A DNA stretch of 36,168 nucleotides from an uncultured Pelagibacteraceae bacterium (GTDB lineage: Bacteria > Pseudomonadota > Alphaproteobacteria > Pelagibacterales > Pelagibacteraceae). The stretch is from contig CABYDT010000007.1 of the NCBI GenBank assembly GCA_902517865.1, forward strand, positions 1-36,168. Reading direction: 5' to 3'. Numbering within the stretch: position 1 is the first letter of the stretch; each line of letters begins with the position of its first letter. The notes beneath the pieces were generated by a model. The model saw nothing but the letters and a program-made list of their open reading frames with translations, ran no database searches and had not been told where the DNA came from. Positions 1-36,168 of the stretch are shown piece after piece. A program made the translations under genes and the position numbers.

Positions 1-1382
1 TAAATACCTAGTACAAAACTTGCCAATCCAAGAAAAGATAAGAAGCCTATTACATCTGTAATAGTGGTTACAAAAACACTGCTTGCTATCGCTGGATCAA
101 TTTTGAATTTATCTAATGTCAGTGGTGTTAATATTCCAAAGAGACCTGCTATACTCATATTAATTATCATAGCTAAGCCTATAAGAATTGATAAGTTTTT
201 ATCATTAAACCAAAATAAAATTAAAATTGCAGTTATAAAAGCAAATATTATTCCATTAAAAAAACCAACTAAAAACTCTTTTGATATTATTTTTCTAATA
301 TTTGAAGATATCAATTCCTTAGTTGCCAAAAGTCTTACGGTAACTGTCAAAGTTTGTGTTGCAGCATTGCCGCCCATAGAAGCAACAATTGGCATTAAGA
401 TTGCCAATGCAACAACCTTTTCTATATTTTCATCAAAAAGACCAATTACTAAAGAAGCTATAACAGCTGTAATTAAATTTAATGTTAACCAAATAAATCT
501 TTTTTTTGTAATATCAATTGCTGAATCTGAAATATCCTCCTCACTAACCCCGGCCAAGCGAAATGTATCTTCCTCAGTTTCTTCCTTTAATATCGTCACA
601 ATATCATCGGCTGTTATCATGCCAATTAATTTATTTTCATAATCTACTACGCCAGCTGATACAAGATTGTAAGTTTCAAAGTTATATGCCACATCCTCTT
701 GATCCATATCTGCAGGTATTAAAAATTTATTATCAATCATAATATCTTTCATCTTTACTTCCCTTGACGCTGTTAAAACTCTTGAAGAACTTACGGAGCC
801 GACTGGATTATTATTTTCGTTTACAATAAAAATTAATACAAACTCATTTGGTAAATTTTTTGTCTCTCTGAGATAGTCAATTGTTTCTCCTACAGACCAT
901 TGCTGGGGAACTGATGCAAATTCAGTTTGCATTATTCTACCAGCGGAATTTTCATGATAAAGATTTAGTGTTTCTATGAAAAATTTCTTATACTTTTCAT
1001 CTAAAAGCTTTAATACTTCATCACATTTTGCTGTTTCTAAATTTTCAACTAAATGTACAGCATTATCAGATTCTAAATTTTGTATTATCTTCTTTATTTT
1101 TATTGGATTTAATAAAGCTAATACTTCTTTTTGTAATTCGTCTGTAAATTCAACAATAATCTTTGGATTAATATCGAAGTATTCAAAATTAAATAATACT
1201 TCTCTTATTTGCTCAGATAAATTTGATATAACCTCTGCACTATCTGACGGGTGAAGTTTATTTAATTCCTTATTTATGTAGTCAATATTTTGATTTTTTA
1301 TATTATCTACTATTTTATTAAGATACTCTTGAGAAAAATTAAATTCTAATTTTTTATCTTTATTTTCAGCTTTAATATTCAT
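1..1382 (-). CDS. mgtE: Magnesium transporter MgtE (3' edge of window)
   Basis: Inner-membrane Mg2+ channel/transporter. Translating from the ATG at 1382 gives 460 codons open to the window edge. The order is an N-terminal helical MgtE_N domain (about residues 30-140), a CBS pair (about 140-265, with SAGRIMQTEF at its start) and about five membrane helices. The MgtE signature PIVASMGGNAATQTLTV lies at the second membrane segment. The family is about 450 residues long, so the protein is essentially complete. The last two bases read TA-, which may be the stop codon or a Tyr. It is divergent from lipB by only 23 bp and has no Shine-Dalgarno sequence before the ATG. The N and CBS domains are known in the family to sense Mg2+ and gate the pore. 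Identification is secure; only the exact 3' end is unseen. Confidence 0.93.
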   Translation of the reverse strand, partial: MNIKAENKDKKLEFNFSQEYLNKIVDNIKNQNIDYINKELNKLHPSDSAEVISNLSEQIREVLFNFEYFDINPKIIVEFTDELQKEVLALLNPIKIKKIIQNLESDNAVHLVENLETAKCDEVLKLLDEKYKKFFIETLNLYHENSAGRIMQTEFASVPQQWSVGETIDYLRETKNLPNEFVLIFIVNENNNPVGSVSSSRVLTASREVKMKDIMIDNKFLIPADMDQEDVAYNFETYNLVSAGVVDYENKLIGMITADDIVTILKEETEEDTFRLAGVSEEDISDSAIDITKKRFIWLTLNLITAVIASLVIGLFDENIEKVVALAILMPIVASMGGNAATQTLTVTVRLLATKELISSNIRKIISKEFLVGFFNGIIFAFITAILILFWFNDKNLSILIGLAMIINMSIAGLFGILTPLTLDKFKIDPAIASSVFVTTITDVIGFLSFLGLASFVLGI

Positions 1383-1395
1383 ATGTTCTGGTACT

Positions 1396-1401
1396 TATAA
1401 T
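1396..1401 (+). promoter_or_regulatory. Consensus -10 box for lipB
   Basis: A perfect TATAAT lies four bases before the lipB ATG. A weak -35 (TTAATA, 1372-1377, four of six consensus bases) sits 18 nt upstream, inside the start of mgtE. Transcription from it would begin at or just after the ATG, so the message would be leaderless or nearly so. No Shine-Dalgarno sequence is present. The match is seen directly; its use is inferred. Confidence 0.4.
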
Positions 1402-1405
1402 AAAT

Positions 1406-2026
1406 ATGGAAATAAAAATCAGCAAAAAACCAATTGATTACAAAAAAGCAATGCTTTCTCTGGATAAAAGAGTTGACGAGGTTTATATGAATAAAAACCA
1501 GGAGCTCTTATGGTTACTAAAACATCCTAATCTTTATACTGGGGGTATATCAGCTCCTGACAATGAATTGATAGATAAGAACAAATTTCCAGTTTTCAAA
1601 ACAAATCGTGGAGGCAAATGGACGTTTCACGGAGATGGTCAAAAAGTAGTTTATTTTGTTATGAACTTAAATAAAAGAGATAAAGCTATAAGAGGCTTCG
1701 TGAATAAAATAGAAGATACTATCATCTCAACCTTAAATGAACTAGATATTGAGTCTTTTAAAGATAAAAATAATATAGGGATTTGGGTTAAACAAAATAA
1801 TCTTGAACAAAAAATTGCAGCTATTGGAATAAAAGTAAAAAAATGGATTGCGTACCATGGTTTTTCAATAAACATCAACGTTAATAAATCAAATTATGAA
1901 GGTATTGTTCCATGTGGCATAAAAAAGAAAGGTATTGCTAATATCAGTGATTTTAAAAAAAATATTGATGAAGAAATATTAGATAATATTATAATTAAAA
2001 ATTTCTCAAAGGTATTTCAAGATTAG
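1406..2026 (+). CDS. lipB: Octanoyltransferase LipB
   Basis: Transfers octanoyl groups from octanoyl-ACP to the lipoyl domains of 2-oxoacid dehydrogenases and the glycine-cleavage H protein, the first step of de novo lipoylation in the cytoplasm. It has 206 aa, the normal family length. The signature RGGKWTFHGDGQ is at residues 68-79, the catalytic Lys is at about 136 (QKIAAIG) and the catalytic Cys at 170 (VPCGI). The first ATG is used; it follows a consensus -10 box by four bases and has no Shine-Dalgarno sequence. The 3' end overlaps the convergent pseudouridine synthase gene by 32 nt. No lipA is nearby. Confidence 0.95.
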   Translation: MEIKISKKPIDYKKAMLSLDKRVDEVYMNKNQELLWLLKHPNLYTGGISAPDNELIDKNKFPVFKTNRGGKWTFHGDGQKVVYFVMNLNKRDKAIRGFVNKIEDTIISTLNELDIESFKDKNNIGIWVKQNNLEQKIAAIGIKVKKWIAYHGFSININVNKSNYEGIVPCGIKKKGIANISDFKKNIDEEILDNIIIKNFSKVFQD

Positions 2027-2885
2027 TTTTTTTGAGAAAGTTTATAAAATATTCTGGAATATCGGATTTATATATCATTTTTTTATTTCTAAAGTTAAAT
2101 TCAATTACGTAACTATGTAACATTAATCTTAGGTTTTCTTTTTTTCCATAAATTTTATCTCCTAATATTGGATAATTCAGGTCCTTAAATTGTTTTCTAA
2201 TTTGATGTTTTCTACCTGTAATAAGGTTTATATCTATAAGTGTATAAAATTTATTTCTACTTAATATTTTAAAATCAGAAATTGAAATCAAATTTTTATT
2301 TTTATTTTTGTTTTGAAATTTTGATACTATTTTACCTGATTTTTCTTTAAATTCTCCTTTTAAAATAGCCAAATATTTTTTTTTAATTTGTCTTAATGAA
2401 AATTGTTCTGACAGATATCTTGCAGTATATCTATTTTTTGCAATTAATAAAAGTCCAGATGTATCCTTGTCAAGTCTATGTACAATAAAGAACTTATTAT
2501 TTTTATAGTTTAAAATATCTATAACATTTTTACCGGTTTTAGTTCCGGATTGCACAGCGATACCTGATGGTTTTGACAATACTATATAATCTTCGTTTTG
2601 GTATAATATGTCTTTATATAAATCTTTAATATCTTTTTTTGTTGGAACATACTTAAATTTATCCTTTTTTTTGCTTAATTTGTAATTTAATCTAACATAA
2701 ATTTTATCATTTAATTTAAGATTATAAGATGCGAGTACTTTTTTTTTATTTACAGTAATTTTTTTTTTTCTTAAAATTTTTTCTATATATGATTGGGGAA
2801 ATTTGTTTATCTTTAATTTGATCCACTTGTCTATTCTTGTATTTTCAAAATCTTTTAGGACCAGATAATCATTTTTAATAATCAT
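1995..2885 (-). CDS. rluC: RluA-family 23S rRNA pseudouridine synthase (RluC-like)
   Basis: Converts specific uridines in 23S rRNA to pseudouridine. It has 296 aa: an N-terminal S4 RNA-binding domain (about residues 15-65, RIDKWIKLKI) and then the catalytic domain. The family motif HRLDKDTSG is at 136-144, with catalytic Asp141. GRKHQIRKQF and GDKIYG, typical of the RluA/RluC group, lie nearer the C-terminus. The S4 domain favours RluC or RluD over RluA; RluC is my best guess and the exact target uridines cannot be read here. The ATG overlaps the crcB stop as ATGA, so the two are translationally coupled. It is the last gene of the long minus-strand cluster. Confidence 0.85.
   Translation of the reverse strand: MIIKNDYLVLKDFENTRIDKWIKLKINKFPQSYIEKILRKKKITVNKKKVLASYNLKLNDKIYVRLNYKLSKKKDKFKYVPTKKDIKDLYKDILYQNEDYIVLSKPSGIAVQSGTKTGKNVIDILNYKNNKFFIVHRLDKDTSGLLLIAKNRYTARYLSEQFSLRQIKKKYLAILKGEFKEKSGKIVSKFQNKNKNKNLISISDFKILSRNKFYTLIDINLITGRKHQIRKQFKDLNYPILGDKIYGKKENLRLMLHSYVIEFNFRNKKMIYKSDIPEYFINFLKKTNLEIPLRNF
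2002..2039. terminator. Inverted repeat at the lipB/rluC convergent junction
   Basis: A perfect 9-bp inverted repeat, TTTCTCAAA (2002-2010) and TTTGAGAAA (2031-2039), is separated by 20 nt and spans the overlapping 3' ends of lipB and the pseudouridine synthase. On the minus strand the hairpin is followed by ATTTTTAATT, resembling a weak intrinsic terminator for the 30-kb cluster. The plus-strand side lacks a T-run, so two-way termination is less certain. Confidence 0.5.
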
Positions 2886-3253
2886 ATGTTTTGAGCTATT
2901 TTTTGACCAAAATAGAAAAATAACAATCCAAAAAAGATTGATATAAATAAATAAATAGTTGCTTTTAAAAATTCAGAATTTTGAAGCAAACCGTATAAAT
3001 CGTAACTAAAACTTGAGAATGTAGTAAAACCCCCTAGTAGGCCGTAAATTACATAAATTTTATATTCTATTGGTAATATATTTTTATTAAAAAAAATAAC
3101 ACAAAAACCTATCAAAAATGAGCCGATCAAATTTACAATTACTGTAGAAACTGGGAAATTAATATTAAAAAATCTTGGTGTAATAACATATAGTCCGTAC
3201 CTTAATACGCTTCCAATTGCCCCGAATAGAGCTACTAGTAGATAAATTTTCAT
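2882..3253 (-). CDS. crcB: Fluoride channel CrcB/FluC
   Basis: Small inner-membrane channel that exports fluoride; the family works as an antiparallel dimer. It has 123 aa and four predicted membrane helices. Family motifs are present: GSVLRY (14-19), the helix-2 Asn (VIVNLIGSF, N41), and GGFTTFSSFS (74-83), which contains the Na+-site and phenylalanine-box region. The start is 26 nt after the rplQ stop on the same strand with no terminator between them, and its stop overlaps the next start as ATGA. I see no fluoride riboswitch in the 26-nt gap. Expression therefore probably depends on read-through from the ribosomal cluster. Confidence 0.92.
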   Translation of the reverse strand: MKIYLLVALFGAIGSVLRYGLYVITPRFFNINFPVSTVIVNLIGSFLIGFCVIFFNKNILPIEYKIYVIYGLLGGFTTFSSFSYDLYGLLQNSEFLKATIYLFISIFFGLLFFYFGQKIAQNI

Positions 3254-3279
3254 GTTAAATAATATTTTTTAGACTTGTC

Positions 3280-3726
3280 TTATTTTTTTTTGACTTCTTC
3301 TTTATTTTCGCCAGTTTTTTCTGCAGTTTTTTTTGATGATGGTCCTGAATCTTGTCCTTTTGCATTAAAATCTTTGTCAACAAGTTCAATTATAGCTTTA
3401 GGAGCATTGTCTCCATAACGAAATCCGTATTTCAAAACTCTTGAGTAGCCACCTGCGCGTTTTTCATATCTTTTGGACAGAACGGTTACTAATTTATTTA
3501 CTGATTTATTATCTTGTAGTTTTGATAAAAGTGATTTTTTAGCTGCTAGATTCTTTTTTTTTCCAATAGTTATTATCTTATCAATAGCTATTTTTAATTC
3601 CTTAGCTTTTGGAAGAGTCGTGTCTATTTGTTCGTGCTTAATTAGAGAGTTTAACATGTTCTTTATTAGTGCCTTCCTATGTTCAGAGGTTCTATTTAAT
3701 TTTCTATAAGCTATTTTGTGTCTCAT
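3280..3726 (-). CDS. rplQ: 50S ribosomal protein L17
   Basis: Large-subunit protein near the peptide exit tunnel. It has 148 aa, against about 120-140 in relatives. The conserved N-terminus ([16 protein letters not shown]) and C-terminal core ([26 protein letters not shown]) are present. The last 30 residues are a low-complexity Lys/Glu/Ser tail with no family counterpart in E. coli. Its start overlaps the rpoA stop by one nucleotide, the standard order at the end of the alpha operon. Confidence 0.97.
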
Positions 3727-4742
3727 TATTTGTATTCTTCTTCTAGTTTTTTAGACAACTCAGCAATATTTTCTGGTGGCCAATTTGGTATTTCAATACC
3801 TAAATATAATGACATTCCAGCTAAGACTTCTTTAATCTCATTAAGAGATTTTCTCCCAAAATTAGGTGTTCTTAGCATTTCATTTTCAGTTTTTTGAACT
3901 AAATCACCAATATAAATTATATTGTCGTTTTTTAAACAATTCATTGATCTAACCGATAATTCTAGTTCATCTACTCTACGTAAAAGATTTTTATTAAACT
4001 CTGGTTCATTGCTTGTTTTTTCAACAACAACTTCTTTTGGTTCATCAAAGTTAATAAACATACCGAGTTGATCTTGCAAAATTCTAGCAGCGAAAGCTAA
4101 ACAATCTTCTGCTGCAACTGAACCATCAGTTTCTATCTCCATTGTTAGTTTATCATAATCGATTGAGAGACCATCTCTAGTATCGGAAATATTGTAAGAT
4201 ACTCTTTTTACTGGACTATAAACGGCATCAACAGGTATCAATCCTAGAGGAGAGTCAGAGTCTCTATTTTTTTCTGCTGAAACATATCCTTTACCTGTGT
4301 TAACAGTAAGCTCCATATAAATCTTTGTTTTTTCATCTAAATTACAAATTACTTGCTCTGGATTCAATATTTCGATATCTGGATTATCTTTAATCATGCT
4401 AGCTTTTATTTCGCCAGGTCCTTGTGCGTCAATTATAAGTTTTTTTGGACCAGGGTTTTTTAATTTTAAAGATAATGATTTAATATTTAATACTATATCA
4501 GTAACATCCTCTCTAACTCCATTAATTGAAGAAAATTCATGTAGCACACCATCTATTTGTATAGCCGTTACAGCTGTACCTTGAATTGAGGATAGTAGAA
4601 CTCTTCTTAAAGCATTTCCTAATGTCAAAGCAAATCCTCTTTCAAGAGGTTCTACAATTATTTTTGATATTTTTTTATCATCGCTTGATTGTACATCAAT
4701 TTTTGATGGCTTAATCAACTCTTTCCAATTTTTTTCTATCAA
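3726..4742 (-). CDS. rpoA: DNA-directed RNA polymerase subunit alpha
   Basis: Dimeric alpha subunit that nucleates RNA polymerase assembly and contacts upstream promoter DNA and activators. It has 338 aa, the normal alphaproteobacterial length. The N-terminal domain (about 1-235) has the dimer and beta/beta-prime contact segment [20 protein letters not shown] linker follows, then the helix-hairpin-helix C-terminal domain (about 255-325: [28 protein letters not shown]). The start codon is TTG at 4742, supported by AAGGAG five bases upstream and by the conserved first residues; no ATG lies nearby. It follows rpsK by 23 nt. Confidence 0.97.
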
Positions 4743-4754
4743 TTTATCTCCTTT
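4742..4754 (-). promoter_or_regulatory. Shine-Dalgarno that fixes the rpoA TTG start
   Basis: Read on the minus strand, AAGGAG is followed by ATAAA and then TTG. The strong ribosome binding site with five-base spacing supports the non-ATG start of rpoA and argues against a downstream start. Confidence 0.7.
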
Positions 4755-4765
4755 GTATTAATATT

Positions 4766-5212
4766 TTAAACTCTTCTTCTTTTTGGCGGTCTACATCCAT
4801 TATGAGGTATTGGGCTAGCATCCTTAATAGATAAAATTTTAAATCCTCTAGCTTGCAACGCTCTCAAAGCTGTTTCTCTACCAGACCCTGGGCCCTTTAC
4901 CTCCACATCAATATTTTTTAATCCATACTCTGATGCCTTGATTGCAGCATCGTCTGCAGCAACTTGGGCGGCGTATGGAGTTGATTTTCTTGAACCCTTA
5001 AATCCTTTAGATCCTGCTGATGACCATGAAAGTACGTTTCCATCATTATCTGTGATTGATATTATTGTATTGTTAAATGTCGCATTAACATAAGCCTTAC
5101 CATTTAAAACTACTCTTTTTTCTTTTTTCTTTATTTTAAACTTTTTCTTTTTTTTTACTTCTTCAACTTTGTTTTCTTTCAAGTTGTCTTTAGATATTTT
5201 TTCCTTGCTCAT
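4766..5212 (-). CDS. rpsK: 30S ribosomal protein S11
   Basis: Platform protein of the small subunit that contacts the 3' region of 16S rRNA near the E site. It has 148 aa; relatives have about 129. The core runs from about residue 35 ([18 protein letters not shown]) to the basic C-terminus ([15 protein letters not shown]). The extra residues form a Lys/Glu-rich N-terminal extension. The start is one nucleotide after the rpsM stop. An internal start after the extension is possible, but no better ribosome binding site is seen. Confidence 0.97.
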
Positions 5213-5213
5213 T

Positions 5214-5597
5214 CTATTTCTTAGCTAAAGTCAATTTTTTACCAGCAATTGCTATAGCTTTTCCTTTTCTAGTTCTTGCATTTGAATGTGTTCTCTGGCC
5301 CCTTACTGGCAGCTTTTTTCTATGCCTTGTTCCTCTATAAGTTCCAAGATCTCTCAATCTTTTAATATTTAAAGAAATATTTCTTCGTAAATCACCTTCA
5401 ACTGTATGTTTGCTATCAATAAACTCTCTTATTTTAAGTATTTCGTCCTCAGTCAAATTGTTAACTCTCTTAGATTTTTCTATATTTAATTGCTTGCAAA
5501 TTTTTTGAGCATTATGATCGCCGATACCATATATATAGGTTAAAGCTATATGAACTTGTTTATTTAGCGGTAAATTAACTCCTGAAATTCTGGCCAT
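5214..5597 (-). CDS. rpsM: 30S ribosomal protein S13
   Basis: Head protein of the small subunit that makes the B1 bridges to the large subunit and touches the P-site tRNA. It has 127 aa, normal length. ARISGVNLP at the start, the helix-hairpin-helix [13 protein letters not shown], and the basic tail [15 protein letters not shown] are all typical. It is separated from adk by 68 nt holding a strong sigma-70-type promoter, so it probably begins an internal transcript rpsM-rpsK-rpoA-rplQ. rpmJ (L36), placed here in E. coli, is absent, as in other alphaproteobacteria. Confidence 0.97.
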
Positions 5598-5631
5598 ATT
5601 GTATGTAATATCTATATTCTAAAAACGCTGG

Positions 5632-5659
5632 AGTATATAAATGAAGTTGCTAAAGTCAA
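5632..5659 (-). promoter_or_regulatory. Internal promoter for the alpha operon
   Basis: On the minus strand: -35 TTGACT (5654-5659), a 16-nt spacer, and -10 TATACT (5632-5637), five of six consensus bases in each box. The predicted transcript starts about 28 nt before the rpsM ATG. The -35 lies inside an inverted repeat, AAGTTG/CAACTT (5644-5649 and 5657-5662, 7-nt loop), which could be an operator or part of an RNA hairpin. Sequence match only. Confidence 0.58.
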
Positions 5660-5665
5660 CTTAAT

Positions 5666-6298
5666 TTAACCCTTCAATACTCCTCTAATTTCCTTTCTTA
5701 CTTCATCAATTTGTTTCATTGCATCAATATTTAACACCTTATTTTGATTTTTATAATATTCTAATAGTGGCAATGTCTCTTTATCATAAATTTCTAATCT
5801 TTTTTTTACTGTCCCCTCGTTGTCATCCGATCTTTTAATAAGTTTATTTTCCCTACATTTCTGTGGTGGAGGATCAAAATATTCATTAAATGTATTTTTG
5901 CAAACTGGACATGATACCCTTCCTGAAATTCTTTTAATTAATACTGAATAATCAACTTTTAAATTAAGTACTTTTGATAAATGCTGATTATGCTTTTTTA
6001 ACATTATTTCTAAATTTTTTGCTTGCTCTATATTTCTCGGAAATCCGTCAAATATCATCATGTTTTCAATATTTTTATTTGATATCTTATCTTCAATTAA
6101 ATCATAAATTATTTTATCTGATACTAATTTTCCAGACTCAATAATATTACGGATTTGTTTGGAAAGCTCGCTTTCTTTTTTTAATTCATTTCTCAATAAA
6201 TCTCCTGTAGAGATTTGTGTCATTTTTAAATCTTCTTTTAAAAAATTTGACTGAGTTCCTTTTCCAGCACCCGGTGGACCAAAAATAATAATATTCAT
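5666..6298 (-). CDS. adk: Adenylate kinase
   Basis: Cytoplasmic enzyme for ATP + AMP = 2 ADP. It has 210 aa, the long-lid form. The P-loop GPPGAGKGT is at 7-15, the AMP-site STGDLLR at 30-36 and DGFPRN at 84-89. The lid (about 127-162) carries Cys130, Cys133 and Cys148, but the fourth zinc-ligand position is Asn151 rather than Cys or Asp, and the loop is two residues short. A bound metal is therefore uncertain. The ATG directly follows the secY stop, the classic spc-operon order. Activity is very likely retained because the catalytic Arg residues are present. Confidence 0.96.
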   Translation of the reverse strand: MNIIIFGPPGAGKGTQSNFLKEDLKMTQISTGDLLRNELKKESELSKQIRNIIESGKLVSDKIIYDLIEDKISNKNIENMMIFDGFPRNIEQAKNLEIMLKKHNQHLSKVLNLKVDYSVLIKRISGRVSCPVCKNTFNEYFDPPPQKCRENKLIKRSDDNEGTVKKRLEIYDKETLPLLEYYKNQNKVLNIDAMKQIDEVRKEIRGVLKG

Positions 6299-7609
6299 CT
6301 ATTTAGTGAACTTTGTTTTTTTAATTAATGATTGATATTGAACGCTCATCAATCTTGTCTGAATTTGATTTATTGTATCCATTCCTACTACAACTACAAT
6401 TAATAATGACGTACCACCTAAATAAAAAGGTATAGGATAATTCGCTATTAATATTTCAGGCATCAAGCATATAATTACTAAATAAGTTGAACCAATTGTT
6501 GTTAACTTAATAAGCAAGTCATTAATAAAAAATGCAGTTCTTTCTCCTGGTCTTATTCCTGGGATAAAACCTCCATGTTTTCTTAAATTTTCAGCTGTTT
6601 CATTTGGATTAAATATTATGGATGTATAGAAAAATGAGAAGAAAACAATACCGCCAGCATAAATCAACATATACAATGGTTTGCCCTGGCCTAGCATTGA
6701 TGTGACACCGATCATAAAAGAATTGCTATCAGTTGAAAAATTTGACAATGTGATTGGTAAAAGAAGAAGAGCTGAAGCGAATATTGCTGGTATAACACCA
6801 GCTGTGTTAACTCTTAAAGGAAGGTATGATGACTCTCCACCGTACATTTTGTTTCCTACTTGCCTTTTAGGATATTGAACAACTACTCTTCTTTGGGCCC
6901 TTTCGACAAATACTATAAAATAAATTGCAACTAGTAATAAAATGATAACTCCAATTATCACTAAACTAGATAACGCGCCTGTCCTTCCAAGTTCGAATGT
7001 AGAGGCTAATGCTCTAGGTATTTCTGCAACAATGCCAGAAAAAATTATTAATGAAATTCCATTACCAACACCTCTAGAGGTTATTTGCTCACCTAGCCAC
7101 ATTAAAAATACTGTCCCTGTAAGTAAAGTGATAGTTGTTACAAATCTAAAATATAAACCAGGCTCTAATACAATGCCTTGTGAGTTTTCTAAACTAACAG
7201 AAACACCATACCCTTGGACTAACGCAAGTAAAACAGTTCCATATCTTGTGTATTGAGTTATTTTCTTTCTACCAAATTCACCTTGGCTTTTTAAATTCTT
7301 AAAGTAATCAGTTACTCCTGTTAATAATTGAACGATAATTGAAGAAGATATGTATGGCATTATGCCTAAGGCAAAAATAGCCATTCTTTGAACCGCACCT
7401 CCAGCAAAAACATTAAACATTCCTAATAGACTTCTCTCATTCCCTCCAACAATATCTTTAAGAGAAGTTGGGTCAATTCCTGGGATAGGTATATAAGTAC
7501 CAAATCGATAAATAACCAAAATAAATAATGTATAAATTATTCTCTTTTTTAAGTCGTCGGCTTGAGAAAATGCCCCCATACTTTGCGCAGTATTTTCAAA
7601 ATTTGACAT
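6299..7609 (-). CDS. secY: Protein translocase subunit SecY
   Basis: Channel subunit of the SecYEG translocon in the inner membrane. It has 436 aa with ten predicted membrane helices. Conserved features include the N-terminal FRIYRFGTYIP-type segment (VIYRFGTYIPIPGID), the plug and helix-2 region with GIMPYISSSIIVQLL, the cytosolic loop GGESSYLPLRVNTAGVIPAIFAS, and NPNETAENLRKHGGFIPGIRPG. It lies one base after rplO and abuts adk. Its partner secE is encoded in the same cluster at 30471-30656. Confidence 0.97.
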   Translation of the reverse strand: MSNFENTAQSMGAFSQADDLKKRIIYTLFILVIYRFGTYIPIPGIDPTSLKDIVGGNERSLLGMFNVFAGGAVQRMAIFALGIMPYISSSIIVQLLTGVTDYFKNLKSQGEFGRKKITQYTRYGTVLLALVQGYGVSVSLENSQGIVLEPGLYFRFVTTITLLTGTVFLMWLGEQITSRGVGNGISLIIFSGIVAEIPRALASTFELGRTGALSSLVIIGVIILLLVAIYFIVFVERAQRRVVVQYPKRQVGNKMYGGESSYLPLRVNTAGVIPAIFASALLLLPITLSNFSTDSNSFMIGVTSMLGQGKPLYMLIYAGGIVFFSFFYTSIIFNPNETAENLRKHGGFIPGIRPGERTAFFINDLLIKLTTIGSTYLVIICLMPEILIANYPIPFYLGGTSLLIVVVVGMDTINQIQTRLMSVQYQSLIKKTKFTK

Positions 7610-7610
7610 T

Positions 7611-8066
7611 TTAACGTTTTACTAACTCTATTGATCCGCCTGATTTCTCGATTTTAGCTTTGGCGCTTTTGCTGACTTTATCGGTAATTAATGAAATTTT
7701 TGTTTTTAATTCACCTGTGCCAAGAATTTTGACTTTTAAATTCTTTGATGATTTGTTCTTTAATAGTATTTTTCTTAAATGAATTTTTTCACTTTGTTTT
7801 ATTTTTCTTTTTGTAATTAATTTTTCTAAATCATTTAAATTTATTACCACGTTTTTTTCTTTTTTATATAAAGAATTAAAACCCCTTTTAGGTAATCTTC
7901 TATATAAAGGCATTTGTCCACCTTCATAACTTTTTATAGCAACTCCGGATCTTGATTTTTGACCTTTTACACCTCTGCCGCTTGTTTTTCCCTTGCCAGA
8001 ACCAATTCCTCTTCCCAGTCTTTTTTTTGGTTTATGAGATGAAAAATTTATACTATTTAATTTCAT
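7611..8066 (-). CDS. rplO: 50S ribosomal protein L15
   Basis: Large-subunit assembly protein. It has 151 aa. The Gly/Lys-rich N-terminal arm ([24 protein letters not shown]) and [15 protein letters not shown] are diagnostic. The C-terminal domain is Lys-rich and more divergent. It follows rpsE by one base; in most Proteobacteria rpmD (L30) lies between them, and here it is missing. Confidence 0.96.
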
Positions 8067-8067
8067 T

Positions 8068-8565
8068 TTACCTTCTCGCTACTATCTCTTTAATCTTTTT
8101 TCCTCTTAATATAGAAATATCTTTAGGAGTTTTTTGTTTTAATAAAGCATTGAAGGAAGCTCTGACTAAGTTGTAAGGATTAGATGAACCTATAGATTTT
8201 CCTACTACATCCTGAATTCCAGACATCTCACAAATTGCACGCACAGGGCCTCCAGCTATTATTCCCGTTCCCGCTGGTGCGCTTCTTAACAATACTTTTC
8301 CAGCTCCATTTCGTCCTCTTACATCGTGGTGCAATGTTCTTCCATCTCTTAAAGATACTTTTATGATAGATTTTTTTGCAGCTTCAGAAGCTTTTTTTAT
8401 AGCGTCTGGTACTTGTTTTGCTTTACCTTGTCCAAAACCTACTTGCCCTTTTTGATTACCTACAACCACTAGTGCTGCAAATCCAAATCTTCTGCCACCT
8501 TTTACAACTTTTGTAATTCTATTGATTGCTACTAACTTTTCTTTTATTTCTTGTGACTGGCTCAT
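8068..8565 (-). CDS. rpsE: 30S ribosomal protein S5
   Basis: Small-subunit protein at the mRNA entry site that affects decoding fidelity. It has 165 aa, normal length. The double-stranded-RNA-binding-like N-domain has [24 protein letters not shown]. The C-domain has [25 protein letters not shown] and [10 protein letters not shown]. The N-terminal loop residues changed in spectinomycin-resistant mutants of other bacteria (VKGGRR) look wild type. It sits two bases after rplR. Confidence 0.97.
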
Positions 8566-8567
8566 AA

Positions 8568-8909
8568 TTAAAATTTCAAACCTTCTTTTCTGGCAGTTTC
8601 AGCTAATAATTTAATTCTACCATGATACTTATATTTGCCTCTATCAAAATAAACTTCTTTTACACCTTTTTTTACAGATCTTTCTGCGATTAGTTTTCCA
8701 ACAACTTCCGAAACTTTCGATTTAGGCATTTTTTCAATACTTTTTTCTTTTGAAGAGGCGCTTGCTAATGTTATTTGTTTATTATCATCAATAATTTGTG
8801 CGTAAATATTCTTTAATGATCTAAAGACAGTAAACCTAGGCTTGTTTGAATTAACTCTTTTCAATTTAGATCTTATTCTTATCTGTCTTTTCGTTGAAAT
8901 TGATTTCAT
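8568..8909 (-). CDS. rplR: 50S ribosomal protein L18
   Basis: Binds 5S rRNA in the central protuberance together with L5. It has 113 aa. [20 protein letters not shown] and the C-terminal [22 protein letters not shown] are characteristic. Its start overlaps the rplF stop by one nucleotide. The N-terminal 25 residues are basic, as expected for the 5S-binding tail. Confidence 0.96.
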
Positions 8910-9445
8910 TACTTTTTCTTACCTTCCTTCTTTAGCACAAATTGGTCATTAGACGTTATACCTTTTTGCTTATATGGCTCTACAGGCTTAAAAAATTTTA
9001 AATCAGCAACAACCTTTCCAACTAATTCTTTATCTATGCCGCTTATTATTAATGTAGTTTGTTTTTCTACTTTAATAGTTATTCCTTCTGGAATATCGTA
9101 ATTTATGTCATGACTAAAACCGAGCTGAAGATTAAGTTGTTTACCTTTTAAGTTGGCTCTAAAACCAACGCCTGTTAATTTTAAAGTTTTTTCATATCCT
9201 TTGAATATCCCAATTATAGCGTTATTTATTAAACTCCTTTGTAAACCCCATAAAATACTATTGAAGTTATTTTTACTTTTAGGTCTCACTAAAATTTTTG
9301 AGTCATCAATTTTAATATCTAGAATATCGTTATTTAATTCGATTGATCTTTTACCTTTTGGACCTTCTAAGTTAAGAATATTGCCAGCTATAGCAGCTTT
9401 TACATCTTTAGGTATTTCAATATTTTTTTTTCCTATTTTTGACAT
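8909..9445 (-). CDS. rplF: 50S ribosomal protein L6
   Basis: Large-subunit protein beside the sarcin-ricin loop and factor-binding site. It has 178 aa, the usual length, with two repeats of the L6 fold. MSKIGKKNIEIP opens the protein and LTGVGFRA is in the middle. The usual C-terminal GKGI-type rRNA-binding motif appears as YKQKGI. It lies six bases after rpsH. Confidence 0.96.
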   Translation of the reverse strand: MSKIGKKNIEIPKDVKAAIAGNILNLEGPKGKRSIELNNDILDIKIDDSKILVRPKSKNNFNSILWGLQRSLINNAIIGIFKGYEKTLKLTGVGFRANLKGKQLNLQLGFSHDINYDIPEGITIKVEKQTTLIISGIDKELVGKVVADLKFFKPVEPYKQKGITSNDQFVLKKEGKKK

Positions 9446-9451
9446 GATAAA

Positions 9452-9853
9452 TTAAGAAATATTACAGATTATCTCTCCTCCAAGTTTTTGTTCTCTAGCT
9501 TCGTTGTCAGATAAGATGCCTTTAGACGTTGATATTAATGCAACTCCCAAACCATTTTGCACCCGAGGTAAGCTATCTGATCTTGTATAAATTCTTCTAC
9601 CAGGTTTTGAAACTCTATGAATTTCCCTTATAACAGGATTGCCTTGGACATATTTTAAATTAACTTTTATGAAATCAAATTTTGTATTTTGATCTTTTGT
9701 TATTTCATAACTTATCAAAAAACCCTCTCTAACCATCGCATCTAAAATAAATCTTTTAAATTTAGAATTTGTTATTAATACTGTTTTATGCGCTCTTTGT
9801 TGGGCATTTCTAATTCTTGCCAGCATATCACCTATTGGATCTGTAACAGTCAT
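9452..9853 (-). CDS. rpsH: 30S ribosomal protein S8
   Basis: Binds helix 21 of 16S rRNA early in 30S assembly; in E. coli it also represses the spc operon at the L5 message. It has 133 aa. TDPIGDMLARIRNAQ (3-17), SKPGRRIYTRSDSLPRVQNGLG and the terminal STSKGILSDNEAREQKLGGEI are all conserved. It follows rpsN by 13 bases. Confidence 0.97.
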   Translation of the reverse strand: MTVTDPIGDMLARIRNAQQRAHKTVLITNSKFKRFILDAMVREGFLISYEITKDQNTKFDFIKVNLKYVQGNPVIREIHRVSKPGRRIYTRSDSLPRVQNGLGVALISTSKGILSDNEAREQKLGGEIICNIS

Positions 9854-9866
9854 ATATTATCCTTTC

Positions 9867-10172
9867 TCACCAGCTTGATTTTGTCATGCCAGGAATTTTA
9901 CCACTCGAAGCTAATTTTCTGAGTGCAATTCTCGACATCTTAAGTTTTCTATAATAGCCATGAGGTCTGCCGGTTATCTCACATCTATTTCTTACTCTTA
10001 TTTTTGCTGAATTTTTTGGCAATTTTGCTAATTTTAAAGCTGCTTCAAATCTTTCGTTTAAATTAATTTTTTTATCCATTATTATTTTCTTTAACTTTTT
10101 TCGTTTATTCTCATATCTTTTTGACATTTTAATTCTTTTGAGATTTCTTTGTATTGCTGATGTTTTTGCCAT
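9867..10172 (-). CDS. rpsN: 30S ribosomal protein S14 (zinc-free type)
   Basis: Small-subunit head protein. It has 101 aa, the long form without the zinc CXXC pairs. [34 protein letters not shown] is interrupted only by family-typical changes. The basic N-terminus ([12 protein letters not shown]) matches the alphaproteobacterial pattern. The ATG overlaps the rplE stop by one nucleotide. Confidence 0.96.
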
Positions 10173-10726
10173 TAATTAGCTCCTTTTTTATAAAATGGAA
10201 AATTAAAACCGTCTAACAAAGCTTTGGCTTCCACTTTATTGTTTGTATTTGTTACTATTGTAATGTCTAAACCTCTTATCTTTTCTACTTTGTCGAAATT
10301 AACCTCAGGAAATATAACATGTTCTTTTATACCAAAACTATAATTTGCATTTTGGTCGAAGCTTTTAGGGTTCAATCCTTTAAAGTCTTTAATTCTAGGC
10401 AGTGCCATATTTATTAATCTATCTAAAAAAAAATACATATTATCTCTTCTCAGAGTTACTTTTAGACCTAAAGGCATTTTTACTCTTGTTTTAAAATTAG
10501 ATATAGATTTCTTCGACAATGTAATGATTGGTTTTTGTCCAGTAATATTTGACATGTCTTTCTCAATTACTTTCATTATCTTATTATCATTACCCTCTAA
10601 ACCTAACCCCATATTTAAAACAACTTTTTCAATCTTTGGAACCTTCATTGAGTTCTTTATTCCAAGCGATTTGCTTAATTGAGGAATGATGTCTTTTTTA
10701 TATATATTTTTTAATCTTGGCACCAT
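10172..10726 (-). CDS. rplE: 50S ribosomal protein L5
   Basis: Binds 5S rRNA and contacts the P-site tRNA and S13 across the subunit bridge. It has 184 aa. [14 protein letters not shown], the segment [19 protein letters not shown] and [14 protein letters not shown] are the family signatures. It lies three bases after rplX. In E. coli the S8 repressor site is near this start; I could not identify an equivalent by eye. Confidence 0.96.
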
Positions 10727-10729
10727 AAT

Positions 10730-11041
10730 CTATTTCTTCTTTGATTTAGTCTTTTTCATAATTATCTTTTTCTTATCTTTTGCTGTGTTGCTGATTTTTG
10801 AAGCCGGTTTTTCTTTATTTTTTACAAGAGCTAAATTTGAAATATTTATAGGTTTTTCCATGGTTATAATGCCGCCTTTTTTTTCTTTAGTAGGCTTTTG
10901 GTGTTTTTTCTTTAAATTCATTCCTTTTATAATAGCTGAAAAATTTTTTGGAAATAATTTAATAACCTCGCCAGACTTTCCTCTATCATTACCCGATAAT
11001 ATTTTAACTGTATTTCCTTTTTTAATTTTTATTTTTATCAT
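10730..11041 (-). CDS. rplX: 50S ribosomal protein L24
   Basis: Assembly-initiating large-subunit protein with a KOW domain. It has 103 aa. The KOW segment [20 protein letters not shown] is at about 7-26 and [10 protein letters not shown] follows. The C-terminal 15 residues are almost wholly Lys, Met and Ser. The start overlaps the end of rplN by four nucleotides, suggesting translational coupling. Confidence 0.95.
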
Positions 11042-11406
11042 AAAACCTCAGGTGCCAATGAAATTATCTTCATATGTTTTTTTAATCTTAGTTCTCTTGT
11101 AACAGGGCCAAATATTCTAGTTCCTATAGGTTCATTATTTGCTGCAATCAAAACAGCAGCATTCTTGTCAAATTTAATTGAGGAACCGTCATCCCTACTT
11201 ATTTGCTGCCTAGTTCTTACTACCACAGCTTTATGAACATCACCTTTCTTTACTTTACCCTTTGGCATTGCATCCTTAATACTCACAACAATTACATCTC
11301 CAATGGATGCGTATCTTCTTTTAGATCCACCAAGAACCTTTATACACTCTATCCTTTTAGCTCCAGTATTATCAGCCACGTCTAATTCAGTTTGAACCTG
11401 TATCAT
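11038..11406 (-). CDS. rplN: 50S ribosomal protein L14
   Basis: Large-subunit protein that forms bridges B5 and B8 with 16S rRNA. It has 122 aa with [18 protein letters not shown] as the true N-terminus. The reading frame extends six codons further to an ATG at 11424, but family alignment and a GGAGGG site ten bases before the ATG at 11406 favour the shorter start. That start also leaves the rpsQ stop two bases upstream rather than overlapped. The core [22 protein letters not shown] is typical. Confidence 0.96.
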
Positions 11407-11408
11407 TT

Positions 11409-11633
11409 CTAAATTACCCTCCATCTTTTAAATTTTGAGATTGGTCTTGTTTCTTGAATTTTAATAAATTGTCCAATTTTAAATTCTCCATTTTCATAGT
11501 GAGCATGGTATTTTTTAGATCTTTTGACAACTTTTTTTAATAAAGGATGTCTAAATTTTCTCTCAACTTTTATAACCAAAGTATTCTTGCTTTTATTACT
11601 TACAATTTTACCGCTTAGAATTTTTTTTGTCAT
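11409..11633 (-). CDS. rpsQ: 30S ribosomal protein S17
   Basis: OB-fold protein that binds helix 11 of 16S rRNA during 30S assembly. It has 74 aa. [20 protein letters not shown] and the RNA-binding segment [31 protein letters not shown] identify it (the latter as two adjoining parts). The ATG overlaps the rpmC stop by one nucleotide. Confidence 0.95.
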
Positions 11634-11827
11634 TACTTCTCTCTCTCTTTTTTATTTAAAAAAGTTAGAATTTTAGCAATAGTTTTCCTAACTGTTTTTT
11701 GTCTCGAAGTATTCTTGACCTGAGAATTGATTTTTTGAAATCTCAAATTAAATTGCTCTTTTTTATATGATAATAATTCTTTCTTTAGTTGGGATTGTGA
11801 AAGTTTTTTTATTTCTGAAGTTTTCAT
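11633..11827 (-). CDS. rpmC: 50S ribosomal protein L29
   Basis: Small helical protein at the tunnel exit, where SRP and trigger factor dock. It has 64 aa. The MKTSEIKKLSQSQLKKEL start and the RFQ..NSQVKNTSRQKTVRKTIAKI helix are family features. It lies four bases after rplP and is placed between L16 and S17 as in most bacteria. Confidence 0.94.
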   Translation of the reverse strand: MKTSEIKKLSQSQLKKELLSYKKEQFNLRFQKINSQVKNTSRQKTVRKTIAKILTFLNKKEREK

Positions 11828-11831
11828 AATT

Positions 11832-12248
11832 TTATATATTAATGTTCCTTTTTATAATTTTTGTTTTAATTGGTAATTTAGATGCTGCTCTATCAAAAGC
11901 CTCCTTTGCCAAAATATCGTTTACTCCGTCTATTTCAAAAATTATTCTTCCTGGCTTAACTCTACAAACAAAATATTCTGGATTTCCTTTACCTTTTCCC
12001 ATTCTTACTTCAATAGGTTTTTTTGAAACAGGTATATTTGGAAATATTCTCAACCAAACTCTACCTGCTCTTTTCATGTGTCTGGTTAAAGCAACCCTGG
12101 CAGCTTCAATTTGCCTTGATGTGACTCTTTCGGGTTGAGTAGCCTGCAATCCATGAGACCCAAAATTTAGTTTTGAACCTCTTTGAGCTTTACCTTTAAT
12201 TCTTCCTTTTTGAGCTTTTCTATATTTTGTTCTAGCTGGCTGTAGCAT
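11832..12248 (-). CDS. rplP: 50S ribosomal protein L16
   Basis: Large-subunit protein that helps position the A-site tRNA. It has 138 aa. [19 protein letters not shown] at the start, [25 protein letters not shown], and [19 protein letters not shown] are conserved. The final segment is Lys/Ile-rich. It overlaps the rpsC stop by one nucleotide. Confidence 0.96.
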
Positions 12249-12922
12249 TATGCGTTATCCTCTTTTTCTGCTTTTATTTTTTTTTCTAGATCTTTTTGAA
12301 AAACTACACCTTTATAAATCCAGACCTTAACTCCTATTATTCCGTAAGTAGTTTCTGCTTCCGCTTCAGCATAATCAACATCAGCTCTTAAAGTGTGAAG
12401 GGGAATCGAGCCTTCTCTAAGCCATTCAGTTCGTGCAATTTCGTTACCGGCCAATCTGCCGCTTACTGTAACTTTAATACCTTTTGCACCAAGTCTTAAA
12501 GTTGAGGATATAGCTCTTTTCATAGCTTTTCTATATGCAACTCTTTTAGATATTTGTTGTGCAATATTTTCTGCAACTAAATATGCGTCTAATTCAGGTT
12601 TTCTTATTTCTTTAATATTAACAAGAATTTCATTAGAAGAGATTTTTCCAATATTATTTTTAATTTTCTCAATATCGGAACCTTTTTTACCAATTACAAA
12701 ACCAGGTCTTGATGTATAAATTGTTACTACACATTTTTTAGAAGGTCTCTCAATTAGTATCTTGGACACACCAGAATTTTTTATTGTTTTGTTAATATAA
12801 TTTCTAATTTTGAAATCCTCAATAAGATATTTTCCGTAGTTATTTTTTTTTGCAAACCAAACAGAATCCCATGTCCTATTTATTTTTAATCTAATGCCTA
12901 TTGGATTTACTTTTTGACCCAT
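12248..12922 (-). CDS. rpsC: 30S ribosomal protein S3
   Basis: Forms the mRNA entry channel with S4 and S5. It has 224 aa. [12 protein letters not shown] opens the protein, the KH domain carries [17 protein letters not shown] (about 70-88), and the C-terminal domain has [18 protein letters not shown] and [12 protein letters not shown]. The ATG overlaps the rplV stop by one nucleotide. The C-terminal tail is short. Confidence 0.96.
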
Positions 12923-13317
12923 TATTTATTATCCTTAATTTTATTTTGTTTTTTTTGATCGTTTTTTTTCTCTGCAACAATTATTGTTAAATTACTAAAC
13001 TGTTTTTTTATACCAGCTGCCCTACCTCTAGCTCTTGGTCTAAATCTTTTTAATGTTATGCCTTTCCCGACATAAGCTTCCTTTACAAATAAGTTATCAA
13101 TATCCAACTGATTATTATTTTCCGCGTTAGATACTGCTGATTTGATTGTTTTTGAAATCTCATTTGCAACTCTTTTCTCAGAAAATCTTAAATTTCTTAA
13201 AGCAATTTCTGCTTTTAAACCTCGTATAGATCTTAATATATTGTTAATCTTGCGCGGACTTGATCTAAGATTTTTATATGTAGCTTTTACCAATGATAAA
13301 TCCTTATTTTTTGTCAT
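12922..13317 (-). CDS. rplV: 50S ribosomal protein L22
   Basis: Lines the nascent-peptide tunnel with a long beta hairpin. It has 131 aa from the ATG at 13317. The L22 fold begins with [23 protein letters not shown]; the hairpin is [20 protein letters not shown]. The frame is open to 13572, but the upstream part is Gln/Leu/His-rich and is the shadow of the rpsS tail, so it was discarded. The start lies 14 nt inside the rpsS coding region. The last 20 residues are Lys/Asn-rich. Confidence 0.95.
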
Positions 13318-13645
13318 CTTTAACTCCTGTTGCTGCCGCGGGTGTGGGTGATGCGGGAGATGCTGTTGTTGCAGCAGCTTTTTTCTCTGCTGGAGTATGG
13401 CCAGCAAATTGTCTTGTAGGTGCAAACTCCCCAAGTTTGTGTCCGACCATCTCTTCTGATACAGAAATAGGTATAAATTTTTTACCATTATGTATTTCAA
13501 ACTTATGTCCAACAAACTCTGGAATAATTGTAGAATTTCTAGACCAAGTTTTAATTGGTCTTTTAGATCCATCCTTAATTTGTTTTGTAACTTTTTTAAT
13601 TAAACTTGGGTGCACAAATGGTCCTTTCCATACAGATCTAGCCAT
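13304..13645 (-). CDS. rpsS: 30S ribosomal protein S19 with C-terminal extension
   Basis: Small-subunit head protein that forms a complex with S13 and bridges to L5. It has 113 aa against about 92 in most bacteria. The core ([51 protein letters not shown]) ends near residue 89. Residues 90-113 are an Ala/Thr/Pro-rich tail ending in KDDKK. The DNA for the tail is visibly richer in GC and simple repeats than its surroundings, and its last 14 nt overlap rplV. Confidence 0.95.
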
Positions 13646-14475
13646 TATTTCCTCTTAACCTTTCTAGAAATTATAAATTTATCAGTTTTTTTATTATTTC
13701 TTGTCTTGAGACCTTTGGTTCCTTTACCCCATGGAGTTACAGGATTTCTTCCGCCAGAAGTTTTGCCTTCGCCACCACCGTGTGGGTGATCGACAGGATT
13801 CATAGCAACTCCTCTAACTCTAGGCCTTTTGCCTAACCATCTATTTCTGCCAGCTTTTCCGATCTTCTTATTTTTATTATCAACATTAGATAATTGTCCA
13901 ATCGTTGCTCTACATTTTGAAAGTATTTTTCTTGTCTCTCCAGACGAAAGTTTCACTAAAGTATAGTCTTGGTCTTGACCCATTATTGTTGCATACGATC
14001 CAGCAGATCTAACTAGCTTAGCGCCTGCGCCAGGTAACATTTCAAGATTGTGGATCATTGTACCAGATGGTATTTCTCCTATGATCATCGAATTACCCGG
14101 CTTTATGTCCAATTGAGACCCTGATGAAACTTTGTCACCCACACTAACTCCTGCTGGGGCTAAAATATAACTCATTGTTTTATCCTCATACTCCACCAGC
14201 ATTATATTTGCACTTCTAAATGGGTCGTACTCAACCCTCTTTATAATTGCTGAAATATTTGTTTTATTTCTATGAAAATCAATCATACGATATTTTTTTT
14301 TATGACCTGAGCTCTTGTGTCTAGATGTGATACGGCCCTGATTGTTTCTTCCTGATGATCTTGTTCTTAAAGATACGAGTTTTTTTTCAGGTTTACCTTT
14401 CCACAAATCATTTTTATCAACTAGGATAGTTGTTCTCATTGATTTAGTATAAGGTTTAAAGCTTTTAAGTGTCAT
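13645..14475 (-). CDS. rplB: 50S ribosomal protein L2
   Basis: Central large-subunit protein required for subunit association and the peptidyl-transferase centre. It has 276 aa, normal length. [20 protein letters not shown] lies near the N-terminus, [16 protein letters not shown] in the middle, and the conserved [17 protein letters not shown] near the C-terminus contains the functionally important His. The start abuts the end of rplW with one shared nucleotide. Confidence 0.97.
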
Positions 14476-14771
14476 TATATTCCTGCAGATAAATCTATAG
14501 TTTGGCCTTCTTTGAGTGTTACTATTGCTTTTTTATAGCCCACACCTTTGGCTAATCTTCCTCTAACGAACTTGTACTTTCCTTTAAAATTTACAGTATT
14601 AATCTTTATAACGTTGACTTTATATATTGCCTCAATGCTTTTCTTAATTTTGCTTTTATTTGCTTTTTGAGAAACTTTAAATGATAGCTTATTGAGAGCT
14701 CCTAGATTCGTAGATTTCTCAGTAATTATAGGAGATATTATTGTGTCGTAAGCTTCATTAATATTTTTCAT
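14475..14771 (-). CDS. rplW: 50S ribosomal protein L23
   Basis: Tunnel-exit protein that docks trigger factor and SRP. It has 98 aa. IISPIITEKSTNL (about 11-23), the KANKSKIKKSIEAIYKVNV segment, and the extended loop GKYKFVRGRLAKGVGYKKAIV are diagnostic. The start overlaps the rplD stop by four nucleotides. Confidence 0.96.
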   Translation of the reverse strand: MKNINEAYDTIISPIITEKSTNLGALNKLSFKVSQKANKSKIKKSIEAIYKVNVIKINTVNFKGKYKFVRGRLAKGVGYKKAIVTLKEGQTIDLSAGI

Positions 14772-15397
14772 TTTAATAACCTTCCCTCAATTTTTTTAAT
14801 TGATTCATTTGTAAATAAAATTTTGTCATATTTAATTAAGTCATAAACATTCGTTCCATCATCTAAAAGTTGTTTCGTATTAGGTATATTTTTGAATGAA
14901 TTTATCAAGTTTTTAGAAACATCCTTATGATAAATGAATAAGGCAGATCTGCTTTTTAAATTTTTTAATAAATTTTTAAAATGCTTTGTCTTAAGAGAAG
15001 ATATTTTTGGTTCGTTGAAAATACTCAGTTGTTTGCTTTTGGCTTTGACTGACAAGGCATGCTTTAATCCAAGTCGTTTTACTTTTTTGTTTAATTTTTT
15101 GAATGCAGATTTACCTCTGTGTCTTGGACCATGTGCTACACCACCACCAACAAATATTGGTGCGGTTATATTACCGTGTCTAGCTCCTCCAGAACCCTTC
15201 TGTTGAACAATTTTTCTTCTAGAGCCTTTCACTTCGCTTCTACTTTTTGTATGTCCCGTTTTTTTAAACATTCTATTTTTTTGCCAATCCAATACGGATT
15301 GAATGATATCTTTTCTAGGTTTTAATGAAAAAATATCATCAGATAAATTTTGAAAACCTACATTCTTTCCTTCAATATTTATTTCTTCTATTTTCAT
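14768..15397 (-). CDS. rplD: 50S ribosomal protein L4
   Basis: Tunnel-constriction protein; in E. coli it also represses the S10 operon through the rpsJ leader. It has 209 aa. The extended loop QKGSGGARHGNITAPIFVGGG is followed by GPRHRGKSAF. Here rpsJ is preceded by a four-base gap, so there is no room for the E. coli type of L4-responsive leader. The ATG abuts the rplC stop. Confidence 0.96.
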   Translation of the reverse strand: MKIEEINIEGKNVGFQNLSDDIFSLKPRKDIIQSVLDWQKNRMFKKTGHTKSRSEVKGSRRKIVQQKGSGGARHGNITAPIFVGGGVAHGPRHRGKSAFKKLNKKVKRLGLKHALSVKAKSKQLSIFNEPKISSLKTKHFKNLLKNLKSRSALFIYHKDVSKNLINSFKNIPNTKQLLDDGTNVYDLIKYDKILFTNESIKKIEGRLLK

Positions 15398-16219
15398 TTA
15401 TTTTTTCTCAGTATCTTTCTTTTTGTTATCTTCCTTTTTAGCTACGGTTTGTTTATCTGCTTTTTTTTCATCTTTTTTTTCCGGTTGTTCTTTTGTTTTG
15501 GCTTCTTTTTTATCTTTTTTTGAAGATTTCATCTCTTCTATATTAGAAAAATATTTTTTAACTCTCTCAGCAACAGTCTCTCTTTTTTTAATTTTAACAG
15601 CCTCTCTAATTTCTACATATGTATTCTTTGATCCGGGGACAGAACCTTTTAAATATAAAAGATTATTTGTTAAATCTGATTCTACAATTTCGAGGCCCAG
15701 AGTTGTTCTTAATTTATCACCCATGTGACCAGCCATTTTTTTTCCTTTAAATACTTTTCCGGGATCTTGGTTCTGTCCAGTTGAACCGTGTGACCTGTGG
15801 GATATTGATACACCGTGCGATGCTCTTAGCCCGCTAAAATTATGCCTTTTCATTGAACCTGCAAAACCTTTACCAATAGATTTTGATCTAACATCTACAA
15901 ATTTTTTATCCTTTAATATATTTAAGTTTATTTCTGAACCAGGTTTGAATTGATCTTGATTTTCAATCCTAAACTCTTTTAAAATCTTTTTAGGCTCTTG
16001 CGATTTTTTAGAAAAAAAACCTTTCATTTGTTTTGTAAGTTTAGAATTCTTCACATGACCATATCCAACTAAAATTCCAGAGTAACCTCTTTTTTCTTTG
16101 TTAATTATCTCAATAACTTTTGCCTTTTCAATTTTTAAAATTGTAACGGGAATTACTTCTCCGTTTTCAAAAAACCTCTGTGACATTCCCATTTTTTTAC
16201 CAATTAAACCAATTGTCAT
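15398..16219 (-). CDS. rplC: 50S ribosomal protein L3 with charged C-terminal tail
   Basis: Early-assembly protein reaching toward the peptidyl-transferase centre. It has 273 aa, about 60 more than E. coli L3. The core (1 to about 211) begins [14 protein letters not shown] and carries the loop [24 protein letters not shown], including the Gln that PrmB methylates in other bacteria. Residues from about 212 onward are a Lys/Glu/Asp low-complexity tail. The start overlaps the rpsJ stop by one nucleotide. Confidence 0.96.
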
Positions 16220-16527
16220 TATATTTTTATCTCCACATCAACACCTGAAGCTAAGTCTAATTTCATTAAGGCTTCTATAGTTTGTGGTGTTGGTTCTAAT
16301 ATATCGATTAATCTTTTATGTGTTCTTGTTTCAAATTGTTCTCTACTTTTTTTATCTATATGTGGTGATCTTAGCACTGTGAATACTTCTTTTTTTGTGG
16401 GCAGTGGTATTGGGCCTTTAATCTGCGCTCCAGTTCTTTTTGCAGTATTGACAATTTCAATAGTAGATTTGTCTAATATTTTATGGTCGTAAGCTTGTAA
16501 TCTTATTCTTATGTGTTGTTTGTCCAT
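16219..16527 (-). CDS. rpsJ: 30S ribosomal protein S10 (NusE)
   Basis: Small-subunit head protein that also acts as NusE, joining NusG to the ribosome and to antitermination complexes. It has 102 aa, normal length. [51 protein letters not shown] (a continuous conserved block) and VDVEIKI identify it. It starts four bases after fusA, so the gene for EF-Tu is not between them as it is in E. coli. Confidence 0.97.
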
Positions 16528-16531
16528 ACTA

Positions 16532-18607
16532 TTAAGCTAATTTTTTAGTTACTTCATCTTGAACATTCTGAGGAACTTTCTCATAGTGATCAAAAAACAT
16601 TGTGTATTGAGCTCTTCCTTGAGACATGGATCTTAAATTGTTAACATACCCAAACATATTTGCTAAAGGCACCATAGCATTTATTACGGTCGCATTACCC
16701 CGCTTGTCGGTTGATCCCACTTGGCCCCTTCTACTATTCAAATCACCAATAACATCTCCCATGTAATCTTCTGGGGTAACTACCTCTACTTTCATAATTG
16801 GTTCTAGAAGTTTAAGTCCTGCTTTTGTACAAGCTTCCTTAAAACAATATCTTGATGCAATTTCAAAAGCTAACACGCTTGAATCTACATCGTGATGTAA
16901 ACCATCGATAATTTCAACTTTATAATCAATTAGTGGAAAACCAGCTAATATTCCTGAGTCTGAAACGCTTTCTATACCTTTTTCTACACCAGGGATAAAT
17001 TCCTTAGGGATGGCGCCTCCTTTAATTAAACTTTCTACTTGTCTTCCTTCGCCAGGATTAAGTGGCTCTACACTTAATGTTACCCTTGCAAATTGACCGG
17101 CTCCTCCTGATTGTTTTTTATGAGTATAATCAACTTCTGCAGATTTTTGAATAGTTTCTCTATAAGCAACTTGAGGAGCTCCAATATTTGCTTCTACTTT
17201 AAATTCTCTTTTCATTCTATCTACAATAATATCTAAATGTAATTCACCCATCCCTTTAATAATTGTTTGTCCAGACTCATTGTCAGATGATACTCTGAAA
17301 GACGGATCCTCTTTTGCTAATCTCTGTAATGCTTCTCCCATTTTTTCCTGATCGGCTTTTGTCTTGGGTTCTACTGCAATTTCGATTACCGGATCAGGAA
17401 ATTCCATAGGCTCTAAGATTACAGAATTCGATTGGTCGCATAGAGTATGGCCTGTTATTGTATGCTTTAAACCTGCTAATGCAACAATGTCTCCAGTGCC
17501 AGCTTCTTTAATATCCTCCCTATTATTTGCATGCATTAAAAGCATTCTACCAATTCTCTCATCTTTATCTTTAGATGAATTTAAAACTCCAGTTCCAGTT
17601 TTAAGTTTTCCAGAATAAACTCTAATAAATGTTAACGAACCAACAAATGGATCGTTGGCGACTTTAAACGCAAGTGCACTAAATGGTTCATTATCATTAA
17701 ATTTTCTAACAATTTTTTCATCAGAACCAGGTTTTGTTCCTTCTATACTTGATATATCAATTGGGCTAGGTAAATAATCTACGACTGCATCTAATAATGG
17801 CTGCACACCTTTATTTTTAAAAGCTGAACCACACAAAACGGGTACAAAATCAAAAGATAATGTTCCCTTTCTAATACACATTTTTAAATCATTTTCAGAA
17901 AGTTCTTTACCTTCTAAATAACTCTCCATTAATTTTTCGTCTTGCTCTACTGCTGTTTCAACTAATTCTTTTCTATATTTTGTAGCTAAATCTTTTAAAT
18001 CTTCCGGTATATCGACTTCATTAAATTTTGCTCCCAGACTTTCGTCATCCCAAACAATACCTTTCATCTTCACTAAATCAACGCTCCCTTTTAAATCACT
18101 TTCAATACCTATCGGAATTTGCAAAACTAAAGGTTTTGAACCAAGGCGGTCTTTGATCATATCTACACATCTATAAAAGTCTGCGCCTGTTCTATCTAAT
18201 TTGTTAACAAAACACATTCTGGGAACTTTGTATTTATCTGCCTGTCTCCATACTGTCTCTGACTGGGGTTCAACACCGGCTACACCATCAAAAACTGCAA
18301 CTGCGCCGTCTAATACTTTTAACGATCTTTCAACTTCAATTGTAAAATCCACGTGTCCGGGAGTGTCAATAATATTAATTCGATGGTCTTTCCAAAAACA
18401 TGTTGTTGCTGCGGATGTTATAGTAATACCTCTTTCCTGCTCTTGTTCCATCCAATCCATAGTTGCGGCTCCATCATGAACTTCTCCTATTTTGTGACCT
18501 TTGCCTGTATAATATAAAATTCTTTCCGTGGTAGTTGTTTTGCCGGCATCTATGTGTGCCATGATACCAATATTTCTATATTTTTCTTTTGGATATTTAT
18601 CGCTCAT
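16532..18607 (-). CDS. fusA: Elongation factor G
   Basis: GTPase that drives ribosomal translocation. It has 691 aa, normal length. The G domain has [15 protein letters not shown] (17-31), the switch region [19 protein letters not shown] and NKLDRTGAD. Domains II to V follow, with [18 protein letters not shown] in domain III and [12 protein letters not shown] in domain V. It lies three bases after rpsG. A single copy is seen in this window. Confidence 0.98.
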
Positions 18608-18610
18608 AAT

Positions 18611-19081
18611 TTACCATCTAAAATGTGCAAAAGCTTTATTTGACTCAGCCATTTTGTGAGTATCCTCTCTTTTTTTTATTGCACCACCCTTGTTACTTGA
18701 AGCATCTAAAAATTCTTTCATGAGTCTTTCTTGCATAGTTTTATCTCCTCTTTTTTTTGATGCTTCTAATATCCATCGAATGGCTAATGCTTGACCTCGG
18801 TCATGTTTTACTTCAACAGGTACTTGATATGTTGCACCACCAACTCTTCTTGACTTTACTTCAAGGTTTGGTTTTACATTTTTTAATGCCTCATTAAATA
18901 CTTTCATTGGATCTTGTTTTGATTTATCTTTAATTAAGTCAAAAGTTCTATAAATTATTTTTTCAGCAACTGTTTTTTTTCCACCTATCATTAGTGAATT
19001 AATTATTTTAGTAATTGTTTTAGTCCCATAAACTGGGTCCTCTAAAACTTGTCTTTTTGATTGGCTTCTTCTTCTGGACAT
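18611..19081 (-). CDS. rpsG: 30S ribosomal protein S7
   Basis: Primary 16S-binding protein of the 30S head, near the E site; in E. coli it represses the str operon at the rpsL/rpsG gap. It has 156 aa. [17 protein letters not shown], the [11 protein letters not shown] beta hairpin, and [15 protein letters not shown] at the C-terminus are conserved. Here the gap to rpsL is two bases, too short for the E. coli-style S7 site. Confidence 0.97.
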
Positions 19082-19083
19082 AA

Positions 19084-19455
19084 TTATTTTGGTCTCTTTG
19101 CTCCGTATTTTGATCTTTGTTGTTTTCTTGTAGTTACGCCCTGAGTATCTAGTAATCCTCGAACAATGTGGTATCGAACTCCTGGCAAATCTTTTACTCG
19201 CCCGCCTCTAATCATCACAACAGAGTGTTCTTGTAAATTATGACCTTCCCCTGGAATATATGCACTAACTTCAAATCCATTAGATAATCTTACTCTTGCA
19301 ACTTTTCTTAATGCTGAGTTAGGTTTTTTAGGTGTTGTTGTATACACTCTCGTGCATACTCCTCTTTTAAGTGCGCAGCCCTCGAGAGCTGGGACTTTGT
19401 TTCTTGTAATGACTTTTTTTCTTTTTTTTTTTAATAACTGATTAATAGTCGGCAT
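19084..19455 (-). CDS. rpsL: 30S ribosomal protein S12
   Basis: Decoding-centre protein that inspects the codon-anticodon helix. It has 123 aa. [21 protein letters not shown] includes the Lys that is altered in streptomycin-resistant mutants of other species, and [14 protein letters not shown] includes the second such Lys; both are wild type. It is the first gene after the 164-bp gap downstream of rpoC, so its message probably starts in that gap. Confidence 0.97.
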
Positions 19456-19494
19456 AAATATATATTTTTTTAAGGACGCGTTAGGTAAGCTGTT

Positions 19495-19532
19495 GGTAGT
19501 AGTTTAAAGCCAACATAGCTTTACATGCTACC
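19495..19532 (-). promoter_or_regulatory. Nested leader hairpin before rpsL
   Basis: A stem-loop in the rpsL 5' leader. The inner stem TAAAGC/GCTTTA (19505-19510 with 19518-19523) is a perfect 6 bp around a 7-nt loop. The outer stem GGTAG/CTACC (19495-19499 with 19528-19532) is a perfect 5 bp. It lies about 40 nt before the ATG and downstream of the predicted promoter. It is not followed by a T-run, which argues against a simple terminator. A role in ribosomal-protein feedback is inferred. Confidence 0.45.
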
Positions 19533-19546
19533 TTAAAAAGAGGCTA

Positions 19547-19574
19547 TTAATACCAATTTATTAAATAGATTCAA
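19547..19574 (-). promoter_or_regulatory. Candidate promoter of the str operon
   Basis: On the minus strand: -35 TTGAAT (19569-19574), a 16-nt spacer, and -10 TATTAA (19547-19552), each four of six consensus bases. The transcript would begin about 85 nt before rpsL and include the nested hairpin. Matches by chance are common in AT-rich DNA, but this is the only gap over 100 bp in the supercluster. Confidence 0.4.
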
Positions 19575-19585
19575 CACCTTTGCTT

Positions 19586-19605
19586 AAAAAAAAACATCAA
19601 AATGT
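19586..19605 (-). terminator. Weak candidate terminator after rpoC
   Basis: Fifteen bases after the rpoC stop the minus strand reads ACAT-TTTG-ATGT followed by a run of nine or more T. The stem is only 4 bp, with possible G-U pairs extending it. It may attenuate rather than stop transcription into rpsL. Confidence 0.3.
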
Positions 19606-19619
19606 CCCTATTTTTGGGC

Positions 19620-22600
19620 CTATTTTGCGCTAGCAACTTCAGTTTCTTGAGTTTCTTCATTTTCAGGCGAAATCTTTTTCTGTAGCTCTAAATCTTTGTC
19701 TCTAGCTATTGAATTATATTTAAGTCTGCTTTTTCCACTACCAGCAGGTATGAGTCTACCAACAATGACGTTTTCTTTAAGTCCATTTAATTGATCCGAC
19801 TTTCCTTTTATTGAAGCGTCTGTAAGAACACGTGTTGTTTCCTGAAATGATGCTGCAGATATGAAAGATTTGGTTTGTAATGATGCTTTTGTTATACCTA
19901 AAAGAACTGGTTCAAAAGTAACTTGTTTTTTATTTTCACTCTTAAGTTTGCTATTTAATTTCATTGCATCGATTTTATCTATTATCTCTCCAGTCAATAA
20001 ACTGCTGTCTCCTGGATTTTTAACTTCAAGTTTTCTTAACATTTGTCTTAAAATAACCTCTATATGTTTGTCGTTTATTATAACTCCTTGAAGTCTATAG
20101 ACATCTTGAACTTCATTAACGAAATACTCTGTTAAAGCTTCTATTCCTAAAATTTTTAAAATATCATGAGGTGCTGGGGGACCATCTACTAAATATTCTC
20201 CTTTTGAAATTTTTTCACCTGGATTAAAGTTTATTCTTCTGTCTTTTGATACTAAATAATTTGACTCTAATGAATCTTTTCCTTTAATTGTTACTCTCTG
20301 CTTCCCTCTTATTTCTTTTCCAAAAATTACTTCTCCGTCATTTTCTGCTATTATTGCACCTTCTTTTGGTTTTCTAGCTTCAAATAGTTCAGCAACACGA
20401 GGTAATCCTCCTGTAATATCTTTTGTTTTTGAAGAGGCCTTGGGTAATCTGGCTAAAACGTCACCGGCATTTACTTTGTCTCCATCATTCACAGATAAAA
20501 TAGTATCGGTGTAAAGATAATACCTTGCTTCATTACCGTCTGCTTTTTTTACTACCTTATCATTTGAATCTCTTAAGGTTATCCTAGGCTTTAAATCAAG
20601 GTTTTTAGATAATTTCCAATCTATTACTTTTTTTGAAGAAATACCTGTTGCCTCATCTGTAACGTCTTTGATTGATATGTTGTCTACAAGATCAACAAAA
20701 TTTGCCGTCCCAGAAGTTTCTGCAATAACTGGTGATGTATAAGGATCCCACTCACAAATTTTTTGATTTTTTTTAACTTTTTCATCCGGTTTAACAAATA
20801 ATTTTGAGCCATAAGGTAGTTTATAAGAGGCTATCACGATATTATCTTTTTCAATATTGATCTCAATATTTCTGCCCATCACAATTAAATTTTTTGATGA
20901 GTCTTCTACTAAATTTTTGTTCAGTATTTTTAAAACACCATCATCTGGAGATATTATAGAAGAATCTTCTTTTATTTGCGCAGTTCCACCAACGTGAAAA
21001 GTTCTCATAGTTAATTGAGTACCCGGTTCACCAATAGATTGAGCGGCTATCATACCAACGCATTCACCAATAGAAACTGGTATGCCTCTTGCTAAATCTC
21101 GACCATAAGAAAGAGCGCAAACACCTTTTTCACTATCGCATGTTATTACTGAGTAAACTCTGCATGATTTGACGCCAGCTGACTCAAGTTTTTCGCATTT
21201 AGTCTCGTCAATTATTTCATTTTTTTTAACTATAACTTCGCCGTTTAAGGCATTTTTTATATCTTCTGCAGCGTATCTACCTAAAGCTCTCTCTGACAAA
21301 CTAACTATTACGTTACCTCCCTCAATTATTTCGGATATCTGAATAGATTTTCCTTTATTTCCACAATCACAGTCTTTTTTAGTAATAATTACATCTTGAG
21401 AAACATCGCATAAACGTCTTGTTAAATAACCAGAATTTGCTGTTTTTAATGCAGTGTCGGCTAAGCCTTTTCTGGCTCCATGGGTAGAAGTAAAATACTC
21501 TAATATTGTGAGGCCTTCCTTGAAATTTGAAATGATTGGTGTTTCTATTATTTCTCCGGAAGGCTTTGCCATTAATCCTCTCATTCCAGCTAATTGTTTC
21601 ATTTGAGCTGGTGAACCTCTGGCACCGGAGTCAGCCATCATAAAAACTGAATTAGTTTTCACTTTTCCTTCTTTATCTTTTTGCGGAGAAGAAATTATCT
21701 GCATCATTTCAGATGCAATTTTGTCCGTACATTTTGACCATTGATCAATAACTTTATTATATTTTTCACCTTTTGTTATTAGACCTTCAGAATATTGATT
21801 TTCATACTCTTCAACCATTTTTTTTGCATCAGAAACAATTTTTTCTTTATTTTCAGGTATAATTAAGTCGTCTTTTCCAAAAGAAATACCTGCTTTAAAA
21901 GCATTTTTAAAACCTAAGTCCATAAGTTTATCGCAAAATATAACCGTCTCTTTCTGCCCACAAAATCTAAAAACAATATCAATTATTTCAGATATTTGTT
22001 TTTTGGACAAAGTTCTATTTATTAAATCGAAAGTAATATTTTTATTTCTTGGAAGTATACTGGCTAATAAGAACCTTCCAGCAGTACTAATATATTTTTT
22101 AAAAATAATTTTATTGTTTTCATCTAGAGTTTTAAATCTTGATACGATTGTAGTATGAATATGAATATTGCCTGTCTCTAGGGCTTGCGATATCTGATTA
22201 ATATCTAAAAAATAACCTTTCGGCTTTTCATCTTTGTTATTCGACTCTTGTGATAAATAATAAATACCAAGAACCATATCCTGACTAGGAACAATGATTG
22301 GTTTTCCGTTGGCAGGATGTAAGATGTTATTCGTAGACATCATTAATACTCTAGCCTCTAATTGAGACTCAATACTTAAAGGTACATGAACAGCCATTTG
22401 ATCACCATCAAAATCTGCATTAAATGCTGCACAGACAAGAGGGTGTAACAATATAGCCTTTCCTTCTGTTAATACTGGTTCAAAAGCTTGAACACCCAAT
22501 CTATGAAGTGTTGGTGCTCTATTCAGTAAAACCGGGTGTTCCCTTATCACGTGATCTAATATATCCCACACCTCTTGCTTCTCTTTCTCAACAATTTTTT

Positions 22601-23798
22601 TGGCCTGTTTAATTGTTGTTGCATAACCAAGTTTATCAAGTCGGGCATAAACAAATGGTTTAAATAATTCTAAAGCCATTTTTTTAGGTAAGCCGCATTG
22701 GTGCAGTTTTAATTCTGGACCTGCAACGATTACTGATCTTCCAGAATAGTCTACTCTCTTACCCAAAAGATTTTGTCTGAACCTTCCTTGCTTACCTTTC
22801 AACATTTCAGCTAAAGATTTTAGAGGTCTTTTGCCTGTTCCGGTAATTACACGTCCTCTTCTTCCGTTATCAAATAAAGCATCAACTGACTCCTGTAGCA
22901 TTCTTTTTTCATTTCTAACTATAATATCAGGGGCTCTTAACTCCATCAATTTTCTAAGCCTATTATTTCTATTAATCACTCTTCTATATAAATCGTTTAA
23001 ATCAGAAGTTGCGAACCTCCCACCGTCTAATGGAACCAGTGGTCTTAATTCAGGGGGTATTACTGGTAACGTCGTAAGTATCATCCATTCAGGTTTGTTT
23101 CCTGAACTTGCAAAAGACTCGAGTAATTTTAATCTTTTTATTGTTCTTTCTTCATTTACTTTTGATGTAATTGTTTTTAAATCTTCTCTTAATTTATCTC
23201 TTTCTTCTTCTACATTGATGTTTGATAGACATTCTCTTATAGCAGAAGCTCCTATACCTGCCGTAAATTGATCTTCACCATATTCTTCCTGTGCTTTAAT
23301 ATAGTCCTCTTCTGAAATTATCTGATTTTTTTCTAACTTTGTTAAACCTGGTTCAATTATGATAAAATTTTCATAATAAAGAACTTTTTCTAATTCTTTT
23401 AATTTTATATCTAAGGATAAAGCTATTCTACTTGGTAAAGATTTTAAAAACCATATGTGGGATACTGGTGTAGATAGCTCTATATGACCCATTCTCTCTC
23501 TTCTTACTTTTGATTTGCATATTTCTGTTCCACATTTCTCACATATAATACCTCTAAATTTCATGCCTTTATATTTTCCGCATAGACACTCGTAATCTTT
23601 TACAGGACCAAATATTCTGGCACAAAATAAACCGTCTTTTTCAGGCTTAAATGTTCTATAATTAATCGTTTCAGGTTTCTTAATTTCTCCAAAAGACCAT
23701 GATCTTATTTTATCTGGACTTGCTAAAGTAATTTTAATTTTAGAAAATTCTTGTTTATTAACTTTTTTTGAAAAAAGATTAGTTAATTCTTTGCTCAT
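19620..23798 (-). CDS. rpoC: DNA-directed RNA polymerase subunit beta'
   Basis: Largest RNA polymerase subunit, carrying the catalytic Mg2+. It has 1392 aa. The N-terminal zinc ribbon has Cys71, Cys73, Cys86 and Cys89. The active-site [16 protein letters not shown] is at about 458, preceded by [18 protein letters not shown]. The trigger-loop region [21 protein letters not shown] is at about residue 730. A second Cys cluster (CDCG, then [20 protein letters not shown]) lies further on. The ATG shares one nucleotide with the rpoB stop. Length and domains are complete. Confidence 0.98.
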
Positions 23799-26700
23799 TA
23801 ATTTAACTCCAGGTTTAAGCCTAACGACCTTATTTCTTTGACTAAAACGTTAAATGATTCAGGAACGCCTGACTCAAAATCATCATCACCTTTTACTATT
23901 GTTTCATAAACTTTAGTTCTACCTGCAACATCATCTGATTTGACAGTTAATATTTCTTGAAGTGTGTAAGCTGCGCCGTAAGCCTCTAATGCCCAAACTT
24001 CCATTTCTCCAAATCTTTGTCCACCAAATTGAGCTTTGCCGCCCAAAGGTTGTTGGGTAACCAAACTATAAGGACCTGTGGATCTAGCATGAATTTTGTC
24101 ATCCACCATATGGTACAGCTTTAGCATGTAAATAATACCTACCGTTACTTCTCTATCAAATTTTTCACCTGTTCTTCCGTCGTATAAAGTTGTTTGTCCA
24201 CTTTTTGGTAGTTCTGCAAAATCTAGCATCTTTGTGACATCTTCCACACTAGCGCCGTCAAAAACTGGAGTTGCAATAGGAACTCCATTAGAAAGATTTT
24301 GTAATAATTCTATTGTTTCGTCAGTATTAAGTTTTTGAATTTCTTTTTCAATATCTTTTTTTTCATAAATTTTTGACAACGCATCTTTAGCATTGTCAAT
24401 TTTTTTTAAATTAATCTGATATTCAGTTAAAATATTTTTTATCTTGTCACCGAGCTCAGAGCACGCCCAGCCTAGGTGAGTTTCTAAAATTTGGCCAACA
24501 TTCATCCTACTAGGGACCCCTAATGGGTTTAAAACAATATCAACTGGTTTTCCGTTATTCATATATGGCATATCTTCAATAGGAACAATTTTACTTATTA
24601 CTCCTTTATTACCATGTCTTCCTGCCATTTTATCACCAGGCTGTAATTTTCTTTTCATAGCTACAAAAACTTTTACCATTTTCATCACACCAGGAAGCAA
24701 TTCGTCACCTCGTTCAATCTTGTTAACTTTATCTTCAAATCTAGATTGAATATCTTTTTTTGCTTTATTAAATTGATCTTTTAGTATCTCTAAATCGTCG
24801 TTTGTTTTATTTTCATTAAAATCAATTTTAAAAATATCGTTTATACTTAGGCTTTTAAAACCATTGTCATCTATGTTTGAGTTTTTTGAAGTTCCTTTAA
24901 AATCATTTTTCAAAGTTGCATTTTTTATTATTAACTGAGCTCTACTTCTTATATTAAGCTCTAATATTGACTCTTCTGCTTGTTTATCAAGCATAACTGA
25001 TTCTATTTCTGATTTTTCAATTGATAAAGCTCTTTCATCCTTTTCAATACCATGTCTGTTAAAAACTCTCACTTCTACAACAGTACCTCCAGTTCCGGAT
25101 GGCATTTTTAATGAAGTGTCCCTAACGTCAATTGCTTTTTCTCCAAATATAGCTCTTAAAAGTTTTTCTTCAGAAGTAACTTTGGTGTCGCCTTTTGGGG
25201 TTAGTTTTCCAACAAGAATATCTCCAGGTTTAACTTCAGCTCCTACATACACTATACCAGATTCATCTAAATTTCTAAGTGCCTCTTCACTAGTATTTGG
25301 TATGTCTCTAGTTATTTCTTCTGGGCCAAGCTTGGTATCTCTGGCCATTACCTCATACTCCTCTATGTGTATTGATGTAAAAACATCATCCGAAACACAT
25401 CGTTCTGAAATTAGGATTGAGTCTTCAAAATTGTATCCAAGCCAAGGCATAAATGCTACAGTCACGTTTTTTCCCAATGCTAACTCTCCTAATTGTGTTG
25501 AAGGTCCGTCCGCAATAACATCACCTTTTTTAATTTGATCTCCGACTTTCACTAATGGCCTTTGATTAGTACATGTATTTTGATTTGATCTTTGGAACTT
25601 GAGTAAATTATAAATATCTACACCAGATTTAGTTAAATCTTTCTCCGATAAAGCTTTAACAACAATTCTTTTTCCATCAATTCTTTCAACAACTCCATCT
25701 CTTCTTGCTACAATTGTAGCCCCAGAGTCTAGAGCAACATCTTTTTCAATTCCAGTGCCTACAAGTGGTGACTCATTTTTGATTAATGGAACGGCTTGTC
25801 TCATCATATTCGACCCCATTAATGCTCTGTTTGCATCGTCGTTTTCTAAAAACGGAATTAGAGCTGCAGCTACAGATACAACCTGTTTTGGTGAAACGTC
25901 CATAAAATTTATATTCTCTGGCTTAGAAAGTTCGAAGCCCAGGTTTCTTCTACAAGATACAAGCTCATCAATAAATGTACCGTCTGGATTAAGAGGTGAA
26001 TTAGCTTGAGCGATGGTATATCTACTCTCTTCCATAGCAGACAAATAATGTATATCCTTTAAAACCTTTCCATTCTTTACACTTCTATAAGGACTTTCTA
26101 TAAAACCGTATTTATTAACACGAGAGTATGTTGCTAAACTATTAATTAATCCAATGTTTGGGCCTTCCGGTGTTTCGATTGGACATATTCTACCATAATG
26201 AGTGGGGTGAACATCCCTGACTTCAAAACCAGCTCTTTCACGTGTTAAACCACCTGGTCCTAAAGCTGACACTCTTCTTTTATGTGTAATTTCAGCAAGA
26301 GGATTTGTTTGATCCATAAATTGTGATAATTGAGAAGTTCCAAAAAATTCTTTTAAAGAAGCTGCAATAGGTTTAGAATTAATTAAATCTTGTGGCATTA
26401 CAGTATCTATTTCAACTGATGACATTTTTTCTTTTATTGCTCTTTCCATCCTAACAAGTCCAATTCTAAATTGATTTTCTACAAGCTCACCCACTGACCT
26501 AACTCTTCTATTACCTAAGTGGTCTATGTCATCTACATCTTCTTTACCGTCTTTTAGGCGCAACATAGTTTGAACAATTTTTAAAATATCTTCTTTTCTT
26601 AAGATAGTTATCTTTGGATCGCAATCTACATTCAATCTTGAATTTAATTTTACTCTACCTACATCAGATAAATCATATCTAGTACTATTAAAAAATAAAT

Positions 26701-27874
26701 TTTTAAATAAACTTTTAGAAGTTTCTGGTGTTGGAGGCTCACCTGGTCTTAGTATTTTGTATATATCCATACAAGCTTCATCTGAAGAATTGTTTTTGTC
26801 TATTGCTAATGTTTTAATTAATGATGAGCCAACATTAACACCGTCAATTTCTGAAATATTGAAGTTTTTTATTTTTAATTTATCAAGTTTTTCAAATGTC
26901 TCCTCAGTAATTTCATCGCCGGACTCAAAATATACTTCTCCAGATTTCTCATTAATTATGTCATCAGAAAAGTATCTTCCTTTTATCTCATCAGAATTAA
27001 CAAAAATATTTTTCAATCCATCTTTCTCGTATTTCATAGCTAATGCAATATTAATCTTGGTTCCCTCTTTAGCTATTTTTTTATTATTATCGGCATTTAT
27101 TAGATCAAACCTCAATTTGTAATTTTTATAATTTTTGGAGATAAATTTCGTCTTGAATTTATTTTTTTCAATTACTTCAATCTTGTTTTTATTATGAAAT
27201 AAATTTAAAATTTCATCTCTAGGCACGTCTAAAGCCATTAGTAGAGTAGTTGCAGGAATTTTTCTTTTTCTGTCAATTCTGAAATATAAGTTATCTTTTA
27301 TATCAAATTCAAAATCTAACCAGGATCCTCTATAGGGAATTACTCTACAATTAAAAAGTTTTTTTCCACTTGCATGTCCTTTTCCTTTATCATCATCTAA
27401 AAATAATCCAGGGCTTCTATGCATTTGATTAACTACGACTCGCTCAGTACCATTAACAACAAAAGTTCCTCTAGGAGTCATTAATGGTATGTCTCCCATA
27501 TATACTTCCTGTTCTTTTGCAGAAAGTATTTGTTTAGTCTGGTTTTCCTCGTTTATATCGTATGCGACTAACCTTAATGTTGCTTTTAAAGGAGCTGAAT
27601 AAGTCAAGCCTCTTTGTTTGCATTCGCCCACATCATATTTTGGGTTTTCAAATCTGTATGCTACATATTCAATAGTTGCCAAACCTGCAAAATCTTCAAT
27701 AGGGTAGACTTCCTTAAAAACTTTATCTAATCCTGATTTTCCTTTTTGATTAACCTCTAAAAAGCTATTATAAGATTGCCTTTGAACTTCAATTAGATCC
27801 GGTATGTTTAATATATTTTCTAATTTTCCAAAACTTTTTCTTATTTTTTTTTTATCTGTAAAAGATAAATCCAT
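23798..27874 (-). CDS. rpoB: DNA-directed RNA polymerase subunit beta
   Basis: Second-largest RNA polymerase subunit. It has 1358 aa, complete. The rifampicin-pocket segment [19 protein letters not shown] followed by [13 protein letters not shown] lies at about residues 510-541, with the key Gln, Asp, His and Ser as in sensitive enzymes. [12 protein letters not shown] and [23 protein letters not shown] near the C-terminus are catalytic-core signatures. The start is 45 nt after rplL, with a hairpin in between and no clear Shine-Dalgarno sequence. Confidence 0.98.
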
Positions 27875-27883
27875 ATGTTTAAA

Positions 27884-27905
27884 TTCTGATTAAATTAAAT
27901 CAGAA
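27884..27905 (-). promoter_or_regulatory. Hairpin in the rplL-rpoB gap
   Basis: A perfect 8-bp inverted repeat, TTCTGATT and AATCAGAA, with a 6-nt loop ends nine bases before the rpoB ATG on the minus strand. In E. coli this gap holds an attenuator and an RNase III site that lower rpoBC relative to the ribosomal proteins. A similar role here is inferred from position. The T-tract that follows is only TTTAAAC. Confidence 0.45.
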
Positions 27906-27919
27906 ACTTTTTATAAAAT

Positions 27920-28291
27920 TTATTTTAATTCAACTTTAGCGCCAATTGCTTCAAGCTTCTTTTTAACTTCCTCGGCGTCTTTTTTACTAACACCAGATTT
28001 AAGTTCCTTAGGAGCCCCTTCAACTAAGTCTTTAGCCTCCTTTAGACCTAATCCAGTGAAAGCTCTAACTTCTTTAATAGCTCCAATTTTATTTGATCCA
28101 GAAGATGCTAATACTACGCTAAATTCATCTTTATCCGCTGCCGCACCTTCTGCCGCCTGTGCAGGAGCTGCTGCTGCTACTGGAGCTGCCGCTGTCACGC
28201 CCCATTTTTCTTCAAGTGTCTTTGATAATTCTGCGGCTTCAACAACTGTAAGTTTTGAAAGTTCATCGACAATTTTATTAAGATCTGCCAT
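27920..28291 (-). CDS. rplL: 50S ribosomal protein L7/L12
   Basis: Multicopy stalk protein that recruits translational GTPases. It has 123 aa. The N-terminal dimerisation domain is 1-33, an Ala/Pro hinge follows (about 34-52), and the C-terminal domain carries [30 protein letters not shown], the factor-binding helices. The start has a GAGGT ribosome binding site. It follows rplJ by 16 nt. Confidence 0.97.
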
Positions 28292-28307
28292 TTTTACCTC
28301 AGTGAAA

Positions 28308-28817
28308 TTAATTTTTTAAACTTTTTGCGTGGGCTAAATTAGCGATTTTTGAGCCAGGTGCAAGTAAAATACTCAATAATTTTTGCTGTGGTGCCTGCAA
28401 TAAACCCACAATTTTTGCTCTAGCCTCGTCTAATGTTGGTAATGTGGCAATTTCAGCCACCTCCTGAGGCCCTAATAGCTTGTCATCCATTATACCGCCG
28501 ACAATTTTTAGTTTGTCATTGCTCTTTTGGAAATTCACTAAAATTTTAGCTATTGATATTGGATCTTTTGATAATGCAACAGCAGTGGGACCTTTGAACA
28601 GACCATTAGCTTGAGAGTGCGGCGTATCTTTCAAAGCTAATTTTGTAATTCTATTTTTTGTAACTTTTACTAATGCGCCAGCCTCTCGCATCCTATTTCT
28701 AAGTTCATCAAGTTGTTTTACATTTAAACCAATATAATGGTAAACCATTAATGCATTATTAGCTTCTAAATCTTTTTTTAAATTATTAATATAGTTCACT
28801 TTCTCTGTCTTTTTCAT
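28308..28817 (-). CDS. rplJ: 50S ribosomal protein L10
   Basis: Stalk base that carries L7/L12 dimers; with them it represses its own message in E. coli. It has 169 aa. [40 protein letters not shown] and [11 protein letters not shown] are conserved, and the C-terminal helix for L7/L12 binding is present. The start is one base after the rplA stop, so the long E. coli-type L10 leader is absent. Confidence 0.96.
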
Positions 28818-28818
28818 T

Positions 28819-29514
28819 TTATAAGCTCTTAATTGATATTTTATTTGATAATCCCATAGTACTAGTCAAATAGATTGAATTAATAAAATTACCTTTCACC
28901 CCGGAAGGTCTCTCTTTATCAACTGTTTCACAAACTGTTTTTAAGTTTTCTAAAATCTTTTTTTCGTCGAAATCGATCCTTCCAATGCTTAATGATAAAT
29001 TTCCATCTTCATCACATCTGATTTCAACCTTACCTTCTTTCAAATCTTTAACAGCTTTGCCTAAATCTGGTGAAACCGTCCCGAATTTAGGATTTGGCAT
29101 TAGCCCTTTTGGACCTAATATCTTTCCTAATTTTCCAACTTTAGACATCATATCCGGAGAACAAACCAAGACATCAAAATCTATTTTTCCTCCTGATATT
29201 TTTTCAACTAAGTCATCCGATCCAACAATATCTGCGCCGGCTTTTTTTACGTCATTTACTTTGTCATTGGAGCAAATCACTGCAATTTTGTTTTTCTTTC
29301 CGTTTCCGTTCGGCAGATCTACAGTTGTGCGTAAAGTTTGATCTGCTTTAGTTTTTTCAACATTTAAATTAAAATGAACATCTATTGACTCTTTAAATTT
29401 AACGCTCTTATTTTTCTTTAAAAGTTTGATTGCATCTACGGCGTTCAAAGTTTCATTTTTATGAGATTTAAGAAGATCTCTATATCTTTTGGATTTGTTT
29501 TTTAAATTTCTCAT
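28819..29514 (-). CDS. rplA: 50S ribosomal protein L1
   Basis: Forms the mobile L1 stalk at the E site; in E. coli it also represses the L11 operon. It has 231 aa from the ATG at 29514. The frame extends upstream to 29559, but that part overlaps rplK and has no family match. KLGKILGPKGLMPNPKFGTVSPDL and the C-terminal FINSIYLTSTMG are diagnostic. It begins one base after the rplK stop. Confidence 0.96.
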   Translation of the reverse strand: MRNLKNKSKRYRDLLKSHKNETLNAVDAIKLLKKNKSVKFKESIDVHFNLNVEKTKADQTLRTTVDLPNGNGKKNKIAVICSNDKVNDVKKAGADIVGSDDLVEKISGGKIDFDVLVCSPDMMSKVGKLGKILGPKGLMPNPKFGTVSPDLGKAVKDLKEGKVEIRCDEDGNLSLSIGRIDFDEKKILENLKTVCETVDKERPSGVKGNFINSIYLTSTMGLSNKISIKSL

Positions 29515-29515
29515 T

Positions 29516-29941
29516 TTAATCTTTAACTTGAATACCCATTGATCTTGCTGATCCAGCAATTATTTTTACAGCTTCATTTATATCAAATGCATTTAAATCT
29601 TTTTGTTTAGCCTGTGCAATTTTTTTTAATTGGTCTTTGGTAATAGTTCCAACCGAATTTCTTCCAGGTTCCTTTGAGCCGGATTTTAATTTCAAAGCTT
29701 CTTTAATTAAATGAGAAGCAGGTGGGGTCTTTACTATAAAATCGAACTTTTTATCTTTGTAAATTGTTATGACAACAGGAACTGGTTTGCCCATTTGATC
29801 CTTTGTCTTTTCATTAAAAGCTTTGCAAAATTCCATAATATTTATTCCTCGTTGACCTAATGCAGGTCCTACAGGCGGGGCAGGATTTGCTTGTCCACCT
29901 TTAATTTGTAATTTTAAATATCCAACAATTTCTTTAGCCAT
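29516..29941 (-). CDS. rplK: 50S ribosomal protein L11
   Basis: Part of the GTPase-associated centre, with 23S rRNA; needed for RelA activation in relatives. It has 141 aa. The Pro-rich [23 protein letters not shown] near the N-terminus and SMGIQVKD at the C-terminus are typical. It starts two bases after nusG, so nusG and the L11 genes are very likely one transcript. Confidence 0.97.
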
Positions 29942-29943
29942 TA

Positions 29944-30468
29944 TTATACCTTTTCAACCTGAGCGTAATCTAAATCCACAGGAGTTGGTCTACCAAATAT
30001 AGAAACTGAAACCTTAAGTCTAGACTTTTCTTCGTCAATCTCCTCAATTAGGCCATTAAAAGACGCAAATGGCCCGTCACATACTCTAACTTGCTCACCA
30101 ATAGTGAATGAAATGGAGCTTGAAGGATTTGCAATACTCTCTTCCATGTTTCCAACTATTTTAGAAACTTCATCATCTGAAATTGGTGATGGTTTACCTT
30201 GGGGTCCTAAAAAACCACTTACTTTTTTTATAGATTTAATTAAATGATAAACTTGATCATTTAAATCTAATTTTGCCAAAACATAGCCTGGAAAATATTT
30301 TTTTTTTGCTACAGTTCTTTTTCCTTTTTTTATTTCTGTAACATCATGTGTTGGCACTAAAACTTCACCAAAATTGCTTTCCATACCAGCTTTAATTAAT
30401 TCTTCTTTGATTTGATCTGATACTTTTTTTTCAAAGCCAGAGTATGATTGTACTATGTACCACTTCAT
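29944..30468 (-). CDS. nusG: Transcription termination/antitermination protein NusG
   Basis: Binds RNA polymerase, links it to S10/ribosome or Rho, and suppresses pausing. It has 174 aa from [16 protein letters not shown]. The N-terminal NGN domain has [11 protein letters not shown] and KVSGFLG; the C-terminal KOW domain has [19 protein letters not shown]. The frame runs upstream to 30600 through the secE region, but those 44 residues are a shadow of secE. The ATG is two bases after the secE stop. Confidence 0.97.
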
Positions 30469-30470
30469 AA

Positions 30471-30656
30471 TTAATAACCTATTAAAAAATTTAAACCTGT
30501 TTTGAAAATTTGATCTAATAATAAAAAAAATAGAGAAGCGATTACTGCTAGTACTATGACTGTGATAGAACCCATCAAAGTTTCTTTTTTTGTGGGCCAA
30601 GTAATCTTGAACAATTCTTGTTTTACAGTTCTTAAAAAATTAATTGGGTTCTTCAT
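30471..30656 (-). CDS. secE: Preprotein translocase subunit SecE
   Basis: Single-span clamp of the SecYEG channel. It has 61 aa from the ATG at 30656. The amphipathic conserved motif VKQELFKITWPTKKET is at 11-26 and one membrane helix lies at about 30-52. An alternative TTG four codons upstream at 30668 would start two bases after the tRNA-Trp CCA end, leaving no ribosome binding site, so the ATG is preferred. The one-helix form is normal outside the Gammaproteobacteria. Confidence 0.95.
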   Translation of the reverse strand: MKNPINFLRTVKQELFKITWPTKKETLMGSITVIVLAVIASLFFLLLDQIFKTGLNFLIGY

Positions 30657-30670
30657 ATAATTATCCAAAC

Positions 30671-30746
30671 TGGCAGGAGTGGAGGGACTTGAACCCCCAG
30701 CCTCCGGTTTTGGAGACCGGCGCTCTACCAGTTGAGCTACACTCCT
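30671..30746 (-). tRNA. trnW: tRNA-Trp (CCA)
   Basis: A 76-nt cloverleaf with encoded 3' CCA. The acceptor AGGAGTG pairs with CACTCCT, the D arm contains AGCTCAACTGGTAGAGC, and the anticodon stem CCGGT/ACCGG holds loop CTCCAAA (anticodon CCA). The T arm contains GGTTCAAGTCC. The discriminator base is G. It sits between tuf (6 nt upstream) and secE (14 nt downstream), so it must be cut from a mixed mRNA/tRNA transcript. Confidence 0.97.
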
Positions 30747-30752
30747 AAGAGT

Positions 30753-31940
30753 TTACTCTAAAATTTTTGTTACAACGCCTGCTCCAACAGTTCTTCCACC
30801 TTCTCTAATTGCAAATTTTAAATTCTGATCCATAGCAATTGGTGAAATTAGAGTTACTGTCATTTTAGCATCGTCGCCTGGCATTACCATTTCAGTTCCC
30901 TGAGGCAAAGCTACTTCACCTGTTACATCAGTGGTTCTAAAATAAAACTGTGGTCTATATTTTGTAAAGAAAGGCGTGTGTCTTCCCCCTTCTTCCTTTT
31001 TTAATATATAAGCTTGAGCTTCAAATTTTGTGTGTGGTTTAATTGAGCCTGGTTTTGATAAAACTTGACCTCTTTCAACCTGGTCTCTTTCAATACCTCT
31101 AAGTAATGCACCAATGTTATCACCTGCTTCACCTGAGTCTAAAAGTTTTCTAAACATTTCAACTCCAGTACAAACAGTTTTCTGTGTATCTTTAATACCA
31201 ACTATTTCTAATTCATCGCCTGAATTTACTACGCCTGACTCAACTCTTCCAGTTACAACAGTACCTCTTCCAGAAATTGAAAAGACATCTTCTATCGGCA
31301 TTAAAAAAGGTTTGTCTTTCGGTCTATCTGGTTGTGGTATTGTATCATCCACAGCTTTCATTAATTCCATTATTGGTTTTACACCAAGATCTTGATCACC
31401 TTCGATAGCTTTTAATGCTGAACCCTTAATAATTGGAATTTTGTCTCCTGGAAATTTATAAGATGATAATAATTCTCTAATTTCAACTTCAACAAGTTCT
31501 AAAAGTTCTTTGTCTTGGACAGTGTCAACTTTATTTAGAAATACTACTAAAGCTGGAACACCAACTTGTCTTGCTAACAATATATGTTCACGAGTTTGAG
31601 GCATAGGTCCGTCAGCAGCATTTACTACTAAAATCGCTCCATCCATTTGAGCAGCTCCAGTTATCATATTTTTTACGTAGTCAGCGTGACCTGGGCAATC
31701 TACGTGAGCATAATGACGTTTTTCAGTTTCATATTCAACATGCGCAGTAGAAATTGTAATACCTCTCTCTTTTTCTTCTGGTGCTTTATCAATTTGATCA
31801 TAAGCTACGAACTGTGCGCCGCCAGCTTCAGATAAAACTTTAGTTATGGCAGCAGTTAAAGTTGTTTTTCCATGATCGACATGGCCGATTGTACCTATGT
31901 TACAGTGAGGTTTACTCCTGTTAAATTTTTCCTTAGACAT
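30753..31940 (-). CDS. tuf: Elongation factor Tu
   Basis: GTPase that delivers aminoacyl-tRNA to the ribosome. It has 395 aa from [28 protein letters not shown]. The P-loop GHVDHGKT is at 19-26, then [17 protein letters not shown] (about 81-92) and NKVD (about 136). Domains II and III are complete, ending [16 protein letters not shown] (conserved). An AAGGAG site lies nine bases before the ATG; the longer frame to 32000 runs into tRNA-Gly and was rejected. It is the only tuf copy seen, placed in the tufB-like tRNA context and absent from its other usual site after fusA. Confidence 0.98.
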
Positions 31941-31972
31941 TGTTTTTTTCTCCTTAATTAATTTATCCAATC

Positions 31973-32046
31973 TGGAGCGGGTGATGAGAATCGAACTCAC
32001 ACAACCAGCTTGGAAGGCTGGTGTTCTACCATTGAACTACACCCGC
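31973..32046 (-). tRNA. trnG: tRNA-Gly (TCC)
   Basis: A 74-nt cloverleaf with encoded CCA. The acceptor GCGGGTG pairs with CACCCGC, the anticodon stem CCAGC/GCTGG holds loop CTTCCAA (anticodon TCC), and the T arm carries GAGTTCGATTCTC. It lies 48 nt after tRNA-Tyr and 32 nt before tuf. Confidence 0.97.
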
Positions 32047-32094
32047 GTAAAGGGCTATTTACCTATCTAAATAAATAAATTCAACACAAATATA

Positions 32095-32180
<86 letters not shown>

Positions 32181-32203
32181 AAATAGCCGACAGAATTAAC
32201 AAA

Positions 32204-32232
32204 AATATAACTTTAATCAATGATTTTAATAA
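32204..32232 (-). promoter_or_regulatory. Weak promoter candidate for the tRNA-Tyr/tuf cluster
   Basis: On the minus strand a -10 TATATT (32204-32209, five of six) has a poor -35 TTATTA 17 nt upstream (32227-32232). The start would fall about 17 nt before tRNA-Tyr. The 81-bp gap between tRNA-Tyr and the divergent methyltransferase must carry both promoters, but the AT-rich sequence makes the choice uncertain. Confidence 0.3.
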
Positions 32233-32261
32233 TAATAAAATAGTTTAAACATCTATTTTAC

Positions 32262-32984
32262 ATGAAAAATAATACATATTTTGCTTTTGGGTTAAATGCT
32301 TTAATTGATACAATCAATAATAATAGAAAAATTATCAAAATCTTTATTACCAAAGAAAGATATGATGATTTAATAAAAAAAATACCAAAGAAAATACCTA
32401 TTGAAATAAAAGAAAAATCCAAAATTGATAAGATGAATATGCATAAATTCAACACCCAGGGTATTTGCGCAATTCTAGAGAAGGAAAAAAAGATTACACT
32501 TAAGGAATATCTATCTAATCATAAGAGTAAATTCAGTACTATAGTGATGCTAAATAATATTTCAGATCAAAGGAATATAGGCTCTATTATTCGAGTTGCT
32601 ACAGCCTTAAACTCAGAAGCAGTGATAATTAATAAAAAATATTATAACGAGACGAATTCTTTGATGATTAAAGCATCTTCCGGAACGTTAAACAGCATTC
32701 AAATTATTGAGGTTGGCAATGATCATAATTCAATACAATTGTTAAAGGATCATAACTTTTGGATATATGCTTTGGATGGTCAAGCAAAACAAGATGTTAA
32801 AAAAGTTAAATGGGCAGAAAAGTCTGTTATTGTAGTCGGATCAGAGGGAGATGGAATTCAAAAAATAATAAAAGATTCTTCTGATGAAGTTATTAAAATA
32901 AATATTTCTAAAAATGTTGAAAGTCTTAATGTCACAAGCGCATTAAGTATTTGTCTTTTTCAAAAAAAAACGGTCCAAGAATAA
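32262..32984 (+). CDS. rlmB: SpoU/TrmH-family rRNA 2'-O-ribose methyltransferase (RlmB-like)
   Basis: SAM-dependent enzyme that methylates a ribose in rRNA; RlmB modifies 23S G2251 in E. coli. It has 240 aa: an N-terminal L30e-like substrate-binding domain (about 1-75), then the knotted catalytic domain. The three SpoU motifs are present: DQRNIGSIIRVA (102-113), VVGSEGDGI (191-199) and INISKNVESLNVTSAL (213-228). The N-terminal substrate-binding domain favours RlmB over TrmH or TrmL. It is transcribed away from tRNA-Tyr and converges on the porin gene. Confidence 0.88.
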   Translation: MKNNTYFAFGLNALIDTINNNRKIIKIFITKERYDDLIKKIPKKIPIEIKEKSKIDKMNMHKFNTQGICAILEKEKKITLKEYLSNHKSKFSTIVMLNNISDQRNIGSIIRVATALNSEAVIINKKYYNETNSLMIKASSGTLNSIQIIEVGNDHNSIQLLKDHNFWIYALDGQAKQDVKKVKWAEKSVIVVGSEGDGIQKIIKDSSDEVIKINISKNVESLNVTSALSICLFQKKTVQE

Positions 32985-32991
32985 GCTTTGG

Positions 32992-33021
32992 CTATTTTAA
33001 ATAATCAACAAACTAAAATAG
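32992..33021. terminator. Inverted repeat between rlmB and the porin gene
   Basis: A perfect 8-bp repeat, CTATTTTA (32992-32999) and TAAAATAG (33014-33021), with a 14-nt loop overlaps the porin stop codon. Its place between two convergent genes suggests a shared terminator, but the stem is almost all A-T and no strict T-run follows. Confidence 0.35.
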
Positions 33022-34035
33022 TACTTTAATTTTAACTTTGTGAATTTCGTATTCAGTATCTTTTGTACTATTTAGGTCAGAACCGTCTGCGTAGTCATAT
33101 TGAATGACTGCTGGACCAAGGTTGTAACCTATTTGTAAGATACCCATACCAGTTTCGACACCATTATCAGTGTTGACTGTCAAATAATTTATATTAGCTG
33201 CAAATACACCAATTGTAAGTGCATCGTTTACTTTGTAAGCGACACCACCTTCTTGGATTTCAGTTGTCGTAACTCGCTGTGTTTGTGTATCATCTAACTC
33301 GTTTTCAATCTCTTGATAACCAATTGCAAAACTTCCAATTTTATATTGGAAACCAATTGTAGTACCTTTTGGATCTGAGTTTGCAGTAGCATCTGATTCT
33401 TCAGATGATGTACCGAAACCGATTGTTAAACCATCAACTGGAGTTAACTTAACACCAACTGATGATGCAGTACCGTACTCAGATGAAGTTGCTGAACTTG
33501 CATTAATTGCATCAGTACTAGTATTTACGTCTCTAACTGGAGTAAATCCAAATGAGATCGCTGCTAAATCGTTTTTGAAACTTAGACCGATAGCGTTTTC
33601 ACCAGATGATGTATCCCATACGTCTGGACCTAATGGCTTACGAGCTGCTGTTGGCAGACCTCTGTGTGCACCAGTAATATCCGCACGTCTGTTGTTTACG
33701 TATGGTGAAATTGCTTTCACAGTTTCAATACCGTATGACTGGTCGTAACCAATACCAAGTTTTAGACCTCCGCCTAAATCAAAAGTAACTGCGTGACCAG
33801 CTTCGTCTCCACCTTCAAAAGTGTATTTGACTGAGTAACTAACTCCGTTATCCATGTCACCACTTCCAGAGAATGTAAGACCAGTTAAAGATCCAAGCGT
33901 TGACTTGAATGATCCGCCAGCATCTAAGTAGTTCCACTCTTGGTAACCACTGACTTTAACATCAGCAACAGCCGCAGTAGAAATAGAAGCAGCAGCAACA
34001 AGTGCGCTAGTTCTTAATAGTTGTTTTCTTAACAT
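33013..34035 (-). CDS. Outer-membrane porin
   Basis: Predicted trimeric beta-barrel porin for passive uptake of small solutes. It has 340 aa. A signal peptide (basic MLRKQLLR, hydrophobic Ala-rich core, cleavage after AVA at residue 24) is followed by alternating beta-strand pattern with Gly/Ser/Thr-rich loops. The chain ends in the aromatic C-terminal Phe (KIKVLF) needed for Bam-dependent insertion. An AAGGAG ribosome binding site lies seven bases before the ATG. The gene is visibly less AT-rich than its neighbours and favours a few codons, as expected for a very highly expressed protein. The substrate cannot be told. Confidence 0.85.
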   Translation of the reverse strand: MLRKQLLRTSALVAAASISTAAVADVKVSGYQEWNYLDAGGSFKSTLGSLTGLTFSGSGDMDNGVSYSVKYTFEGGDEAGHAVTFDLGGGLKLGIGYDQSYGIETVKAISPYVNNRRADITGAHRGLPTAARKPLGPDVWDTSSGENAIGLSFKNDLAAISFGFTPVRDVNTSTDAINASSATSSEYGTASSVGVKLTPVDGLTIGFGTSSEESDATANSDPKGTTIGFQYKIGSFAIGYQEIENELDDTQTQRVTTTEIQEGGVAYKVNDALTIGVFAANINYLTVNTDNGVETGMGILQIGYNLGPAVIQYDYADGSDLNSTKDTEYEIHKVKIKVLF

Positions 34036-34134
34036 TATTATCTCCTTTTTAATCGATTAATGTTGATGCGATTATTAGAGATATTGTTCCAGTAAATCAC
34101 GTTAATATGACTTAAAATTAGCTTTTTTTTTAAT

Positions 34135-34159
34135 TTGTTGTATATTTGCAACACAACAA
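34135..34159. repeat. Inverted repeat in the porin/DUF3576 divergent region
   Basis: TTGTTGT (34135-34141) and ACAACAA (34153-34159) form a 7-bp inverted repeat; a second one, TGTTG/CAACA (34136-34140 with 34149-34153), nests inside it. It lies about 100 bp upstream of the porin start and 50 bp upstream of the lipoprotein start, beside a run of nine T. The rest of the 175-bp gap (34036-34210) shows only the porin ribosome binding site; no promoter stands out. An operator role is inferred. Confidence 0.4.
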
Positions 34160-34210
34160 ATATATTGATTTTATTGGATTAATTAAACTTATGGTATTAA
34201 GTGTTAGATT

Positions 34211-34753
34211 ATGAGGTTTTTAAACTTATTTTTAGTAATAATATTGGCGCTTTTCACAACTAATTGTGGAATTTTTAAAAAAGATGACCCAAATAAACCC
34301 AAAAAAGTTAAGAAAAAGCAATACGAGTTTAACTCTGAACAAAGGGCAAAAGATTTCTCTGAAAGCAGAGGTATACTTGATGAAGTCTTTAAAAAGAAAC
34401 CAGGCGAATTTCAATTTGCAACATCTAACGTATTATGGAGAGCCTCTTTAATAACTCTAGAGGAAATACCGTTAAGGGCAGTGGATTACTCTGGTGGTAT
34501 AATCGTTACAGAGTGGTATACAAATTCAAAATCTAGTGACTCTTTAAGAATAACTGTCAGATTCAATTCAAATGAGGTATCACCGAGTTCATTCAAAGTT
34601 CTTACGCATAAAAAGATTTGCAATATAGACGGACAATGCAAGACAACTATGGTTAAGAAAACAAAATTGAATAATACTATAAAAGAGAAAATATTAAATA
34701 CAGCTCGAATTTTAGCTGTAGAGGCTAAAAATAAAACCATTAAAAAAAAATAA
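34211..34753 (+). CDS. DUF3576 lipoprotein
   Basis: Conserved alphaproteobacterial envelope protein of unknown function. It has 180 aa. A short signal peptide ends at Cys19 (LFTTNCG), a lipobox-like site that is looser than consensus, and a Lys-rich stretch follows. The domain core NVLWRASLITLEEIPLRAVDYSGGIIVTEWY is the DUF3576 hallmark. No Shine-Dalgarno sequence is evident before the ATG. The stop codon touches the encoded CCA end of the opposite-strand tRNA-Asp. In other alphaproteobacteria this gene is often near LPS-assembly genes; here it is divergent from a porin. Confidence 0.82.
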   Translation: MRFLNLFLVIILALFTTNCGIFKKDDPNKPKKVKKKQYEFNSEQRAKDFSESRGILDEVFKKKPGEFQFATSNVLWRASLITLEEIPLRAVDYSGGIIVTEWYTNSKSSDSLRITVRFNSNEVSPSSFKVLTHKKICNIDGQCKTTMVKKTKLNNTIKEKILNTARILAVEAKNKTIKKK

Positions 34754-34831
34754 TGGCGGGAGTGACGGGACTCGAACCCGCGGCCTCCTGCGTGACAGGC
34801 AGGCGCTCTAACCAAGCTGAGCTACACCCCC
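34754..34831 (-). tRNA. trnD: tRNA-Asp (GTC)
   Basis: A 78-nt cloverleaf with encoded CCA. The acceptor GGGGGTG pairs with CACTCCC (one G-T), the anticodon stem CCTGC/GCAGG holds CTGTCAC (anticodon GTC), and the T arm carries GGGTTCGAGTCCC. The discriminator is G, as in most bacterial tRNA-Asp. Its 3' end abuts the stop of the convergent lipoprotein gene with no spacer. Confidence 0.96.
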
Positions 34832-34845
34832 GCGATATTTATAAA

Positions 34846-34873
34846 TTTATGATGAAAACTTTTGCGCTGTCAC
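34846..34873 (-). promoter_or_regulatory. Candidate promoter for tRNA-Asp
   Basis: On the minus strand: GTGACA (34868-34873, five of six) and CATAAA (34846-34851, four of six) with a 16-nt spacer. The transcript would begin about 8 nt before the tRNA. tRNA-Asp could also be co-transcribed with tRNA-Val, 108 nt upstream. Confidence 0.35.
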
Positions 34874-34939
34874 CACAAACTGACTTAATTTGAATATATA
34901 ACAAAAATCGTTCCAATTTTAAAGAACTATCTTGGTACT

Positions 34940-35015
34940 TGGTGGGCGGTGAGAGACTCGAACTCCCGACCCTCTCGGTGTAAACGAGATGCTCTACCAA
35001 CTGAGCTAACCGCCC
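34940..35015 (-). tRNA. trnV: tRNA-Val (TAC)
   Basis: A 76-nt cloverleaf with encoded CCA. The acceptor GGGCGGT pairs with ACCGCCC, the anticodon stem TCTCG/CGAGA holds TTTACAC (anticodon TAC), and the T arm carries GAGTTCGAGTCTC. The discriminator is A. A strong promoter lies directly upstream. Confidence 0.97.
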
Positions 35016-35033
35016 TTAACCAAAAAACACTGT

Positions 35034-35063
35034 GTTATACAGCTTTTAGCACAAAAAGGTCAA
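35034..35063 (-). promoter_or_regulatory. Sigma-70-type promoter for tRNA-Val
   Basis: On the minus strand: -35 TTGACC (35058-35063, five of six), an 18-nt spacer, and -10 TATAAC (35034-35039, five of six). The predicted start is about 12 nt before the tRNA. It is among the clearest promoters in the window. The remaining part of the gap, 35064-35129, holds no other signal that I can support. Confidence 0.68.
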
Positions 35064-35129
35064 GTTGAATTACTTGTTTAAAATGGCTTAAAAATAAAAT
35101 TTTGTAAGTGAAGTGTGCTTATAGTGTGT

Positions 35130-35768
35130 TTAAAAATTTTCATCATGAACTTGTTTTAATTTAAAACTTAAAAATATCATGATCAATATAATGGCTTTAG
35201 AAATATTTAAGTTTCCAAAAGTAAAAAAGTTATAAGATCCATGCATTAGTATTGGTAGCAAAATTGAATATCCTAGAAATTTTTTGTCACGACTTAAAAT
35301 ATAAAATTCAAAAAAATATCCCATCAATACACCATTAAATATATGCATTGGGACTGCAGTGAATGCCCTGGCAAATGCAATTTCATAAGAATTTTCTAAT
35401 GAGTTAAAAACATAACCAAAATTTTCATAAACTGCAAAACCTAATGAAATAAATAATGCAAAAATTACAACATCAAATTTCTTTAATTTTTTTTGTGTAG
35501 GGAGATAAAAAAGTAATGCTAAAAATTTTAATATTTCTTCTGTTAATCCACCAGCAAAAAACCCGATTAGTAAAGCATTATTAACTTCATTGTTATTGGA
35601 AAATGTTTGAACAATAAAAGTATTTAGATAGCCTGCTGGAAAACAAATTAAAATACCAAGTATAAAAGCTTTAAGAATAAATAATTTATGATTTTTGAAT
35701 CTATTTGCAAAGTAGAAAAACAAAACAACAATTAATGCTGGAAGAAAAGTGAAGAATAGTATCTTCAT
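35130..35768 (-). CDS. PrsW-like intramembrane protease
   Basis: Polytopic inner-membrane protein of the PrsW/Abi-related protease group, which cuts single-pass membrane proteins such as the anti-sigma factor RsiW in Bacillus. It has 212 aa and about seven membrane helices. The family motifs are EEILK (77-81), YENFGY (114-119), AVPMHIFNGVLMGY (138-151) and HGSYNF (176-181), giving Glu77, Glu78, Glu115, His142 and His176 as likely active-site residues. It starts two bases after a gene for a single-pass membrane protein, so the pair is co-transcribed. No sigma or anti-sigma gene is visible in the window. The natural substrate is unknown. Confidence 0.8.
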   Translation of the reverse strand: MKILFFTFLPALIVVLFFYFANRFKNHKLFILKAFILGILICFPAGYLNTFIVQTFSNNNEVNNALLIGFFAGGLTEEILKFLALLFYLPTQKKLKKFDVVIFALFISLGFAVYENFGYVFNSLENSYEIAFARAFTAVPMHIFNGVLMGYFFEFYILSRDKKFLGYSILLPILMHGSYNFFTFGNLNISKAIILIMIFLSFKLKQVHDENF

Positions 35769-35770
35769 TA

Positions 35771-36168
35771 TTATTTACGAATTTTAAGCTTTTTTAATCT
35801 TGTAGCACTTTGAGTGTATACAAAAAAAGTAATTGCGATTATCAATATTAAAGCCCACCAATAGTCTAATAAACCACTTTTGCCTTTTTTAGAAATCTTA
35901 CATTGTTTAACAGCTCTTAATTTACCTTCCCAATTCGTTAGTTGAACTTCACCATTTTCTAAATTTAAAGTAGCTGTCGCTTTAGCCATAAATTTTAATG
36001 TTCTTCGAGTATTCTCTAATTTTATATAATTTTCATTTGCAAAAATAACTTTATAATTACTTCTTTGTATTTTTTGCTTCATTTTTGCTAAAAGTTTTGG
36101 CGTAAAATCCCTATTATTTCCAAACTCTTTATCAATGTTTTTTGAATGTTCTTTAAACCATTTGTCAG
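35771..36168 (-). CDS. Unrecognised single-pass membrane protein (5' end outside window)
   Basis: I do not recognise a family. The frame has an ATG at 36082 but stays open without a stop to the window edge; the upstream 28 codons read as normal protein (for example DKWFKEHSKNIDKEFGNN). The true start is therefore probably beyond 36168. Visible: a hydrophilic, Lys/Asn-rich part with possible beta structure (KATATLNLENGEVQLTNWEG), a basic stretch, one hydrophobic helix (YWWALILIIAITFFVY) near the end, and a short basic tail RLKKLKIRK. The layout is that of a tail-anchored protein. It lies two bases upstream of the PrsW-like protease gene, which suggests a functional link. Confidence 0.7.
   Translation of the reverse strand, partial: DKWFKEHSKNIDKEFGNNRDFTPKLLAKMKQKIQRSNYKVIFANENYIKLENTRRTLKFMAKATATLNLENGEVQLTNWEGKLRAVKQCKISKKGKSGLLDYWWALILIIAITFFVYTQSATRLKKLKIRK

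Follow-up and report, generated by a model that had tools for sequence, protein, structure and literature searches.

The window, the whole 36,168-nucleotide stretch analysed here, ends in a two-gene cassette on the reverse strand. The downstream gene (35130..35768, reverse strand) encodes a 212-residue PrsW-family (PF13367) intramembrane protease whose catalytic motifs are intact, as judged from Pfam, an alignment of relatives and a structural model. The partner gene upstream, recognized from its open reading frame and its relatives, is represented by its C-terminal 131 codons (35771..36166, reverse strand), which cover the end of an ectodomain and a tail; the frame is open at its 5′ end, which was lost where contig C7 stops at 36168, and what we say of the N-terminus derives from relatives. 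Only two bases separate the partner stop from the PrsW start codon, and the partner has one hydrophobic helix followed by a C-terminal RLKKLKIRK. The Pfam match, the motifs and the coordinates thereby confirm the preliminary description of a PrsW gene lying two bases after a gene for a single-helix protein with a basic end. The tail (35774..35875, reverse strand), delimited by tail searches and codon comparison, consists of a GL-LDYWW motif, a membrane helix, FVYTQS and a basic end. Within it the DYWW signature (35855..35866, reverse strand), invariant in relatives, stands at the start of the helix on the presumed periplasmic face. Two tRNA genes identified with ARAGORN, tRNA-Val(tac) (34940..35015, reverse strand) and tRNA-Asp(gtc) (34754..34831, reverse strand), adjoin the cassette, and a porin gene (PF13609) and a DUF3576 gene, both ordinary, lie by it at 33013-34753.

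PF13367 is the only Pfam family matched by the window PrsW at E ≤ 1 (E = 1e-26; score 94.1 bits, cut-off 23.5). The motifs given for the family in the available text of PMC4602095, namely EExxK, HxxxD/N and an extra His of helix 5, can be compared with E77,E78..K81 (EExxK), E115 in YENFGY, H142 and H176GSYN180 in the window protein, and profile and motifs both place it in the PrsW protease family (PF13367, M82). E77, E78, K81, E115, H142 and H176 are each invariant in 55 of 55 aligned SAR11 PrsW proteins, and at position 180, 50 of them have N and 5 have D; the identity of the six core residues throughout argues for an active enzyme. A sequence search returned no solved PrsW structure, its one chance match having an E-value of 0.45. 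The predicted model of the window protein (pLDDT 76) finds its best PDB match in APH-1 (Foldseek E 0.07, which is weak; TM 0.59; VIA Z 14.5) and also matches translocon/BOS-complex chains that we take to be TMEM147 (VIA Z 14.5 and 13.2), with Foldseek E-values that are weak throughout (0.07–0.14) and Z-scores of a size (~14) that helical bundles reach without a clear relative. These matches agree with the view, put forward in the accessible parts of PMC4602095 and PMC6588880, that PrsW, Rce1-type proteases and APH-1 form one superfamily. They also bring in the main rival to cleavage, in which PrsW would be a scaffold that holds the partner helix in a stable complex, just as nicastrin is held by APH-1 and nicalin by TMEM147, the ectodomain would be a sensor or receptor, and the real PrsW substrate would lie elsewhere. 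Nicalin, for which we cite the available text of PMC7505659, packs against TMEM147 through one helix, carries a large domain in the lumen and was modelled on nicastrin/APH-1, and a stable complex would explain the linkage, co-inheritance, tail conservation and ectodomain swapping described below equally well. A pure scaffold, however, need not keep its catalytic residues as all 55 proteins do, and the fold matches carry the reservations just given; we regard this reading as a real but distinctly minor possibility.

In the order draw, 47 of 397 genomes have a PrsW relative; none was found in two other genomes of the same genus (68% and 79% complete), and viral_contigs holds no relative of the window protein. 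A phage origin was set aside on this last result and on PHROGs, which offered only weak names for the window pair; its one MORN-type match (E 1.4e-14) concerns the partner at locus L066. Anti-phage defence was also rejected, PADLOC reporting nothing for the pair and one weak Cas7c name (E 0.016) falling on a neighbour-family protein.

The nearest named relatives of the cassette come from SAR11 single-cell records and a Lake Baikal assembly, with PrsW proteins 65–76% identical to that of the window. Three partners lie directly upstream of PrsW in L040, two each in L041 and L042, and one each in L043 and L044, and every full-length partner at these loci starts with a signal-peptide-like segment. 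Given this start in full-length relatives, the window partner is probably a type I precursor, rather than the tail-anchored protein first proposed. Its ectodomain is weakly related to those of L040/L041/L042 partners (phmmer E 2e-4 to 2e-3 for four). In an AlphaFold2 model of one partner, a beta-rich ectodomain is joined by a loose linker (187–191, pLDDT below 50) to a terminal helix (191–222); the best PDB matches of the ectodomain fold are FABP-like, but their TM of 0.25 to the query is too low to be meaningful. No partner scanned matched a curated family with an unrelated role, and the weak NCBIfam names given to partners, one LPXTG-protein subfamily at E 0.18 among them, all fall far under their cut-offs.

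On the cytoplasmic side, partners of the window clade would have only ~12 mostly basic residues (more in L044), which would leave little for signalling inside the cell. This weighs on the idea that the pair works by regulated intramembrane proteolysis like RsiW/SigW, with PrsW cutting the partner and a signal passing into the cell, as in B. subtilis, where PrsW makes the first cut in RsiW according to the available text of PMC4602095 and PMC9263693. No sigma or anti-sigma family was matched by the partners or the four window neighbours scanned, in keeping with the earlier remark that no sigma factor is nearby, and the window PrsW scores 96.1 bits against NF033739, the equivalog model of RsiW/SigW-pathway PrsW, where the cut-off is 225. 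We consider this route improbable. A signalling module was dropped as the main reading because there is neither a sigma/anti-sigma match nor a cytoplasmic domain, and the signalling pathway suggested in the preliminary description, set against so short a cytoplasmic part and a variable part predicted to face out, finds no support.

The window tail is the only confident match in its genome (E 1.7e-18; profile E 5.6e-19). D, Y, W and W are invariant in nine partner proteins of the window's clade, and full-length partners end in LDYWW-A[VL]ILI.A...FF.[FY]TQ[ST] plus basic residues; LDYWW, helix, FxYTQS and basic end together look like a C-terminal sorting or processing signal. The tails of L040–L043 are identical in 24 of 24 residues while 4–11 of 24 codons differ synonymously and none non-synonymously, and the window tail equals them at 19 of 24 residues with 9–11 synonymous codon changes. 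Identical peptides that persist despite silent codon changes are held by selection and are not explained by recent copying; at the level of codons, then, the comparison shows purifying selection on the tail peptide, and on the tail only. Motif, helix and basic cluster lie at the C-terminus in the window and L040–L043, with a longer end in L044. At L066, L067, L068 and L153–L155, a further membrane domain follows, so that the tail is not always C-terminal. This domain, with its G.WRSA stretch, is found at the ends of the partners of these six loci and also in separate genes near PrsW (L078:9000-9323, L012:693-1412), of which one copy was scanned and had no Pfam match. The tail of a 263-aa protein of L112 is without YWW. 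There is no Cys in the tail alignments, and none of the curated CTERM models of NCBIfam matched any of 11 partner proteins at E ≤ 1. Each locus has one to three tail-carrying proteins, compared with the dozens of housekeeping sorting systems.

Tail searches in SAR11 yielded 17 confident tail genes in all, at 13 loci in 12 genomes, and all 17 abut a PrsW gene or sit in a tandem run that does; the 13 loci are related and hence stand for far fewer than 13 independent events. L112 is the L041 record, and L044, by its identical coordinates, is G127; each was counted once. A single 33-residue tail searched against 15 genomes gave 15 matches at E ≤ 0.014, each of them at a PrsW gene (14 distinct places, G403 being a repeat of G127; 11 of the 15 genomes were matched at E ≤ 10), and revealed an unexpected second PrsW in G400 (L064); four weaker matches (E 0.04–0.4) lay away from PrsW. 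Across draws of genomes that overlap one another, a seven-row tail profile matched strongly in 5 of 397 genomes of the order, every one of them a seed (E ≤ 1.2e-17; the best match after these, E 5.8e-4, is partial), reached E ≤ 1e-4 in 9 of 396 of the family, and was found in 6 of 169 of the genus with most cases and, in the phylum draw, in the window's own genome only (1 of 349). In three genomes of the family draw that were not among the seeds (G448, G480, G542), the tail gene overlaps PrsW by 20 bases; these loci were found by the tail alone but resemble seeds L067/L068, and the search was blind only to gene position. Second-tier profile matches, which start at E 5.8e-4 and extend to 116 of 397 genomes at E ≤ 0.1, were discarded; at the nine loci inspected they proved to be partial helix segments in other protein kinds or very short frames.

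The linkage of the tail to PrsW is near-exclusive and more than chance. The converse does not hold: a tail partner accompanies 13 of 55 SAR11 PrsW proteins, and the 42 without one indicate that PrsW has other jobs there. A search for PrsW outside SAR11 gave nine matches in 7 of 150 phylum genomes, counting the window; no such tail flanks the remaining eight, so the module is not general, and the tail is seen only in SAR11 so far. On a 52-row PrsW tree, the tail is present in all six rows of the window clade (support 99/98), and the tail label needs two changes.

Chance or hitch-hiking might also produce such a pairing, if the partners were a fast-diverging paralogue family in the same variable island as PrsW. 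Islands linked to tRNA genes collect unrelated genes, and tRNA genes are close to the cassettes of four records and of the window, suggesting insertion hot spots. Yet searching with the tail by itself finds PrsW, the nearest tail gene is −20 to +12 bases from PrsW at all 13 loci, purifying selection is strict on the tail only, and one tail occurs on unrelated ectodomains; we think hitch-hiking very improbable. A tRNA-Glu gene is found near the cassette in L040, L042 and L043, and another by the second PrsW of L041/L112.

By phmmer the partners form about eight ectodomain groups (window/L040–L042; L043; L044; L066, with MORN repeats; L067/L155; L068/L154; L153; and the 263-aa protein of L112), and ectodomains of the L040–L043 partners range from 99% identical (one pair) down to not detectably related. 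No ectodomain similarity (phmmer E < 0.1) was detected between L154 and L155 (PrsW 95% identical, tail 22/24), L067 and L068 (90%, 21/24) or L040 and L043 (97%, 24/24). Such close relatives with unrelated ectodomains show, as far as sequence comparison reaches, that ectodomains were swapped while PrsW and tail were kept together, the same tag occurring on unrelated outer domains. The groups L067/L155 and L068/L154 both occur in both PrsW sub-lineages, and for the ectodomain of L153 a tail-less relative (E 2e-26) is encoded beside PrsW in L071 and L072. With one tail taken from each locus, tail identity follows PrsW identity over the 13 loci (Mantel rho 0.72, reached in none of 5000 permutations), a correlation that shows co-inheritance of the two, not contact.

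Proteins whose first helix is near the N-terminus and whose last is near the C-terminus make up 31 of 191 at a distance of up to two genes from SAR11 PrsW versus 6 of 328 at four to seven genes, by a home-made hydropathy rule that drops genes below 80 aa and two duplicate loci and leaves out distance-three genes (5 of 95); nine of the 31 are the tail proteins themselves. Part of the excess is due to another partner family, DUF2167, found in 7 of 46 genomes searched, always directly beside PrsW, and absent in the other 39, including seven that have a different kind of PrsW. Directly upstream of a second SAR11 PrsW kind (L094, L095, L097, L099–L102) lie DUF2167 genes whose products have a C-terminal helix of the FWW/FWF type, and by these pairs more than one SAR11 PrsW lineage adjoins an exported protein with a C-terminal helix. 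Other genes recur near PrsW. Exported proteins of ~510–600 aa (cluster c1: L069, L078–L080, L082–L085, L089, L108 and others) are encoded within three genes of 20 of 52 SAR11 PrsW genes; two match the neurotransmitter-gated channel membrane region weakly, below the Pfam cut-off (E 4e-6 and 4.5e-4), and a third has no match. At 12 of 52 loci, PrsW has next to it a pair of genes for two-helix membrane proteins (clusters c3, c5 and c20; L101:7787-9564, L068:8474-10059 and similar), two members scanned having no Pfam match, and a gene for a flavin amine oxidase is likewise recurrent in the PrsW vicinity (cluster c8, seven members; L078, L083 and others).

The explanation we favour, and hold to be probable though well short of certain, is that PrsW and its partner are a dedicated C-terminal processing (sorting) pair in which PrsW recognizes and cuts the conserved tail; we infer the physical recognition, the cleavage, the topology and what then becomes of the ectodomain. 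The partner would be made as a precursor with a signal peptide, exported through Sec and anchored in the inner membrane through its C-terminal helix, its ectodomain lying outside. The adjacent PrsW would then recognize the tail (LDYWW, helix and FxYTQ) and cut in or beside the helix, and the ectodomain would be freed into the periplasm or handed to another anchor or to the surface. Ectodomains would be exchangeable, and PrsW and tail would stay together. A bolder version, which we offer tentatively as possible though rather unlikely, is a polymorphic SAR11 display system with unrelated outer domains on one PrsW-recognized tail, PrsW and tail being the bacterial counterpart of APH-1/nicastrin with the protease still active. 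The guess at the core of the preliminary description, that the upstream protein is the substrate or partner in an undescribed sigma-free module, gains comparative support: the pairing is conserved, what the partners have in common is precisely the C-terminal membrane tail, and no unrelated curated family was matched. Neither of the outcomes that it had set against itself, a pair that is not conserved or an upstream protein of a known unrelated family, was encountered when both were examined.

If this processing pair is real, another enzyme family would be added to C-terminal protein sorting, and the tail is a short, concrete and testable candidate recognition signal for a PrsW-family enzyme. 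The name PrsW is absent from the main text of PMC11980579, on C-terminal tags cut by related proteases, and our literature search, in coverage that leaves out most subscription journals and in partial texts, returned no paper on the SAR11 PrsW/tail pair. PrsW is widespread, with RsiW the sole natural substrate found in the accessible text of the literature searched. The host, SAR11, is among the most abundant marine bacteria, with a poorly known cell surface and under heavy phage pressure, and the pair touches on the origin of the APH-1 fold of gamma-secretase.

Several known systems share parts of this arrangement. Exosortase/PEP-CTERM, archaeosortase/PGF-CTERM and rhombosortase/GlyGly-CTERM likewise place a tripartite tag on unrelated proteins and pair it with a membrane enzyme, but those enzymes have other folds and motifs, and their systems usually have many targets per genome. 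In APH-1/nicastrin and TMEM147/nicalin, too, a PrsW-like fold is paired with a single-pass protein whose outer domain is large; they are eukaryotic non-proteolytic scaffolds, and the relation is suggested by fold only. PrsW/RsiW of Bacillus subtilis has the same protease family, catalytic motifs and a single-pass partner, whereas the SAR11 pair comes without a sigma/anti-sigma factor, falls under the equivalog cut-off and has a partner with its variable domain outside and almost nothing inside. Closest are the CPBP/Rce1-type systems described in the available text of PMC11980579, MrtX/MYXO-CTERM and MrtJ/JDVT-CTERM, in which the enzyme is from the glutamic intramembrane protease superfamily and the substrate has a signal peptide, short motif, helix and basic end. 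There, the myxosortase MrtX cleaves tripartite C-terminal tags, such tags can work mid-protein, and MrtJ with one JDVT-CTERM protein forms a dedicated adjacent two-gene pair, the nearest published arrangement to ours. The SAR11 system, in contrast, has been seen in SAR11 only so far, has a [DEN]YWW motif without an invariant Cys in a tail that is sometimes mid-protein, and uses an enzyme that has no CPBP match (Pfam, E ≤ 1) and belongs instead to the PrsW family (PF13367, EExxK, HxxxN).
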